DNA of 64,000 bases, taken from NCBI RefSeq assembly GCF_000364605.1, contig NZ_KB822577.1:186001-250000 (forward strand). The letters run 5' to 3'. Below, piece by piece: positions 1-64,000 of the stretch. The notes under the pieces are model-generated. The model saw only the letters and a program-made list of their open reading frames with translations, was not told where the DNA came from and did not search any database. The translations under genes were made by a program, and so were the position numbers. The DNA is from Nocardioides sp. Iso805N. Its GTDB lineage: Bacteria; Actinomycetota; Actinomycetes; Propionibacteriales; Nocardioidaceae. The stretch's first letter is position 1. Every line of letters begins with the position of its first letter.

Positions 1-97
1 CGAACACCGCGGGGTCTGCGTCGCTGACCGTCGGGATCCGGATCAGGGTCTGGAGTCGGGAGAGGACGCCGGCCTCGTCGAGGTCACCAGCTGCCAC
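1..97 (-). CDS. M20-family metallopeptidase, N-terminal fragment (runs off the left edge)
   Basis: Reading leftward from a GTG at 97, the first 32 residues include the segment LQTLIRIPTVSD. This is the typical first helix and 'IPSVS/IPTVS' loop of M20 zinc peptidases (dipeptidase / ArgE / DapE superfamily). The metal-binding part lies outside the window, so the substrate cannot be told. An in-frame TGA lies just upstream (codons TGA GCG ACG TGG TGC ACC precede the GTG), so this GTG is the only usable start. The start overlaps the 3' end of the nitroreductase gene by 14 bases, which suggests one transcript. A full-length M20 enzyme is also present near the right end of the window. Confidence 0.7.
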   Translation of the reverse strand, partial: MAAGDLDEAGVLSRLQTLIRIPTVSDADPAVF

Positions 98-686
98 GGT
101 GCACCACGTCGCTCATCGGAGCGCGCTGGCGACGGGTAGGGGAGCCCTTCGCCCCGCCGGTGTCCGGGTGGCCGATCGAGACCACGCCGATCGGGTCCCA
201 GGCGTCGGGGATGCCGAACTCGGCTCGCACCTGTGCCTCGTGCCGCGGCGGGATGCCGAAGTAGCAGGCGCCGAGCCCCTCGTCGACCACTGTCTGCAGC
301 ATCAGCATCACCGCCATCGCGGTGTCCATGTGCCAGTAGGGCATCGGCCAGCGGGCCTCGTCCTCGTCGGTCCAGCCCTTGTCGCTCTGCGCGTAGCGGC
401 TCAGGTAGGCGGCCTTCGACGAGCACGGCAGGATCAGCACCGGCGCGGTGCGCATGCCGCGCAGCCAGCCGTCGGCCTCCCACTCCTCGTCGCCGACGAA
501 GATGTCCCAGTAGCGGGCGGTGTCCTCGGGACTGTCCAGCACCAGGAACGACCAACCTTGGGAGAAGCCCGCATTGGGCGCGCGCACGGCATTGCTCAGC
601 ACCCGCTCCAGCTGCTCGGGGGCGACCGGCTCGTCTGTGTATCGGCGCACCATCTTTCGGCGGCGTACCACGTCCTGGAACTCCAT
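84..686 (-). CDS. Nitroreductase-family FMN oxidoreductase
   Basis: A 200-residue protein, the usual size for the FMN-dependent nitroreductase fold. The N-terminus (MEFQDVVRRRKMVRRYTDEP) carries the family's Arg-rich FMN-phosphate-binding start, followed by PVAPEQLERVLSNAVRAPNAGFSQ. The C-terminal part has the 'GLGACYFGIPP' strand-turn and 'PDAWDPIGVVSIGHP', both typical of the family. The reduced substrate cannot be predicted. I chose the ATG at 686 because homologous proteins start at this point; an upstream ATG at 704 would add an unconserved tail. It overlaps the following M20 gene by 14 bases and diverges from the repeat-peptide gene at 794. Confidence 0.82.
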   Translation of the reverse strand: MEFQDVVRRRKMVRRYTDEPVAPEQLERVLSNAVRAPNAGFSQGWSFLVLDSPEDTARYWDIFVGDEEWEADGWLRGMRTAPVLILPCSSKAAYLSRYAQSDKGWTDEDEARWPMPYWHMDTAMAVMLMLQTVVDEGLGACYFGIPPRHEAQVRAEFGIPDAWDPIGVVSIGHPDTGGAKGSPTRRQRAPMSDVVHRGSW

Positions 687-793
687 AACCGCAGCATGCC
701 GCATCGCACCGACAGGCCGGGTGACCGGTGTGTGACGAATGCCCGGGTGGGTACCGGCGCAAGCACCAACCACCGACCTGCTTGGAGGCAGCC

Positions 794-1117
794 ATGACCG
801 ATCTTCCCGAAGAGTCGCTCACCGACGAGGACATGACGACGACGTACGCCGGTCCCGCCGACGCGCCCCAGCCCGGCGGCAGCGACGGTGACGGCACGGA
901 CGGTGATGGGACCGATGGCACCGACGGTGACGGGACTGACGGCACGGATGGTGACGGGACCGACGGCACCGACGGTGACGGGACGGACGGCACGGATGGT
1001 GACGGGACCGACGGCACCGACGGTGACGGGACCGACGGCACGGATGGTGACGGGACCGACGGCACCGACGGCGATGGCACCGACGGCACCGACGGCGTTG
1101 CGGGCGGGCTGTCCTGA
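794..1117 (+). CDS. Repeat peptide rich in T, D and G; candidate precursor of a modified peptide
   Basis: A 107-residue protein in two parts. Residues 1-29 are an acidic, leader-like segment (MTDLPEESLTDEDMTTTYAG, then PADAPQPGG). Residues 30-101 consist almost only of Thr, Asp and Gly: a short SDGDGTDGDG entry, seven exact copies of TDGTDGDG, then TDGTDG. The tail is VAGGLS. By my count the repeat holds 27 Asp and 17 Thr and has no Cys, Lys, Arg or aromatic residue. GGAGG at 784-788 is well placed for the ATG. The next two genes, an oxygenase and an Fe-S protein, follow with 4-base overlaps. I know of no named family for it. A modified (RiPP-like) precursor is my inference; a Ca2+-binding acidic repeat protein is the main alternative. 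Confidence 0.75.
   Translation: MTDLPEESLTDEDMTTTYAGPADAPQPGGSDGDGTDGDGTDGTDGDGTDGTDGDGTDGTDGDGTDGTDGDGTDGTDGDGTDGTDGDGTDGTDGDGTDGTDGVAGGLS
881..1096 (+). repeat. 24-bp in-frame tandem repeat encoding TDGTDGDG
   Basis: Seven 24-bp units (911-1078) plus flanking partial units. Unit sequences differ only at synonymous third positions (for example GGC/GGT, GAC/GAT, ACG/ACC/ACT). The protein repeat is therefore exact while the DNA is not. This points to selection on the protein, or to expansion followed by silent drift. Confidence 0.9.
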
Positions 1118-2235
1118 GCGCCCTCGACCTGCTGAGTGGGGACGCCCGGCTCTTCACCGAGAAGATCTGGGCGTCCCGCACCCACCTGCACCGCGCCGAC
1201 CCGGCCGAGCTGGTCGGGTTGCTGTCGCTGGAGGACGCCGACCGGTTGCTGACCGCCTCGGCCCTGCGCACACCCGCGCTGCGGATCGCGCAGTCCGGCA
1301 GCGTGCTGCCGGAGAAACGGTTCACCCGGCACGCCACCATCGCCGGCCAGCAGCTCAGCGGCCTGGTCGACCCGGCCAAGGCGCTGGCGCTGTTCCGCGA
1401 CGGCGCGACCATCGTCTTCCAGGGGCTGCACCGTTATCACCAGCCGCTCGCCGACCTGGTCGCCGAGCTTGAGCTGGAGCTGGGCCACCCCTGCCAGGCC
1501 AACGCCTACCTCACGCCGCCCGGTTCGCAGGGCTTCGCCACCCACAGCGATACCCACGACGTCTTCGTGTTCCAGACGGCCGGCACCAAGGACTGGGAGA
1601 TCACCACCGCCCGCGAGGAGACCCCGACCGTCGAGGCGATCACGATGGAGCCCGGCCTCTCGCTCTACCTTCCCACCGGGACGCCGCACGCCGCCCGGAC
1701 GCAGCAGACGGTCTCGCTGCACGTCACGATCGGGATCAACCAGCTCACCTGGCGCGGGCTGCTGCGCCGTACGGTCGAGGGCGTGCTGCCTCCTGACGAG
1801 CACCTCCCGGCCGGCTACCTCGATGACCCGGCCGCCCTCCAGGACGGCCTGGCCGCGCGACTGCGCGAGCTCGCCGACCGGATCGAGGCCGTAGAGGTGG
1901 GAGCCGCCGCCGAGGCGGAGGTACGCCGCTTCCTGACCGCACGCACCCCCCGCTTCGCCGGCGGCCTGCTCGACGCGGTGACCGAGATCCTCGACGCCAC
2001 GGCACTGCGCCGCCGACCCGGTCGGCCGTGCGTGCTCCGCGACGTCCCCGGCGACCGGATCGACGTGCTGCTGGGCGACCGGGTGCTCACCCTCCCGGCG
2101 CGGATCCGGCCGACACTCGAGCAGATCCGGGGCGCCGAGACGTTCACGCCCTCCGAACTGGCGCTCGACGAGCAGAGCCGGCTGGTGCTGTGCCGGCGAC
2201 TGGTCCGCGAGGGGATGCTCGAGGTGGCACGCTGA
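1114..2235 (+). CDS. JmjC/cupin-type 2-oxoglutarate Fe(II) oxygenase (ROXA/NO66/YcfD-like)
   Basis: A protein of about 373 residues with a JmjC-like double-stranded beta-helix. The iron ligands are visible: HSD at about residues 144-146 and the distal His in PTGTPHAA at about 192. GTKDW (Lys about 159) sits where 2-oxoglutarate is held. The segment THDVFVFQTAGTKDW closely resembles bacterial ROX/YcfD ribosomal-oxygenase cores. A C-terminal winged-helix-like segment follows (about 320-373), also as in NO66/YcfD. Known relatives hydroxylate Arg or His in ribosomal proteins, but this one sits directly after a peptide made of Thr/Asp/Gly, so Asp or Thr hydroxylation is inferred. The start is uncertain: coding similarity extends upstream to CTG 1114 (CTGA overlap with the preceding stop), while the first standard start is TTG 1219. 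Confidence 0.85.
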   Translation: MSALDLLSGDARLFTEKIWASRTHLHRADPAELVGLLSLEDADRLLTASALRTPALRIAQSGSVLPEKRFTRHATIAGQQLSGLVDPAKALALFRDGATIVFQGLHRYHQPLADLVAELELELGHPCQANAYLTPPGSQGFATHSDTHDVFVFQTAGTKDWEITTAREETPTVEAITMEPGLSLYLPTGTPHAARTQQTVSLHVTIGINQLTWRGLLRRTVEGVLPPDEHLPAGYLDDPAALQDGLAARLRELADRIEAVEVGAAAEAEVRRFLTARTPRFAGGLLDAVTEILDATALRRRPGRPCVLRDVPGDRIDVLLGDRVLTLPARIRPTLEQIRGAETFTPSELALDEQSRLVLCRRLVREGMLEVAR

Positions 2236-3164
2236 GCGACTTCCGCTGCTCGGCCTCCAGCGAGGCCCGATGGGAGGACCTGGCCGGCAGCGCATCCACC
2301 GTCTCGGCCTTCCTGATGCTCGAGCACCCGGGCCCGTGGGGCGTCAACGCGCTGCGCGACGCCCGCCTGCCCGACGGCGTCGGCGAGGAACTGCGCGCAC
2401 ATGCGAGCGCGGCCGGGGTGCGGCTGCTGCTGATCCGCCGGCCCGGACGCACGGCCACGGCCGGACCGGGTGCCGCAGCCGACGCCGGTCGGCGGATCTT
2501 CGCCGTGCACGCGCGGGCGCCGTACTCCTGGACCGAGACCGCGCTGCTCGACGACCCGCGTGCCGTGCTCGACCTCGACCTCGCCGAGCTGCGTGCCGGG
2601 CGTTCGCTCGGCCTGGAGGCCCACGACGAGCCGGTCTTCGCTGTCTGCACCCACGGCCGGCACGACGCGTGCTGTGCCGAGCGGGGCCGGCCGGTCGCGG
2701 CTGCCCTGGCGAGCGTGCTGCCCGAGCACGTCTGGGAGGTCTCCCACCTGGGCGGCGACAGGTTCGCGGCGAACATGCTGGTGGCTCCCGACGGCTTCTA
2801 CTACGGTCGCCTCGACCCGGAGTCCGCCGTCGCCATCGCTCGGGCGCGCATCGCCGGCGACGTCGAGCTGGACCACCTGCGAGGTCGTAGCTGCTATCCG
2901 ATGCCGGTCCAGGCCGCGGAGATCGCGCTGCGCCGCCACCTCGGCCTGACCTCGCCCGGTGGCCTGCGCCTCGCCACCCGCGCCCAGACCGGCGAGGCGG
3001 CGAAGGGGGACGGGCTGGTCACCGACACCACCTTCGTCCACGACGGACAGGCGTACGCCGTACGGGTGCGCACCACCCACTCCGATCCCGTCACGCTGAC
3101 GTGCCGGGCGGTCCGTGACCAGGTCGCACTGCAGCACCAGATCGTGGGCCTCGAGCGGGTGTGA
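2232..3164 (+). CDS. Sucraseferredoxin-like (Apd1-type) thioredoxin-fold [2Fe-2S] protein
   Basis: About 310 residues of the sucrase/ferredoxin-like family (thioredoxin-fold ferredoxins). Candidate cluster ligands are Cys139 and Cys148 in VCTHGRHDACCAERG, with Cys147 adjacent, and His172 in SHLGGDRFAANM. Eukaryotic Apd1 uses two Cys and two His; here the second position of the HxGGx motif is Asp, a point worth checking. The family-typical N-terminus (SDFRCSA...GSASTV.AFLMLE) begins right at CTG 2232, which overlaps the oxygenase stop as CTGA. GTG 2190 is an alternative giving a longer overlap. A plausible role is to keep the upstream iron oxygenase reduced or to carry out another redox step on the peptide; this is inferred from gene order only. 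Confidence 0.82.
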   Translation: MSDFRCSASSEARWEDLAGSASTVSAFLMLEHPGPWGVNALRDARLPDGVGEELRAHASAAGVRLLLIRRPGRTATAGPGAAADAGRRIFAVHARAPYSWTETALLDDPRAVLDLDLAELRAGRSLGLEAHDEPVFAVCTHGRHDACCAERGRPVAAALASVLPEHVWEVSHLGGDRFAANMLVAPDGFYYGRLDPESAVAIARARIAGDVELDHLRGRSCYPMPVQAAEIALRRHLGLTSPGGLRLATRAQTGEAAKGDGLVTDTTFVHDGQAYAVRVRTTHSDPVTLTCRAVRDQVALQHQIVGLERV

Positions 3165-3232
3165 GGAGCGGTTTCGTCGCTGCTTGGTGATTCCTGAGAG
3201 GATGGGCGCGACCTGCTCGAGGAAGGACGTCC

Positions 3233-3814
3233 GTGCCACACCAGCCGCGCCAGGATGAGAAGCACCCGATCGCCGCTGGCCTGATCGCGCTGGTCGCCGT
3301 GACGGTGGCGGTCGGGGTGGTGCTCGGCATCGTGACCCTCGTCGGTTCCCACGTGGCCGGGGTCGGCAGCGACGACAACGGCTCGTCCTCCGCCGGCCAG
3401 ACCCTCTACCTGCCCACGCCCAGCCCCACGCCGACCAACAGCGATCCGCTGGTCACGCTGGCGCCGCAGCAGTCCGGCGCCGTGTTGCCGACCGAGCAGG
3501 CCACGCCCAGCGAGAGCCCCAGCGCGACCTCGTCGGCGGCCAAGCAGATCACCCTCTCGGCCGGCGAGACGGCTGTCGCGCCGATGCAGCAGATCGACCT
3601 CACCGGCGTCTATCCCGGCGGCGAGGGCGCGATCCTGCAGGTGCAGCGCAAGCTCGACGGCAAGTGGCAGGACTTCTTGTCGGTCGACGCCGCGGTCTCG
3701 GGTGGGCAGTTCTCGACGTACGTGCAGACGGGTCAGCTGGGCGTGCAGAAGTTCCGCGTGCGCGACACCACCTCCGGTGAGGTCTCCAACGTCGTCGCCG
3801 TCACCGTCGGCTGA
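3233..3814 (+). CDS. Membrane-anchored extracytoplasmic protein with Pro/Ser/Thr linker
   Basis: 193 residues. A short cytoplasmic N-terminus (MPHQPRQDEKHP) is followed by one membrane helix (about 14-42), a Ser/Thr/Pro-rich linker (about 48-108, including PTPSPTPTNSDP), and a compact beta-rich C-terminal domain (about 108-193) that looks Ig-like or fibronectin-like. No cysteine or catalytic motif is visible. The orientation suggests a domain held outside the membrane on a flexible stalk. The GTG start at 3233 follows AGGAAGGA at a normal distance. I cannot assign a function; a cell-wall interaction role would be a guess. It converges on the aldo/keto reductase gene, with a 40-bp palindrome in between. 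Confidence 0.7.
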   Translation: MPHQPRQDEKHPIAAGLIALVAVTVAVGVVLGIVTLVGSHVAGVGSDDNGSSSAGQTLYLPTPSPTPTNSDPLVTLAPQQSGAVLPTEQATPSESPSATSSAAKQITLSAGETAVAPMQQIDLTGVYPGGEGAILQVQRKLDGKWQDFLSVDAAVSGGQFSTYVQTGQLGVQKFRVRDTTSGEVSNVVAVTVG

Positions 3815-3834
3815 CTCGCCTACGCCCGCCGAGG

Positions 3835-3874
3835 TCCGCCGAGCCTGTCGAGGCGCCTCGACAGGCTCGGCGGA
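3835..3874. repeat. Perfect 40-bp palindrome (dispersed REP-like element, copy 1)
   Basis: Arms TCCGCCGAGCCTGTCGAGG and its exact complement flank a central CG, between two convergent genes. The same core recurs at 45971-46006, so it is a dispersed element as well as a likely two-way terminator. A degenerate relative lies in grpE (8427-8464). Confidence 0.9.
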
Positions 3875-3894
3875 CGCTCAGTTCGGCGAACGCC

Positions 3895-4740
3895 TCAGTT
3901 GGGGATCCAGTCGAAGGTGTCGGGGTTGGGCCCGGTCCGGCCGGCCTCACCCTTGTCCAGCGCGTTCAGCGAGGTGACCTCGTCGTCGCTGAGGGTGAAG
4001 TCGAAGACGTCGATGTTCTCCGCCAGCCGCTCGCGATGAGTCGACTTCGGGAACACGATGTCGCCGCGGTCGAGGTGCCAGCGCAGCACCACCTGGGCAG
4101 GCGTCTTGCCGTGCTTGTCCGCCAGTGCGGTGATGACCGGGTCGGTCAGCTCGCCGCCACCCTGACCCAGAGGCGACCAGGCCTGCACGAGTGCGCCGTG
4201 CTCCAGGGTCGCCGGCCGGGCCGGGTTGTCGAAGTAGGGATGCAGCTCGATCTGGTTCACCACCGGTACGACGCCGGTCGCCTGCACGATCGTGTCCAGG
4301 TGTGCGGGCTGGAAGTTCGAGACGCCGATCGAGCGGGTCAGCCCGGCCTCGCGCAGCTCGATGAGCGCGGCCCACGTGGCGGTGAAGTCTCCGCCGTACC
4401 GGGTGGGCAGCGGCCAGTGGATGAGGAACAGGTCGACCTGGTCGAGGCCGAGCTCGTCCAGGGACCTCTTCAGTGACTCGCGGGCCTTGGCAGGCTCGTG
4501 GAAGCTGTTGTTCAGCTTCGTGGTCACGTAGACATCGTCGCGGGCCAGGCCCGAGGCCGAGATCGCGGCTCCGACGCCCGCTTCGTTGCCGTACATCTGC
4601 GCGGTGTCGACATGGCGGTAGCCCAGCTCCAGAGCCTCGCTCACGACGCGCTCGGAGTCGGTCGGCGGCACCTGCCACACGCCGATGCCGAACTGGGGGA
4701 TGGTGGTCTGATCGTGAAGTGTCAGTGATGGAACGGCCAT
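3895..4740 (-). CDS. Aldo/keto reductase (AKR), NADPH-dependent
   Basis: 281 residues, typical for a short prokaryotic AKR (AKR3/AKR5-like, 2,5-diketo-gluconate reductase type). The catalytic tetrad is complete: Asp45 and Tyr50 in HVDTAQMYGNE, Lys75 in TTKLN, His108 in LIHWP. The C-terminal nucleotide-binding segment FPKSTHRERLAENIDVFDF is also present. It reduces aldehydes or ketones; the natural substrate is not evident. The ATG at 4740 lies six bases after TATTGT on the minus strand, so the mRNA is probably leaderless. The Nudix gene starts 18 bases away in the opposite direction. A second, related AKR lies at 16665-17504. Confidence 0.92.
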   Translation of the reverse strand: MAVPSLTLHDQTTIPQFGIGVWQVPPTDSERVVSEALELGYRHVDTAQMYGNEAGVGAAISASGLARDDVYVTTKLNNSFHEPAKARESLKRSLDELGLDQVDLFLIHWPLPTRYGGDFTATWAALIELREAGLTRSIGVSNFQPAHLDTIVQATGVVPVVNQIELHPYFDNPARPATLEHGALVQAWSPLGQGGGELTDPVITALADKHGKTPAQVVLRWHLDRGDIVFPKSTHRERLAENIDVFDFTLSDDEVTSLNALDKGEAGRTGPNPDTFDWIPN

Positions 4741-4745
4741 ACCGC

Positions 4746-4752
4746 GACAATA
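4746..4752. promoter_or_regulatory. Symmetric -10 element serving two divergent leaderless genes
   Basis: GACAATA reads as GACAAT for the plus-strand Nudix gene (GTG at 4758) and as TATTGT for the minus-strand AKR gene (ATG at 4740). Each is six bases from its start codon, and the two start codons are 18 bases apart. Confidence 0.6.
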
Positions 4753-4757
4753 GACAC

Positions 4758-5222
4758 GTGACCCAGGCCTCCCACCCCGCTCCCCACTACACCGAGTACG
4801 ACACCCGACTGGCCGCCTACGCCGTCGTGGTGCGCGGCGAGGAGGTGCTGCTCGCGCTGTGGAACGAGGAGGACCGCAAGCGCTGGACGCTGCCCGGCGG
4901 CGGCGTTGAGCTGCGCGAGACGGTCGAGGACGGTGCCGTCCGGGAGGTCCGTGAGGAGACCGGGTACGACGTCGAGCTCGTCGGGCTGCTGGGCATCGAG
5001 ACGGACGTGTTCGGTCCGGACGAGCGGCGTACCGACACCGGCCGCCCGCTGAAGGCTGTCCGGGTCTTCTTCTCCGCGAGGATCGTCGGCGGTGAGCTTG
5101 CGAACGAGGCCGACGGCACCACCGACGAGGCGCGCTGGTTCGCGCTGGCCGACGTGGCCGGACTGCCGCACACCAGCATGGTCGACACCGGATTGCGGTT
5201 GAGCGGGTTTGTAGCGGGGTAA
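4758..5222 (+). CDS. Nudix hydrolase
   Basis: 154 residues with a complete Nudix box at about 48-70 (GGVELRETVEDGAVREVREETGY matches Gx5Ex7REUxEExGU in spacing and key residues). Such enzymes cleave a nucleoside diphosphate linked to another group. The WTLPGGGV lead-in and a TDTGRPLKAVRVFF segment are like those of actinobacterial ADP-ribose/MutT-like members, but the substrate is open. I chose GTG 4758 because a -10-like GACAAT lies six bases upstream; ATG 4728 in the same frame would overlap the divergent AKR gene. A GC-rich hairpin follows the stop. Confidence 0.88.
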   Translation: MTQASHPAPHYTEYDTRLAAYAVVVRGEEVLLALWNEEDRKRWTLPGGGVELRETVEDGAVREVREETGYDVELVGLLGIETDVFGPDERRTDTGRPLKAVRVFFSARIVGGELANEADGTTDEARWFALADVAGLPHTSMVDTGLRLSGFVAG

Positions 5223-5232
5223 GTCCTGGGCG

Positions 5233-5252
5233 ACCGGCCCGTTGGGGCCGGT
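5233..5252 (+). terminator. Hairpin after the Nudix gene
   Basis: Stem ACCGGCCC / GGGCCGGT with loop GTTG, 10 bases after the stop codon. There is no U-run, as is common in high-GC actinomycetes. Confidence 0.55.
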
Positions 5253-5282
5253 GACTCGCCTGCTCGAAGGACTCGGGATCCG

Positions 5283-6374
5283 ATGAACATCCGCGCACCC
5301 AGGACGCTCGCCCTCGCAGGCGCCCTCCCCCTGCTCACCGGCGCCCTCGCGCTCCTGCCCGGCACCGTGACCGCACCGGCCGGTGCCGCCTGCGCGCCGA
5401 GCCAGAGCATCGCGCAGCGCCACGCGCATGCACCTGCGAAGGTCAAGGTCAGCCGCAGCGCGACCACGGTGACGAAGCGGCACAAGCACGCGTACGTCGC
5501 CCGCATCCGACTCACCGCCACCCAGGGCAGCGCGACGGTGCGGCTCGTCACCGGCATCTGCCCCGACGGGTCCGCCGGTGCGGCCGCCAGCACCACCCAG
5601 ACGGCGAGCGGCCGCGGCGTCACGCACCGGAGCGTCTCGGGCAAGGGCAGGACGGCGGCCGCGGCCCGCAAGGACGCCAAGCGGGCCGCGAGCCGGGCGA
5701 CGGTGGCGTTGAAGCGGGCGGGTGTCTCGAAGCGGGCGCGGCACAAGGCCGAGAAGCGTGCGGTGGCGGTTGCGCGGGCCGTGGCGACGCGCAAGGCGCA
5801 CGACGCGCTCTACCTCAGCGACGTCGTCTACGCGGTCGCCGGCGCCGACGACGTCTACCGCTTGAGTCCGACTCCGCCGGCCGGTGAGGTGCGACTCTCC
5901 CGGGCTGTGGACGGCGATCTGGTGGTGAGCGTCCCGGCCGGGTTCCGGCGGCAGGACGCGTCGTCGAAGCCGTGCGTACGTCGTGCCCCGGCCTGGCCGA
6001 CGACCTTCGTCTTCGACGGTGGTGACGTGGTCGCGCCGGCGCTGCAGGCCGCGGCCCGCGCTACTTCTGGCTCGACCTTCATCGGGATCGAGTCGTGGAC
6101 CTATCCGGACCTCCAGGGCGTGCCGTCGGCGAAGGTCACGACCGGGGAGCAGAGCTGGGCCGCCGGCTGGACGTCGGGGACGAACCCGCCTCAGTACAGC
6201 GCCGGGTTCATCCCCGACACGCCGGACGCGAACCCGCTCGTGTGCTTCGACACCGACTGGGACCTGGCGGGTGCCTACACCGCCGTCCTGCACGGCGCGA
6301 GGGTCGGGACGTCGGTCCAGGCCGGTTCGTTCCCCTACCGGGTCAGTGGCGGCATCCCTGTCGCGCTGCGCTGA
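5283..6374 (+). CDS. Secreted protein of unknown function
   Basis: 363 residues. The N-terminus is a signal peptide (Arg at 4 and 7, hydrophobic stretch about 8-30, likely cleavage after TAPAGAA). The middle (about 120-175) is very rich in Ala, Lys and Arg (RKDAKRAASRATVALKRAG, then KRARHKAEKRAVAVARAVA) and probably forms a long basic helix that could bind acidic polymers. The C-terminal half (about 180-363) looks like a folded beta-rich domain with isolated Cys. I recognise no family. ATG 5283 follows GAAGGACTCGGGATCCG; the ribosome site is weak. It stands alone upstream of the heat-shock operon. Confidence 0.7.
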   Translation: MNIRAPRTLALAGALPLLTGALALLPGTVTAPAGAACAPSQSIAQRHAHAPAKVKVSRSATTVTKRHKHAYVARIRLTATQGSATVRLVTGICPDGSAGAAASTTQTASGRGVTHRSVSGKGRTAAAARKDAKRAASRATVALKRAGVSKRARHKAEKRAVAVARAVATRKAHDALYLSDVVYAVAGADDVYRLSPTPPAGEVRLSRAVDGDLVVSVPAGFRRQDASSKPCVRRAPAWPTTFVFDGGDVVAPALQAAARATSGSTFIGIESWTYPDLQGVPSAKVTTGEQSWAAGWTSGTNPPQYSAGFIPDTPDANPLVCFDTDWDLAGAYTAVLHGARVGTSVQAGSFPYRVSGGIPVALR

Positions 6375-6457
6375 TCGACCGACCCGCCCCGGTCCGGGGT
6401 GTCAGCTGCCGTGCGGGAATGGGCGAGGTCGTGTGTGCGTTCAGACGAATGAACAAA

Positions 6458-6478
6458 GTTGAGTTGATCTCGCTCAAC
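6458..6478. promoter_or_regulatory. HAIR operator (HspR box) upstream of dnaK
   Basis: GTTGAGT-N7-GCTCAAC, matching the HspR inverted-repeat consensus CTTGAGT-N7-ACTCAAG in spacing and in the TTGAG/CTCAA core. The wider arms AAGTTGAG and CTCAACTT are exact complements. HspR, encoded by the last gene of this operon, would repress from here. Confidence 0.9.
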
Positions 6479-6549
6479 TTGTTTGCCAGACTGGCCGAAG
6501 CGCGTCAGGATGGTCGTAGAGCACCACAAACACTTCGGAGGTAACACCC

Positions 6550-8390
<1,841 letters not shown>

Positions 8391-8394
<4 letters not shown>

Positions 8395-8951
8395 CCGACG
8401 AGCAGCGCTCGCCGGACGCCGCGGACGCCGAGCCCGTCGAGGCGCAGGCCTCGACGAGCTCGGCCGACGGGGGCTCGGCCGACGCAGCAGGTTCGGACCC
8501 GGAGGCCGTCGACGAGGCGCCGGAGACCGACCTCCAGTCGAAGATCGACGAGCTGACCGGCGACCTTCAGCGGCTCCAGGCCGAGTACGTCAACTACCGC
8601 AAGCGCGTCGATCGCGACCGCGAGCTGGTGGCGCAGAATGCGACGTACAAGGTGCTGGCTCCGATCGTGGAGGTGCTCGACACCATCGACCGTGCCCGTG
8701 AGCACGGCGAGGTCGAGGGCGGCTTCAAGGCGGTCGCCGACCAGCTGGAGCGGATCGTCCTGAGCCTGGGGCTGAGCAAGTTCGGCGAGCCCGGCGAGCC
8801 GTTCGACCCGCAGCTGCACGAGGCGCTGTCCCACCTGGGCACCGACCCGGACGTCGAGGTGACCACCGTCAAGGTGCTGGCCAAGGCGGGCTACCGGATC
8901 GGTGAGCGGGTGGTCCGCGCCGCGCAGGTGCTGGTGGTCGACCCCGAGTGA
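8391..8951 (+). CDS. grpE: Nucleotide-exchange factor GrpE
   Basis: 186 residues. A long acidic, Ala/Ser-rich N-terminal extension (1-45) is followed by the GrpE coiled coil ([20 protein letters not shown] and [13 protein letters not shown]) and the C-terminal beta domain ([15 protein letters not shown]... VRAAQVLVV). It releases ADP from DnaK. GTG 8391 overlaps the dnaK stop as GTGA, indicating translational coupling. The N-terminal extension contains a near-perfect inverted repeat (8427-8464) related to the intergenic palindromes, encoding the stretch [12 protein letters not shown]. That part may be an in-frame insertion; the extension is otherwise unstructured, so function should not suffer. 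Confidence 0.97.
8427..8464. repeat. Degenerate REP-like palindrome inside grpE
   Basis: Arms GCCGAGCCCGTCGAGGC (8427-8443) and GCCTCGACGAGCTCGGC (8448-8464) pair at 16 of 17 positions. The arms resemble the intergenic GCCGAGCCTGTCGAGGC element at 3835 and 45971. Confidence 0.6.
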
Positions 8952-8955
8952 CGTC

Positions 8956-9044
8956 GAATCGGGGATCTTGCAGCGTCGAATCGGGAGTTCCGCTCCTGGC
9001 CGTCCTGCAAGATCCCTGATTCACTCCTGCGAAATCCCCTATTC
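8956..9044. repeat. Nested inverted repeats between grpE and dnaJ
   Basis: GAATCGGGGATCTTGCAG (8956-8973) pairs with CTGCAAGATCCCTGATTC (9005-9022) at 17 of 18 positions and, less well, with CTGCGAAATCCCCTATTC (9027-9044). A second partial copy, GTCGAATCGGGAG, starts at 8975. The mRNA can form two competing hairpins just before the dnaJ ribosome site (GGGAGGAGGAA). Confidence 0.8.
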
Positions 9045-9068
9045 AACGAGGGAGGAGGAAGGACCCGC

Positions 9069-10253
9069 ATGGCAGAGGAGTACCGGTCCGACTGGGCCAC
9101 CAAGGACTTCTACAAGGAGCTCGGTGTCGGCAAGGAAGCCAGCGCCGATGAGATCAAGAAGGCCTACCGCAAGCTGGCGCGGGAGAACCATCCCGACTCC
9201 AACCCGGACGACGCCGCCAAGCACGAGCGGTTCAAGCGAGTCGCCGAGGCGTACGACGTCGTCGGCGACCCCGACAAGCGCAAGAAGTACGACGAGATGC
9301 GCTCGCTCTACGGTGGCGGCTTCGGCGGGGGCTTTCCCGGCGGCGGGTTCCCCGGTGGCAGCACCGGCGGTCGCGGCTACAACTTCGAGGACCTCTTCGG
9401 CGACCGCGCCCAGTCCGGTGGTGGCGGCTTCGGCGACATGTTCGGCGACCTCTTCGGCGGCACCGGCCGACGGCAGTCGCGACAGCGGCCGAGCAAGGGC
9501 CAGGATGTCGAGTCGACGGCGACGATCGGCTTCACCGAGTCGCTCGAGGGCGTGACCATCTCCCTGCGGCTCTCCTCCGACGCCCCGTGTCCCGACTGCG
9601 CCGGCACCGGCGGCAAGCCGGGCACCAAGCCGCGCGTGTGTCCCGAGTGCGAGGGTGCCGGCTACATCACCCAGAGCGTCGGCGGTGCGTTCTCGATGAA
9701 CGAGACCTGCCCGCGCTGCGGCGGCCGACAGCTCATCTACGACGAGCCCTGCCCGACCTGCCACGGCAGTGGCCGCGGCGCCTCCTCGCGCACCATCCAG
9801 GCGCGCATCCCCGCCGGTGTCAAGGACGGCCAGCGGATCCGGCTGCGCGGCAAGGGCGGCTCGGGCGAGAACGGCGGTCCGGCCGGCGACCTCTACGTCA
9901 CGGTCCGGGTGACGCCGCACCGCGTCTTCGGGCGCAAGGGCGACAACCTGACCATCGACGTACCCATCTCCTTCGACGAGGCGGCGCTGGGTGCCGACGT
10001 GAAGGTGCCCACCCTGTCGGGTGGCCCGGTCACGCTCAAGCTCCCGGCCGGTACGCCGAACGGTCGCACGTTCCGTGTCCGCGGCAAGGGTGCTCGCAAG
10101 TCCGACGGCACCATGGGCGACCTGCTCGCGACCGTGGAGGTGCAGGTGCCGGCGGTCCTCGACGGTGAGGCTCGCGCTGCCGTGGAGGCCTTCCGGGCCG
10201 CCACCGCGCACAAGCCGCTGCGCAGCAAGCTCTTCGACGAGGCTGCGCAGTAA
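9069..10253 (+). CDS. dnaJ: Chaperone DnaJ
   Basis: 394 residues. J domain about 13-77 with the HPD loop at 41-43; Gly/Phe-rich linker about 80-140 (GGGFGGGFPGGGFPGG); zinc-binding region about 174-235 with four CxxC motifs (CPDC, CPEC, CPRC, CPTC); C-terminal substrate domains after that. In the third repeat CPRCGGRQL the last Gly of CxxCxGxG is missing; all eight Cys remain. It delivers substrates to DnaK and stimulates its ATPase. A strong GGAGGAGG ribosome site precedes ATG 9069. Its stop overlaps the hspR start (TAATG). Confidence 0.97.
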   Translation: MAEEYRSDWATKDFYKELGVGKEASADEIKKAYRKLARENHPDSNPDDAAKHERFKRVAEAYDVVGDPDKRKKYDEMRSLYGGGFGGGFPGGGFPGGSTGGRGYNFEDLFGDRAQSGGGGFGDMFGDLFGGTGRRQSRQRPSKGQDVESTATIGFTESLEGVTISLRLSSDAPCPDCAGTGGKPGTKPRVCPECEGAGYITQSVGGAFSMNETCPRCGGRQLIYDEPCPTCHGSGRGASSRTIQARIPAGVKDGQRIRLRGKGGSGENGGPAGDLYVTVRVTPHRVFGRKGDNLTIDVPISFDEAALGADVKVPTLSGGPVTLKLPAGTPNGRTFRVRGKGARKSDGTMGDLLATVEVQVPAVLDGEARAAVEAFRAATAHKPLRSKLFDEAAQ

Positions 10254-10720
10254 TGGCCGGCCGCGTCCCGAGCGGGGGAGGTCGGCCGGCGAACCCCGGC
10301 CCGGCAGCGCCCGATCAGGACCTGGCCGTCTATGTCATCTCGGTGGCGGCCGAGCTGACCGGGCTGCACCCGCAGACCTTGCGCACCTACGAGCGGATGG
10401 GGCTGATCACCCCCGGTCGGACCGGCGGCGGTGGCCGACGCTACTCACACCGCGACATCGAGCTGCTGCGCACCATCGCCGACCTCACGGCGGCAGGCAT
10501 CGGCATCGAAGGCGTACGCCGCATCCTCGACCTGGAGAACAAGGTCGCCGCCCTCGTGGCGCGCAACGAGGAGCTGGCCGCCGAGTTGGTCGCGACCCGC
10601 GACGCACTGCGGGATGCGCTCGCCGTGCGTCGTACGTCCTCGGCCGCGACCTCCCGGGTGCCGGCCATCCGGCCGCCCGACGTGGGCCAGTCCGTGGTGG
10701 TCTGGCGCCGCGGTCGCTGA
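10253..10720 (+). CDS. hspR: MerR-family heat-shock repressor HspR
   Basis: 155 residues. A MerR-type winged helix at about 22-90 (ISVAAELTGLHPQTLRTYER, then GLITPGRTGGGGRRYSHRDI) is followed by a short coiled coil (LDLENKVAALVARNEELAAE). No effector domain is present, as expected for HspR. The protein represses the dnaK operon and clpB at HAIR boxes, using DnaK as corepressor in the Streptomyces model. ATG 10253 overlaps the dnaJ stop. Both HAIR boxes of the predicted regulon are in this window (6458 and 13834). Confidence 0.95.
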   Translation: MAGRVPSGGGRPANPGPAAPDQDLAVYVISVAAELTGLHPQTLRTYERMGLITPGRTGGGGRRYSHRDIELLRTIADLTAAGIGIEGVRRILDLENKVAALVARNEELAAELVATRDALRDALAVRRTSSAATSRVPAIRPPDVGQSVVVWRRGR

Positions 10721-10750
10721 CGCGACCAGGGCGTTGGACGAGCGATCCCG

Positions 10751-10765
10751 GTGACTGGCGAGTAG
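10751..10765. promoter_or_regulatory. Operator-like motif with ACTnGCnAGT core (copy 1)
   Basis: GTGACTGGCGAGTAG contains the palindromic core ACT-g-GC-g-AGT. The identical 15-mer stands in front of the acyl-CoA ligase gene at 48013. Here it lies about 60 bases upstream of the DUF445 gene. Confidence 0.55.
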
Positions 10766-10825
10766 CACTAGTCTCACACCGCACGGCAGACGAGGCATGG
10801 GGCGTCGTCGTCAGTGGAGAAGGTG

Positions 10826-12178
10826 GTGAGCCCGACGCTCGAGCATCTCAAGCACTATCTGGGCAACGTCGACTGGAACCTCAGCAACCTCGACACCGTC
10901 GGCGACTGGCTCGGCTTCCTCTCGATCCCGGTCTTCACCGGCGTGATCGGTTGGCTGATCAACTGGACCGGCCTGATCATGCTCTTCTACCCGATCCGCT
11001 TCCACGGCGTACGGATCAAGGGGATGGCCGAGCTCGCGCGGCTGCTCCCGCGCAAGATCCAGGAGATCCCGGGGATCCTGCAAGGTGGTGTCGGCTGGCA
11101 GGGGATCGTGCCCGCGCGTGCCGCGAAGATGGGCAGCATCGCGGTGGACAAGGCGATCGCCAAGCTCGGCACGCCGGCGGAGTTCTACCAGCAGCTCGAG
11201 CCCGACCGGATCGCCGAGCACATCGTCACGCTGTTCGAGCCCGAGATCCCGGCCGTGGTGGACGACGTCATGCGGCGCACCAACCCGGCCGCCTGGCGCG
11301 ATCTGCCGGTACCGGCCAAGCGCGCCGTCGTCGCCCGCGTCCAGGCCCAGCTGCCGGGGGTGGTGCACAGCATCACCGATGAGATCGGCACCCACATCGA
11401 CCAGCTGCTCGACCCCAAGATCATGGTGATCGAGCACTTCCGCGCCCACCCCGACCTGGTCGTCAAGGTCTTCAAGGACATCGGCCAGACGGAGCTCAAC
11501 ACGATGGTCAACATCGGGTTCGTCTTCGGCTTCCTGTTCGGTATCCCGGTCGCCTTCATCGATCACTGGTTCCAGGAGTGGTACCTGCTGCCGATCCTCG
11601 GCATCGGCGTCGGCTGGCTGACCAACCTGCTCGGCATGTGGCTGATCTTCGAGCCGGTCGAGCCCACCCGCTACTTCGGCATCAGGTTCCACGGCCTGTT
11701 CCTCCGCCGCCAGGACGAGGCCGCCGAGGTCTACGCCCAGATCATCGCCGACGATGTGATCACGCTGGAGCGGATCGGGGACTTCCTGGTCGACGGGCCC
11801 AGCGGCGACCGCACCCGGCAGATGCTGATGACGGCCCTCGGTCCGGCGATCGACAAGGCGGCCGGCCTGGCCCGGGGTGCGGCGCGGATCGCCCTCGGCC
11901 CGCGGTCCTACGAGGCGATCAAGACCGGATTCGCGACCGAGGCCGTCGACCGGACGCTGACGCCCTTCCGGGACGAGGAGTTCAGCCGGCAGCAGTCGGA
12001 CAGGATCAGGGTGCTGATCGCGCAGCGCACCAAGGAGCTGCCGCCACGTGACTTCGTGGAGATGATGCGCTCGGCCATCAAGGAGGATGAGTGGATGCTT
12101 TACGCACACGGCGCGATCATGGGCGCGGTGGGTGGCTTCATCCACCTCTCGATCTTCGGCCTGGGAGGCGGACGATGA
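10826..12178 (+). CDS. DUF445-family membrane protein
   Basis: About 450 residues. There is an N-terminal membrane hairpin (about 30-55, FLSIPVFTGVIGWLINWTGL), a long soluble part, a second membrane hairpin in the middle (VNIGFVFGFLFGIPVAFIDH, then LLPILGIGVGWLTNLLGMWL), and a C-terminal helix (AHGAIMGAVGGFIHLSIFGL). The duplicated motif 'GW(L)xNxxxxxxxFxPxxxxGIRxxG' is the hallmark of DUF445 proteins such as B. subtilis YheB. The function of the family is unknown. GGAGAAGG at 10816-10823 favours GTG 10826, though GTG 10814 is possible. It overlaps the next gene by ATGA, so the two products are probably made together. Confidence 0.8.
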   Translation: MSPTLEHLKHYLGNVDWNLSNLDTVGDWLGFLSIPVFTGVIGWLINWTGLIMLFYPIRFHGVRIKGMAELARLLPRKIQEIPGILQGGVGWQGIVPARAAKMGSIAVDKAIAKLGTPAEFYQQLEPDRIAEHIVTLFEPEIPAVVDDVMRRTNPAAWRDLPVPAKRAVVARVQAQLPGVVHSITDEIGTHIDQLLDPKIMVIEHFRAHPDLVVKVFKDIGQTELNTMVNIGFVFGFLFGIPVAFIDHWFQEWYLLPILGIGVGWLTNLLGMWLIFEPVEPTRYFGIRFHGLFLRRQDEAAEVYAQIIADDVITLERIGDFLVDGPSGDRTRQMLMTALGPAIDKAAGLARGAARIALGPRSYEAIKTGFATEAVDRTLTPFRDEEFSRQQSDRIRVLIAQRTKELPPRDFVEMMRSAIKEDEWMLYAHGAIMGAVGGFIHLSIFGLGGGR

Positions 12179-13080
12179 GCGACCACGACAGCGTCCCGGA
12201 CGAACGTCTCCCCGACGTACGCCGCGGCTCGGCCGTCGAGGCTCTGCCCGGCATCGCGCGACTGGCGGCGACGTCATGGCTGCGCACGGCGCAGTGGGGC
12301 GTGGTCGCCGGGGTACGCACCGGGCGCCGGGTCGCCGGTGCTGTCGTCAATCCCCACCTGGCCGTCGACATCGCCGCCGGAGTCGCCGCGGCCTCGGGCG
12401 TGGTGGCTGACGTGGCCAAGGGGATCGGCTCCGGGATGACCGTCGGCGAGGCGGTGGCTCATGTGGGTCAGGCGCTCAGCCACCCCGGTCACCGCGACGC
12501 TCCCCGCACCCGCGAGGAGAAGGCCCTGGCCGCGCGACGCTCGCTGCGGGAGCAGGGCGAAGCGCTGCTGGCGCGCTCGCGCGACGTGTGGGACGACGAC
12601 AGCGCGCATCCGGCGTACGCCCGCATCCTGGGCGAGCTGGCGCCCGACGAGGCACGCATCCTGGTGCTGCTGGTCCAGGGCGGCCCTCAGCCGAGCGTGG
12701 ACGTGCGGACCGGCGGTCCGATGGGGATGGTCTCCTCGAACCTGATCGCGGCACAGCTCAACATGATCGGCGCGCGCGCCGGGCTCAAGCACGTCGACCA
12801 GGTGCCGGCCTACCTCAACAACCTCTTCCGACTCGGGCTGATCTGGTTCTCTCGCGAACAGCTCAAGGACCCGCTGGAGTATCAGGTCGTCGAGGCGCAG
12901 CCGGACGTGCTGGCCGCGCTGCACGCCACTCGGGCCACCCGGGTCGTGCGGCGCTCCATCCAGCTCACTCCGTTCGGCGTCGGCTTCTGCCGGGCCTGCC
13001 TGGTCGATGACCCGGATGCCGACTTCCCGGAGCACTCCGCGCCGGTCGCCTCGGACACCTCGGAGCCTCCGAAGGGCTAG
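12175..13080 (+). CDS. DUF4393 (Abi-alpha) family protein
   Basis: 301 residues. The N-terminal half is Ala/Val-rich with amphipathic or membrane-peripheral helices (about 45-85). The C-terminal half holds the DUF4393/Abi_alpha core: about 140-165 ILGELAPDEARILVLLVQGG, then LNMIGARAGL, the segment VPAYLNNLFRLGLIWFSREQ, and ARVVRRSIQLTPFGVGF-like text near the end. The family name comes from a proposed abortive-infection role, but most members, including actinobacterial ones beside DUF445, have no tested function. ATG 12175 overlaps the DUF445 stop (ATGA). No RNase or toxin motif is visible. Confidence 0.75.
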   Translation: MSDHDSVPDERLPDVRRGSAVEALPGIARLAATSWLRTAQWGVVAGVRTGRRVAGAVVNPHLAVDIAAGVAAASGVVADVAKGIGSGMTVGEAVAHVGQALSHPGHRDAPRTREEKALAARRSLREQGEALLARSRDVWDDDSAHPAYARILGELAPDEARILVLLVQGGPQPSVDVRTGGPMGMVSSNLIAAQLNMIGARAGLKHVDQVPAYLNNLFRLGLIWFSREQLKDPLEYQVVEAQPDVLAALHATRATRVVRRSIQLTPFGVGFCRACLVDDPDADFPEHSAPVASDTSEPPKG

Positions 13081-13098
13081 CGACGAGGTCCTGCGGCG

Positions 13099-13743
13099 TC
13101 AGTCCGTGCCGCCGAGCAGGCCGCCCACGGCGTCGGTGACCGTGCCGACCACGCCAGCGACGAGTCCGTTCGACGTACTGCCGGTGCCGGTCGTTGCGGC
13201 GCCGCGACCGGACGTGGCCGACGTCGACGTGGTGGCGGCCGGAGCAGAGGTGCTCGCGGTGGCTGTCGGGGCGGTGGCGGCCGCGCTCGCCTTCGCGGCA
13301 TGGGTGCTGTCGGCGTGCGCGCCGGAGCCCGCACGGTGCTTGCCGCCGGCCGGCGCCGCCAGCGGCTCGCCGCCGACGGCGGCGCGGTGCTTGCCCGAGG
13401 ACAGCACGTACGCCGCAGGCACCAGGTCGGTGCCCGGCGCGACGGCCGATGCCGTCGCGGCCTGCGGCACGGCCGGCTGCGACGAGGGCGCCTGAGGCGA
13501 GGTATTGGGACCGGCCTGAGTCTCGGCCTGAGTCTCGGCCCGGCCACCGCCGTGGTGGCTCCCGTCGGCGGAAGCGGCGCCACCGATGACGGGGGCGGCG
13601 ACGACGCCGGCCCCGGTCGCGGCGACCAGCAGCCCGACCGGCAGCAGTTGCCGCAGTCGGGTCCGTGCGGAGGCGTCGGGAACCGTCGGCGGCGGGGCGA
13701 CGTGGCGGCCGCCGCGCGGCAGGTCGTGGGTGAGAAACGGCAT
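13099..13743 (-). CDS. Secreted low-complexity protein
   Basis: 214 residues. The N-terminus is long and basic before a hydrophobic signal segment (about 34-55, LLPVGLLVAATGAGVVAAPV). The rest is Ala/Thr/Ser-rich, probably unfolded, with a short AETQ duplication (15 bp twice at the DNA level) and two GKHRA boxes. It ends in a hydrophobic Gly/Val segment (GLVAGVVGTVTDAVGGLLGG) that could sit in a membrane or drive assembly. GAGGAG precedes ATG 13743. I do not recognise a family. It converges on the DUF4393 gene and diverges from clpB. Confidence 0.6.
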   Translation of the reverse strand: MPFLTHDLPRGGRHVAPPPTVPDASARTRLRQLLPVGLLVAATGAGVVAAPVIGGAASADGSHHGGGRAETQAETQAGPNTSPQAPSSQPAVPQAATASAVAPGTDLVPAAYVLSSGKHRAAVGGEPLAAPAGGKHRAGSGAHADSTHAAKASAAATAPTATASTSAPAATTSTSATSGRGAATTGTGSTSNGLVAGVVGTVTDAVGGLLGGTD

Positions 13744-13833
13744 GGAACTCCTCGTTGCCGGGCGACGCGGGTAGCCCGTTCGGACTATCCGAATAGTTCC
13801 AGATGACCAGAGATCCAAACCTCGAGCGAATCT

Positions 13834-13860
13834 GAAGTTGAGTGGAATGGACTCAACTTC
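13834..13860. promoter_or_regulatory. HAIR operator (HspR box) upstream of clpB
   Basis: GAAGTTGAGT and ACTCAACTTC are exact complements separated by seven bases; the core GTTGAGT-N7-ACTCAAC (13837-13857) matches the HspR consensus. It is better conserved than the dnaK copy and lies about 100 bases before the clpB start. Confidence 0.93.
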
Positions 13861-13959
13861 TGGTGTGTTGGGCACAGTGGGCAGCACACTGTCCGGTGTA
13901 GGCAGCAGCCGGCTGTGCTGGGTCACACGTCCACACGTCAGCAGGAGAACAAGACACAG

Positions 13960-16554
<2,595 letters not shown>

Positions 16555-16574
16555 CGCCGAAGGCCGTGTTCGGC

Positions 16575-16603
16575 ACCGCACCCCGGGTGGCCCGGGGTGC
16601 GGT
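16575..16603 (+). terminator. Strong hairpin after clpB
   Basis: ACCGCACCCCGGG and its exact complement CCCGGGGTGCGGT with a three-base loop (TGG), 21 bases after the clpB stop. There is no U-run. Confidence 0.8.
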
Positions 16604-16652
16604 CGACGGCGCTGCCTCACGCGTGGGGTGAGCGGTCGGCCGTCCGGCTCCG

Positions 16653-16658
16653 TAGGAT
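16653..16658 (+). promoter_or_regulatory. -10 element of a leaderless gene (AKR)
   Basis: TAGGAT ends six bases before GTG 16665, leaving no room for a ribosome binding site. Confidence 0.65.
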
Positions 16659-16664
16659 CGTGGG

Positions 16665-17504
16665 GTGAGCAACGTCCCGACGTACACCCTCAACGACGGC
16701 ACCACCCTGCCCGCGGTCGGCTTCGGCACCTACCCGCTGCGCGGCGAGGAGGGCATCCAGGCGATCACCAGCGCCCTGTCGAACGGCTACCGGCTGCTCG
16801 ACACGGCGGTCAACTACGAGAACGAGGCCGAGGTCGGCGAGGCGCTGCGCCGCAGCGGCCTGGCACGCGACGAGGTCCAGGTCGCCAGCAAGATCCCCGG
16901 TCGTCACCACGCCTACGACGAGGCCATCGCCTCGACCAAGGAGTCGCTGCACCGGCTCGGCCTCGACCATCTCGACCTGCACCTCATCCACTGGCCCAAC
17001 CCGTCGCGTGACCTCTACGTCGAGGCATGGCAGGCCCTGATCGAGGTGCAGAAGCAGGGTCTGGTCCGGTCCATCGGCGTCTCCAACTTCACCGAGGCGC
17101 ACCTGCGCCGCATCATCGCCGAGACCGGGGTGACCCCGGTGGTCAACCAGATCGAGCTGCACCCGCTCTTCCCGCAGGCCGAGATGCGCGCGGTCCACGC
17201 CGAGCTGGGCATCCAGACCGAGGCGTGGAGCCCGATGGGCAAGCGTCAGGGCCAGTACGACGCGGAGCCGGTCAAGGCCGCCGCCGCTCGCCTGGGCGTC
17301 ACACCGGGGCAGGTGATCCTGCGCTGGCACGTCCAGCTCGGCTCCATCCCGATCCCGAAGTCCGCGACCCCGTCGCGGCAGGTGGAGAACCTCTCGCTCT
17401 TCGACTTCGAGCTGACCGAGGCGGAGGTCAGCGCCATCAGCGCCCTGGGCCGGCCCGACGGCCGGCTCTTCGACGGCGACCCGGACACGCACGAGGAGCT
17501 CTGA
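16665..17504 (+). CDS. Aldo/keto reductase (AKR), second copy
   Basis: 279 residues, with the AKR tetrad Asp46 and Tyr51 (LLDTAVNYENE), Lys76 (ASKIPG), His109 (LIHWPNP). IPIPKSATPSRQVENLSLFD is the NADPH-binding tail. It resembles plant and bacterial 2,5-diketo-D-gluconate-reductase-type enzymes; the substrate is unknown. Compared with the AKR at 3895, length and motifs are the same but loop sequences differ, so it is a paralogue rather than a recent copy. GTG 16665 has a TAGGAT -10 six bases upstream, so translation is probably leaderless. The next gene starts one base after its stop codon. Confidence 0.92.
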   Translation: MSNVPTYTLNDGTTLPAVGFGTYPLRGEEGIQAITSALSNGYRLLDTAVNYENEAEVGEALRRSGLARDEVQVASKIPGRHHAYDEAIASTKESLHRLGLDHLDLHLIHWPNPSRDLYVEAWQALIEVQKQGLVRSIGVSNFTEAHLRRIIAETGVTPVVNQIELHPLFPQAEMRAVHAELGIQTEAWSPMGKRQGQYDAEPVKAAAARLGVTPGQVILRWHVQLGSIPIPKSATPSRQVENLSLFDFELTEAEVSAISALGRPDGRLFDGDPDTHEEL

Positions 17505-17505
17505 G

Positions 17506-18711
17506 TTGGCCGAGCCCGGCCCCGCGAACCCGACATCGCCGCGTCCCCAGCAGGTCACCTACGCCGGCTGGGGCGTCGTGCTCGGCTCGGTGGCGCTGGT
17601 CATCAGCGCGTTCCAGCAGATCTCCACGCTGCACAGCCTGGACACCCGCACCACCGTCGAGCGACTCGTCGCCGACCAGCCGAGCGGCCTCACCATCACC
17701 GTCGACACCTGGCTGGAGGTGCTCAAGGTCCTCGGCATGGTCTCCGGTGCCTGTGCCGCCGCCGCTGCGATCCTCGGTTGGCAGGCACTGCAGCGTTCCC
17801 GTTCGGCGCGGATCGCGCTGCTGGTGATCGGGGTGCCGCTGGTCCTCGCCGGACTGGCCAGCGGTCCGATCTTCGCGTTGCTCGTCGGTTTCGGGGTGGT
17901 GGTGCTGTGGCTTCCTTCGGCGAACGCATGGTTCGACCCGGCCGCTCCGGGCAAGATGCAGGCCATGAGCGATGCGCCACGGCCGCCTGCCTCGCCCACC
18001 CCGTCCGGCTCCGCCGGTCCCGTGCAGCCGGCTGCCCCTGTGCCGCCGCCCATCCCTGCGCCGCCTGCCGGGCCTTACGGTCAGCAGCCGCCTCCGCCGT
18101 TCGGGCAGCCGCCCTACGGTGCGGCTCCGGCGCCGCCGCCTCAGCCCGGCACCTGGCCGCCGAACCCGCACGCGCAGCAGCCGCAGCAGCCATACCCGCC
18201 GTACGCGCCCCAAGGGGGCCGGCCGGGTGAGGTCGGGCCCCGACCGGGTCCGGTGACGGCGGCGGTGATCATCACCATCGTCCTGTCCGGCGTCACCGCG
18301 ATCCTCGGGGTGATCCTGGCAGTGGTCGGCGCGGCGGTGTCCGACGATCTGTTGAGCGACCTGGCGGATCGGGGCTACGACATCACGAATGTGACCTCCC
18401 ACGAGCTTGCGGTCGGGCTGGCGGTGATCGGAGGCTTCGTGGTGGTGGTCGCATTGGCGGCGATCGTGGTGGCGATCTTCGTGCTTCGTCGTTCGCGGGG
18501 TGCGCGGGTGGTGCTCACGGTGTTCTCGGCGCTCACCATCCTGACGAGCCTCATCACGATCACCTCGGTCGTCGCGGTGCTGCCCCTGGCCGGTGCGATC
18601 GCCACGATCGTGCTGCTGTACCAGCGCTCCTCCAGCGACTGGTTCGCCGGCGGCGGAGCCCGGCCGCCCGCACCGCCGGTCTATCCCGGCGGCTCCTGGC
18701 CCGGCGCCTGA
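17506..18711 (+). CDS. Multi-pass membrane protein with long Pro-rich linker
   Basis: 401 residues. Three or four membrane helices lie in the N-terminal third (about 19-40, 75-90, 100-145). A Pro/Gln/Gly/Tyr-rich cytoplasmic linker follows (about 155-245, with PPPPFGQPPYGAAPAPPPQ). Three more helices are at about 250-275, 300-330 and 340-370. There are no enzymatic motifs. TTG 17506 directly follows the AKR stop; GAGGAGCT at 17493-17500 can serve as ribosome site inside the AKR gene, so the two are co-transcribed. The related gene at 18726 has the same Pro-rich plus helices style. Function unknown. Confidence 0.7.
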   Translation: MAEPGPANPTSPRPQQVTYAGWGVVLGSVALVISAFQQISTLHSLDTRTTVERLVADQPSGLTITVDTWLEVLKVLGMVSGACAAAAAILGWQALQRSRSARIALLVIGVPLVLAGLASGPIFALLVGFGVVVLWLPSANAWFDPAAPGKMQAMSDAPRPPASPTPSGSAGPVQPAAPVPPPIPAPPAGPYGQQPPPPFGQPPYGAAPAPPPQPGTWPPNPHAQQPQQPYPPYAPQGGRPGEVGPRPGPVTAAVIITIVLSGVTAILGVILAVVGAAVSDDLLSDLADRGYDITNVTSHELAVGLAVIGGFVVVVALAAIVVAIFVLRRSRGARVVLTVFSALTILTSLITITSVVAVLPLAGAIATIVLLYQRSSSDWFAGGGARPPAPPVYPGGSWPGA

Positions 18712-18725
18712 GACGACGGCCTGAG

Positions 18726-19376
18726 ATGTCTGACGCCTACGGTTCGTACGGAAATCCGTACGGCGCGCCCCCGCCGTACCCGAACCAGATCCCGCCCGGG
18801 CCGCCGCCCGGCTCCGAGTCACCGCCTGGCCCGCCGTCGGGGCCACCATCTGGGTCCCCGGGGCTCCCGCCGATGCCGCCACCGAACCCGTCCCAGGTGG
18901 CACACGGGCCGTGGTACGTCGCCAAGGAGCCGCGGCCCGGTGTGGTGGTGGCTGGCGTCGTCATCGCGTTCGTGATGATCGGCCTGACCATCGCCTGCTT
19001 GCTCCTCGGTGTGATCGGGGTCTTCGCCCTCCACGCGGACTCCGACCCCGAGGACCATCTGAGCAGCGCTGCGACGGCGGTCAGCCTGGCGGTGTTGGGC
19101 CTCGCTATCGCCCTCTGCGTCACCGCCATCGTCTTCGGTGCCCTCGCCCTGGCCAGGAGGCAGTGGGCACGCGTCGTCACGATCGTGCTCGGCTTCGCCT
19201 CTGCTGTGCTCGTCGCGTTCATCGGCATCTGCCTGATCGTCGACGACGATGCGGCCGGCGAAGTGGTCACCGGTGTCGTGGTCGTGCTCCTCGGCGTGGC
19301 TGCCGCACTCTCGGCCTTACTCCTGCTGCTCCCGCCGGCCGGTCGCTGGTACAGGTCGAGGCCGGCGGCGGGATAG
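18726..19376 (+). CDS. Pro-rich N-terminus membrane protein
   Basis: 216 residues. A Pro/Gly/Tyr-rich cytoplasmic head (about 1-62, MSDAYGSYGNPYGAPPPYPN onwards) is followed by four membrane helices (about 74-100, 115-140, 150-172, 178-200). This 'YGxPPPYP head plus helices' layout is common in actinobacterial DUF4190-like membrane proteins. The function is unknown. It is separated from the previous gene by 14 bases and is likely in one operon with it. Its TAG stop lies inside the left arm of the inverted repeat at 19371-19436. Confidence 0.7.
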   Translation: MSDAYGSYGNPYGAPPPYPNQIPPGPPPGSESPPGPPSGPPSGSPGLPPMPPPNPSQVAHGPWYVAKEPRPGVVVAGVVIAFVMIGLTIACLLLGVIGVFALHADSDPEDHLSSAATAVSLAVLGLAIALCVTAIVFGALALARRQWARVVTIVLGFASAVLVAFIGICLIVDDDAAGEVVTGVVVVLLGVAAALSALLLLLPPAGRWYRSRPAAG

Positions 19377-19436
19377 TCCTGGACGATGTGGCCGGCCAGG
19401 ACGCCGATCGACCAGCCAGATCGTCCAGGACTATCC
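19371..19436. terminator. Two-way terminator whose arms contain both stop codons
   Basis: GGATAGTCCTGGACGAT (19371-19387) and its exact complement (19420-19436), 32-base loop. The TAG stops of the two convergent genes (19374-19376 plus, 19433-19431 minus) are both part of the arms. Confidence 0.8.
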
Positions 19437-20624
19437 CCGCGGCCCGCTGAGGTCGCTGCCCGCCAGCCGTTCCAGCGCCGTCTCGACCACCTCGGGTCGC
19501 TTGCAGAACGCCCAGCGCACCAGCTGCCGGCCGGGGTTGTCGGCGGCATCGCGGTCAGGGTCGTAGAACCCCTGGGTCGGGATCGCCACCACCCCCGCGC
19601 GCCCTGGCAGTGCCCGACAGAACGCGTCGCCGTCGGCCCAGCCGAGGCCGGTGATGTCGGTGGTGGCGAAGTAGGTGCCCTGCGGCACCGTCACGGCCAG
19701 CCCGAGGGCGCGCAGGCCTTCGCAGAGCAGATCGCGCCGCTCCTGCAACGAGGCGGCCAGCCGGGCCGGCCAGTCCGGCTCCTCGTCGAGGGCGTACGCC
19801 GCGGCAGGTTGCAGCGGTGCTCCCGAGGTGAAGGTCAGCCACTGCTTGGCGGCCAGCACCGCCGCGACCAGGTGCGCGGGCCCGCTCGCCCAGCCGACCT
19901 TCCAGCCGGTGAACGAGTAGGACTTGCCGATGCTGGACAGGGTCAGCGTCCGCTCGAACATCCCCGGCAGCGTGGCGAGCGGATGGTGCTCGTTGTGGTG
20001 GGTCCCGGTGCCGTAGGTCAGGTGCTCGTAGACCTCGTCGGTGACCACGATGAGGTCGTGCTCGACCGCCACGTCGGCGACGGCCTGCAGCTCGGCGCGG
20101 GTGAGCACCGTCCCGGTCGGGTTGTGCGGAGTGTTGAGCAGGATCACCCGGGTCCGCTCGCTCACCGCGGACCGCAGTGCGGCCACGTCCAGCCGGAAGT
20201 CGGGGGCCCGGAGGGTGACCGGGCGGCGTACGCCTCCTGCCATCGTGATCATCGCCGGGTAGGAGTCGTAGTAGGGCTCGAGCAGCACCACCTCGTCGCC
20301 CGGCTCGACCAGTCCGAGGATGGCGGCCGCGATCGCCTCGGTGGCTCCGGTGGTGATCACCACCTGGGTGGCTGGGTCGAGGTCCAAGCCGTAGTGCCGC
20401 TGCTGGTGCCGAGCGACGGCCTCCCGCAGCACGGGTACGCCGGGGCCCGGGGCGTACTGGTTCGCGCCTCCGCGCAGCGCCGCCACGGCGCGCTCCACCA
20501 CGTCCGCCGGCCCATCGACGTCCGGGAACCCCTGGCCCAGGTTGATCGCACCGGTCGCCGTCGCCAGCGCGGACATCTCGGCGAAGATCGTGGGAGGGAT
20601 GCCCCGCAGGCGCGACACGGTCAC
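19431..20624 (-). CDS. dapC: PLP aminotransferase, N-succinyldiaminopimelate aminotransferase-like (DapC)
   Basis: 397 residues, class I/II fold. The PLP lysine is in SSIGKSYSFTGWKVGW. NTPHNPTGTVLT and DEVYEHLTY are the cofactor-contacting segments, and the N-terminus has INLGQGFPDVDGP. The whole sequence closely follows the M. tuberculosis DapC type, with MSALATxxGAxNLGQGFPD and WAFCKR near the end, so a role in lysine/diaminopimelate synthesis is likely. Kynurenine-oxoglutarate or methionine aminotransferase activity is the alternative, as these are close relatives. GTG 20624 is seven bases after TAGCCT on the minus strand; the divergent pyrE start is 19 bases away. Confidence 0.8.
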   Translation of the reverse strand: MTVSRLRGIPPTIFAEMSALATATGAINLGQGFPDVDGPADVVERAVAALRGGANQYAPGPGVPVLREAVARHQQRHYGLDLDPATQVVITTGATEAIAAAILGLVEPGDEVVLLEPYYDSYPAMITMAGGVRRPVTLRAPDFRLDVAALRSAVSERTRVILLNTPHNPTGTVLTRAELQAVADVAVEHDLIVVTDEVYEHLTYGTGTHHNEHHPLATLPGMFERTLTLSSIGKSYSFTGWKVGWASGPAHLVAAVLAAKQWLTFTSGAPLQPAAAYALDEEPDWPARLAASLQERRDLLCEGLRALGLAVTVPQGTYFATTDITGLGWADGDAFCRALPGRAGVVAIPTQGFYDPDRDAADNPGRQLVRWAFCKRPEVVETALERLAGSDLSGPRG

Positions 20625-20630
20625 GCGCTT

Positions 20631-20637
20631 TAGGCTA
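20631..20637. promoter_or_regulatory. Symmetric -10 element for divergent dapC-like and pyrE genes
   Basis: TAGGCTA reads as TAGGCT for pyrE (six bases before GTG 20643) and as TAGCCT on the minus strand for the aminotransferase (seven bases before GTG 20624). Confidence 0.65.
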
Positions 20638-20642
20638 GCGGC

Positions 20643-21188
20643 GTGACCGATCTGCCCCTGAACGACGCGACTCTTGCCGCCGACATCGACGCCGCCTGCC
20701 GCCTGCACGGCACCTTCACCCTGCGCTCGGGCCAGGTGAGCGACACCTACTTCGACAAATACCTCTTCGAGGCCCAGCCCGCCCTGCTCGAGCGCGTCGC
20801 CGCCCGGATGGTCGAGCTCCTCCCGGAGGGCACCGAGCTGCTCGGCGGCCTGGAGATGGGCGGCATCCCGATCGCCACCATGGTCTCGGCCAAGACCGGC
20901 ATCCCGGTGATCTTCATCCGCAAGAAGGCCAAGGAGTACGGCACCGCGAAGCTGGCCGAGGGCCCGGCGTACGACGGCAGGCGGGTGACCCTGATCGAGG
21001 ACGTGATCACCTCGGGGGGTGCGGTCCGCGACGCGGTGAACGCGCTGCGGCCGGCGGGCGCGATCGTCGACACCGTGGTGTGCGCCATCGACCGCTCGCC
21101 GGAGCCGGGGGAGTCGCTGCGCGACGTCGACCTGGCGATCCGCTCGGTGCTCACCCGCGCCGAGCTGGATGCTGTCCAGCAGGGCTGA
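20643..21188 (+). CDS. pyrE: Orotate phosphoribosyltransferase
   Basis: 181 residues. The PRPP-binding motif is VTLIEDVITSGGAVRDAV (about 119-136). The N-terminal FTLRSGQVSDTYFDKYLF and the flexible-loop segment FIRKKAKEYGTAK are typical of PyrE. It converts orotate and PRPP to OMP in pyrimidine synthesis. GTG 20643 is preceded by TAGGCT with a six-base gap, so the transcript is probably leaderless. It diverges from the DapC-like aminotransferase and is followed by a GC hairpin. Confidence 0.95.
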   Translation: MTDLPLNDATLAADIDAACRLHGTFTLRSGQVSDTYFDKYLFEAQPALLERVAARMVELLPEGTELLGGLEMGGIPIATMVSAKTGIPVIFIRKKAKEYGTAKLAEGPAYDGRRVTLIEDVITSGGAVRDAVNALRPAGAIVDTVVCAIDRSPEPGESLRDVDLAIRSVLTRAELDAVQQG

Positions 21189-21189
21189 G

Positions 21190-21217
21190 CCGCCCCGCCG
21201 GAATCGGCCCGGGGCGG
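21190..21217. terminator. Hairpin between pyrE and the DedA gene
   Basis: CCGCCCCG (21190-21197) pairs with CGGGGCGG (21210-21217) between two convergent genes. Confidence 0.55.
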
Positions 21218-21224
21218 GGCTGGG

Positions 21225-21941
21225 TCAGTGGTGGCCGACGCCGGAGTTCTGCCCCGGGCTGCTCGCCTTGGACGACTGCTCGTGACGCTTGCGCAGCCAC
21301 TCGATGGCCAGCACGACCACGGTGATGGCGAGCAGGCCGTAGGTGACCAGGTCGATGTACTTGCCCAGGCCCGGGAACGACCGGCCGAGCACGTAGCCGA
21401 TCAGGGTCAGTGCCACGACCCAGGCCACCGCGCCGATGAAACTCCAGACGAAGAATACGTGCTTGCGCATGTTGGTCACGCCCGCGACCAGCGTGATGTA
21501 GGTGCGCACGAAGGGCACGAACCGGCCGGCGACCAGTGCGGTGTGGCCGTGCTTGTCGAAGAACGCAGACGTCTGGTCGAGGTACTCGCGTTTGACGATC
21601 CTGCCGTCGCGCTCGTAGATCCCTGGCCCGAGCCGTTCGCCTATGTAGTAGCCGGTGACGTTCCCGGCGAAGGCGGCGGCCGTGTAGACGACGATCGCGA
21701 AGATCAGGTCTGCGACGTGGCCCCCGGGGATGATCTCGACCTTGCCCTCGGCGATGAACAGGCCCATCGCGAAGAGCAGGGTGTCGCCGGGGAGGAACGG
21801 GAAGAGCAGGCCGCACTCGATGAAAAGAACGATGATGCCGACCCAGAACAAGGCCGCGCCGAAGCGGTGGAGCAGGTAGTCCGGGCTCAGCCATTGGGTG
21901 ACGTCATGAAGGCTGATGGCCTGGACGAGAAGATCGTGCAC
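21225..21941 (-). CDS. DedA-family membrane protein
   Basis: 238 residues with the DedA/SNARE-associated (VTT) core: FIECGLLFPFLPGDTLLFAM, a re-entrant GNVTGYYIGERLG segment, FFDKHGHTALVAGRFVPFVR with the conserved Arg, and several further helices to about 215. DedA proteins act in membrane lipid homeostasis, probably as undecaprenyl-phosphate or phospholipid transporters. The basic C-terminus (EWLRKRHEQSSK) faces the cytoplasm. GTG 21941; it diverges from the SpoU methyltransferase gene. Confidence 0.9.
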   Translation of the reverse strand: MHDLLVQAISLHDVTQWLSPDYLLHRFGAALFWVGIIVLFIECGLLFPFLPGDTLLFAMGLFIAEGKVEIIPGGHVADLIFAIVVYTAAAFAGNVTGYYIGERLGPGIYERDGRIVKREYLDQTSAFFDKHGHTALVAGRFVPFVRTYITLVAGVTNMRKHVFFVWSFIGAVAWVVALTLIGYVLGRSFPGLGKYIDLVTYGLLAITVVVLAIEWLRKRHEQSSKASSPGQNSGVGHH

Positions 21942-21994
21942 ACACGCACCCTAATCTGCAGGACCTGAACATACGATGACGGCGGACACATCTG

Positions 21995-22714
21995 ATGAAT
22001 GAAGACGACGCAGCAGCGGCCGGATCGGGCGTCGCCGACGACCCCGCTCGGGCGCCGTACGACCCGATGCCGCACGGCCCTGAGGAGGTCGGTGTCGGGC
22101 CGTGGGACGGACCGCTGCCCGAGGGAGACCACTGGGACCCCGACCTGTTGCGCGAGGGGGATCGGCGCAACGTCGTGGACCGCTACCGCTACTGGACGAT
22201 GGCCGCGATCGTCGCCGATCTCGACAGCCGTCGGCACGGCTTCCACGTGGCCATCGAGAACTGGCAGCACGACTTCAACATCGGCACCATCGTGCGCACC
22301 GCCAACGCCTTCCTCGCCGCCGAGGTCCACATCGTCGGCAACCGCCGCTGGAACCGGCGCGGGGCGATGGTCACCGATCGCTACCAGCACATCCGGCACC
22401 ACCCGACGGTGCCGGACCTGGCCGCCTACCTGCACCAGCTGCCCGGCGGTCCGGTGCGCCTGCTCGGCATCGACAACCTGCCCGGGTCGCTGCACCTGGA
22501 GACGATGCGGCTGCCGCGCGACGTCTGCCTCCTCTTCGGCCAGGAGGGCCCCGGGCTCTCGGCGGAGGCGCGAGCGGTGTGCGACGGGACGTTCTCGATC
22601 GCGCAGTTCGGCTCGACCCGCTCGATCAATGCCTCCTCGGCGGCGGCCATCGCGATGCACACCTGGATCCGGGAGTACGCCGACCTGTCCTCGGAGGATG
22701 CCTGGCGCGGATGA
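21995..22714 (+). CDS. SpoU/TrmH-family RNA 2'-O-methyltransferase
   Basis: 239 residues. The three SpoU motifs are present: motif 1 NIGTIVRTANAF, motif 2 CLLFGQEGPGLS, motif 3 STRSINASSAAAIAMHTW. Residues 1-70 are an acidic extension with no motif. It is predicted to be a trefoil-knot SAM-dependent enzyme acting on tRNA or rRNA; the target base is unknown. TACGAT at 21972-21977 may be its -10, giving a leader of about ten bases. It diverges from DedA and ends six bases from the convergent lipid-kinase gene. Confidence 0.88.
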   Translation: MNEDDAAAAGSGVADDPARAPYDPMPHGPEEVGVGPWDGPLPEGDHWDPDLLREGDRRNVVDRYRYWTMAAIVADLDSRRHGFHVAIENWQHDFNIGTIVRTANAFLAAEVHIVGNRRWNRRGAMVTDRYQHIRHHPTVPDLAAYLHQLPGGPVRLLGIDNLPGSLHLETMRLPRDVCLLFGQEGPGLSAEARAVCDGTFSIAQFGSTRSINASSAAAIAMHTWIREYADLSSEDAWRG

Positions 22715-22720
22715 GCCCGG

Positions 22721-23608
22721 TCAGGCGCTGCCCACCAGGATCGCGTACGCCGCCGGCAGCAGTCGCCAGGCCCGCTCGCGGTAGGGGCCCGTCAGCTCGC
22801 CGTCCTCGCTGCACCAGAAGTCCTCGCCCGAGACCCGCACCTCTCGCCCGCGCACCGAGGTGACGTCGGTGCGCTCGTGGTGCCGGCCGAGCAGCATGCC
22901 GGCGGCGTAGGCCAGCCGGGCGCCGAGGCCGCGGGTCGAGGCGACCAGGATGTCGGCGTACCCGTCGTCGGGCTCCGCCTCGGGGGTCAGCGGAGCGCCG
23001 CCTCCGACGTACCGGCCGTTGCCGATCGCCACCTGGAGGATCCGGTCATCGGGCGTGCACAGGGTCTCGCCGTCGACCTCGACGTGGAGCCGCACCTCGG
23101 GCGGCGAGATCACCGCACGGACCGCACCGATGGCGTAGCCCGCCCGACCCCAGCGCTGCTTCCAGGCCCGCCCGGCGCGCGCTGCCTGAGCCCCGGCGCC
23201 GGTGTGCACGCTGTTGACCACCACGCCGTCGTCCTCGTCGAGGAGCAGGTCGAGCAGGCGCGGCCTTCCGGTCAGGATCACCTTCGCCGATTCGGCCGGC
23301 TCGGTCGGCAGCTCCAGGCCACGGGCGAAGTCGTTGCCGGTGCCTAGGGGCAGCAGCCCGAGGGTCACCTTGTCGAGCTCACCGCGTCGGTGCAGCCCGT
23401 TGACCACCGCGTGCAGGCTGCCGTCGCCACCCGCGACCACCAGGGTGCGGTCTCCCCGCTCGCGCAGCGCTGCATCGAGCTCCTCGGGTGTCCCGGTGGC
23501 GATCACCTCGACCGGACCGGCCGCGCGCAGCACCTCCAGCGCGGGCTCGACAACCTCGTCCTGGGTGTTGCCGGCGGCGGGCGAGGTGAGCACCAGGAAG
23601 GCAGTCAT
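22721..23608 (-). CDS. Diacylglycerol kinase-like lipid kinase (DAGK_cat / YegS type)
   Basis: 295 residues. The catalytic-domain motif GGDGSLHAVVNGL (60-72; GGDGx ATP-binding loop) is followed by GLLPLGTGNDFARGL. The C-terminal beta domain includes VAIGNGRYVGGGAPLTPEAE and DGYADILV. Family members phosphorylate diacylglycerol, sphingoid bases or related lipids at the membrane; in actinobacteria they often feed phosphatidic acid or PIM synthesis. The ATG at 23608 is well supported because the conserved fold starts at TAFLVLTSPAAGN. Confidence 0.88.
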   Translation of the reverse strand: MTAFLVLTSPAAGNTQDEVVEPALEVLRAAGPVEVIATGTPEELDAALRERGDRTLVVAGGDGSLHAVVNGLHRRGELDKVTLGLLPLGTGNDFARGLELPTEPAESAKVILTGRPRLLDLLLDEDDGVVVNSVHTGAGAQAARAGRAWKQRWGRAGYAIGAVRAVISPPEVRLHVEVDGETLCTPDDRILQVAIGNGRYVGGGAPLTPEAEPDDGYADILVASTRGLGARLAYAAGMLLGRHHERTDVTSVRGREVRVSGEDFWCSEDGELTGPYRERAWRLLPAAYAILVGSA

Positions 23609-23644
23609 GCGGTGACCGTAGCGGGTAGGTGGTGGGTTCCCGCG

Positions 23645-23698
23645 CTTGGATCGCTCCAAGTTTCAGCAGGCCGTTCCCGCACTACTGTCGGTCGACAG
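23645..23698. promoter_or_regulatory. Promoter region of fba with two palindromes
   Basis: CTTGGA-TCGC-TCCAAG at 23645-23660 and CTGTCG-GT-CGACAG at 23685-23698. TACTGT (23683-23688) is a possible -10 overlapping the second palindrome, which is therefore placed to block transcription. The regulator is unknown. Confidence 0.45.
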
Positions 23699-23742
23699 GA
23701 GCGGTGCGGGATGCGCCGTACGACTGGTCACAGGAGTTCCCG

Positions 23743-24774
23743 ATGCCGATCGCAAGCCCCGAGAAGTACGCCGAGATGCTCGCCACCGCGAAGTCGCAGG
23801 GCTTCGCGTTCCCCGCCATCAACGTGTCGTCCTCGTTGACGCTGAACGCGGCCCTGGCGGGCTTCGCCGAGGCTGGTTCCGACGGCATCGTCCAGATCTC
23901 CACCGGCGGCGCGGAGTTCCTCTCCGGCTCCACGGTGAAGGACATGGTCACCGGTTCGGTGGCGTTCGCGGCGTATGCCGTCGAGGTCGCCAAGAAGTAC
24001 GACGTCAACATCGCCCTGCACACCGACCACTGCCCCGAGGACAAGCTGGACGGCTTCGTGCGCCCGCTGCTGGCGCTCTCGGCCGAGCGGGTCGCTCGCG
24101 GTGAGGCGCCGCTGTTCCAGTCGCACATGTGGGACGGCTCGGCCGTGCCGCTGCACCAGAACCTGCAGATCGCCGAGGAGTTGCTGGCCAAGGCTAAGGC
24201 CGCCCACATCATCTTGGAGATCGAGGTGGGCGTCGTCGGCGGTGAGGAGGACGGCGTCGTCGGTGCGATGGACGACAAGCTCTACAGCACCCCCGAGGAC
24301 GCGCTGGCCACCGTCGCCGCGCTCGGCCTCGGCGAGAACGGCGAGTACATGACCGCGCTCACCTTCGGCAACGTGCACGGTGTCTACAAGCCGGGCAACG
24401 TGAAGCTGCGGCCGGAGATCCTGAAGAGCGCGCAGGAGGCGATCGTCGCCAAGTACGGCACCGCCCTGGGCGACAAGCCGCTCAATCTGGTCTTCCACGG
24501 CGGCTCCGGCTCCAGCGAGCAGGACATCGAGGCGGCGGTCTCCTACGGCGTGGTCAAGATGAACGTCGACACCGACACCCAGTACGCCTTCACCCGCCCG
24601 GTCGCCGGGCACATGCTCAGCAACTACGACGGCGTGCTGAAGGTCGACGGCGACGTCGGCAACAAGAAGTTCTACGACCCGCGCAGCTGGGGCAAGGCAG
24701 CCGAGGCCGGCATGGCGGCCCGCGTGACCGAGGCCTGCCAGCACCTCAGCTCGGCCGGTCGATCGATCAAGTAG
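23743..24774 (+). CDS. fba: Class II fructose-1,6-bisphosphate aldolase
   Basis: 343 residues. It has the class II zinc-site segment HTDHCPEDK (His93, Asp95, His96), FQSHMWDGSAVPL, the IEVGVVGGEEDGV loop with the catalytic Glu region, the second-half zinc His in FGNVHGVYKPGNV, and the substrate loop VFHGGSGSS. It cleaves fructose-1,6-bisphosphate to GAP and DHAP in glycolysis and reverses this in gluconeogenesis. CAGGAG precedes ATG 23743. It stands alone, with a strong terminator after it. Confidence 0.97.
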   Translation: MPIASPEKYAEMLATAKSQGFAFPAINVSSSLTLNAALAGFAEAGSDGIVQISTGGAEFLSGSTVKDMVTGSVAFAAYAVEVAKKYDVNIALHTDHCPEDKLDGFVRPLLALSAERVARGEAPLFQSHMWDGSAVPLHQNLQIAEELLAKAKAAHIILEIEVGVVGGEEDGVVGAMDDKLYSTPEDALATVAALGLGENGEYMTALTFGNVHGVYKPGNVKLRPEILKSAQEAIVAKYGTALGDKPLNLVFHGGSGSSEQDIEAAVSYGVVKMNVDTDTQYAFTRPVAGHMLSNYDGVLKVDGDVGNKKFYDPRSWGKAAEAGMAARVTEACQHLSSAGRSIK

Positions 24775-24787
24775 GACACCGCAACGA

Positions 24788-24825
24788 CCTGCGCCCCCGG
24801 CTGCCGAAGCGGCCGGGGGCGCAGG
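24788..24825 (+). terminator. Strong hairpin after fba
   Basis: CCTGCGCCCCCGGC (24788-24801) and its exact complement (24812-24825) with a ten-base loop, 13 bases after the fba stop. It also lies next to the end of the convergent MFS gene. Confidence 0.8.
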
Positions 24826-24840
24826 ATGTTGGTGCGTGCG

Positions 24841-26331
24841 TCAGTCCGCGTGGGCGACCGCGGGGACCGCGCCGCCGAAGCCGGCGTGGTTGGGCCGCTC
24901 GTAGAACATCACCGCGATGAAGCCGATGACGTAGAGGAAGGTCGGCAGCAGCATCGCGTCGCGCATCGCCTGCGAGAACAGTGAGGCGACGTGAGGGTCG
25001 TTGATCTGGGCGGCGCCTGCGTCACCGTGGGCACTCGCGCCGGGCAGCAGAGCCGCCAGGCGGGCATCCATCAGCACCGCGATGGCCGCCGAGCCGATGA
25101 CCGACCCGACCTGCCGGGTGGCGTTGTAGACGCCGGAGCCTGCGCCTGCCAGCTGCATCGGCAGGTTTCGGGTCGCGGTGGCGGCGGTCGGTGCCCAGAT
25201 GAAGGCGTTGCCGATGCCGAGGATGACCATGCCGACGCACAGCGACCACACGTGAGAGTCCGGACTTAGCTGCAGTGCCACGGCGAGCATGCCGACGAAG
25301 CTGGCCGCGAACCCGAAGCCCATGATGTTGCGCGGGTGCAGCCGGTCGGTCAGGTTGCCGACGAACTTGGCCAGCACGATCGACATCACCGCCATCGGCA
25401 CCAGCAGCATCGCCGCCTGGGTGGGGCTGTCGCCACGCACGGCCTGGGCGTAGAGCATCAGCGGGTAGCCCATGGAGGCGCCGACCGCCCCCATGGTGGT
25501 GATGGCGACGTTGGAGACCGAGAAGTTGCGATCGCCGAACAGGCTCAGCGGCACCAGCGGCTCACGCTTGTTGCGGGCCTGCCAGAGCACGAAGGCGATC
25601 AGGAAGGCGATGCCGCCGACGATCATCGCGATGATCCAGCCCGCCCAGTGCTTGTCGTGGCCCTCCTGGATGCCGAAGGCGAGCAGGAACAGGCCGACGC
25701 CGGAGAGCGCCACGCCGAGCCAGTCGAAGCTGTGCTCGTGGGTCGGCAGCGCCGGCACCCAGCGGATGGCCAGGATCAACCCCACGATGCCGACCGGGAT
25801 GTTGACGAAGAAGATCCACTCCCAGCCCAGCGCGTCGGTCAGGACGCCGCCGAGGACCGGTCCAACGACCATCGCCACGCCCGCGGTGGCGCCCCAGACC
25901 GCCATCGCCTTGCCGCGCTCGGCCGGCGGGAAGATGCGGGTGATGATCGCCATCGTCTGCGGCGTGATCATCGAGGCGCCGATGCCCTGGACCACCCGAG
26001 CGAGGATCAGCATGCCGATCGTCGAGGTCAGGCCGCACCACAGCGAGGCGAGCGTGAAGACCGTGAGGCCGATCAGGTAGAGATACTTCGAGCCGAACCG
26101 GTCGCCGAGTCGCCCGGTGATCAGCACGGGCACGGCGTAGGCGAGCATGTAGGCGCTGGAGACCCACACGACCTCGTTGACGCTGGCATCGAGCTTATCG
26201 ATGATGGTCGGTGTCGCCACCGTGACGATGGTCAGGTCGACCAGGATCATGAAGAAGCCGAGCACCAGCGCGAACAGCGCTGGCCACGGGCGCACGTCTG
26301 GCGCAGTCTGGGGAGGGGCTGTCTGGGTCAC
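24841..26331 (-). CDS. MFS drug-efflux transporter, DHA2 (EmrB/QacA) type
   Basis: 496 residues with about 14 membrane helices. Motif A is GRLGDRFGSKYLYLIGL after helix 2. Motif C is in helix 5 (AGVAMVVGPVLGGVLTD), typical of drug/proton antiporters, and helix 1 contains FFMILVDLTIVTVATP, the DHA2 motif D1 region. It probably exports hydrophobic drugs in exchange for protons. Two Met/Pro-poor loops are rich in Gly/Asp. GTG 26331 is the likely start; an upstream TTG would add four residues. It diverges from the DUF3151 gene. No dedicated regulator is adjacent. Confidence 0.88.
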   Translation of the reverse strand: MTQTAPPQTAPDVRPWPALFALVLGFFMILVDLTIVTVATPTIIDKLDASVNEVVWVSSAYMLAYAVPVLITGRLGDRFGSKYLYLIGLTVFTLASLWCGLTSTIGMLILARVVQGIGASMITPQTMAIITRIFPPAERGKAMAVWGATAGVAMVVGPVLGGVLTDALGWEWIFFVNIPVGIVGLILAIRWVPALPTHEHSFDWLGVALSGVGLFLLAFGIQEGHDKHWAGWIIAMIVGGIAFLIAFVLWQARNKREPLVPLSLFGDRNFSVSNVAITTMGAVGASMGYPLMLYAQAVRGDSPTQAAMLLVPMAVMSIVLAKFVGNLTDRLHPRNIMGFGFAASFVGMLAVALQLSPDSHVWSLCVGMVILGIGNAFIWAPTAATATRNLPMQLAGAGSGVYNATRQVGSVIGSAAIAVLMDARLAALLPGASAHGDAGAAQINDPHVASLFSQAMRDAMLLPTFLYVIGFIAVMFYERPNHAGFGGAVPAVAHAD

Positions 26332-26379
26332 ATCCCAAGTCAACAGCAGACCACTGACAATCTCTTCCGGGTTGTTGGG

Positions 26380-26385
26380 GACAAT
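26380..26385 (+). promoter_or_regulatory. -10-like element of the DUF3151 gene
   Basis: GACAAT ends seven bases before ATG 26393; CGGAG between the two could also act as a short ribosome site. Confidence 0.45.
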
Positions 26386-26392
26386 CGGAGAC

Positions 26393-26821
26393 ATGAGTCT
26401 CAACCAGGACCTTCTTGCCGGCCCGCCGCCCACCCATCTTCCGGTCGACCCCGCAGCAGCCGAGCTCGCCGAGCTGACCGATCCCGCCAAGGTCGCCGAC
26501 GTCGTACGTCGCCATCCGGCCTCCCCGATCGCCTGGGCGACGCTCGGTGCCATCGCCACCGAGCACGGTGCCGACCCGGTGACGATCTACGCCTACGCCC
26601 GCGTCGGCTACCACCGCAGCCTGGACATGCTGCGCCGCAACGGCTGGAAGGGCCACGGCCCGGTGCCGTGGGAGCACGAGCCCAACCGCGGCTTCCTGAT
26701 GTGCCTGGCCCTGCTCGCCCGCTCCGCCCGGGAGATCGGCGAGGACGAGGAGTGGCAGCGCTGCAGCGAGTTCCTGCGCGACAGCAGCCCGACGGCGTAC
26801 GACGCGCTCCTCGGCGACTGA
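26393..26821 (+). CDS. DUF3151 family protein
   Basis: 142 residues. The sequence has the DUF3151 hallmarks: an N-terminus MSLNQDLLAGPPPTHLP, then a TPR-like helical core (VVRRHPASPIAWATLGAIA, and AYARVGYHRSLDMLRRNGWK), and GHGPVPWEHEPNRGFL followed by CLALLARSAREIGE. This family is found almost only in actinobacteria; its function is unknown. The TPR-like repeats suggest a protein-binding role. It lies just upstream of lysS, which has its own promoter. Confidence 0.85.
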   Translation: MSLNQDLLAGPPPTHLPVDPAAAELAELTDPAKVADVVRRHPASPIAWATLGAIATEHGADPVTIYAYARVGYHRSLDMLRRNGWKGHGPVPWEHEPNRGFLMCLALLARSAREIGEDEEWQRCSEFLRDSSPTAYDALLGD

Positions 26822-26861
26822 GGCCACGCCAGCGGGTTCGGTCGGCGGGCGCCTGCGCCGA

Positions 26862-26867
26862 TAGCCT
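26862..26867 (+). promoter_or_regulatory. -10 element of leaderless lysS
   Basis: TAGCCT ends seven bases before GTG 26875; there is no ribosome site between them. Confidence 0.65.
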
Positions 26868-26874
26868 TGCGCCC

Positions 26875-28434
26875 GTGACCGACGAGCAGCAGACCACCGC
26901 CCCGGAGCCGGACCTCACCGAGCCCAGCCTCGATGAGCAGCGGATGGTCCGCCGAGCCAAGCGGGAGCGGCTGCTGGAGGAGGGCCGCCAGGCCTACCCG
27001 ACCAACGTCGCGCGCACCCACAGCCTGGCCGAGGTGCGCGAGACGTGGGCGCACCTCGGGGCCGGCGAGGAGACCCAGGACGTCGTCTCGGTCACCGGCC
27101 GGGTGGTCTTCGTGCGCAACACCGGCAAGCTCTGCTTCGCCACTCTCCAGGAAGGCGTCGGCACGCGGCTCCAGGTGATGCTGAGCCTGGCCGAGGTCGG
27201 CGAGGAGTCGCTCGCCGACTGGAAGGCCGTCGTCGACCTGGGCGACCACGTCTCGGTGACCGGCCGGGTGATCTGCTCGCGGCGCGGCGAGCTCTCCGTG
27301 ATGGCGACCGGCTGGGAGATGGCCTCCAAGGCGCTGCGGCCGCTGCCGGTCTTCCACAAGGAGCTCTCCGAGGAGACCCGCGTCCGACAGCGGTACGCCG
27401 ACCTCATCGTGCGTCAGGAGGCGCGCGACATGGTCCGCACCCGCAGCCTGGTCACGCGCGCCGTCCGCCGTACGCTCGAGGACGAGGGCTACCTCGAGAT
27501 CGAGACCCCCATCCTGCAGCTGATCCACGGCGGTGCGATGGCGCGGCCGTTCAAGACGCACATCAACGCCTTCGACCAGGAGATGACCCTGCGCATCGCG
27601 CTGGAGCTCAACCTGAAGAAGGCCGTCGTCGGCGGCGTGGAGAAGGTCTTCGAGATCGGCCGGGTCTTCCGCAACGAGGGCGTGGACTCCACCCACAGCC
27701 CGGAGTTCACCATGGTCGAGGGCTACCAGGCCTACGGCGACCAGTTCACCATGGCCGAGCTGATGCGCGAGATGTACCTCAACGCCGCCGACCTGATCGG
27801 CTCTCGCCAGATCGTCCACCGGCAGGGCCACGAGCCAGGATCGGAGCTCGAGCCCCTCGAGACGATCATCGACCTCGGCGGCGAGTGGCGCTGGCTGCCC
27901 GTCTACCAGGGCGTCTCCGAGGCGGTCGGCCGGGAGATCACGCCCGACACCCCGCTGGAGACCCTCGTCGCACTGGCTGCCGAGCACGAGGTCGAGATCG
28001 ACAAGGCCTGGTCCGCCGGCAAGGTCGTGATGGAGCTGTGCGGCGAGCTCGTCGAGCCCGGCCTGCTCCAGCCGACCTTCCTGTGCGACTTCCCTGCGGA
28101 GGCGCAGCCGCTGGCCCGGCTCAACTCCGCCGAGCCGCGCCAGGTGCTCGCCTGGGACCTCATCATCGGCGGTGTCGAGCGCGGGACCGCGTTCACCGAG
28201 CTGATCGACCCGGTCGTGCAGCGCGAGGTCCTCACCGCACAGTCGCTCAAGGCCGCCGGCGGCGACCCCGAGGCGATGCAGCTCGACGAGGACTTCCTCC
28301 GTGCGCTCGAGTACGGCGCCCCGCCGATGGGCGGCTTCGGCCTCGGCCTGGACCGGATGATCATGCTCTTCACCGGCTCCGGCATCCGCGAGACGATCCT
28401 CTTCCCGCTGCTCAAGCCGGAGGCGCACGCCTGA
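26875..28434 (+). CDS. lysS: Lysyl-tRNA synthetase, class II
   Basis: 519 residues. The N-terminal OB-fold anticodon domain (about 60-165) precedes the class II catalytic core: motif 1 near EDEGYLEIETPILQ, motif 2 FEIGRVFRNEGVDSTHSPEF, motif 3 GGFGLGLDRMIMLFTG. A short acidic N-terminal tail comes first. It charges tRNA-Lys in the cytoplasm. There is no LysX-type membrane domain. GTG 26875 is placed seven bases after TAGCCT, suggesting leaderless expression; a much longer upstream reading frame exists but is an artefact of high GC. The following regulator gene starts 23 bases after the stop. Confidence 0.96.
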   Translation: MTDEQQTTAPEPDLTEPSLDEQRMVRRAKRERLLEEGRQAYPTNVARTHSLAEVRETWAHLGAGEETQDVVSVTGRVVFVRNTGKLCFATLQEGVGTRLQVMLSLAEVGEESLADWKAVVDLGDHVSVTGRVICSRRGELSVMATGWEMASKALRPLPVFHKELSEETRVRQRYADLIVRQEARDMVRTRSLVTRAVRRTLEDEGYLEIETPILQLIHGGAMARPFKTHINAFDQEMTLRIALELNLKKAVVGGVEKVFEIGRVFRNEGVDSTHSPEFTMVEGYQAYGDQFTMAELMREMYLNAADLIGSRQIVHRQGHEPGSELEPLETIIDLGGEWRWLPVYQGVSEAVGREITPDTPLETLVALAAEHEVEIDKAWSAGKVVMELCGELVEPGLLQPTFLCDFPAEAQPLARLNSAEPRQVLAWDLIIGGVERGTAFTELIDPVVQREVLTAQSLKAAGGDPEAMQLDEDFLRALEYGAPPMGGFGLGLDRMIMLFTGSGIRETILFPLLKPEAHA

Positions 28435-28443
28435 GCCCGGCAC

Positions 28444-28449
28444 TAGGGT
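28444..28449 (+). promoter_or_regulatory. -10 element of the TrmB/LuxR-type regulator
   Basis: TAGGGT ends seven bases before ATG 28457. The GTG that overlaps this element (28448) is therefore unlikely to be the start. Confidence 0.65.
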
Positions 28450-28456
28450 GGCGGGC

Positions 28457-29452
28457 ATGGACACCCTGGGTGCCGAGAAGCTCATGACCGCTCTCGGCTT
28501 CCCGCCTGAGGTCGCCCGGCTCTACGACCGCCTGCAGGCACTGTCGGGCAGGCCGTGGGGGGAGGTCGCCGAGAATCTGGGCCTGACCCGCGACGAGCTC
28601 GGGGTGATCGCCGCGGACCTGGTGGAGGCGGAGATCGTCGAGCTGCGTCCCGACGCTGTTCAGGTGCTCGGCCCGGCGCTCGCGCTGTCCCGGATGATCG
28701 AGACGGCCGCCGATCGGGCCCGTCGGGCCCACGAGCAGCTGCTCAACATCAGCCGGGCGGTTCCGCACATCGCCGCCCGCGCCGCGAGCCTCTCCGACGT
28801 GGACCTGGAGGAGTCCGGTCAGCCGATCGACGGCGAGATCTACACCGGCCGCTATTTCCCGGAGAGTCTGAGCAGCCTCGTACGGCGAACCACCGGCGAC
28901 CTGGCCTGGCTGCGACCGGACCAGTGGACGTTCCCGTGGGAGCCGGACATGAACCAGCTGGTCGCCGACGCGGTGGCCAGCGGGCGGCGGGCGCGCGCCA
29001 TCTACCCGGTGCGAGCGCTGGCCGAGGTCCCCGCCGTACTCGAGGCGCGGGTCGAGATCGGCGAGGACGTCCGGGTGCTGCCGATCATCCCGACCCGCCT
29101 GCTGGTCATCGGCACGACCCACGCGATCCTGCCCGAGCCGCTCGGCAAGATCACCACGCCCCGCATGATGGTGCGGCAGCGAGGACTGGTCGAGGCGCTC
29201 GCCCTGCTCTTCGAGGAGCTCTGGGAGCGGGCCTCACCGGTGGTGGAGTACGAGCGGGGCGCGAAGGGTGAGGAGCCCCGCCGTCAGCTCCTGCACCAGC
29301 TCGCCTCAGGCGCCCAGGACGAGCAGATCGCCCGCCGGCTGGGGCTGAGCCTGCGCACCGTCCGTCGTCGGGTCGCGGAGGTGATGGCCGAGCTGGGTGT
29401 CGACTCGCGCTTCCAGGCGGGTGTCGAGGCGTGCCGTCGCGGCTGGTTGTGA
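28457..29452 (+). CDS. Transcriptional regulator, TrmB-like N-terminus and LuxR-type C-terminal HTH
   Basis: 331 residues. The N-terminal part (about 1-75) is a winged-helix-like module (ALGFPPEVARLYDRLQALSG, then VAENLGLTRDELGVIAADLV) as in TrmB-like regulators. The middle (about 100-250) resembles the phospholipase-D-like sensor fold of that group. The last 65 residues form a GerE/LuxR-type HTH (LLHQLASGAQDEQIARRLGL, SLRTVRRRVAEVMAELGVDS). Such fusions are common in actinobacteria and are orphan regulators; target and signal are unknown. ATG 28457 has a TAGGGT -10 seven bases upstream. Confidence 0.82.
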   Translation: MDTLGAEKLMTALGFPPEVARLYDRLQALSGRPWGEVAENLGLTRDELGVIAADLVEAEIVELRPDAVQVLGPALALSRMIETAADRARRAHEQLLNISRAVPHIAARAASLSDVDLEESGQPIDGEIYTGRYFPESLSSLVRRTTGDLAWLRPDQWTFPWEPDMNQLVADAVASGRRARAIYPVRALAEVPAVLEARVEIGEDVRVLPIIPTRLLVIGTTHAILPEPLGKITTPRMMVRQRGLVEALALLFEELWERASPVVEYERGAKGEEPRRQLLHQLASGAQDEQIARRLGLSLRTVRRRVAEVMAELGVDSRFQAGVEACRRGWL

Positions 29453-29479
29453 GACGGGTCCGAGGCGCCGGGTCGCTCC

Positions 29480-30118
29480 TCAGCTGGGTTGGTAGCTCGC
29501 TGCCATCGCGTCGATCAGCCGGCGCCGCTCGCTGGCCTTGACCAGCGGCTTCTCGAACTCGAAGTCGAGGACGACGTCGCGGCCGTTGTGGATCGAGCCG
29601 TACTCCTCGTAGAGAAGAACGTCGTTGGTGTCGTCGACCAGGTGGTAGAACAGCACGCCGCCGAGGGTCACGTTGGGGCGACGGGTCCAGGTCAGTCCCT
29701 TGTCCTGGTGCACCACCTTGACCACGGCGTCGAGCGCGGCCGGGGTCGGGCTGGCGGAGGTGCCGAAGACGTGGTCGTCGAGGTCGGCGTAGATCACCTG
29801 ACCGCCCTTGCGGACCGGACCCGTCAACACAAGCTGCCAGGCCGCGTCGCCCGGCTTGAGGGTCCATCCGGCCGGCGCACGGACGGTGCCGGCGTCGAGC
29901 GTGGCGACAGGGCCCGTCAGGCCGGACTGAGAAGGGGAGGGGCTGGACGCGGCCTCAGACGGTGTCGCGGCCGCGCTCCCGGGGGTTGAGGCAGCGCCGG
30001 AGGGCCTCGGGCCGGATGCGGCGTCGTCGCTCCCGCTCCCGCTCCCGCAGCCGCTGAGCGCGGCGAGCGAGGCGACGGCCAGCGCCGCGACGGTCGTCAC
30101 CTTGACCCGACGGGACAC
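29480..30118 (-). CDS. Predicted lipoprotein
   Basis: 212 residues. The N-terminal signal (VSRRVKVTTVAALAVASLAA) leads to a lipobox LSGC at about 22-25, so the mature protein begins with a lipidated Cys and is anchored outside the membrane. A Ser/Pro/Ala-rich linker (about 26-70) is followed by a folded domain (about 75-212) that resembles small actinobacterial DUF-type lipoprotein domains (APAGWTLKPGD, VLFYHLVDDTNDVLLYEEYG). No catalytic motif is visible. GTG 30118 has a GGAGG site upstream. The function is unknown. Confidence 0.82.
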   Translation of the reverse strand: MSRRVKVTTVAALAVASLAALSGCGSGSGSDDAASGPRPSGAASTPGSAAATPSEAASSPSPSQSGLTGPVATLDAGTVRAPAGWTLKPGDAAWQLVLTGPVRKGGQVIYADLDDHVFGTSASPTPAALDAVVKVVHQDKGLTWTRRPNVTLGGVLFYHLVDDTNDVLLYEEYGSIHNGRDVVLDFEFEKPLVKASERRRLIDAMAASYQPS

Positions 30119-30233
30119 CCGAGTACCTCCTGGTCGACAGGGCGGCAGACTAGCCGATCCGATCCGATGTTTTGGCGCGGCCTGAGCAGGGAATGTGGGT
30201 CGCGGTAGGACGTGACGGATCTTGGGGTTGACC

Positions 30234-30731
30234 ATGTTGCCTGACTTGTTGCTTGACGGCGGTGCCACCGCCAAGACGCTCAGCATCCTGATGGACGAGG
30301 ACACCATCGGCGAGCTGCGCAAGCTCCTGACCGGGCACCACTCGGAGGTCCTGGACCAGAAGGTGACGCCCGTCGGGCACGGTGACTTCGGCGCCAGCGC
30401 TCCGGGTGCGAGCCTGGGCGCCGATGCCGACCTGGCCCATCAGCACGTCGTCGCGGTGCTCAAGGAGATGGCCGAGGGGCTGGCGGGCTTCGCGAGCGCC
30501 CTGGACAAGGCTTCCGCACATCTCGCCGACGTGGACGAGGACAGTGCCGTGACCACCACCCAGATCGATTCGTCGCTGGACCGGGTGGACACCACGTTCG
30601 ACGGCGCAGACACCCACGGCACGACCGTCAGCCAGTCCACCGTCGGTGGCCAGCAGCCGACGACCACGGCGCCGGCCTCGACCGGCGGGTCCACCGCCAC
30701 GTCGGGCGGACCCATGGGAGGTGCCCAGTGA
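30234..30731 (+). CDS. Small helical protein, likely partner in a type VII-like secreted pair
   Basis: 165 residues, no signal peptide. Helices about 1-40 and 60-120 (LAHQHVVAVLKEMAEGLAGF, then ALDKASAHLADVD) flank a Gly/Ala/Ser loop (FGASAPGASLGADADLAHQH), as in PE/EspC-type or DUF-type ESX-associated proteins. The C-terminal third is Thr/Gly/Ser-rich and unfolded. A WxG motif is not present. The start is ATG 30234; a TTG at 30222 is possible. The stop overlaps the GTG of the next gene (GTGA). Type VII association rests on size, layout and partner, not on a diagnostic motif. Confidence 0.6.
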   Translation: MLPDLLLDGGATAKTLSILMDEDTIGELRKLLTGHHSEVLDQKVTPVGHGDFGASAPGASLGADADLAHQHVVAVLKEMAEGLAGFASALDKASAHLADVDEDSAVTTTQIDSSLDRVDTTFDGADTHGTTVSQSTVGGQQPTTTAPASTGGSTATSGGPMGGAQ

Positions 30732-32041
30732 GCGAGCTGAAGGGACCGAACCGTGCCCTCCTCGACACCTACCTCGAGGGCACCCACGCGACCGTGTCGA
30801 CGATCGCGGACGCATCTGCCGACTGGCACAGCAGCGCAGCGCTGCTGCGGACCATCGCTCACTCGTTGACGTTGCACACCACGACGCTCGACTCGGCTTT
30901 CGGGGCCGACAGCGAGGTCACGGCGGCCGCCACCGCAGCGTTCCAGAAGGCCGCGGACACGATGACCTCGCGTGCCGATCAGCTCGAGGCCGGCAGCCAG
31001 CAGCTCACGACGGTGCACGCCCAGCTGATCGTCGCGCAGAGCGAGCAGCAGCGACTGACCCCGCCCGCGGATGCCGGCACCGCGCCGACCGTCACGGACC
31101 CGAGCGACCCGGCACAGAAGAAGAAGTACAACGCTTGGAAGGCCAAGTCGGACGCTGCTGGCAAGGCCTACAACGACAACGAAACGGCCGCGGCAGCCCA
31201 GATCCGGGCCCTCGACACTGCCTTCGACGATGCTGCGCTGACGATGCGGGAGATCCACGGAGAGACGCCGGCGCCGTCGCCCGGCGGGGCCGGGTCGGGC
31301 ACGCCGTCGGGCACAACCGGCGGTAGCCGGACGAGCGGTCGCAAGAGCGCGATCAAGGATCCGACGGCGTTCGTTGCGACCCCCACCGTCGGATCCACCG
31401 ACCCAGGGACGACGCATCACCCGGGCACGACGGCCACCATCCCGCCGGGGACCACCCCCAGCACCAGCACCGGCGGCGATCACGGCGGTCTGCTGCAGGG
31501 CGGCGGGACGCCGATGCCGACCGCGCCGACCGCGCCGACCTCGCCGGTCACGCCCAGCGTGCCGGTCGCCTCTTCGGCTGGCCTGAGCGGTGGCCTGAGC
31601 GCCGGCGGGGTCGCTGGCGGGGTCGCTGGTGGGGTCGGCGGCGCGGGTGTCCTCGGCGCAGGTGCGCTGGGCGGTCTGGGCGGCTCCGGCGCGGGTGGTG
31701 CCGGCGCCGGATCGCTGCCCGCCCTGCGGTTCGAGTCCGGCCAGACGATCGGTGGTTCGGCCGTGGGTCGAGTGGCCGGGGGTGCGCTGGGCGCCGAGGA
31801 GCAGGCGGCTGCCGGTCGGCCCACGGTCGCCGCAGGTGGGGGTGCCGGATCGGGCGCGCGTGGAGCGGGCGGCCGCCGGGTCGCGGCCGGGGGCAGCCGG
31901 GGTGGCAGCCGCGGCGCGGGCGCGTCGGCCGGTGGTCGCGGGCGCGACCGCAAGCGCGGCGAGCAGACCGCTGATGACCTGTGGGACGACGGCAGCGACT
32001 GGCTCGACGACGAGGGCGCAGGCCCTACCGTGATGCGCTGA
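30728..32041 (+). CDS. PPE-like large protein with Gly-rich tail and acidic C-terminal motif; candidate type VII substrate
   Basis: 437 residues. Residues 1-165 are helical (HSSAALLRTIAHSLTLHTTT, AATAAFQKAADTMTSRADQL, then a central Lys-rich YNAWKAKSDAAGKAYNDNE helix). There is a long Pro/Thr/Gly-rich part (about 170-300), then Gly/Ala-rich repeats (GGVAGGVAGGVGGAGVLGAG) and an Arg/Gly patch. The last residues, DDLWDDGSDWLDDEGAGPTV, resemble the acidic W..DDE..P C-termini of actinobacterial ESX/WXG-related proteins. YNDNE fits the YxxxD/E secretion motif, though not in its usual place. No signal peptide. GTG 30728 is coupled to the previous gene. Candidate substrate; the machinery genes are not in the window. 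Confidence 0.6.
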   Translation: MSELKGPNRALLDTYLEGTHATVSTIADASADWHSSAALLRTIAHSLTLHTTTLDSAFGADSEVTAAATAAFQKAADTMTSRADQLEAGSQQLTTVHAQLIVAQSEQQRLTPPADAGTAPTVTDPSDPAQKKKYNAWKAKSDAAGKAYNDNETAAAAQIRALDTAFDDAALTMREIHGETPAPSPGGAGSGTPSGTTGGSRTSGRKSAIKDPTAFVATPTVGSTDPGTTHHPGTTATIPPGTTPSTSTGGDHGGLLQGGGTPMPTAPTAPTSPVTPSVPVASSAGLSGGLSAGGVAGGVAGGVGGAGVLGAGALGGLGGSGAGGAGAGSLPALRFESGQTIGGSAVGRVAGGALGAEEQAAAGRPTVAAGGGAGSGARGAGGRRVAAGGSRGGSRGAGASAGGRGRDRKRGEQTADDLWDDGSDWLDDEGAGPTVMR

Positions 32042-32102
32042 GCGGGGTCCCGGCGATCGAGCGAAGAGGGGCGTTCACCGCCCGCTTTGGTAACGTACGG
32101 TT

Positions 32103-32148
32103 GCAAGAGCCCCCGGCCTGACCCTCGGTCTTGCGCGGGGCTCCTTGC
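32103..32148 (+). promoter_or_regulatory. Structured 5' leader of purA
   Basis: GCAAGAGCCCC (32103-32113) pairs with GGGGCTCCTTGC (32137-32148) with one bulge. Two further small hairpins follow at about 32181-32195 (CCGCCC-GCG-GGGCGG) and 32193-32207. The whole 184-base region before purA is non-coding. The first hairpin has no U-run. Attenuation or mRNA stability control of purA is possible; I recognise no known riboswitch. Confidence 0.4.
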
Positions 32149-32222
32149 TGATCGGACCCAATCCAGGTGCGTTGAGCAGCCGCCCGCGGGGCGGAGGGAC
32201 TCCGTCCGTCGTGAAGGAGTAG

Positions 32223-33530
<1,308 letters not shown>

Positions 33531-33551
33531 GCTGAGCTGAGTGTGACGCTG

Positions 33552-33587
33552 CCCGGCCGCGCGGCGCATGACGTACTCGCGGCCGGG
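33552..33587 (+). terminator. Hairpin after purA
   Basis: CCCGGCCGCG (33552-33561) and CGCGGCCGGG (33578-33587), 16-base loop, no U-run. Confidence 0.65.
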
Positions 33588-33621
33588 TACAGCGTTCCAC
33601 CATGGGGGAGAAGGGAGCCGC

Positions 33622-35547
33622 ATGCCCAAGCCGACCTTGGTCCTCGTCGACGACTCGGACGAGGTACGTGCGCTGGTCCGTACCCGGCTGCAGCTCTCCG
33701 GACAGTTCGAGATCGTCGGTGAAGGGCGTGACGGTGCCGAGGCGATCGGTCTGGCGTATCGGCACGAGCCTGATCTGCTGCTGATGGACACCTCGATGCC
33801 CACCATGGACGGGCTCGAGGCACTCCCCGCCGTACTGACCCTGGCGCCGGACACGAAGGTGGTCATCTTCACCGGCTTCGAGGAGCGCGGCCTGGCCGAC
33901 GCTGCCCGCGAGCTGGGTGCCGTGGACTTCATCGAGAAGTCGATCCGCATCGACGAGTTGGCCGATCGCCTTCTGACCTTGCTCGGCACCCGGCCGGCGA
34001 CGCCACCGCCCCCGGGACGCAATCGGCTGCGCGTGGTCGGGCAGAGTGACGGCGAGGAGAGCGACTCGGTCGAGCAGACGGTGCTCGACGAGCATCTCGA
34101 GCGCTTCCGCGAGGTCTTCGAGCGCGCCGCCATCGGCATGGCCACCCTCACCCTCAACGGCAGCGTGGTGCGCGCGAACGCGGCGCTCGCAGAGTTGATG
34201 CGATGCCAGCCCGTCGACCTGGTCGGCGTGGACTACGGCCAGCTCACCGGCGGCCAGGGCGACGCCCTCGACGCCGGCCTGGAGGCGATCAGCCTGCGGG
34301 GCGAGTCGATGGTCACCTTCGAGCACCGACTGCCCGATGCCATCGACCAGACGGTGCGGGTGACCTTGGCGCCGATCCGCGACTCCAAGGGCCAAGCCCT
34401 CTACGTGTTCGCCCAGGTGCAGGACATCAGCGCCCAGCTGCAGGCGGAGGACGACCTGCGGCGCAACGAGGAACTGTTCCGGATGCTCGTCACGGCCGTG
34501 CGCGACTATGCGATCTACATGCTCGACCCGCAGGGCAACGTGGCGAGCTGGAACATCGGCGCACAGCGGATCAAGGGCTACAGCGCCGAGGAGGTCATCG
34601 GGCAGAACTTCCGGCTCTTCTACCCCGACCAGGAGCAGGACGCCCGCCACCCCGAGCACAACCTCGCGCTCGCGTTGCAGAACGGCGCCTTCGCCGAGGA
34701 GGGCTGGCGGGTGCGCAAGGACGGCAGCCAGTTCTGGGCCAGCGTCGTGATCACTGCGGTCTATGGCGAGGACGGCGAGCACATCGGTTTCGCCAAGGTC
34801 ACCCGCGACCAGACCGAGCAGCGGCTCTACGCCGACCAGCACCAGACCGCCACCGAGCAGCAGACCCACCTCCTGGCGGTGACCGCGCACGAGCTGCGTA
34901 CGCCGACCGCTGTGATCGAGGGGTCGGCCTCGTTGCTGCAGGAGCAGTGGCAGCGGCTCAGCCAGGCGGATCGGACGCAGCTGCTGTCGGGGATCAGCAC
35001 CAGCGCCCACCGGCTGCAGCGCCTGGTCACCGACCTCGCGACCGCCTCGCGGCTGCAGAACGACGCCCTGGTGCTGCGACCCGAGGAGGTCACGCTCGGT
35101 GCCCTGCTGACCGCGTCCATCGAGCGCACGCGCGCGGCCAACAACGGCGCCCAGATCCAGCTGGAACTGATCGAGGACGTCTCCTTCGTCGCCGACGCCG
35201 GTCGGCTCGCGCAGGCCGTGGACAACCTGCTCGACAACGCCATCCGGCACGGCCGGGCACCGGTCACGGTGGCAGGGCGGCCGACGGTGTCGGGCGTGGA
35301 GATCCGCATCTGCGACACCGGGCCGGGCGTCCCGAGGGACCTCGTGCCGCAGCTCTTCGACCGCTTCGCAGTCGCAGGTCGCACCGGAGGCACCGGGCTC
35401 GGGCTCTACCTCGTGCGCGAGATCGCGCGAGGACACGGCGGCGAGGTGACCTATGAGGCCCCCAGCGCACAAGGCCCGTCGGCCTTCGTGCTGCGCGTGC
35501 CCTTCGAGCCGATCGAGGCCAGCCTGCGGATCGCCGCGGTGCGCTGA
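33622..35547 (+). CDS. Sensor kinase with N-terminal receiver, two PAS domains and HisKA-HATPase
   Basis: 641 residues in an unusual order. A receiver domain comes first (1-125; phospho-acceptor Asp56 in LLLMDTSMP, Thr in IFTGF, Lys in IEKSI). PAS 1 is at about 160-275 and PAS 2 at about 285-400 (DYAIYMLDPQGNVASWNIGA, YSAEEVIGQNF). The HisKA H-box AVTAHELRTPTAV has His423. The HATPase has N-box NLLDNAIRHG, G1 ICDTGPGVP and G2 GTGLGLYLVREIA. No membrane helix is visible, so it is cytoplasmic. The receiver-first order suggests it is switched on by another kinase, or passes signals back. GGGAGCCGC precedes ATG 33622. It lies alone between purA and purD; no response-regulator gene is adjacent. 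Confidence 0.88.
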   Translation: MPKPTLVLVDDSDEVRALVRTRLQLSGQFEIVGEGRDGAEAIGLAYRHEPDLLLMDTSMPTMDGLEALPAVLTLAPDTKVVIFTGFEERGLADAARELGAVDFIEKSIRIDELADRLLTLLGTRPATPPPPGRNRLRVVGQSDGEESDSVEQTVLDEHLERFREVFERAAIGMATLTLNGSVVRANAALAELMRCQPVDLVGVDYGQLTGGQGDALDAGLEAISLRGESMVTFEHRLPDAIDQTVRVTLAPIRDSKGQALYVFAQVQDISAQLQAEDDLRRNEELFRMLVTAVRDYAIYMLDPQGNVASWNIGAQRIKGYSAEEVIGQNFRLFYPDQEQDARHPEHNLALALQNGAFAEEGWRVRKDGSQFWASVVITAVYGEDGEHIGFAKVTRDQTEQRLYADQHQTATEQQTHLLAVTAHELRTPTAVIEGSASLLQEQWQRLSQADRTQLLSGISTSAHRLQRLVTDLATASRLQNDALVLRPEEVTLGALLTASIERTRAANNGAQIQLELIEDVSFVADAGRLAQAVDNLLDNAIRHGRAPVTVAGRPTVSGVEIRICDTGPGVPRDLVPQLFDRFAVAGRTGGTGLGLYLVREIARGHGGEVTYEAPSAQGPSAFVLRVPFEPIEASLRIAAVR

Positions 35548-35564
35548 TCGCGCCTGCCAGGCGA

Positions 35565-35570
35565 TAGGGT
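35565..35570 (+). promoter_or_regulatory. -10 element of leaderless purD
   Basis: TAGGGT ends eight bases before GTG 35579. Confidence 0.6.
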
Positions 35571-35578
35571 CGACGGCC

Positions 35579-36835
35579 GTGAAGACCCTTGTGATCGGCA
35601 CCGGCGGCCGCGAGCACGCGCTGGCCCTCAAGCTCGCCCAGGACGCCGAGGTGCATGCCGCACCGGGCAACCCCGGTATCGGTCTGATCGCCACGCTCCA
35701 TGACGTCGACGCGATGTCCGGTGAGTCCATCGCGGCGCTGGCGACCGAACTCGGCGCCGGCCTCGTCGTGGTCGGCCCCGAGGCCCCTCTGGTCGCGGGT
35801 GTCGCCGATCTCGTCCGTGCCGCCGGCATCCCGGTCTTCGGGCCTTCGCGGGAGGCGGCGCAGCTCGAGGGCTCGAAGGCGTTCTCGAAGTCGGTGATGG
35901 CCGCAGCGGGAGTCCCGACCGCCGGCTCGCGGGTGTGCCGCACCGCCGAGGAGGTGGCAGCGGCCCTCGACGAGTTCGGTGCGCCGTACGTCGTCAAGGA
36001 CGATGCACTCGCCGCCGGCAAGGGCGTCGTCGTCACGCGTGACCGCGACGAGGCGGCGGCGCATGCTGCGGCCTGCGAGACCGTCGTCATCGAGGAGTTC
36101 CTGGATGGCCCCGAGGTCTCGCTGTTCGCGGTCTGCGACGGCGAGCGCGCCTACGCCCTGCAGCCGGCCCAGGACTTCAAGCGGATCTTCGACGGCGGCC
36201 GCGGCCCGAACACGGGTGGGATGGGCTCCTACACGCCGCTGACCTGGGCTCAGTCCGACCTCGCGGAGGTAGTGATCGCGACGGTCGTCGAGCCGACGCT
36301 TGCCGAGATGCGGCGCCGCGGAGCCCCCTTCGTCGGCTGCCTCTACGTCGGACTCGCGCTCACCGCGAGGGGCCCGAAGGTGATCGAGTTCAACTGCCGC
36401 TTCGGCGACCCCGACATCCAGCCCGTGCTCGCGGTGCTGGACTCCTCGCTCAGCGCGCTGCTGCACGCGGCCGCGACGGGCGCGCTGGACTCGGTGCCGG
36501 CGCCCGTCTTCCGGGACGAGGCGGCGGTCACGGTCGTGCTCGCCTCCGCCGGCTACCCCGAGTCGTCCTCGTCGGGGGACGTCATCAGCGGTGTCGAGGA
36601 CGCCGCGGCCACAGGCGCTGACGTCATACACGCAGGTACGGCGCTGGACGGCGACGGTCGGCTGGTCACCGCGGGCGGGCGTGTCCTCGCCGTACGTGCG
36701 GGTGGGGCTGATGTCGCCGCGGCGCGGGCCAACGCCTATGCCGCGGCCGGGCTGATCAGCTTCGAGGGGATGCAGCGGCGTAGTGACATCGCCGCGGAGC
36801 CGCTCGGCGTGGTCGAGGGTGCTTCGCTGCGCTGA
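35579..36835 (+). CDS. purD: Phosphoribosylamine-glycine ligase (GARS)
   Basis: 418 residues, ATP-grasp fold. The N-terminal domain begins VIGTGGREHALALKLAQ. FGPSREAAQLEGSKAFSK, a typical ATP-grasp entry, lies at about 95-112. GRGPNTGGMGSYTPLTW and IEFNCRFGDPDIQPVL hold catalytic and Mg-binding residues. It makes glycinamide ribonucleotide, step 2 of purine synthesis. The longer upstream frame overlaps the kinase gene and is rejected; GTG 35579 follows a TAGGGT element. A tandem GGGCTC repeat and a strong hairpin lie downstream. Confidence 0.97.
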   Translation: MKTLVIGTGGREHALALKLAQDAEVHAAPGNPGIGLIATLHDVDAMSGESIAALATELGAGLVVVGPEAPLVAGVADLVRAAGIPVFGPSREAAQLEGSKAFSKSVMAAAGVPTAGSRVCRTAEEVAAALDEFGAPYVVKDDALAAGKGVVVTRDRDEAAAHAAACETVVIEEFLDGPEVSLFAVCDGERAYALQPAQDFKRIFDGGRGPNTGGMGSYTPLTWAQSDLAEVVIATVVEPTLAEMRRRGAPFVGCLYVGLALTARGPKVIEFNCRFGDPDIQPVLAVLDSSLSALLHAAATGALDSVPAPVFRDEAAVTVVLASAGYPESSSSGDVISGVEDAAATGADVIHAGTALDGDGRLVTAGGRVLAVRAGGADVAAARANAYAAAGLISFEGMQRRSDIAAEPLGVVEGASLR

Positions 36836-36843
36836 TCCGAACC

Positions 36844-36891
36844 CGGGCTCAGGGCTCAGGTGCTCGGGGGCTCGGGGGCTCGCGGGCTCCG
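36844..36891 (+). repeat. Short degenerate GGGCTC tandem repeat
   Basis: Five GGGCTC or near-GGGCTC units follow the purD stop. Low-complexity, possibly slippage-made; no coding potential seen. Confidence 0.6.
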
Positions 36892-36913
36892 GCCACGGGC
36901 CAAGGGCCAGTTC

Positions 36914-36951
36914 GGGCATGGGTAAAGGGGCACGCTCGTGCCCCTATGCCC
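36914..36951 (+). terminator. Strong hairpin downstream of purD
   Basis: AGGGGCAC-GCTC-GTGCCCCT (36926-36945), with an outer GGGCAT / ATGCCC pair (36914-36919 / 36946-36951). Confidence 0.75.
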
Positions 36952-37070
36952 ATGTCGCTCAAGCGATGCCTGCCTGACGCCGGCCAGCGCTCGGGCGCTC
37001 ACCGGGCGGCTTATCCACAGCTCCGAACCGACGGCTAGTGGCGGAGGCGGGTGCGCCGAACGTTCGCCGC

Positions 37071-37649
37071 ATGGACCTCAGCGGACGTCAGGCAGCGCTG
37101 CTGCTGACGCTGCCGCCCACCTCGCTCACTCAGCGATCTGCACGACGGGTGCTGGCGTGCGGCCTTGCCGGCACGCCGCGGATCGGCGGCAGTACGTGGC
37201 TCTATGACGATGATGCGATCTCCGCGCTCCGAGCCCGGCCGACCATCGGCGCGCAGGAGTGCGCGCGGCGCTTCCCCCATGGGATCTTCGTCAGCCGACG
37301 ACAAGTCGACGTGCGATGGCCTTCGGCGCAACGACGCCAGACTCTCGGTCGCGGCTGGCCGATCGGGCTGGTGACCCAGCTGCTCATCGTCGCCCGTCTC
37401 GCCACCGACGGCTTCCTGCCCCTGGTCGCCACGGTCGGAGGCTTCGTCGTTGACGGGTTCGACGTCACCGGCGTTGCCATGTCGGGCGGCGGCGACGGCA
37501 ACGACGGCACCACGCACGACTTCACCCTCGCGGACCCGGGCGAGTGGTTCGACCAGCTCCGCGAGACCCGGGTGCCGACCGGACGGGGCCGGGAGTGGAC
37601 GATGCCGGGCTGGGAAGCCCCGCGGAAGCTACGGCTCAGCGGTGCCTGA
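37071..37649 (+). CDS. Hypothetical protein, possible small HTH at the N-terminus
   Basis: About 192 residues from ATG 37071 (203 if GTG 37038 is used). The first 65 residues (MDLSGRQAALLLTLPPTSLT, then SARRVLACGLAGTPRIGGST and WLYDDDAISAL) resemble helix-turn-helix modules of the excisionase/AlpA type, in which a winged helix recognises DNA. The remainder has a hydrophobic stretch (VTQLLIVARLATDGFLPLVA) and a Gly/Asp loop. I do not recognise a full family. GAACGT seven bases upstream of the ATG could be a weak -10. Located between purD and purB without an obvious link. Confidence 0.5.
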   Translation: MDLSGRQAALLLTLPPTSLTQRSARRVLACGLAGTPRIGGSTWLYDDDAISALRARPTIGAQECARRFPHGIFVSRRQVDVRWPSAQRRQTLGRGWPIGLVTQLLIVARLATDGFLPLVATVGGFVVDGFDVTGVAMSGGGDGNDGTTHDFTLADPGEWFDQLRETRVPTGRGREWTMPGWEAPRKLRLSGA

Positions 37650-37692
37650 CCGCGCGAAGTGGTCGCGTTGGCAGTCCTCGCCGTTCGAATGG

Positions 37693-37698
37693 GAGAAT
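37693..37698 (+). promoter_or_regulatory. Possible -10 element of purB
   Basis: GAGAAT ends eight bases before GTG 37707, with no ribosome site in between; a weaker match to TANNNT than elsewhere in the window. Confidence 0.4.
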
Positions 37699-37706
37699 GA
37701 CCCACC

Positions 37707-39125
37707 GTGACCGTCCCGAACGTCCTCGCCACCCGCTACGCCGCCGACGACCTGGCCCGGATCTGGAGCCCGGAGCACAAGATCGTGCTCGAGCGGCAGC
37801 TCTGGATCGCCGTCCTGAAGGCACAGCGCGACCTCGGCATCGACGTACCGGGCGGAGTGGTCGAGGCCTACGAGAAGGTCGTCGACCAGGTCGACCTCGC
37901 GAGCATCGCGGCGCGGGAGCGTGTCACCCGGCACGACGTGAAGGCACGGATCGAGGAGTTCTCCGACCTCGCCGGGCATGAGCACATCCACAAGGGCATG
38001 ACCTCACGTGACCTGACCGAGAACGTCGAGCAGCTCCAGGTCCTGACCTCGCTGCGGATCATCCGCGATCGCGCCGTCGCTGCGCTGGCCCGGCTCGGCC
38101 GCCTGGCCGCCGAGCACGAGGCCACCGTGATGGCCGGCCGCTCGCACAACGTGGCCGCGCAGGCGACCACGCTCGGCAAGCGGTTCGCGACCGTCGCCGA
38201 CGAGATGCTGGTCGGTCTCGACCGGGTCGAGAACCTGATCTCCCGCTATCCGCTGCGCGGCATCAAGGGCCCGATGGGTACGGCGCAGGACATGCTCGAC
38301 CTGCTCGATGGCGACGAGACCAAGCTGGAGCAGCTGGAGGCGCGCGTGGCTCAGCATCTCGGCTTCGCCGACGTCTTCACCAGCGTCGGCCAGGTCTACC
38401 CGCGCTCGCTGGACTTCGACACCGTCTCGGCGCTGGTGCAGCTCTCGGCCGGTCCGTCCAACCTGGCCACCACGATCCGTCTCATGGCCGGGAACGAGCT
38501 GGTCACCGAGGGCTTCAAGGAGGGTCAGGTCGGCTCGTCGGCGATGCCGCACAAGATGAACTCCCGCTCCTGCGAGCGGGTCAACGGCCTCTCGGTGGTG
38601 CTTCGGGGCTACCTCAGCATGATCGGCGAGCTCGCCGGCGACCAGTGGAACGAGGGCGACGTCTCCGACTCCGTCGTACGCCGCGTCGCCCTGCCCGACG
38701 CGTTCTTCGCCGCCGACGGCCTGTTCCAGACCTTCCTCACTGTGCTGGACGAGTTCGGCGCCTTCCCGGCGGTGATCCAGCGCGAGCTGGACCGCTACCT
38801 GCCCTTCCTCTCGACCACCAAGGTGCTGATGGCGGCGGTGCGCAACGGCGTGGGCCGCGAGGCCGCGCACGAGGCGATCAAGGAGGCGGCCGTCGGTACT
38901 GCTCTGGCGATGCGCCAGGGCCAGGCCGAGAACGACGTCTTCGCCAAGCTCGCCGCCGATCCCCGTCTGGGCCTGACCCAGGAGCAGCTCGCCGGCCTGG
39001 TGGCCGAGCCGATCACCTTCACCGGCGCCGCCGTCGCCCAGGTGCAGGCGGTGGTGCGCCGGGTCGAAGCGGTCGCCGCGGCGCATCCTGAGGCGGCTGA
39101 CTACCAGCCCGGGGAGATCCTCTAG
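37707..39125 (+). CDS. purB: Adenylosuccinate lyase
   Basis: 472 residues of the fumarase/aspartase superfamily. The signature loop GSSAMPHKMNSRSCERVNG carries the catalytic Ser. The helical core includes MAGRSHNVAAQATTLGKRF with the catalytic His region and QVYPRSLDFDTVSALVQLS. It cleaves SAICAR to AICAR and adenylosuccinate to AMP, releasing fumarate. GTG 37707 is the likely start. The Nudix gene follows after three bases, so they form an operon. Confidence 0.96.
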   Translation: MTVPNVLATRYAADDLARIWSPEHKIVLERQLWIAVLKAQRDLGIDVPGGVVEAYEKVVDQVDLASIAARERVTRHDVKARIEEFSDLAGHEHIHKGMTSRDLTENVEQLQVLTSLRIIRDRAVAALARLGRLAAEHEATVMAGRSHNVAAQATTLGKRFATVADEMLVGLDRVENLISRYPLRGIKGPMGTAQDMLDLLDGDETKLEQLEARVAQHLGFADVFTSVGQVYPRSLDFDTVSALVQLSAGPSNLATTIRLMAGNELVTEGFKEGQVGSSAMPHKMNSRSCERVNGLSVVLRGYLSMIGELAGDQWNEGDVSDSVVRRVALPDAFFAADGLFQTFLTVLDEFGAFPAVIQRELDRYLPFLSTTKVLMAAVRNGVGREAAHEAIKEAAVGTALAMRQGQAENDVFAKLAADPRLGLTQEQLAGLVAEPITFTGAAVAQVQAVVRRVEAVAAAHPEAADYQPGEIL

Positions 39126-39128
39126 CCG

Positions 39129-39578
39129 GTGGTCTCACGTCGAGACGCCTCACCCATCGGGTCCCCGGGGGCCGAGCGAGTCGAGACCATCGTCGTCGCA
39201 GCGGTGGTGCTGCGCGACGATGCGGGCCGGGTGCTGAGCGTGCGCAAGCGCGGCACCAGCCGGTTCATGCTGCCCGGCGGGAAGCCGGAGCCCGGCGAGA
39301 CGCCGGGCCAGACCGCCGTACGCGAGGTCGCCGAGGAGCTCGGTGCCGCACTCGATCCGGCACAGCTGGTGCTGCTGGGCGAGTTCGAGGCCGCGGCCGC
39401 CAACGAGCCTGGACACGTCGTACGCTCGACCGTCTTCACGCACCCGGCGCGCGTCGTCGCGGTGGTGGCGGCCGAGATCGAGGAACTGCGCTGGGCGACC
39501 CTCGACGAGCTCGAGACCGATCCGGCCGTCGCCGAGCTGACCAGCCGACGGGTGGTCCCGGCGTTGCGCGCGATCTGA
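39129..39578 (+). CDS. Nudix hydrolase (MutT-like)
   Basis: 149 residues. The full Nudix box GKPEPGETPGQTAVREVAEELG is present, with FMLPGG directly in front. It probably hydrolyses a nucleotide derivative; sanitation of the purine nucleotide pool would fit its position three bases after purB, but this is inferred. GTG 39129 is the only start near the operon junction. It ends six bases before the stop of the convergent GGDEF-EAL gene. It differs from the Nudix protein at 4758. Confidence 0.88.
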   Translation: MVSRRDASPIGSPGAERVETIVVAAVVLRDDAGRVLSVRKRGTSRFMLPGGKPEPGETPGQTAVREVAEELGAALDPAQLVLLGEFEAAAANEPGHVVRSTVFTHPARVVAVVAAEIEELRWATLDELETDPAVAELTSRRVVPALRAI

Positions 39579-39584
39579 GAGGCC

Positions 39585-42365
39585 TCAGTTCGTCGGCATG
39601 GACGGGTTCGGCACCCGTCGGTCAGGACCCGGCAGCAGCAGCGGTGCCTCCGTGGCCCAGTACGTCGCGAAGGCCTCGGCCGGCATCGGCTTGCTGATCA
39701 GGAACCCCTGGATCAGGGGACAGCCCATCTCCTCCAGCAGCGCGCGTTGCTCGACGGTCTCGACGCCCTCGGCGACGGCCGTGATGCCGCAGGCGGCTGC
39801 GAGCCGGATCACCGCGGCGACGATCTCGGTGTCGACCGCGTTGTCGCCGAGCCCTGCGAGGAACGTGCGGTCCACCTTGACCACGTCGACCGGGAACTGC
39901 TTGAGGTAGGACAGTGAGGAGTAGCCGGTGCCGAAGTCATCGATGGCGAGCTGCAGCCCGAGCCGCTTGAGCTGGCGCAGCGAGGTGATCGCTGCCTCGG
40001 CGTCGCGCATGATCACCGTTTCGGTGATCTCCAGGCACAGCTGCTCGGGCCGAAGCTCGGTGCGCTTGAGAACCTCACCGATCTCGCCGACGATGTTGGG
40101 CCTGCTGAGCTGGTGGGCGGAGAGGTTGACGCTGATCTCCAGCGGCGGCAGCTCGGGGTGGGCGAGTGTCCACTCCTGCGCCTGCCGGCAGGCCTCCTCC
40201 ATCACCCATGCCCCGAGCGGCACGATCAGGCCGGTCTCCTCGGCGAGCGGGATGAAGGTGTGCGGGGCCATCAGGCCGTCGGTGGAGTTCCAGCGCACCA
40301 GCGCCTCGGCACCGACGGCCTCGCCGGTGAGGGTGTCGACCAGCGGCTGGTAGTGCAGCACGAACTCCTGGTGGTCGAGAGCACGCCGCAACGCACCCTC
40401 CATCTCCAGCCTCGCGCGTGGGTTCTCGGCGCCCTCCGGCGCGAAGACCCGGTACTGCCCCTTGCCGGCCGCCTTGGCCATGTACGCCGCGGAGTCGGCC
40501 GCAGCGACCAGCTCTTCGCGCGAGCCGGCCTGATCCGAGGTCGCGATGCCGATCGAGGCGCTGACGAACAGCTCGTGACCGTCCACGATGCAACCGTTGG
40601 CCAGGGCTTCGAGGATCCGCTGTGCGATGGACGTGGCGTGGTGGACGTCGGTGACGTCCTCGAGCAGGATGGCGAACTCGTCACCGCCGAGCCGTGCGCA
40701 GGTGTCCTCGCGGCGCAGCGAGCGGCGCAGGATGTGGGCCACCTGGACCAGCAGCGAGTCGCCGGCCGGGTGGCCGTAGGAGTCGTTGACCAGCTTGAAC
40801 CGGTCGAGGTCGACCATCAGGAGCGCGCTCTTGGTGTGGTGGCGCTCGGCCAGCAGCAGGGCGTGGTCGAGCCTGTCCTCGAAGAGGCGTCGGTTGGGCA
40901 GGTAGGTCAGCGGGTCGTGGAAGGCGAGGTAGGTGAGCTTCTCCTCGAACGCCTTGCGCTCGGTGATGTCGTGGATGACCAGCACGACGCCGGTCTGCGG
41001 CTCGGTCAGCCCGGTCGCGGTGAAGGAGACGGGGGTCCGCGCATCGCCGGCGAGGAGGACCGCGTCGGTGTCGCGCTTGCCGCTGTGCGAGCCGGCCAGC
41101 GCGGTGAGGTCGACGGGGCCGTCGTGGCCGGTCAGTCCGAACACGTGGTCGGCGACACGGCCGACCAGGTCCTCGCAGCCGACGAGGCGCTGCGAGGCCG
41201 GGTTGGCGAAGGTGACGACGCCGGAGGCATCGATGGCCAGCACGCCCTCGCTCTGGCTGTCGGTGATCGCCGACATGTGTGCGAGCAGGCGTGCGTTGCG
41301 TAGCGCCGCACTGCCGACGGTCGCCAGCGTGCTCAGGGCCGAGCGCTCGCTGTCGAGCCAGGAGCCGCCGCCGATGCGATCGACGACCTGGAGCGTGATG
41401 TCATCGACGTTCGCCTGCAGCGCACCGGGCGGGCACGGGGTGCTCGGGTCGACCAGCACCGCCTCACGCGCGTGCAGCACCGACATCGCGGAGCTGAGCA
41501 GCTGCTCGCGGACTGCCTCCGGATCGTCGGAGTTCCGCACGGCGACGACCGCCTCGCGTAGTGCCTCCGCGGCGAGCCGCGCCTGCCGCTGGACCACGAC
41601 CGCGACGTACGCACGCTCCACGGTCAGACCGAGGGCGATCGCGGGTATGGCCATCCAGGGGTGCTCGGCCACCGCGACGCCGGCGACGATGCCGAACAGA
41701 AGGGCGCCGAAGTTGGCGACCTCACGGCTGCGCCACTGCTCCCACAGACCGCGGATCAGCGAATGGCCGGTGGCCAGGCGGACGATGGCGGCGACCGCTA
41801 CCGAGGAGACGGCGGCGAAGACGAGGCCACCGCACCCACCGGCGACGATGGCCATCGGCGTGATCGGTTCGCCGGGACCGGCGCCGCCGGCCCGGGCCAC
41901 CGCATAGCCGAGAAGACAGGCGAGCACGGTCTGGCCGACATTGAAGAGCACCTTGACCGCCGCGCGTCGAGCGAGGAGGTTGCCGACCAGTGAAGCGACG
42001 GCAACGGCGGCGCCCACCTCGACGGGGCTGAGCATGAGCACCATCGGGAGGAAGAGCGCCTCGTCCAGGTGATCGGACTCGATGCCGCCGTGACGGTGCA
42101 CCAGGCGGTTGGGGCGGATGTGCGTGAACGCGAGGAGAGCCGTCAGCACCAGCAGTGCCACAGGATCGGCGAACGCGTCCCCGTGCGCATTTGCCCCGGC
42201 GAAGGCGATGACCACCACCGCCGCGACGGCCACCGAGATGCACACGATGGCGAGGCCGCGCGAGGAGAGCACGCGCGGCTGGTCGGTGAGCTGTGGATCC
42301 GCGGAGGTGCGGTCATCGACCGCCGCGGCACGCCCCTCGGACTCCGGAACATGCCGCCCTCCCAA
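39585..42365 (-). CDS. Membrane-bound GGDEF-EAL protein (c-di-GMP synthesis/breakdown)
   Basis: About 926 residues from TTG 42365. Seven or eight membrane helices lie in the first third, then a GAF-like region, a PAS domain (AITDSQSEGVLAIDASGVVT), a GGDEF domain (CARLGGDEFAILLEDV, intact) and an EAL domain (AEALVRWNSTDG, IDDFGTGYSSLSYLKQFPVD, KVDRTFLAG, AEGVET, all intact). Both activities could work. The start is unclear: GTG 42272 would drop 31 residues, and ATG 42428 would overlap the protease stop and translate through its terminator. A GGGAGG-ATG at 42352 is out of frame. Downstream of the S8 protease gene on the same strand. Confidence 0.85.
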   Translation of the reverse strand: MGGRHVPESEGRAAAVDDRTSADPQLTDQPRVLSSRGLAIVCISVAVAAVVVIAFAGANAHGDAFADPVALLVLTALLAFTHIRPNRLVHRHGGIESDHLDEALFLPMVLMLSPVEVGAAVAVASLVGNLLARRAAVKVLFNVGQTVLACLLGYAVARAGGAGPGEPITPMAIVAGGCGGLVFAAVSSVAVAAIVRLATGHSLIRGLWEQWRSREVANFGALLFGIVAGVAVAEHPWMAIPAIALGLTVERAYVAVVVQRQARLAAEALREAVVAVRNSDDPEAVREQLLSSAMSVLHAREAVLVDPSTPCPPGALQANVDDITLQVVDRIGGGSWLDSERSALSTLATVGSAALRNARLLAHMSAITDSQSEGVLAIDASGVVTFANPASQRLVGCEDLVGRVADHVFGLTGHDGPVDLTALAGSHSGKRDTDAVLLAGDARTPVSFTATGLTEPQTGVVLVIHDITERKAFEEKLTYLAFHDPLTYLPNRRLFEDRLDHALLLAERHHTKSALLMVDLDRFKLVNDSYGHPAGDSLLVQVAHILRRSLRREDTCARLGGDEFAILLEDVTDVHHATSIAQRILEALANGCIVDGHELFVSASIGIATSDQAGSREELVAAADSAAYMAKAAGKGQYRVFAPEGAENPRARLEMEGALRRALDHQEFVLHYQPLVDTLTGEAVGAEALVRWNSTDGLMAPHTFIPLAEETGLIVPLGAWVMEEACRQAQEWTLAHPELPPLEISVNLSAHQLSRPNIVGEIGEVLKRTELRPEQLCLEITETVIMRDAEAAITSLRQLKRLGLQLAIDDFGTGYSSLSYLKQFPVDVVKVDRTFLAGLGDNAVDTEIVAAVIRLAAACGITAVAEGVETVEQRALLEEMGCPLIQGFLISKPMPAEAFATYWATEAPLLLPGPDRRVPNPSMPTN

Positions 42366-42373
42366 CGCGGCCG

Positions 42374-42403
42374 AGCCCGCAGGGTCCGAGGACCCTGCGG
42401 GCT
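42374..42403 (-). terminator. Perfect hairpin after the S8 protease gene
   Basis: AGCCCGCAGGGTCC and its exact complement separated by two bases, just after the protease stop. It argues that the GGDEF-EAL gene starts downstream of it. Confidence 0.75.
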
Positions 42404-42418
42404 GCCGTGACGGTGGGA

Positions 42419-44038
42419 TCAGTTCCATGCAGTGGACCAGAATCCCATCGAGGTCCAGGCGATGCTGTTCCAGGCGGTGGAGTTCCAGGCGGTGGAGTTC
42501 CAGGCGGTGCTGTTCCAGGCGGTGGAGTTCCAGGCGGTGGAGTTCCAGGCGGTGGAGTTCCAGGCGGTGGAGTTCCACGCCGCGTCGTTCCAGGCGGTGG
42601 AGTTCCAGGCAGTGCTGTTCCACGCCGTGGAGTTCCAGGCGGTCGAGTCACCGCCGGTCGGCTTGCCGGCGTCAGCCAGCGAGCCCTGGGAGGCGGCAAC
42701 GGAACCGGAACCGTCCGAAGTGTCCAGGCCCTTGTTGGGAGACGGCGCCGTGTCGGCGGCGAGGAGGGCAGGAATGTTGAGCTCGCCCTGACCCTGGGCA
42801 GTGGTCGGCGCATCCGGCAGCGGCACCGCGCTGCGCATCAGCATGCCCTTGATGTGGTTGTTGGTCAGGTTGGGTCGCTGCTGGAGCAGGAGTGCGACCG
42901 CGCCGGCGACCTGAGGAGCGGCGAACGACGTACCGCTACCGCGGAAGTAGCTCGACCCGACCTCGGAGTCGGGGTAGGTGGTGTCGACCGTCGAACCCGG
43001 CGAGCGGCTCGAGACGATGTGGGTGCCGGGAGCGACCAGATCGGGCTTGGCGAGTCCGGCCGCGGTCGGACCGGTGGAGGAGAAGGGCGCGATGGAGTCG
43101 TCGTCGGTCCCCAGCGTGGTGCCGTCGTCGCTCGCGCCGACCGTGATCACGTACGGGTCGTCGGCCGGCTTCCCGATGCCGCCGCTTCCGTTGTTGCCAG
43201 CCGCGACAGTGACGACCAGGCCGGCGCGCCACGCGCCCTCGACGGCCGCGTCGAGGGGGTCGATCCGCCAGTCCTGGGTGGAGTCGGTGCCCAGTGAGAG
43301 GTTGAGCACGCGGATGTTGTCCTTGGCGGCGTGGTTGACTGCCCATTGCACGGCGGTGATCACCCGCAGGACGTCGCTGGAGCCGTCCGCACCGGCCACC
43401 TTGAGGGCGACCAGGTTCGCGCCAGGTGCGACACCCTTGATCGCGCCCTCGGAGCCCGTACCGGAGCCGGCGATCGTGCCGGCGACGAAGGTGCCGTGCC
43501 CGAAGCTGTCGGTGGTGTAGCTGCCCTCACCGGAGAAGTCGTAGCCATCGATGACCTTGCCAGCCAGGTCACCGGTGTCGCTGATGCCGGTGTCGATCAC
43601 CGCGACGCCGACGCCCTTGCCGTCGATGCCGTTCGCCCAGGCGCTGGTGGCACCGTCGACCTGGGGATAGATTGCCGAGGCGTCGTGGCTGTCCTGGCCC
43701 CAGTCGGCGTCGGCGACGCTGACAGGCACGTTCTCGGTGACGTTCAGGCCGAGGGCGATGAGCTGGGCACGCTCGGCGGCGCTCGCCTTCACCGAGAAGC
43801 CGCGGATGACCGGCAGGTCGGTGAAGCTGCTGTCGTGTCGCACCAGTTGCTTGCCCTGCAGCACGGCGGCCGCGGATCCGGTCACCAGGATAGTGGTGGT
43901 GGGCCCGCTCGAGGTGGCGGTCACTGACGGCACCCGGTCCGGGGCGGCCGCGTGGGCCGCGGGAGCCACGCCCAGGGAGAGGGTGAGGGTAACGAGGGTC
44001 GGAACGGCTCGGCGGAGCCGGCGCTGGAGAGGAAGCAC
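42419..44038 (-). CDS. Secreted subtilisin-family (S8) serine protease with STAWN repeat tail
   Basis: 539 residues. The signal peptide is about 1-31 (RRLRRAVPTLVTLTLSLG, cleavage near AHAAAP). A propeptide-like segment runs to about 125. The catalytic triad is complete: Asp149 (AVIDTGISD), His181 (FGHGTFVAG), Ser371 (GSGTSFAAPQVAG), with oxyanion Asn near 282-283. The protease domain ends near 420. The last 75 residues are 15 pentads, mostly STAWN (or DAAWN / SIAWT), preceded by a Gly/Ser linker. The tail carries a Trp every five residues, so it probably forms an extended or wall-binding structure, not a catalytic part. GTG 44038 has a weak AAAGAGGA site. Confidence 0.93.
   Translation of the reverse strand: MLPLQRRLRRAVPTLVTLTLSLGVAPAAHAAAPDRVPSVTATSSGPTTTILVTGSAAAVLQGKQLVRHDSSFTDLPVIRGFSVKASAAERAQLIALGLNVTENVPVSVADADWGQDSHDASAIYPQVDGATSAWANGIDGKGVGVAVIDTGISDTGDLAGKVIDGYDFSGEGSYTTDSFGHGTFVAGTIAGSGTGSEGAIKGVAPGANLVALKVAGADGSSDVLRVITAVQWAVNHAAKDNIRVLNLSLGTDSTQDWRIDPLDAAVEGAWRAGLVVTVAAGNNGSGGIGKPADDPYVITVGASDDGTTLGTDDDSIAPFSSTGPTAAGLAKPDLVAPGTHIVSSRSPGSTVDTTYPDSEVGSSYFRGSGTSFAAPQVAGAVALLLQQRPNLTNNHIKGMLMRSAVPLPDAPTTAQGQGELNIPALLAADTAPSPNKGLDTSDGSGSVAASQGSLADAGKPTGGDSTAWNSTAWNSTAWNSTAWNDAAWNSTAWNSTAWNSTAWNSTAWNSTAWNSTAWNSTAWNSIAWTSMGFWSTAWN
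42422..42646 (-). repeat. 15-bp in-frame tandem repeat encoding STAWN pentads
   Basis: Fifteen pentads ending at the protease stop codon. The core (12 units of xxAWN) is nearly exact at DNA level (GGAACTCCACCGCCT type). It makes open frames on both strands (FQAVE on the plus strand, LELHR on the minus), which are shadows. Confidence 0.9.
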
Positions 44039-44405
44039 GGTGATCGATCCTCTTTTCTTGCGCCCGTCACAGGAGACGTGCGCGTGGATTTGGGGCGGTG
44101 ACGCGCGTTCCGCCTACCTGTTCAGATCGGCTGGTGGCGAATGAATCCTAGGGCGGAACGTAAAGATTCGGGGGTCCCGATTTCTAGTGATTCCACCCCA
44201 GTGCCGGGCCATCTGGGACTCGCTCATTTCGTTGCCGATCTGAGGGCGGCCGTTGCCGTCCTGACGGTGAGATGTGGCACTTTTCTGGCTCAGAAACGGG
44301 CACGTGCTGCCGAGGAACCGGCACCCGGGACCGCACGTCGGAGATAGCCCCTACCCCAGGCCCTACCCCAGGCCCTACCCCAGGCCCTACCGGACCACTC
44401 CTGCC
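44039..44405. other. Non-coding interval upstream of the S8 protease gene
   Basis: 367 bases between the S8 start and the end of the DUF421 gene. No convincing ORF. It contains an AT-richer patch at about 44125-44200 that may hold the protease promoter, and a tandem repeat at 44349-44390. I see no RNA gene. Confidence 0.5.
44349..44390. repeat. 12-bp tandem repeat (CCCTACCCCAGG), three and a half copies
   Basis: Units at 44349-44360, 44361-44372, 44373-44384 and half of a fourth. It lies just outside the 3' end of the DUF421 gene. Slippage-prone; may vary among strains. Confidence 0.9.
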
Positions 44406-44963
44406 TCAGCGGGCCGCGAGCAGGGCGTCGATCTTGGCCTCGAGCCGCTGGATGTCCTGGACCGTCGCGGACTCCTCGCCGGGCTTGAGGGTGACGACGA
44501 TCGCGCCGCCCGGCTCGATCGAGATCTCTTCGACCTCCTCGACCCGGTTGGCGTTCTGACGGCGCAGCGCCGCTTCGACGTCGGCGCGGCGCAAACCCTC
44601 GGCTCGCAGAGCCTCGTCCTCCCAGTGCCCGTCACGGGCGAGCACCGTCGCGGTGCCCTCGAGGAGTCGCGCCAGCCGATCCGAGCGGCGCATGGAGCGC
44701 ACCACGATCGCGTTGGCGCCGACCAGCACGAACGCGCCGATCACACCGCCGAGCAACGAGTTGTCCGGCCCGATGATGGCGTTCTGCACGACGTTGGACA
44801 GCAGCAGCATCACGACCAGGTCGAAGGCGTTGAGCTGGGCAAGGTCGCGCTTGCCGAAGAGTCGCAGGATGACGGCCAGGACCAGGTAGACCACCACCGT
44901 GCGGATGACCTTGTCGCCGAGCGGGGTCTGGACGTGCATCAGCTCATTCCACATGCCGGCCAT
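44406..44963 (-). CDS. DUF421 (YetF/YcaP-type) membrane protein
   Basis: About 185 residues. Three membrane helices in the first 90 residues, with the family motif GKRDLAQLNAFDLVVMLLLS-NVVQNAIIG between them, then a cytoplasmic domain (VVRSMRRSDRLARLLEGTAT, and ADVEAALRRQNANRVEEVEE) of the DUF421 type, and an extra coiled-coil tail (IQRLEAKIDALLAAR). The function is unknown; in B. subtilis relatives occur in spore or membrane contexts. ATG 44963 or ATG 44954 can be the start (homologues begin MW..L). A 19-bp palindrome sits upstream, shared with the divergent gene. Confidence 0.85.
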   Translation of the reverse strand: MAGMWNELMHVQTPLGDKVIRTVVVYLVLAVILRLFGKRDLAQLNAFDLVVMLLLSNVVQNAIIGPDNSLLGGVIGAFVLVGANAIVVRSMRRSDRLARLLEGTATVLARDGHWEDEALRAEGLRRADVEAALRRQNANRVEEVEEISIEPGGAIVVTLKPGEESATVQDIQRLEAKIDALLAAR

Positions 44964-44986
44964 CGTCGCGATCCGCGGGTGGCTTG

Positions 44987-45005
44987 TCGACAATCCGATT
45001 GTCGA
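44987..45005. promoter_or_regulatory. 19-bp perfect palindrome in a divergent promoter region
   Basis: TCGACAATC-C-GATTGTCGA, between the DUF421 gene and the glycosidase-like gene, about 15 bases upstream of the TAAAGT element. Likely an operator for an unlinked regulator. Confidence 0.6.
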
Positions 45006-45019
45006 TCTCGCTGGTCGAC

Positions 45020-45025
45020 TAAAGT
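45020..45025 (+). promoter_or_regulatory. -10 element of the glycosidase-like gene
   Basis: TAAAGT ends six bases before ATG 45032, so leaderless. Confidence 0.6.
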
Positions 45026-45031
45026 GGCGAC

Positions 45032-45916
45032 ATGTCGATCACAGCGCTGCCCACCCTGCCCTCGTACGACGGTGCAGAGGTCGTCATCGAGGCACCGGGT
45101 GACGGGCCGGGGAACTGGGCCGGCGCGGCGAGCGCGATCCTGGTCGATGGCGTCTACTGGCTGACCTGGCGCAATCGCCGCCCGCTCGCCGAGGGACGCG
45201 GCGTGACGGTCGACGTCGCCCGCTCGACCGACGGCGTCCACTTCGAGACGGTCGCCGAGGTCAGCCGCGACATCTTCGGTTGCGAGTCGCTGGAACGGCC
45301 GGTGCTGATCGCGCTGCCCGAGGGCGGGTGGAGGCTCTACCTTTCCTGCGCCACCTGGAACTCCAAGCACTGGTGGGTCGACAGCCTCACCGCGGCGACC
45401 CCTGAGGAGCTGCCGCAGGGCAGCCGTCAGGTCGTGCTGGCGGGCGACGACGTCGAGGCGGTCAAGGACCCGGTGATCACGGCCGGTGCCGACGGCTGGG
45501 AGATGTGGCTGTGCTGCCACCCGCTCACCGAGCCCGGTCACGAGGATCGGATGACCACCCGCCGGCTGACCTCGGTCGACGGTCTGACCTGGGACGACCA
45601 CGGCGTCGTCCTGGCCGGACGTGCGGGGGAGTGGGACGAGCGCGGCGCCCGCGTCACCACCCCGATCGGCACCGACCTCTACCTGTACGACGGGCGGCCG
45701 GATGCGGCGTCCAACTGGTTCGAGACCACCGGCGTGGCGCGCTGGGACGGCAGCCGGCTGGTGCCGGAGGCCGAGATCGCCCCGATCACCTCGCCGCACT
45801 CCGACGGGGCATTCCGCTATGCCGCCGCCGTACCCCTCCCGGACGGTCGGATCCGCTACTACGTCGAGGCCGCCAGGCCCGACGGCGCCCACGACCTGGT
45901 CACCGTCGTGCGCTGA
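45032..45916 (+). CDS. Glycosidase-like five-bladed beta-propeller protein
   Basis: 294 residues with no signal peptide. Repeated sheet motifs such as VYWLTWRNRRPL, WRLYLSCATWNSKHWWVD, DPVITAGADGWEMWLCCHPL and TDLYLYDGRPDAASNWFET fit the five-bladed propeller of GH43/GH32/GH130-like proteins. Candidate acidic residues are seen in KDPVI and CESLERP, but the exact catalytic set is not certain. It probably acts on a sugar or glycoside in the cytoplasm. ATG 45032 follows TAAAGT by six bases. The REP-like palindrome composite follows it. Divergent from DUF421. Confidence 0.6.
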   Translation: MSITALPTLPSYDGAEVVIEAPGDGPGNWAGAASAILVDGVYWLTWRNRRPLAEGRGVTVDVARSTDGVHFETVAEVSRDIFGCESLERPVLIALPEGGWRLYLSCATWNSKHWWVDSLTAATPEELPQGSRQVVLAGDDVEAVKDPVITAGADGWEMWLCCHPLTEPGHEDRMTTRRLTSVDGLTWDDHGVVLAGRAGEWDERGARVTTPIGTDLYLYDGRPDAASNWFETTGVARWDGSRLVPEAEIAPITSPHSDGAFRYAAAVPLPDGRIRYYVEAARPDGAHDLVTVVR

Positions 45917-45926
45917 GCGGAAGGCA

Positions 45927-46006
45927 TCCGCCGAGTCTGTAGAAATGTCCGCCGAGCCTGTAGAGACGTCCGCCGAGCCTGTCGAGGCGCCTCGACAGGC
46001 TCGGCG
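45927..46006. repeat. Three 21-bp direct repeats ending in a 36-bp palindrome (REP-like copy 2)
   Basis: TCCGCCGAGTCTGTAGAAATG (45927), TCCGCCGAGCCTGTAGAGACG (45948) and TCCGCCGAGCCTGTCGAGGCG (45969) are direct copies; each is 21 bases. The last forms the left arm of a 36-bp perfect palindrome (45971-46006) with the core of the 3835 element. It lies between two convergent genes. Confidence 0.9.
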
Positions 46007-46010
46007 ACCG

Positions 46011-46982
46011 TTACGCGGTGGCGCGCTGCCGGAACGAGCCTCGGCTCACCGGCGAGAGCCACTGCGAGAAGTCCTGCCCCGTCATGTCGGTGAGCAGGCC
46101 GATGTCGTCGGCGAAGACGTCGATCAGCGAGGAGCGCTGCTCCTCGCTCAGCAGCGGGCGGTGCGCCTCGCCGGATCCGCCCAGCTGCCGGATCAACGGA
46201 GGCGCGGCGCGGCGCCACACCTGCGGCGGTGCGAACTGCCCGAGCCACGCTCCACCTCGCACGACCGGCCCGAGCGCGCGGGTGCGCCAGCTCGGCTCGA
46301 CATAGGTCCGGGCGTTGTCGCTCGGGATCTCACCGACGTGGCCGGTCGTGATGCCGAGGAACGAGCTCGCCCGGTCGACGGCCCCGCACGGGTCTTCGAT
46401 CAGCTCGCGGTAGCGCATCACCAGCACCCGGTCGGGGTCGACGTACCGGAAGAGGTGTTGCAGCTGCTCGCCGTAGCAACCGAGCTCGCGGTAGCGCCAG
46501 AACGGCGCGTAGCCGTCGTGGATCCGTCGAGGCTCCATCCTGAAGGCCTTGAGGAAGTCCGGCACCGGCTCGAGGCCGTCGCACCACAGGTGCATCCAGT
46601 TGGAGTAGGCCCGGTCGATCGGGTCGCGCACCACCGCGATCAGCCGTACGTCGGGCAGCGCCTCGGCGATGCGCCGGTGGGCGCCGCGACTCCACAGGTA
46701 GAACGGCGTCGACTCGCCGCGCACGTGATGCGCCGGGGCCTCGGCGAAGAGCGCTTCGTAGTCGCTGCGCCGCCAGACCCATTCCTGTTGCGAGTGCTTG
46801 TCCCCGGGCCCGCGCCAGTGCGGCGGCGGGGCCTGGTCGCAGAGGAAGTACTTCGGCTCCTTCGGCGAGCTCATGAACACCTCCGGATGGCGTGCCAGCG
46901 CGCTGTGCAGCGCGGTCGTGCCCGCCTTCGGCGCTCCGACGATCAGGAAGTCGGGACGCGGCGCTCGCGTGCTGATGCTCAC
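46011..46982 (-). CDS. Sulfotransferase (PAPS-dependent)
   Basis: 323 residues. The 5'-phosphosulfate loop FLIVGAPKAGTTALHSAL is at the N-terminus and the 3'-phosphate-binding strand VVRDPIDRAYSNWMHLW is near 115-131. It fits a bacterial sulfotransferase-1/3-type fold, similar in these motifs to heparan-type and glycolipid enzymes; it uses PAPS to sulfate a sugar, lipid or metabolite. GTG 46982 is preferred over ATG 47030 because the region between is low-GC and does not look coded. Divergent from purC with 84 bases between start codons. Confidence 0.85.
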   Translation of the reverse strand: MSISTRAPRPDFLIVGAPKAGTTALHSALARHPEVFMSSPKEPKYFLCDQAPPPHWRGPGDKHSQQEWVWRRSDYEALFAEAPAHHVRGESTPFYLWSRGAHRRIAEALPDVRLIAVVRDPIDRAYSNWMHLWCDGLEPVPDFLKAFRMEPRRIHDGYAPFWRYRELGCYGEQLQHLFRYVDPDRVLVMRYRELIEDPCGAVDRASSFLGITTGHVGEIPSDNARTYVEPSWRTRALGPVVRGGAWLGQFAPPQVWRRAAPPLIRQLGGSGEAHRPLLSEEQRSSLIDVFADDIGLLTDMTGQDFSQWLSPVSRGSFRQRATA

Positions 46983-47054
46983 CTTGGCACCCCCAAAGTT
47001 AAGTGGTGTGAGCCAGTGTACTAACTCCATAAGGGCATTGAGGCGAAGATCTTC

Positions 47055-47060
47055 TAGGCT
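47055..47060 (+). promoter_or_regulatory. -10 element of leaderless purC
   Basis: TAGGCT ends six bases before GTG 47067. The AT-richer stretch upstream (46996-47040) may hold the -35 and signals for the divergent sulfotransferase gene. Confidence 0.65.
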
Positions 47061-47066
47061 GTTCCC

Positions 47067-47981
47067 GTGCCCGAGCTGAACATTCCCCCCGCTCCTGCGA
47101 TCGAGGGTGCTCGGCACCTGCACAGCGGCAAGGTCCGTGACCTCTACGAGCTCACCGACGGCGAGTACGCCGGTCAGCTCCTCATGGTGGCCAGCGACCG
47201 GATCTCGGCGTTCGACTACGTGCTCGACACCACCATCCCGGGCAAGGGCGAGATCCTGACCCGGATGTCGCTGTGGTGGTTCGACCAGCTGTCGGAGATC
47301 GTGCCGAACCACGTCATCTCCACCGACGTCCCTGAGGCGGTCAAGGGCCGTGCGGTGATCTGCCAGAAGCTGCAGATGTTCCCGGTCGAGTGCGTGGCGC
47401 GCGGCTACCTCACCGGTTCGGGTCTGCTCGACTATCGCGAGCGTGGCGAGGTCTGCGGGATCCCGCTACCGGCCGGGCTGGTCGACGGCAGTCGGCTGCC
47501 CGAGCCGATCTTCACCCCGGCCACCAAGGCGGCCGTCGGCGACCACGACGAGAACGTCTCCTACGAGCACGTCGCCCGCGAGATCGGGCACACCGACGCC
47601 GCCGAGCTGCGCCGGCTGACCCTCGAGGTCTACACCCGCGCCGACGAGATCGCCCGCGGCGTGGGGCTGATGCTGGCGGACACGAAGTTCGAGTTCGGCA
47701 TGCGCAACGACCACGAGCGCGACTTCGGTGGGGGCAAGCCCGCGATCGTGCTCGCCGACGAGGTGCTCACGCCCGACTCCTCCCGGTTCTGGTCCCTGGA
47801 GGAGTGGAAGCCGGGGCAGTCGCAGCCGTCGTACGACAAGCAGATCGTGCGCGACTGGCTCCTCGACAACTGGGACAAGGGCTCGGGTCAGCGCCCTCCG
47901 GCGCTCCCCAAGGAGATCGTGGAGCGCACCCGCACCCGCTACATCGAGGCCTTCGAGCGGCTTACCGGCGAGCGGTTCTGA
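47067..47981 (+). CDS. purC: SAICAR synthetase
   Basis: 304 residues. The signature segments are LHSGKVRDLYELTDG (ATP loop), RISAFDYVLDTTIPGKGEIL, ECVARGYLTGSGL, and LADTKFEFGMRN with the catalytic Asp and Lys. It is longer than E. coli PurC (237), like other actinobacterial and eukaryote-like enzymes. It joins CAIR and aspartate with ATP in purine synthesis. GTG 47067 with TAGGCT six bases upstream argues for a leaderless transcript. Confidence 0.97.
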   Translation: MPELNIPPAPAIEGARHLHSGKVRDLYELTDGEYAGQLLMVASDRISAFDYVLDTTIPGKGEILTRMSLWWFDQLSEIVPNHVISTDVPEAVKGRAVICQKLQMFPVECVARGYLTGSGLLDYRERGEVCGIPLPAGLVDGSRLPEPIFTPATKAAVGDHDENVSYEHVAREIGHTDAAELRRLTLEVYTRADEIARGVGLMLADTKFEFGMRNDHERDFGGGKPAIVLADEVLTPDSSRFWSLEEWKPGQSQPSYDKQIVRDWLLDNWDKGSGQRPPALPKEIVERTRTRYIEAFERLTGERF

Positions 47982-48012
47982 GCGCTGCTGGACCACCGCG
48001 ATCCTGGCTCAT

Positions 48013-48027
48013 GTGACTGGCGAGTAG
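48013..48027. promoter_or_regulatory. Operator-like motif with ACTnGCnAGT core (copy 2)
   Basis: GTGACTGGCGAGTAG, identical to 10751-10765, about 36 bases before the ATG of the acyl-CoA ligase gene. ACTnGCnAGT palindromes are typical sites of TetR-type fatty-acid regulators in actinobacteria; the regulator itself is not identified. Confidence 0.6.
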
Positions 48028-48062
48028 GTTGCTTGCACACGTGCCAACGCGATGGAGGAGAC

Positions 48063-49643
48063 ATGAGCGCGTACAACCTCAGCGACCTGCTCGAGCGCGG
48101 AGCTGCAGACCATCCCGAGCGGGATGCGATCGTCATCGGCGAGACCCGTCTGACCTACGCCCAGGTCGACGGCCTCGCCAACCAGGTCGCCAACACGCTT
48201 CAGGCCCGCGGCATCGGACCGGGTGACAAGGTCGCACTGACGAGCCCCAACACGCCGTACTTCACCATCGTCTACTTCGGCATCCTCAAGGCCGGTGCCG
48301 TAGTCGTGCCGCTCAACGTGCTGTTGAAGGGCCGCGAGGTCGCCTACCACCTGACCGACTCCGAGGCGAAGGCGTTCTTCTGCTTCGAGGGCACCCCCGA
48401 GCTGCCCACCGGCGCCGACGGCTGGGCCGGCTTCAACCAGGCCGAGACCTGCGAGCACTTCTTCCTGATCACCGCCGACCCGATGGCGGCCTCCTCCATC
48501 GAGGGCAGCCCCGAGAATCCGGTGCAGACGCTCTTCGGCGCGATCGGCCAGCAGCCGTCGGTCTTCGAGACGGTGGCGACCGACGAGGACGACACCGCCG
48601 TCATCCTCTACACCTCCGGCACCACCGGCCAGCCCAAGGGCGCCGAGCTGCGGCACCGCAACCTGCGCGACAACGCGCAGATCGGTGCGACCGCCTTCGG
48701 TGCGAGCACCGAGCACCCCGACACCTTCCTCGCCGTACTCCCGCTCTTCCACGCGTTCGGGCAGACCGTCGTGCAGAACGGCGCGCTCGCGTACGGCGGC
48801 ACCATCGTGATGCTGCCGCGCTTCGAGGCCCGTGCCGCGCTCGGCCTGATGCTGAAGGAGAAGGTCTCCTTCTTCGCCGGCGTGCCGACGATGTACTGGG
48901 GCCTGCTCGGCGCGCTCGACGAGACGGTGGACGTGACGGCGCTGAAGGCCAACCTCCGTGCTGCGGTCTCGGGCGGATCGGCGCTGCCGGTGGAGATCCA
49001 CAAGGAGTTCGAGGCTCGCTTCGGCGTCACGATCATGGAGGGCTACGGCCTCTCCGAGACCTCGCCGGTGGCGTCGTTCTCGGTCTGGGGCGAGCCCGCA
49101 CGGCCCGGCTCGATCGGCATGCCGGTGGTGGGCTGCGAGCTGGAGCTGATCGACCCGCAGAGCTGGGACCCGATCGCCTGGGACGAGCACGCGGTGGGCG
49201 AGATCGCGATCCGCGGCACCAACGTGATGAAGGGCTACTACAAGCGCCCCGAGGCGACCGCCGCGGCGATCAGTCCGGACGGCTGGTTCCGCTCCGGCGA
49301 CCTCGGCAGGCGCGACGCCGACGGCTGGTACTACATCGTGGACCGCACCAAGGACCTCATCATCCGCGGCGGCTACAACGTCTACCCGCGCGAGATCGAG
49401 GAGGTGCTGATGACGCACCCCGCCGTCTCGCTCTCGGCGGTGATCGGCGTGCCGAGCGAGGTGCACGGCGAGGAGATCAAGGCGTTCGTGATCCTCAAGC
49501 CGGGCGCCAGCGCGACGGGCGAGGACATCGTCGCGTGGTGCAAGGAGAACATGGCCAACTACAAGTACCCGCGGGTCGTGCAGATCGTCCCGTCGCTGCC
49601 GATGACCGCGACGGGGAAGATCCTCAAGCGCGAGCTGAGCTGA
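48063..49643 (+). CDS. Long-chain fatty acid-CoA ligase (AMP-binding, FadD-type)
   Basis: 526 residues. The AMP-binding signature YTSGTTGQPKGAELRHRNLR, MEGYGLSETSPV, GWFRSGDLGRRDADGWYYIV and the C-terminal catalytic Lys in MTATGKILKRELS are all present. It activates fatty acids through an acyl-AMP to acyl-CoA. The chain length is unknown. GGAGGAG precedes ATG 48063. The ACTnGCnAGT motif at 48013-48027 suggests control by a fatty-acid-responsive regulator. Followed by a long two-part inverted repeat. Confidence 0.93.
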   Translation: MSAYNLSDLLERGAADHPERDAIVIGETRLTYAQVDGLANQVANTLQARGIGPGDKVALTSPNTPYFTIVYFGILKAGAVVVPLNVLLKGREVAYHLTDSEAKAFFCFEGTPELPTGADGWAGFNQAETCEHFFLITADPMAASSIEGSPENPVQTLFGAIGQQPSVFETVATDEDDTAVILYTSGTTGQPKGAELRHRNLRDNAQIGATAFGASTEHPDTFLAVLPLFHAFGQTVVQNGALAYGGTIVMLPRFEARAALGLMLKEKVSFFAGVPTMYWGLLGALDETVDVTALKANLRAAVSGGSALPVEIHKEFEARFGVTIMEGYGLSETSPVASFSVWGEPARPGSIGMPVVGCELELIDPQSWDPIAWDEHAVGEIAIRGTNVMKGYYKRPEATAAAISPDGWFRSGDLGRRDADGWYYIVDRTKDLIIRGGYNVYPREIEEVLMTHPAVSLSAVIGVPSEVHGEEIKAFVILKPGASATGEDIVAWCKENMANYKYPRVVQIVPSLPMTATGKILKRELS

Positions 49644-49647
49644 GAGC

Positions 49648-49721
49648 GTCGAGGGGTCACTTTCCGCACGTTGAGTGTCCAGCGAGCTGGACACTCGACC
49701 CGCGGAAAGTGACCTCTCGAC
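49648..49721. terminator. Two-tier inverted repeat between convergent genes
   Basis: Outer arms GTCGAGGGGTCACTTTCCGC (49648-49667) and GCGGAAAGTGACCTCTCGAC (49702-49721) pair at most positions. Inner arms GTTGAGTGTCCAGC (49670-49683) and GCTGGACACTCGAC (49686-49699) differ from exact complements at one position. Two-way terminator or mRNA-stability element. Confidence 0.75.
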
Positions 49722-49729
49722 TATGTGGC

Positions 49730-50239
49730 TCAGGCGAAGGGGTTGGGCAGCGCGCCCGGAAGCTTCGCCAGCACCTCGCGCGCCTGGGCTGCGACCTTGT
49801 GCTCGACCAGCACCTCGTACTTCGTCGCGATCACCTGGGTGACGGAGGCGAAGTCGCGCTGTCCACGGCTCATCGCGAAGCCGACCAGCGACCAGACCAG
49901 GCCGAAGACGAGGCCGAGCAGCATCGTGGAGACGATCTCGGCGACGGCGTTGGCGGTGCCGAAGAAGCTGAACAGGATGCCCACGAACAGTCCCAGCCAC
50001 AGGCCCGAGATGGCGCCGCTGAGGGCGACCCGTCCGGTGGTGAGGCGGCCGGTGATCCGCTCCATCTGCTTCAGGTCGGTGCCGACGATCATGCAGTTCT
50101 CGACGGGGAATCCCTCGTCGGAGAGGAAGTCGACGGTCTTCTGCGCGGTCGCATAGTCGTCGTACGTCGCCAGTGACTGGGGGAACTGCAGGCGGAACCG
50201 GGCGGCGCCCAGTGCGGACTGCACGGCAGGATTGCTCAT
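49730..50239 (-). CDS. General stress protein 17M-like (YflT) membrane protein
   Basis: 169 residues. FPQSLATYDDYATAQKTVDF, a YflT/Gsp17M-type start, is followed by TDLKQMERITGRLTTGRVAL, a Gly-rich membrane region of two helices (about 73-115, SGAISGLWLGLFVGILFSFF and STMLLGLVFGLVWSLVGF), and a C-terminal domain (VIATKYEVLVEHKVAAQARE). The family is induced by heat or general stress in B. subtilis; the function is unknown. ATG 50239 has GGGGGG upstream. It diverges from purS with 32 bases between the start codons. Confidence 0.82.
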   Translation of the reverse strand: MSNPAVQSALGAARFRLQFPQSLATYDDYATAQKTVDFLSDEGFPVENCMIVGTDLKQMERITGRLTTGRVALSGAISGLWLGLFVGILFSFFGTANAVAEIVSTMLLGLVFGLVWSLVGFAMSRGQRDFASVTQVIATKYEVLVEHKVAAQAREVLAKLPGALPNPFA

Positions 50240-50257
50240 GCCCCCCAGTGTGCCGGA

Positions 50258-50263
50258 TAGAAT
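50258..50263 (+). promoter_or_regulatory. -10 element of leaderless purS
   Basis: TAGAAT ends seven bases before ATG 50271. Confidence 0.65.
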
Positions 50264-50270
50264 CCGCGCC

Positions 50271-50516
50271 ATGCCTCGAGTCGTCGTCGACGTCATGCCC
50301 AAGCCCGAGATCCTCGACCCGCAGGGGAAGGCTGTTCTCGGTGCTCTGCCGCGGCTCGGCTTCTCCGGGATCAGCGAGGTCCGCCAGGGCAAGCGCTTCG
50401 AGCTGGAGGTGCCCGAGGTGACCGACGAGGTCCTGGCCGAGATCGAGAAGATCGCCGACACCTTCCTGGCCAACACGGTCATCGAGAACTACACCGTCCG
50501 GGTGGACCAGAAGTGA
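50271..50516 (+). CDS. purS: FGAM synthetase subunit PurS
   Basis: 81 residues, the usual PurS size: [20 protein letters not shown], then [18 protein letters not shown]. It bridges PurL and PurQ in the three-part formylglycinamidine ribonucleotide synthetase and helps ammonia channelling. GTGA overlap joins it to purQ. TAGAAT with a seven-base gap marks a leaderless start. The PurL of this window (55023) is the short type that needs PurS and PurQ. Confidence 0.95.
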
Positions 50517-51181
50517 AGATCGGCGTCGTCACCTTCCCGGGCACGCTCGACGACGTCGACGCCGCCCGCGCGGTCCGCATCGGAGGCAACGAGGCAGTGG
50601 CGCTGTGGCACGGCGACCACGACCTCAAGGGCGTGGACGCGGTGATCCTGCCCGGTGGCTTCTCCTACGGCGACTACCTGCGCTGCGGCGCGATCTCGCG
50701 GTTCTCGCCGGTGATGGCCGAGGTGATCGAGGCCGCCGGCAAGGGCATGCCCGTGCTCGGCATCTGCAACGGCTTCCAGATCCTGTGCGAGTCGCACCTC
50801 CTCCCGGGTGCGCTGATCCGCAACGAGCACCGCAAGTTCGTCTGCCGGGACCAGCGTCTCCGGATCGAGAACAACCGGACGTCCTGGACCTCGACGTACG
50901 CCGAGGGTGCCGAGGTGACCATCGTGCTCAAGAACGGTGAGGGTGGCTTCGTCGCTGACGGCGAGACCCTCGACCGGCTCGACGGGGAGGGCCGGGTCGT
51001 GGCCCGCTACCTCGACGGCAACCCGAACGGATCGCTGCGCGACATCGCGGGCATCACCAACGAGCGCGGCAACGTCGTCGGCCTGATGCCGCACCCCGAG
51101 CATGCCGTGGAGGACCTGACCGGCTCCGGCACCGACGGCCTCGGCTTCTTCGCCGGCGTGGTCGAGCGCGTCTTCGCCTGA
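50513..51181 (+). CDS. purQ: FGAM synthetase glutaminase subunit PurQ
   Basis: 222 residues, class I glutamine amidotransferase. Nucleophile Cys85 lies in [10 protein letters not shown]; His194 and Glu196 are in [23 protein letters not shown] forms the oxyanion side. It makes ammonia from glutamine for PurL. GTG 50513 overlaps the purS stop. The gene ends at an inverted repeat shared with the convergent DUF1906 gene. Confidence 0.97.
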
Positions 51182-51252
51182 GCACCCGCGCCCCGTACCA
51201 AACGGTGGGCGACACGCCGTCGCCGCCACCGTTTCGTACCGGGCGCAGGTGC
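51182..51252. terminator. Long inverted repeat between purQ and the DUF1906 gene
   Basis: Two 27-base arms (51182-51208 and 51226-51252; left arm begins GCACCCGCGCC) pair at about 24 of 27 positions; loop of 17 bases. Two-way terminator. Confidence 0.75.
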
Positions 51253-51253
51253 C

Positions 51254-52666
51254 TCAGCGCTTGCCTGCGCCGATCATCGCCCAGGTGGTCGCGGCGGCGA
51301 TCCCCTGGTGCTTGACCCCGAGCTTCTTCTGGTACGCCGTCAGCGCCGTCGCGGTGAGGCTGTCGAAGCGGCCGGTGATGGCGGGCCGCGCGGTCGGCAC
51401 CGCGATGGTCAGCGCGCGCTGGAGATCGCGGACGGCGCTCGACGCCGAGCCGTACTTCAGCGTCGGTCGGGCGTTGGTGGCGAAGAGCGAGAGCCACAGC
51501 TTCTTGTTCCAGGTGCTGGACGTGGTGGCGAACCGGTGAGCGGCACGCCAGCTGTGCACCGCCGCGACCAGCGGCTTGCCGAACTTCGCGTTGACCTTGC
51601 CGCGATAGCCCGCACGCTCGGTCAGCAGGCACTTGAGCGCCTTCACGTACGGCTTGCTCGAGGCCGGCACCGTGCTGCCGGGCGCGGGCACCTTGAGGTT
51701 CGGGTACGTCGAGAAGTCCACCGGCACGCCGCCGCAGTGCGACTCGGCCGGAGCGGTGCTGCCCTGTCCGACGTCGAGGAAGTCGCGGTCGATGTTGATG
51801 GTCACGCCGCCGTAGGTCTCGTTGTGGCCCCCGACGTACTGCTTGACCCGGGCGTGCGGCATCCAGCCGGTGCTGGAGACGTAGGTCGAGGCGGTGTTGG
51901 CCTGCTTGTTCCAGTCCGCGATCCAGACCTGGTCGGGCAGCACGTAGGCGGTCGGGGTCGTCTGCCGGACCTGGTCGAGCATCTTCAGCCCCGAGCTGGC
52001 GCTGGAGTAGACGCCGGAGAGGTAGCCGTGCGCCTTGATCTCGGTGGTCCAGGCGGACAGGAAGGTCAGCGCCGACTCGCGACAGCTGGTCTTGGTGGAG
52101 TCGAACGCCTCCAGGTCGTAGTACATGGTGCTGCCGGGCACCAGGCCCAGGCCGGCCGCGACGCCGAGGGTCTTGTCCGCCTCCGCCTTGCCCTGGGCGG
52201 TCGCCGCGGCGTACTTGCCACTGGTCTTGGTGGCGTTGATGACCGGGTCGGTGCCGTAGCGCGGGAAGCGCGTGCTGCAGCTGGCCTGGGGGCCGAGCGT
52301 GATCGGCAGCAGCTTCCACCCCTTGGCCAGCTGGGTGCTGACCCAGGTGGCGTTGAGGTTGGTCTGGGTGCGGCAGGCCCGCGAGTTGCCCGAGATGTAG
52401 ACGCCCACCGCCAGGTACGGCGAGGTCGCCAGCCAGGTGTCCATCGCCGCCTGGCTCGGAGCTTGGCACTGGTCGAAGCCGTAGCCGGTGAAGCTGCCCG
52501 GTGTCGGGGGGTTGGTCGAGGCGGTGGCCTTGACCAGTGCGATCGGGGCGGACCCGGCGCGGTGCGGGACGGTGAGCAGGGTGGCGACCAACAGGGCCGC
52601 AAGGCCTGCTCCGAGGAGTCGGAGCAGGCCTGCGGCGGTGAGGTTGCGAGGCGAGATGACAGGCAT
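51254..52666 (-). CDS. Secreted DUF1906 (Rv2525c-like) protein with peptidoglycan-binding domain
   Basis: 470 residues. Signal peptide about 1-40 (LLRLLGAGLAALLVATLLTV). The DUF1906 glycoside-hydrolase-like barrel spans about 58-310 (TGYGFDQCQAPSQAAMDTWL, VGVYISGNSRACRTQTNLNA, YYDLEAFDSTKTSCRESALTF, IADWNKQANTAST, KQYVGGHNETYGGVTINIDR). Short peptidoglycan-binding-like repeats follow, about 335-466 (SSAVRDLQRALTIAVP and GRFDSLTATALTAYQKKLGV). It likely acts in cell-wall sugar turnover or binding; M. tuberculosis Rv2525c is a Tat-exported relative. A TAGAGT element lies nine bases before ATG 52666. Confidence 0.85.
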   Translation of the reverse strand: MPVISPRNLTAAGLLRLLGAGLAALLVATLLTVPHRAGSAPIALVKATASTNPPTPGSFTGYGFDQCQAPSQAAMDTWLATSPYLAVGVYISGNSRACRTQTNLNATWVSTQLAKGWKLLPITLGPQASCSTRFPRYGTDPVINATKTSGKYAAATAQGKAEADKTLGVAAGLGLVPGSTMYYDLEAFDSTKTSCRESALTFLSAWTTEIKAHGYLSGVYSSASSGLKMLDQVRQTTPTAYVLPDQVWIADWNKQANTASTYVSSTGWMPHARVKQYVGGHNETYGGVTINIDRDFLDVGQGSTAPAESHCGGVPVDFSTYPNLKVPAPGSTVPASSKPYVKALKCLLTERAGYRGKVNAKFGKPLVAAVHSWRAAHRFATTSSTWNKKLWLSLFATNARPTLKYGSASSAVRDLQRALTIAVPTARPAITGRFDSLTATALTAYQKKLGVKHQGIAAATTWAMIGAGKR

Positions 52667-52771
52667 GGCGAGAGCACTCTAAGCACTCCAGTCACACGAG
52701 TAACAGGCTTCGCGGTGAACTACATGGATGTAATTAAATGCCTTCTGACCTGGGGCAACGCGATTTCCGGG

Positions 52772-54214
52772 TCAGTCGAGCACGGCCCGCGGTGCCCGCC
52801 TCGGCATCCGCCGCGCCACCAGGGAGAGCGCGCTGACCAGAGCCAGCCCCGCGAGGATCCCAGAGGCGAGGAAGCCGGAACGTGCGCCGTGCAGGAAGTC
52901 GCCCGGTACGGCGTTGGCGGCGTATACCGAGGCGATCACGGCCAGCCCGACCGAGCCGCCGAGCTGCTGCATCGTCTGCAGCAGACCCGAGGCGGCACCG
53001 GCGTGCTCCGGCTCGACGCCGCGCAGCACCAGCGAGGTGATCGGCATGAATGTCAGGCCCGCCGAGATGCCCAGGGTGAGCAGGGAGGGGAAGACGTCCA
53101 CGTAGCCGGCGCCGGAGCCGAGCGCAGCCAGTCGCAGGAAGCCCAGGGTCATGCCGGTCGTGCCGACCACGATCAGCGGGAGCTGACCGAAGCGGGCGAC
53201 CAGGCGGGGCGTGATCCGGGCCAGGGTGAAGATGCTCAGCGGCATCGGCAGGAACGCCAGCCCGGTGGTGAGTGGCGAGAAGCCGAGGTCGTCCTCGAGG
53301 AACTGCACCATCAGGAAGAACATCGCCATCATGCCGCCGTAGAACATGGCCATGATCGCCAGCGAGGCGACGCGATCGTGGCTACGCAGCAGGCTGGGGC
53401 GCAGCAGCGGGTGGGCGACCCGGCGCTCGGTCACCGCCAGGACGGCGATGAGGACGGCGCCCAGTGCGAGCGCACCGATGGTGTGCACGGAGCCCCACCC
53501 GTGGTCCGGGGCACCGATGAGGCCCCACACGATCGCCACCGCACCACCGGTCGCCGAGATGGCGCCGACGATGTCGAACCGACCGGGACGGCGCGGTGTC
53601 TCGGTGACGAAGCGGCGCACGGTCAGCAGGACGAACAGCCCGATCGGGACGTTGATGAACAGCGTCCAGCGCCACGAGATCAGGTCGGTCAGCACGCCGC
53701 CGAGGATCAGCCCGAGCGCGCCGCCGCCCGAGGAGACGGCCGTGAAGAGGGCGAGTGCGCGGTTGCGCGCCGCCTCGTCGGGCGCGCTGGTGGTCAGCAG
53801 GGCCAGCACCGACGGGGCGGCGATCGCCGCGCCGACTCCTTGCAGGGCGCGGCTGATGACCAGCATCTCGGCGGACTGGGCCAAGCCGCCGACGAAGGAG
53901 AAGAGCGTGAAGACGGCCAGGCCGAGCCAGAAGACGCGGAGCCGTCCGAAGACGTCACCGAGCCGGCCACCGAGCAGCAGCAGTCCGCCGAAGGCCAGCG
54001 TGTAGCCGTTGAGCACCCACGACAGTCCGGCCGGGCTGAAGGAAAGATCAGTGGAGATGTGCGGGAGGGCGACGTTCACGACAGTGGCGTCGAGGACCAG
54101 CATCAGCTGGGCGATCAGGACGATGAAGATGCCCGTGGCGGCGCGTCCGGCGTTCGGCGGCAGCTCGGTGGGCAGGGGCGCCTTGTGGGCGCGCGACAGT
54201 ACGGTCGAAGACAT
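52772..54214 (-). CDS. MFS drug-efflux transporter, DHA2 type
   Basis: 480 residues, about 14 membrane helices. LMLVLDATVVNVALPHISTD is the family helix-1 motif. GGRLGDVFGRLRVFWLGLAV is motif A. ALGLILGGVLTDLISWRW is motif C, and NVPIGLFVLL is common in DHA2. It probably exports drugs or antibiotics using protons. ATG 54214 is favoured over the longer frame because AGGAGAAA precedes it. It diverges from the TetR gene; two identical-spacing operators lie between them, so it is almost certainly under TetR control. Confidence 0.9.
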   Translation of the reverse strand: MSSTVLSRAHKAPLPTELPPNAGRAATGIFIVLIAQLMLVLDATVVNVALPHISTDLSFSPAGLSWVLNGYTLAFGGLLLLGGRLGDVFGRLRVFWLGLAVFTLFSFVGGLAQSAEMLVISRALQGVGAAIAAPSVLALLTTSAPDEAARNRALALFTAVSSGGGALGLILGGVLTDLISWRWTLFINVPIGLFVLLTVRRFVTETPRRPGRFDIVGAISATGGAVAIVWGLIGAPDHGWGSVHTIGALALGAVLIAVLAVTERRVAHPLLRPSLLRSHDRVASLAIMAMFYGGMMAMFFLMVQFLEDDLGFSPLTTGLAFLPMPLSIFTLARITPRLVARFGQLPLIVVGTTGMTLGFLRLAALGSGAGYVDVFPSLLTLGISAGLTFMPITSLVLRGVEPEHAGAASGLLQTMQQLGGSVGLAVIASVYAANAVPGDFLHGARSGFLASGILAGLALVSALSLVARRMPRRAPRAVLD

Positions 54215-54262
54215 GGATGGTTTCTCCTGTTCTGGCCGGAGAGGCCGAGGTACAGTTGAACC

Positions 54263-54277
54263 CGGAGAGTTCCTCCG
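54263..54277. promoter_or_regulatory. TetR operator O1 (CGGAGA-N3-CCTCCG)
   Basis: CGGAGA-GTT-CCTCCG; the wider CCGGAG-AGTTC-CTCCGG (54262-54278) is perfect. It lies between the divergent MFS and TetR genes, 32 bases from O2. Confidence 0.65.
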
Positions 54278-54294
54278 GTTCGCTGACAACGATA

Positions 54295-54309
54295 CGGAGA
54301 ATGTCTCCG
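54295..54309. promoter_or_regulatory. TetR operator O2 (CGGAGA-N3-TCTCCG)
   Basis: CGGAGA-ATG-TCTCCG; perfect inside ACGGAGA-ATG-TCTCCGT (54294-54310). Confidence 0.75.
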
Positions 54310-54370
54310 TTTAGCAAGGGGCTATGGTCGTGCAGCACCGATCCAGCCCGGATCCAGGAGGAGGAAGGCC

Positions 54371-54913
54371 GTGCGCGCAGACGCCAAGCGCAACTACGAC
54401 AAGATCGTGGGAGTGGCGCGGCAGGTCTTCCGGGAGAAGGGCTACGACGCCCCGCTCGACGAGATCGCCAAGAAGGCAGGCGTGGGTGCCGGCACGCTCT
54501 ACCGGCACTTCCCGACTCGCGACGCGCTGCTCGACGCCGTCATGCAGGCGTGGGTCGACAGTGTCGACGTCGCCACCGAGAAGGCCCTGGCGCGCGAGGG
54601 TTCGCCGCGTGAGGTGCTGCTCGGCTGGTTCGACAGCTATGTCGGCCTGATCAGCTCCTACAAGGGCAACCCGGCCAAGCTGACCTCGGCGATGGGCGAT
54701 CCGGCCTCGCCGATCCTGACCAAGTGCCAGATCCTCACCCAGGCCAACGGTCGGGTGATCGACGAGCTCGGCGACGCCCTCAAGAGCGGCATCGAGCCGC
54801 TGCAGATGGCGCGGCTGATCGGCGGCGTGGCCACCGTCGCGGACAACGCCGACCTCGACACCGACGCCGTACGGCCGATGCTCGAGGTCGTCGCCGACGG
54901 CCTGCTGGCCTGA
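54371..54913 (+). CDS. TetR-family repressor of the adjacent efflux pump
   Basis: 180 residues. The N-terminal HTH (YDKIVGVARQVFREKGYDAP, LDEIAKKAGVGAGTLYRHFP) is typical of TetR. The C-terminal ligand domain is of the TetR_C type used for aromatic drugs (LLGWFDSYVGLISSYKGNPA, then MARLIGGVATVADN). It should repress itself and the MFS gene at the two operators. GTG 54371 follows AGGAGGAAGG. The inducer is unknown. Confidence 0.88.
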   Translation: MRADAKRNYDKIVGVARQVFREKGYDAPLDEIAKKAGVGAGTLYRHFPTRDALLDAVMQAWVDSVDVATEKALAREGSPREVLLGWFDSYVGLISSYKGNPAKLTSAMGDPASPILTKCQILTQANGRVIDELGDALKSGIEPLQMARLIGGVATVADNADLDTDAVRPMLEVVADGLLA

Positions 54914-55009
54914 CGCCGGGCTGACCCTGAGGCGGACCTGGGGCTGATCCTGGCGCGGGGCTGGCGTCCGCGGCTCATCGCCGAGTCGGTGCAGACGGCC
55001 CGCGCCGGA

Positions 55010-55015
55010 TAGATT
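55010..55015 (+). promoter_or_regulatory. -10 element of leaderless purL
   Basis: TAGATT ends seven bases before GTG 55023. Confidence 0.6.
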
Positions 55016-55022
55016 TGGCGCC

Positions 55023-57293
55023 GTGACCGCGCCCGTGCAGCCCGTCCTTGACACCGTCACCAACGCCTCCTCCGATCCCGACCGGTCCCAGCCGTGGGCC
55101 GAGCTCGGGCTCAAGGAGGACGAGTACGCCGAGATCAAGCGCATCCTCGGGCGTCGCCCGACCGGCGCCGAGCTCGCGATGTACTCGGTGATGTGGAGCG
55201 AGCACTGCTCCTACAAGTCCTCCAAGGTGCATCTGCGGCAGTTCGGTGAGATCCCGCAGGAGACGCCCGCCGGGAAGATGCTCGCCGGCATCGGCGAGAA
55301 CGCCGGCGTGCTCGACGTCGGCCAGGGCTACGCGGTCACCTTCAAGGTCGAGTCGCACAACCACCCGTCGTACGTCGAGCCCTACCAGGGCGCCGCGACG
55401 GGCGTGGGCGGCATCGTCCGCGACATCCTCGCGATGGGCGCCCGCCCGGTCGCCGTGATGGACCCGCTGCGCTTCGGCCCGCTTTCCGAGCCCGACACCC
55501 ACCGCGTGCTGCCCGGGATCGTGGCCGGCGTCGGCGGCTACGGCAACTGCCTCGGCCTGCCCAACATCGGCGGCGAGGCGGTCTTCGACGCCTCCTACCT
55601 GGGCAACCCGCTGGTCAACGCGCTCGCGATCGGCGTCCTCAAGCACGAGGACCTGCACCTCGCCAAGGCCTCGGGAGCGGGCAACCTCGTCATCATGTAC
55701 GGCGCCCGCACCGGCGGCGACGGCATCGGCGGCGCCTCGATCCTGGCCTCGGTGGAGTTCGACGAGGACGGTCCGGCCAAGCGACCCTCGGTCCAGGTCG
55801 GTGATCCCTTCATGGAGAAGCTGCTGATCGAGTGCACGCTGGAGCTGTTCGCCTCCGGCATCGTGCGCGGTATCCAGGACTTCGGCGCCGCCGGCATCTC
55901 GTGCGCCACCTCGGAGCTGGCCGCGGCCGGCGACGGTGGCATGCACGTCGAGCTGACCAAGGTGCCGCTGCGCGACTCCACGCTCGCGCCGGAGGAGATC
56001 CTGATGAGCGAGTCGCAGGAGCGGATGATGGCCGTCATTGCGCCCGAGGACGAGGCCACGTTCTACGAGATCTGCAAGAAGTGGGACGTCGAGGCCGCCA
56101 CCATCGGCACCGTCACCGGCAGCGGTCGCCTGGTCATCGACTGGAACGGCGAGACCATCGTCGACGTCGACCCGCGCACCGTCGCCCACGAGGGTCCGGT
56201 CTACGAGCGCCCCTTCGCCCGCCCGCAGTGGCAGGACACCCTCCAGGCCGACGGCGCCGAGACGCTCGCCCGTCCGGCCTCGGCCTCAGAGCTGCGCTCG
56301 ACCGTCCTGGCGCTGGTGGCCTCGGACAACCTGTGCGACAAGTCCTGGATCACCGACCAGTACGACCGCTACGTGCGCGGCAACACCGTGCTCGCGCAGC
56401 CGTCGGACTCCGGCATGATCCGGGTCGACGAGTCGACGAACCTGGGCGTCTCGGTCTCCACGGATTGCAACGGCCGCTTCGCCAAGCTCGACCCCTACGC
56501 CGGTGCTCAGCTGGCCCTCGCGGAGTCCTACCGCAACGTCGCCACCGGCGGCGCGGTGCCGCTGGCGATCTCGGACTGCCTCAACTTCGGCTCGCCCGAG
56601 GACCCGGCCGTGATGTGGCAGTTCGCCGAGGCCTGCCGCGGCCTCAAGGATGCCTGCCTCGAGCTCGGCATCCCTGTCACCGGCGGCAACGTGTCGCTCT
56701 ACAACCAGACCGGCGATGTGGCGATCAACCCCACGCCGGTGGTGGCGGTGCTCGGCGTGATCGAGGACGTCACGGCGCGCACGCCGTCGAAGTTCCAGGC
56801 CGCCGGCGAGCGCGTCTTCCTGCTCGGCGAGACCCGCGACGAGCTCTCCGGCTCCGAGTGGGCCCACGTCGCGCACGGTCACCTCGGCGGCCTGCCCCCG
56901 CGGGTCGACCTTGCCGCCGAGAAGGCGCTGGCCGAGCTGCTGCACGAGCTGGTCGGCGTCGCCTCCTCCGCGCACGACCTCTCCGACGGTGGCCTCATGC
57001 AGGCACTGGCCGAGCCCGCGATGACCTCGGGCATCGGCGTCTCGGTGGCGGTCGAGGGCGACCCGTTCGTGTCGCTGTTCTCCGAGTCCACCGCGCGCGT
57101 GCTCGTGACGGTGCCCGCGGAGCGCGCAGGCACGCTCGCCGAGCTCGCCGCCAAGCACGGCGTGGCGCTGACCGAGCTGGGCGAGACCGGCGGGTCGTCG
57201 TACGCCGTCGACACGGCTGCGGGCCGGATCGAGATCCCGCTCGACGAGCTCACCGCCGCCTGGAAGGCCACTCTGCCGGCCGCGCTGGGCTGA
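55023..57293 (+). CDS. purL: FGAM synthetase large subunit PurL (small type)
   Basis: 756 residues. Early [55 protein letters not shown], the Gly-rich ATP segment [19 protein letters not shown], and [19 protein letters not shown] are all present. With PurS and PurQ it makes FGAM from FGAR. It lacks the C-terminal glutaminase domain of the long PurL type, which agrees with separate purS/purQ genes 4.5 kb upstream. GTG 55023 is preceded by TAGATT. Confidence 0.97.
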
Positions 57294-57325
57294 TCGGCTG
57301 GGCTACCAACTTGGCGGATTTCGTC

Positions 57326-57400
57326 CACAACGGCCGCCTCCGGCACCGGTCTCCACAGGCGTCGAGGCGGCCGTTGTGCGTCTCTTGAGGCGGCCGTTGA
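57326..57400. terminator. Inverted and direct repeats after purL
   Basis: CACAACGGCCGCCTC (57326-57340) pairs exactly with GAGGCGGCCGTTGTG (57364-57378); a second direct copy GAGGCGGCCGTTGA follows (57387-57400). It lies between purL and the Uma2-like gene on the same strand. Confidence 0.7.
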
Positions 57401-57431
57401 CTCGTGGTCATGACCTCGAAGGAGACCTACC

Positions 57432-57992
57432 ATGACTGCTATGAGCACCCTCGACCTCCCGGTCCCGTCGCGCCCGCTGACGTATGCCGACCTGGAGCGC
57501 ATGCCCGATGACGGGCGTCGCTACGAGCTGTTCGACGGGGCGCTGCTGGTGAGTCCCTCGCCCTCGCGGTTGCACCAGCGCGTGGTTCTCCAGCTGGTGC
57601 GTCTTCTGGACCCGTTGACGCTGCCCGCCTGGGAGCTGTTCACGGCACCGTTCGACGTGGTCATCGACGACTACACCGCCTTCGAGCCGGACGTGCTGAT
57701 CGCGCGGATGGCCGATCTCACCGAGCGCAACCTGCCGGCCCCGCCGGTGCTGGCGATCGAGGTGCTCTCGCCGAGCACTCGCACGACCGATCTCACCACC
57801 AAGCATGCGCGGCTGCGCGACTTCGGCTGCCGGCACTACTGGGTGGTCGACCCGGACGAGCCGTCCGTGGTCGCCTGGGAGCTCGGTGACGGCGCGTACG
57901 TCGAGGCGGGCCGCGCGGTCGGTGAGGAGACCATGCGACTGGAGCGCCCGTTCGCCGTCGAGGTCACGCCGCAGCGGCTGACCGAGCGCTGA
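57432..57992 (+). CDS. Uma2 (DUF820) family protein, PD-(D/E)XK nuclease fold
   Basis: 186 residues. The family pattern is clear: LTYADLERMPDDGRRYELFD-GALLVSPSPS at the N-terminus, FEPDVLIA (PD motif with Asp), LAIEVLSPSTRTTDLTTKHA (E-x-K-like: IEVLSPS with Lys near KHARL), and GCRHYWVVDPDEPSVVAWEL. These proteins have a restriction-endonuclease-like fold; the activity and role of Uma2 proteins are mostly untested. AAGGAG precedes ATG 57432. It overlaps by 29 bases the 3' end of the convergent MFS gene. Confidence 0.85.
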   Translation: MTAMSTLDLPVPSRPLTYADLERMPDDGRRYELFDGALLVSPSPSRLHQRVVLQLVRLLDPLTLPAWELFTAPFDVVIDDYTAFEPDVLIARMADLTERNLPAPPVLAIEVLSPSTRTTDLTTKHARLRDFGCRHYWVVDPDEPSVVAWELGDGAYVEAGRAVGEETMRLERPFAVEVTPQRLTER

Positions 57993-59232
57993 CGCGATCC
58001 GTCGGCCATTCGGCCGGGCGGGGGACCGAGCGCACCGCTCGCGAGAGCGTGGGGATGAGCGCGACCAACGCGGTGAGTGCGGCCAGCACCAGGATCGCCT
58101 CCCGGCCGCCGACACCTCCGAGCAGCAGGCCGGCCAGGACCGGGGCGAGCGGCATCGGGGCGAGCGAGGTGAACTGCATCGCCGACTGCACCCGGCCGAC
58201 GAGAGGACCCGGCGTGACCGCCATCCGGTAGGAGCTGGTGCCGGCGTTGCCGGCCGGGTTGAGCAGCAGGATCGCGCCCAACCCTGCGGCGACGACCAGC
58301 GGGGCGCCCCAGAAGGCCATCGGCAGCATCAGCGGCAGCATGCTCCACACGACCGCCAGGGTGAGCCGGCCGGTCGGGAACCGGTCGATCAGCCACGGCG
58401 CGAAGGCAGCGCCGGCGATGCCGCACAGTCCACCCACCACCTCGACGATGGCGATCGCGGTCGGCGGGGTGCCGTCCTGGACCAGGCGGAGGATCGCGAC
58501 GAGGAACAGGGCGTTGGTCGTCAGGTTGACCAGCGGTGACCAGATCAGCAGCACCCGCAGGTAGGGCTGCTGCCAGGTGAAGTGCAGCCCCTCGCGCAGG
58601 TCACGCACCGGCCTGGAGACGGACACGGGTGCGGCCGACAGGTCGGCTCTGATCCGGCCGAGGCAGACCCACGCCACGGCGTACGAGACGGCGTCGAAGA
58701 GGAACGGCACCCAGCGCGTCAGGCCGTACAGCACGCCCCCGAGCGGGGCGCCGACCAGGCCGGCGACATGCTGGCGAGCCTGCTGCTGGGCCATCGCGGT
58801 GGGCATCTCCTCGTCGGCGACGACGGCGCCGATCGCCGACATCTCCGCTGGCGAGAACAGCCCGCTCGCGACGCCGGTCGCGAGCGCGACCGCCAACAGG
58901 TGCCCGATCGTCAGCACGCCGAGGATGCCGGCGACGACGAGGGACGCGTAGAGCACCACGCCGAGGGCCGAGGAGATCCGCATGATCCGCAGCCGGTGGA
59001 AGCGGTCGGCGAGCAGGCCGGCCGGAAGCAGCGTGGTCACCATGCCGAGCAGGTAGGCAGCCTCGACCGATGCGGCCCACAGCGCCGATCCGGTGAGGGC
59101 GAAGCCGAGCAGTGGATAGACGAACGTGCTCACCCGGGTGCCGAGCTCGGAGATCGTCTGGCCCACCCACAACACGCTGAAGTCGTGGTTGCGAGCCAGT
59201 GCGCGCCAGTGCTGTTCGAAGGGTGCGGCCAT
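57964..59232 (-). CDS. MFS transporter (DHA3-like), regulated by the adjacent ArsR protein
   Basis: 422 residues, about 12 membrane helices. The N-terminus NHDFSVLWVGQTISELGTRV is typical of macrolide-efflux / DHA3 transporters. GLLADRFHRLRIMRISSALG is motif A. SGLFSPAEMSAIGAVV and APLGGVLYGLTRWVPFLFDA follow. The substrate is unknown. ATG 59232 is six bases after TAGGGT on the minus strand, so the transcript is leaderless. A 22-bp palindrome between it and the ArsR gene is the likely switch. Its 3' end overlaps the Uma2 gene. Confidence 0.88.
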   Translation of the reverse strand: MAAPFEQHWRALARNHDFSVLWVGQTISELGTRVSTFVYPLLGFALTGSALWAASVEAAYLLGMVTTLLPAGLLADRFHRLRIMRISSALGVVLYASLVVAGILGVLTIGHLLAVALATGVASGLFSPAEMSAIGAVVADEEMPTAMAQQQARQHVAGLVGAPLGGVLYGLTRWVPFLFDAVSYAVAWVCLGRIRADLSAAPVSVSRPVRDLREGLHFTWQQPYLRVLLIWSPLVNLTTNALFLVAILRLVQDGTPPTAIAIVEVVGGLCGIAGAAFAPWLIDRFPTGRLTLAVVWSMLPLMLPMAFWGAPLVVAAGLGAILLLNPAGNAGTSSYRMAVTPGPLVGRVQSAMQFTSLAPMPLAPVLAGLLLGGVGGREAILVLAALTALVALIPTLSRAVRSVPRPAEWPTDRVSARSAAAA

Positions 59233-59238
59233 ACCCGC

Positions 59239-59244
59239 ACCCTA
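59239..59244 (-). promoter_or_regulatory. -10 element of the MFS gene
   Basis: TAGGGT on the minus strand, six bases before ATG 59232. Confidence 0.65.
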
Positions 59245-59246
59245 TG

Positions 59247-59268
59247 TTGCGCAACGATCGTTGCGCAA
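59247..59268. promoter_or_regulatory. Perfect 22-bp palindromic operator
   Basis: Two TTGCGCAA octamers, each palindromic, flank CGATCG; the whole is one perfect palindrome. It sits between the -10 elements of the divergent MFS and ArsR genes and overlaps both -35 regions. Confidence 0.8.
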
Positions 59269-59287
59269 TAGTGCGTGCGGAATTCGC

Positions 59288-59293
59288 TAGGAT
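59288..59293 (+). promoter_or_regulatory. -10 element of the ArsR-type regulator gene
   Basis: TAGGAT ends six bases before GTG 59300. Confidence 0.65.
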
Positions 59294-59299
59294 CCCCTC

Positions 59300-59851
59300 G
59301 TGGCCCAGTACGACGACCCGCGGATCCTGCGTGCGATCGCGCACCCGGCGCGCCGGCGGATCCTCTCCGAGCTCTACGCCGGCGGCTCCCTGCGCGCTGC
59401 CGACGTCGCCAGGACCCTCGACATGCCGGCCAACCAGGCGAGCTTCCACCTTCGCCAGCTGGCGAAGTACGGACTCGTGGAGGAGGCGCCCGACGAGGCC
59501 CGCGACAAGCGCGACCGGGTCTGGCGGATGGCCGCCGACGACGGCATCTCCTTCCGCAGCGAGGACATGCTCGCCCAACCCGGCGGCGACGCGGCGATGG
59601 AGGTCTACCGCCGCAGCGCACGTGCCTGGGGCCACCAGCTGGTCGATCGCTCGGTCGAGCCGGACGTCCCCGACGCCGAGAAGTGGGTCTTCAACGCGTC
59701 CCTGCGCTTCCACCCCGACGAGCTGGTCGAGTTCGCCCACGAGATCGAGCAGCTCCACCAGCGCTGGCGCGACCGCACCCGCGGGCATGACGACGGCCGG
59801 GTGACCTACTCGGTCTACCAGCTGATCCAGCCCTATCCGGAGGACGACTGA
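59300..59851 (+). CDS. ArsR-type winged-helix regulator
   Basis: 183 residues. The HTH at about 8-75 (ILRAIAHPARRRILSELYAG, then AADVARTLDMPANQASFHLRQ) is of the ArsR/HTH_20 type used for efflux regulators. The C-terminal part (about 85-183) is helical with no metal-binding Cys, so it senses an organic molecule or acts as a structural partner. It should repress itself and the divergent MFS gene at the 22-bp palindrome. GTG 59300 has a TAGGAT -10 six bases upstream. It overlaps the sterol-carrier-like gene as TGATG. Confidence 0.85.
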   Translation: MAQYDDPRILRAIAHPARRRILSELYAGGSLRAADVARTLDMPANQASFHLRQLAKYGLVEEAPDEARDKRDRVWRMAADDGISFRSEDMLAQPGGDAAMEVYRRSARAWGHQLVDRSVEPDVPDAEKWVFNASLRFHPDELVEFAHEIEQLHQRWRDRTRGHDDGRVTYSVYQLIQPYPEDD

Positions 59852-60225
59852 TGCCTGCCCGGCTCAAGCCTGCCGCGCGCGAGGACGTGCTCGCCGCACT
59901 CGGCCGCCTCCGCGCCGCCGCGGCAGCGGGCGAGGCTCCCGCCAAGGCGGACCTCAAGCTGCTGACCAAGCACTACCTCGCACTGCTGGAGACCAAGGCG
60001 CCGGGCCGGAGCGTCGAGGTCAGGGTGCCGCCGTTCGCGGCGATCCAGTGCGTTCCCGGCGTACGGCACACCCGCGGCACGCCGCCGGCGGTGATCGAGA
60101 CCGACGCCGCGACCTGGATCGAGCTGGCGACCGGCGAGTCCACCTGGAGCGAGGCGCAGGACAGCGGCCGGATCAGCGCGAGCGGCGAGCGGGCCGACCT
60201 GGCTCCATACCTGCCCCTCGCGTAG
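59851..60225 (+). CDS. Sterol carrier family protein
   Basis: 124 residues. SVEVRVPPFAAIQCVPGVRH-TRGTPPAVIETDAATWIELA and SGRISASGERADLAPYLPL match the actinobacterial sterol-carrier-like domain (SCP2-like fold), with a helical N-terminus (REDVLAALGRLRAAAAAGEA). It may bind a lipid or other hydrophobic ligand. In other actinobacteria it occurs next to purine or lipid genes; its function is not known. ATG 59851 is coupled to the ArsR stop. Confidence 0.82.
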   Translation: MPARLKPAAREDVLAALGRLRAAAAAGEAPAKADLKLLTKHYLALLETKAPGRSVEVRVPPFAAIQCVPGVRHTRGTPPAVIETDAATWIELATGESTWSEAQDSGRISASGERADLAPYLPLA

Positions 60226-60316
60226 TCGGGCCGCCGCAACGGCACCCCGCCCCCACGACATCGATCCGACCCAGGCGTGTGCCACCGCCGGCTCCGGGGT
60301 GATCTGCCCGGCCGAT

Positions 60317-60322
60317 TACGCT
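60317..60322 (+). promoter_or_regulatory. -10 element of the M20 dipeptidase gene
   Basis: TACGCT ends six bases before ATG 60329. Confidence 0.6.
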
Positions 60323-60328
60323 CGGTCC

Positions 60329-61666
60329 ATGACCGACCTCAAGACGACCGTCCACGACCTCATGCCGGCCCTGCTGGAAGACCTGAAGGATCTGGTCCGG
60401 ATCGAGTCCGTGAGCGCGGACCCGGCCCGGCTGAGCGAGGTCGAGAAGAGTGCGGAGAAGACCCGCGCCCTCTTCGCCGCCGAGGGCTTCGAGGCCGAGA
60501 TCGTCCGGGCCTACGACGGTGCCCCGCCGGCGGTCGTCGGCGAGAAGAAGGGCCCCGAGGGCGCCCCGGTGGTGCTGCTCTACGCCCACCACGACGTCCA
60601 GCCCGAGAACGACCCGGCCGATTGGGACAGCGCGCCCTTCGAGCCGACCGTGCGCGGCGACCGGCTCTACGGCCGAGGTGCGGCCGACGACAAGGCGGGC
60701 ATCGCCATGCACCTGGGCGCGGTGCGTGCCCTCGGTGACAGTCTGCCGGTGACGCTGCGACTCTTCATCGAGGGCGAGGAGGAGGTCGCCTCGGCGACCC
60801 TGCCCGAGCTGCTGGAGAAGCACCAGGACCGGCTCAAGGCCGACGTGATCATCATCGGCGACTCCGGCAACTGGGACATCGGCGTCCCCGCCCTGACCAC
60901 CTCGCTCCGCGGGCTGATCCGCGTCGACGTCCAGGTCCGCACGCTCACCCACGCGGTCCACTCCGGCATGTGGGGCGGCCTGGTGCCGGACGCGATCATG
61001 GCGCTGACCCGCCTGCTCAGCACGCTGTGGACCGAGGACGGCTCGTGCGCCGTCGAGGGCCTGGTCAGCGGCCCGGCCGCGGACGTCGACTACCCCGAGG
61101 AGCGGCTCCGGGCGGAGTCCGGCGCCGCGCCGGGCACCCACTGGGTCGGCACCGGCTCCTCGGTCGAGCGGCTGTGGACCAAGCCGGCCGTCACCGTCAC
61201 CGGCATCGACGCCCCCAAGGTCGACGGCGCCTCGAACACGCTGACTCCGGTCGCCCGGGCCAAGGTCACCATCCGGATCGCACCCGGCGACACCGGCGAG
61301 AACGCCGTGGCGCGGCTGCAGGCCCACCTCGAGAAGCACGTGCCGTGGGGCGCGGAGCTCTCCACAAAGGTGATCGACACCGGCGAGGCGACGGTGCTGG
61401 AGGCGACGGGTCCGGCGTACGACGCGGCGCGCGCTGCCTTCACCGAGGCCTGGGACGGCGTCGCGCCGATCGACATGGGCGTGGGCGGATCGATCCCGTT
61501 CATCGCCGAGTTCAAGGAGGCGTTCCCGGCCGCCAGCGTGCTGGTGACCGGTGTCGAGGACCCCGACACCCGTGCACACGGGCCCAACGAGGGCCTGCAC
61601 CTGGCCGAGTTCGAGCGGGTCGTGCTCGGCGAGGCGCTGCTGCTGCGCAACCTCGCCCAGGGCTGA
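60329..61666 (+). CDS. M20 metallopeptidase (dipeptidase, CNDP/PepV-like)
   Basis: 445 residues. Zinc ligands are in YAHHDVQP (His), GRGAADDKAGIAMHL (Asp, bridging), LFIEGEEEVASATLP (catalytic Glu and Glu ligand), IIGDSGNWDIG (Asp) and GPNEGLHLAEFE (His near the C-terminus). The dimerisation domain with SGMWGG lies in the middle. It hydrolyses dipeptides; substrate specificity is unknown. ATG 60329 follows TACGCT by six bases, so it is leaderless. The N-terminal fragment of another M20 peptidase is at the left edge of the window. Confidence 0.93.
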   Translation: MTDLKTTVHDLMPALLEDLKDLVRIESVSADPARLSEVEKSAEKTRALFAAEGFEAEIVRAYDGAPPAVVGEKKGPEGAPVVLLYAHHDVQPENDPADWDSAPFEPTVRGDRLYGRGAADDKAGIAMHLGAVRALGDSLPVTLRLFIEGEEEVASATLPELLEKHQDRLKADVIIIGDSGNWDIGVPALTTSLRGLIRVDVQVRTLTHAVHSGMWGGLVPDAIMALTRLLSTLWTEDGSCAVEGLVSGPAADVDYPEERLRAESGAAPGTHWVGTGSSVERLWTKPAVTVTGIDAPKVDGASNTLTPVARAKVTIRIAPGDTGENAVARLQAHLEKHVPWGAELSTKVIDTGEATVLEATGPAYDAARAAFTEAWDGVAPIDMGVGGSIPFIAEFKEAFPAASVLVTGVEDPDTRAHGPNEGLHLAEFERVVLGEALLLRNLAQG

Positions 61667-61670
61667 TCCC

Positions 61671-63482
61671 TCAGGCCCCGGCGACGGTGCTGGTCGGGAG
61701 CGTGACCCGCACCTGGGTCCCGGTCCCGACCTCCGGGTCGACCTCCGATTGGATCTCCAAGCTGCCGCCGTGGCGCCGGACGATGCGGTCGACGATCGGC
61801 ATGCCCAGCCCGATGCCCGAGGGCCCGCCGGCCCGCGCGGCGGCACCGCGGAAGAAGTCGTCCAGGACGTGCGCGCGCTCGTCCTCGGGGATGCCGATGC
61901 CGTTGTCCGCGACGGTGAGCGAGGCCTCGGTGCCGTGCTGCTCGAGCCGCACGGTCACCGAGCCCCCGGTCGGGGTGTAGCGCAACGCGTTCTCGATCAG
62001 CTCGCAGATCAGCCGGCTGAGCTCGTCACCGTCGCCGTTCACCAGCACCGGGCCGAGCGGCAGCCGGGCGCTGAGCGCCAGCCCCTTGGCCGCGGCCTCG
62101 GGGCCTGCCGCCTTCGTCGTACCGCGCACGATGGTGCGCAGGTCGAGCACCTCGCGGTGCGGATGGTCGTCGGGATGCGCGAGGCGGGAGAGCAGCAGCA
62201 GCGCCTCGACCACCTTGATCATCACACCGGCGCCCTGCTCGATGCCGGCCACGGCCGCCTCGTCGATGGCACGAGCCGGGTCACCGATCCGCTCGAGGTT
62301 CTCCTCGATCGTCCGAAGGGGTCCGCGCAGCTGTTCCGCGACCGTGCCGATCAGGCTGCTCTGGTAGTCGTCGAGGGCGGAGAGGTCGCGGATCAGCGCA
62401 CGCTGCCGCTCCTGGATCCGAGCGCGGTGCAGCACCCGCCCGAGGTCGCGACCGATGTCGAGCGCGACGGCGCACTCCACGTCGGTCCACAGCGGTGCAC
62501 CGACGTCGCGCAGCAGCACCAGCGCGCCCCAGCAGTGCTCGCCCGAGCCCAGCGGGACGTGCAGCAACGAGTCGAGCCCGTTGTCGGCCAGATCCGCGAG
62601 CACCATCTGGGTGGCGGCCGTCTGAAGCTGGGTCGGAGACAGGGGCTGGCGCACGCCGCGGACCAGGACCTCGCCGCGGCGCCACAGCTCTTCGGCAGCG
62701 GCCTCGCTCACCGCCAGCAGCTCGCGACTCATCGAGATCGGCCGCTGCCCCAGACCCCGGACGAACCCTGGCTCCTCCGCATCGAAGATGCGCACCCGCA
62801 GGCCGACGACGTCGAAGCCCTCGAAGATCGCGGAGCTCGCCTCATCGACCGCACCTGCGAGGGTGGTGTGCGCCGAGGCCCGGCGTACGGCGTCGCGCGC
62901 GATGCGCAGCAGCTGCGCCCGCTCGGCCAGCCGGTTGCGCTCCAAGGCGGAGAAGATCGCCTTCCCGGCCTGACGGGCGTAGCGCTCGAGAACCGCGAGC
63001 TGCTCCGGGCCGGGCACCCGGCCGTCGTGCGGCAGCGCGACGCTGAGCATCCCGATGAGCCGGCCGTCGGGCGCGTAGCTCGGCGCTCGCAGGGCGCTCT
63101 GGGGATGCCAGCGACCGAGGTCGTCGAGATCATCGGACCCGCCGGCGTCGCCGGCCCCGCGGGCGCCGTCATCGGTGCGGTAGCGGCCGCTGAACTTGTA
63201 GGTGCCCCAGTCCTCGCTCGCGGCGAGGACCTCGGCGGCCTCGTCGACGTGCCACCGCGCGCCGAGGAGCCCCCTTGCCGGCACCGGCCGACCATCGGGC
63301 AGGCGGCCGAGCTCGCCGCCCTCGGCGACCGCGACCGCCACCAGCTCGTCGCCGTCGCGGACGCTGACCACGACCATGCCGAAGCCGAGCATCCGGCCGA
63401 CTCCGTCGGCGACCAACTCGAAGAAGCGGGTGTCGGTGGGGTCGGGGCGGAAGCCGCTCGGCTGCCCGCCCACGGCCGTCAT
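61671..63482 (-). CDS. GAF-GAF sensor histidine-kinase-like protein lacking the phospho-acceptor histidine
   Basis: 603 residues, soluble. Two GAF-like sensor domains (about 17-180 and 195-355) precede a HisKA-like helix. At the H-box the usual SHELRTPL is AEQLRGPL (382-389), with Glu383 where the phospho-acceptor His should be. The HATPase domain (about 480-597) is complete: ICELIENALRYTPTG, DNGIGIPEDE, GIGLGMPIVDRIVRRHGG. It may act as an ATP-binding sensor partner of another kinase, or have lost autophosphorylation. ATG 63482 overlaps the upstream kinase stop as ATGA. They probably work together. Confidence 0.85.
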   Translation of the reverse strand: MTAVGGQPSGFRPDPTDTRFFELVADGVGRMLGFGMVVVSVRDGDELVAVAVAEGGELGRLPDGRPVPARGLLGARWHVDEAAEVLAASEDWGTYKFSGRYRTDDGARGAGDAGGSDDLDDLGRWHPQSALRAPSYAPDGRLIGMLSVALPHDGRVPGPEQLAVLERYARQAGKAIFSALERNRLAERAQLLRIARDAVRRASAHTTLAGAVDEASSAIFEGFDVVGLRVRIFDAEEPGFVRGLGQRPISMSRELLAVSEAAAEELWRRGEVLVRGVRQPLSPTQLQTAATQMVLADLADNGLDSLLHVPLGSGEHCWGALVLLRDVGAPLWTDVECAVALDIGRDLGRVLHRARIQERQRALIRDLSALDDYQSSLIGTVAEQLRGPLRTIEENLERIGDPARAIDEAAVAGIEQGAGVMIKVVEALLLLSRLAHPDDHPHREVLDLRTIVRGTTKAAGPEAAAKGLALSARLPLGPVLVNGDGDELSRLICELIENALRYTPTGGSVTVRLEQHGTEASLTVADNGIGIPEDERAHVLDDFFRGAAARAGGPSGIGLGMPIVDRIVRRHGGSLEIQSEVDPEVGTGTQVRVTLPTSTVAGA

Positions 63483-64000
63483 CTCGCCACCTCGCGGGGA
63501 AGGTGGACGCGGAACGTGCTGCCCTCGCCAAGCTGGGAGTCGACCTCGATGCGACCGGAATGGCGCTCGACGATCCGACGTACGATCGCCAGGCCGAGGC
63601 CGGTGCCGGGTTCGAGGAGGGCCTCGGCGTTGTTGGTCCTGAAGAACTCGGTGAACAGCAGCGCCTGGTCCTCCGCCGAGATGCCGATGCCGTCGTCGGA
63701 GACGCTCAGCACCGCGCCGTCGCCGACCTCGGTGAGCGAGACCCGGATCTCGCCGCCGGCGGGGGAGTACTTCACCGCGTTGCTCACCAGGTTGCCGGCC
63801 AACCGGTCCAGCTCTGCCGCCGCTCCCGCGACGAGCACGCTGCGAGCAGGCAGGTCGAGGGTGAGGCGGAGCCCGCGCCGCTGCGCGGTGTCCTCGTTGT
63901 GGGCGCAGACGTCGCGCAGGATCCTGTCGAGCTCGACCGGCCGCACGCCTCGGTGCGCGGCGCTGCTGGCCGAGCCGAGGCTCTGCAGGTCCTCGACGAT
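63479..64000 (-). CDS. Sensor histidine kinase, C-terminal fragment (runs off the right edge)
   Basis: The visible 173 residues hold the end of the HisKA helix (IVEDLQSLGSASSAAHRG) and a full HATPase domain with NLVSNAVKYSPAGGEIR, DDGIGISAED, and GTGLGLAIVRRIVERHSGRI. The frame stays open to the window edge, so the sensor part and the H-box are missing here. Its stop overlaps the start of the following GAF kinase gene (ATGA), so the two are co-translated. Phospho-acceptor status cannot be judged from this window. Confidence 0.88.
   Translation of the reverse strand: MVEDLQSLGSASSAAHRGVRPVELDRILRDVCAHNEDTAQRRGLRLTLDLPARSVLVAGAAAELDRLAGNLVSNAVKYSPAGGEIRVSLTEVGDGAVLSVSDDGIGISAEDQALLFTEFFRTNNAEALLEPGTGLGLAIVRRIVERHSGRIEVDSQLGEGSTFRVHLPREVAR

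Follow-up and report, generated by a model that had tools for sequence, protein, structure and literature searches.

Bidirectional promoters of bacteria have as their hallmark the reciprocal coincidence of -7T and -11A on the two strands at a distance of 18 bp, and they frequently possess -18T, which is no requirement (PMC10268837). The same 18 bp is the commonest distance between divergent start sites (PMC12825309). An earlier note on the DNA studied here had already stated that symmetric -10 elements with an 18-base geometry are known for bacterial divergent transcription, which matches both of these sources. Leaderless genes average 19.2% in Actinobacteria (PMC3160421) and reach a share of 22-26% in M. 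tuberculosis, where closely juxtaposed divergent promoters are also known and where prpD and Rv1129c are divergent and both leaderless (PMC3898074). Concerning promoters of the stress response, those of SigH in C. glutamicum follow GGAAT-N17-19-GTT, and SigH accepts GGAAN (PMC10012870).

The window, i.e. the whole stretch of 64,000 nucleotides that was analysed, belongs to a Nocardioides genome of 4,432,195 bases in 23 contigs and contains the divergent genes of an aldo/keto reductase (AKR) and a Nudix hydrolase (Table 1). Comparison with related genomes makes it rather likely, in our estimate, that both genes are expressed from one common element at 4746-4752, which would act as a doubly leaderless bidirectional promoter. 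Use of this element towards AKR, that is, in reverse, is the less certain half of the bidirectional reading.

Genes and geometry of the AKR/Nudix junction

The earlier note had described two divergent starts 18 bases apart with a common GACAATA/TATTGTC, and the sequence from 4738 to 4760, which reads CAT, ACCGC, GACAATA, GACAC and GTG in succession, agrees with this: the distance between ATG of AKR and GTG of Nudix is 18 bp from first base to first base, with 17 bp between them. Its count of six bases on each side is right when taken from each hexamer, and must be corrected to five when taken from the heptamer.

Table 1. Features of the AKR/Nudix junction in the window and gene-pair types at the 18-bp loci of the class with coding frames on both sides
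Feature	Position or locus	Strand	Basis or remark
AKR gene, DkgA/DkgB-like aldo/keto reductase, 281 aa	3895..4740	-	ATG 4740-4738; Pfam PF00248, E 1.3e-50
Nudix hydrolase gene, 154 aa	4758..5222	+	GTG 4758-4760; Pfam PF00293, E 1.4e-21
Heptamer GACAATA/TATTGTC, common to both genes	4746..4752	both	direct reading
Putative Nudix -10 hexamer GACAAT	4746..4751	+	6 nt before GTG
Putative AKR -10 hexamer TATTGT	4747..4752	-	6 nt before ATG
Predicted AKR transcription start	4740	-	A of ATG; geometry
Predicted Nudix transcription start	4758	+	G of GTG; geometry and conservation
dapD/dapE	L194-L197		families run on L194, the others by likeness
AidB/BrkB-like	L183		by likeness
Two AI-2E transporters	L175, L176		families run on L175, L176 by likeness
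Beta-eliminating lyase with sigma-region protein	L187 and four more		families run on L187, the other four by likeness
GH5 with CtaA	L189		families run on L189

The reciprocal -7T/-11A coincidence on the two strands is present at A4747 (-11 for Nudix, its paired base being -7T for AKR) and at T4751 (-7 for Nudix, its paired base being -11A for AKR). Furthermore, T4740 supplies -18T for Nudix, and AKR has C at that place, opposite G4758. For AKR, the TANNNT expected some 12 bp ahead of a leaderless start is found as TATTGT; GACAAT of Nudix has A-11 and T-7, with G at -12. The symmetry itself is not independent evidence, because the 18-bp spacing together with A-11/T-7 on one strand forces the bases of the other; the independent facts are the 18-bp spacing, the T that TATTGT has at -12, and the comparisons presented below.

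The 20 nt upstream of each start contain none of the four Shine-Dalgarno-like tetramers checked, and a good -35 was not seen in either direction at the heptamer. The search for sigma-70 consensus promoters found none and had little power, as none was expected by chance either. The best NCBIfam models for AKR are DkgA and DkgB, both below their cut-offs, and its alignments to relatives start at residue 1 in 25 of 25 and 35 of 35 cases. The gene caller, which is blind to motifs, placed the AKR start elsewhere, at GTG 190680 (contig C3), so ATG 4740 rests on homology.

Leaderless-type starts are common in this genome. In 450 kb of the window's contig, with 389 genes and starts picked blind to the motif, NANNNT precedes 59 of the 389 starts at spacer 6 and 27 at spacer 7, the mean at spacers 8-19 being 9.6; the corresponding figures for TANNNT are 33, 20 and 1.0. 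The excess amounts to about 17% of genes in this sample.

Conservation of the two sides among relatives

Of the 294 genomes of the family sample, 89 contained a relative of Nudix with an E value of 1e-20 or lower, and all 89 places and further loci were taken. This gave 153 distinct Nudix places, of which 40 had a divergent AKR by the limits of our script; the other 113 were excluded from counts. In 39 of the 40 AKR/Nudix pairs, A-11/T-7 precedes an in-frame start codon of Nudix by a spacer of 5-7, the exception being locus L003. The spacer is 6 in 35 of these (by a rule that prefers 6 wherever any start has it), 5 in two and 7 in two; if the downstream-most start codon is taken instead, without regard to the motif, spacer 6 is still seen in 31 of 40. 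Frequent forms are GACAATGCTCACGTG and GAGAATGCTCACGTG, and 36 of 39 pairs, the window among them, have G or C at position -12. NANNNT shows a second peak before Nudix at spacer 3 (18 of 40), which by eye comes from a conserved block ending TCAC and is also a sign that the 40 sequences are kin to one another, so that P values assuming independence are too small. On this comparison, leaderless expression is probable for the Nudix gene, with GTG 4758 as its start.

Upstream of AKR, GGAA[TC] lies 34-37 bp before the ATG in 28 of the 40 pairs; within 25-50 bp it occurs nowhere else, and three more matches stand at 9 or 15 bp. By eye, GTT stands 17 bp further on in L003, L009 and L021, with related letters in others. 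The AKR gene of most relatives is thus probably driven by a SigH/SigR-type stress promoter, as judged from these motifs, and a SigH/SigR sigma factor is encoded in the window genome (TIGR02947, 353 bits, cut-off 251.55). Among the 12 pairs without GGAA[TC], five have GGAAG and two have TGAAT at the same place (by eye), and a clear GGAAT is missing from L010, L024 and L057, which are nonetheless unfused, i.e. their genes are not at the 18-bp distance. The window (L001) and its sister species (L002) also belong to these 12. Within 200 bp upstream of the window AKR there is no GGAA, and hence no GGAAT with GTT 17-19 bp further on as in SigH/SigR promoters; TATTGT is the sole TANNNT on the AKR strand over the same distance. 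The sister has no GGAA[TC] within 90 bp upstream of AKR and has TATTGT at spacer 6, and these two are the only ones of the 40 pairs with NANNNT at spacer 6 before AKR. Moreover, the position just behind the Nudix hexamer is occupied by G in 31 of 39 pairs and by A in two, both of them the fused species; because of A4752 the reverse hexamer is TATTGT, with T-12, instead of CATTGT.

The distance from start to start is 18 bp in the window and the sister (G236) and 38-105 bp in the other 38 pairs, with 64-66 bp the commonest. In the AKR tree the two fused species form one clade (support 100/96), the next being L024 (105 bp) and L003 (64 bp, with GGAAT). The fused state, found in two sister species, amounts to one event, and there is no second lineage among the 40 pairs. 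The simplest history would be that about 46 to 87 bp were lost once from the intergenic gap, and that base 4752 changed to A. In that case, the ancestor of the window species and G236 would have lost a SigH/SigR-like AKR promoter as the gap closed, AKR would have come to depend on the reverse side of the Nudix -10, and base 4752 would have become A. Deletion between two short CAATG repeats was considered as the exact origin, the flanks not deciding it. In L038 and L039, the starts are 39-40 bp apart and there is overlap between the Nudix -10 and the GGAAT that precedes AKR (GATCATTCC before ATG), an arrangement which looks like a tighter, two-promoter stage.

Proposed mechanism and alternative readings

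We propose that a single, nearly symmetric -10 of 7 bp, of the housekeeping-sigma type, binds RNA polymerase in either orientation. In one orientation, polymerase would begin transcription at G4758 and yield a leaderless mRNA of Nudix, and in the opposite one at A4740, with a leaderless mRNA of AKR as the product; we infer that initiation towards Nudix and towards AKR would be mutually exclusive. The idea of the earlier note that one 7-bp element sets two leaderless genes draws its support from comparison, namely from the conserved Nudix -10, from AKR being without the motif of its relatives and from the preference for 18 bp in the class. The AKR/Nudix junction may be taken as a minimal two-gene promoter with predictions base by base: changes of A4747 or T4751 are predicted to affect both genes, A4752 mainly AKR and G4746 mainly Nudix.

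The same sequence could be a one-way promoter of Nudix, with the symmetry a by-product and AKR transcribed weakly or by chance. The Nudix -10 is indeed the conserved, older element, the reverse A-11/T-7 follows automatically from the 18-bp spacing, and the fusion is absent from any second lineage among the 40 pairs. However, the reverse hexamer fits TANNNT better than the forward one, the A that gives T-12 is confined to the fused lineage, AKR has neither another TANNNT nor GGAA in 200 bp, and the two fused species each have an intact AKR, with 89% identity between them; taken together, we consider this explanation unlikely, while giving it more weight than the two that follow. AKR may otherwise have a promoter of its own inside the Nudix gene, in which case its mRNA would carry a leader antisense to Nudix. 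Weak promoters may evade consensus scans, and ECF-type sites may be degenerate. Nevertheless, within 200 bp on the AKR strand GGAA is absent and TANNNT occurs just once, and the 20 nt before the ATG are devoid of the four Shine-Dalgarno-like tetramers checked, which makes a separate AKR promoter quite improbable.

The least probable case, to which we attach very little weight, is a Nudix start at ATG 4728 from an upstream promoter, raised as an alternative by the earlier note. This codon is in frame and open, and AAGTGT, a NANNNT, precedes it at spacer 5. Against it, the plus strand has no TANNNT in the 200 bp before 4758, the codon is without a Shine-Dalgarno-like tetramer upstream and its position falls within the AKR coding region. 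Furthermore, relatives have their Nudix start and -10 at the place of GTG 4758; it is because the leaderless-type -10 occurs in 39 of the 40 pairs that GTG 4758, not ATG 4728, is the likely start, and the same count argues against the alternative. The bidirectional, doubly leaderless reading of the common element is the one we prefer.

Recurrence of close divergent starts

In the window itself, an aminotransferase gene (PLP, GTG 20624, minus strand) and pyrE (GTG 20643, plus strand) have a common TAGGCTA and starts 19 bp apart, and 20624-20643 is likely a second doubly leaderless bidirectional promoter. A divergent aminotransferase accompanies pyrE at 24 of 30 loci, window included. In eight of these 24, as read by eye, 19-20 bp separate the two starts and enclose one core, and the remaining 16 have wider gaps between the aligned parts. 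Among the close-spaced loci, pyrE of L363 is distant from the other seven, at 74% identity vs 85-99%. When 295 divergent pairs in 1.79 Mb were scanned without regard to motif, one pair had starts less than 25 bp apart, pyrE/aminotransferase, which is too few for a peak; AKR/Nudix was missed because the AKR start had been placed wrongly. Elsewhere in the window, an array of a 24-base unit (890-1096; 8.6 copies, 87% matches) sits within an ORF at 728-1117 that reads as Asp-Gly-Thr repeats; this ORF is followed by a long ORF (1219-2235) with a cupin-type look by eye.

Across the class, the pattern CAY-N(k)-TANNNTA-N(k)-RTG was searched at start spacings of 16, 18 and 22 bp in the same 197 genomes. 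The spacing of 18 bp gave 174 sites in 112 of 197 genomes (sites summed by hand), compared with 52 sites in 33 genomes at 16 bp and 44 sites in 32 genomes at 22 bp. The reversed pattern, used as control, gave about 199, 418 and 353 sites at 18, 16 and 22 bp, respectively; the 18-bp sites do not exceed their own reversed control, and relative to control they are about seven times the other two. The reversed pattern is without start and stop codon letters and is no neutral baseline, for which reason the spacings were compared with each other.

For each spacing, 30 loci were taken in a non-random selection with at most one per genome, and a side was called coding at 100 aa or more with third-position G+C at least 0.08 above that of the locus, or by length alone at low G+C. 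Both sides were coding at 13 of 30 loci at 18 bp, one of 30 at 16 bp and two of 30 at 22 bp (13/30 vs 3/60, P 2e-5). Low-G+C genomes contributed one, eight and 14 of the 30 loci at 18, 16 and 22 bp; above 55% G+C the counts are 13/29, 1/22 and 2/16 in the same order (13/29 vs 3/38, P 0.001). By reading, the 13 coding loci at 18 bp fall into five gene-pair types (Table 1) and are not 13 independent cases. In four genomes (L194-L197, near 1501-1523 of each locus), dapD and dapE, both of diaminopimelate synthesis, have a common GTACCGTA flanked by GTG starts at the 18-bp distance.

The genus sample contained 33 sites of the 18-bp TANNNTA pattern vs 30 in the reversed control (summed by hand), and both sides were coding at 23 of 28 loci. 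It does not provide many independent cases, because 19 of the 28 are one orthologous AidB/BrkB pair by N-terminal reading, with Pfam run on L141 alone. In this pair, an AidB-like acyl-CoA dehydrogenase and a BrkB-like membrane protein have a common TAC[CG]GTA and ATGs exactly 18 bp apart (site at about 1501-1523; L141-L168). In the window genome, TAGGCT precedes AidB at spacer 7 and looks leaderless in type; inspection by eye showed no start of BrkB 18 bp away. As to the exact heptamer, GACAATA at 18-bp spacing occurs in 13 of 391 genomes, the reversed pattern in two of 391. Both sides are coding at three of 12 loci with the exact match: the window, its sister and G127 (L379), where the identical heptamer is flanked by a ManC-like nucleotidyl transferase and a frame without a Pfam family.

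The putative doubly leaderless 18-bp architecture recurs and, in the class, is over-represented at 18 bp in comparison with 16 and 22 bp. It may be that such promoters are a distinct, selected architecture of Actinomycetes, with a 7-bp -10 core and little else as the intergenic region, an 18-bp start spacing set by polymerase geometry, and formation upon closure of the gap. In the present locus this would have happened by capture, with AKR giving up a stress promoter of SigH/SigR type for the housekeeping promoter of Nudix and the two genes becoming coupled by mutual exclusion. This wider proposal is a tentative one, and our credence in it stays slightly below even.

Comparison with known systems and significance

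Bidirectional promoters and leaderless genes are each known; for doubly leaderless 18-bp bidirectional promoters as a class, we found no description in the open-licence literature searched. The excerpts of PMC10937400, PMC7566282 and PMC4128351 have nothing on doubly leaderless bidirectional promoters, and the word 'leaderless' appears 0 times in that of PMC12825309.

Since both start codons lie on the start sites that we infer, the spacing of start codons in genome sequence may report bidirectional promoters, and their number and birth could then be tracked in thousands of Actinomycetes with no need of RNA data. The relatives moreover offer a before-and-after series for a gene switching promoter and perhaps regulon: most of them have GGAAT at the -35 place of AKR, as in SigH/SigR promoters (PMC10012870), and it is absent in the window and the sister.

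Actinobacterial leaderless genes carry TANNNT some 12 bp ahead of the start codon and no Shine-Dalgarno sequence (PMC3160421 and PMC3898074). Here, neither gene is preceded by a Shine-Dalgarno-like tetramer, and AKR has the TANNNT; unlike those genes, AKR and Nudix share one element, and the Nudix side is without T-12. The prpD/Rv1129c pair of M. tuberculosis is divergent, like AKR/Nudix, and doubly leaderless, as is predicted for AKR/Nudix, and a common -10 is not stated for it in the excerpt of PMC3898074. In the promoter itself, there is a close likeness to the bidirectional promoters with -10 symmetry of Warman, Grainger and colleagues, where start sites are 7-25 bp apart with the mode at 18. 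AKR and Nudix have start codons 18 bp apart, with RNA starts predicted at the same places, and resemble these promoters in the common -10, the reciprocal -7T/-11A and the position between divergent genes, with -18T on the Nudix side alone (PMC10268837 and PMC12825309). They differ from them, as described in the excerpts of both articles, in that the start codons fall on the predicted start sites, so that both mRNAs would be leaderless, and in that nothing but the -10 and its flanks lies between the two genes.
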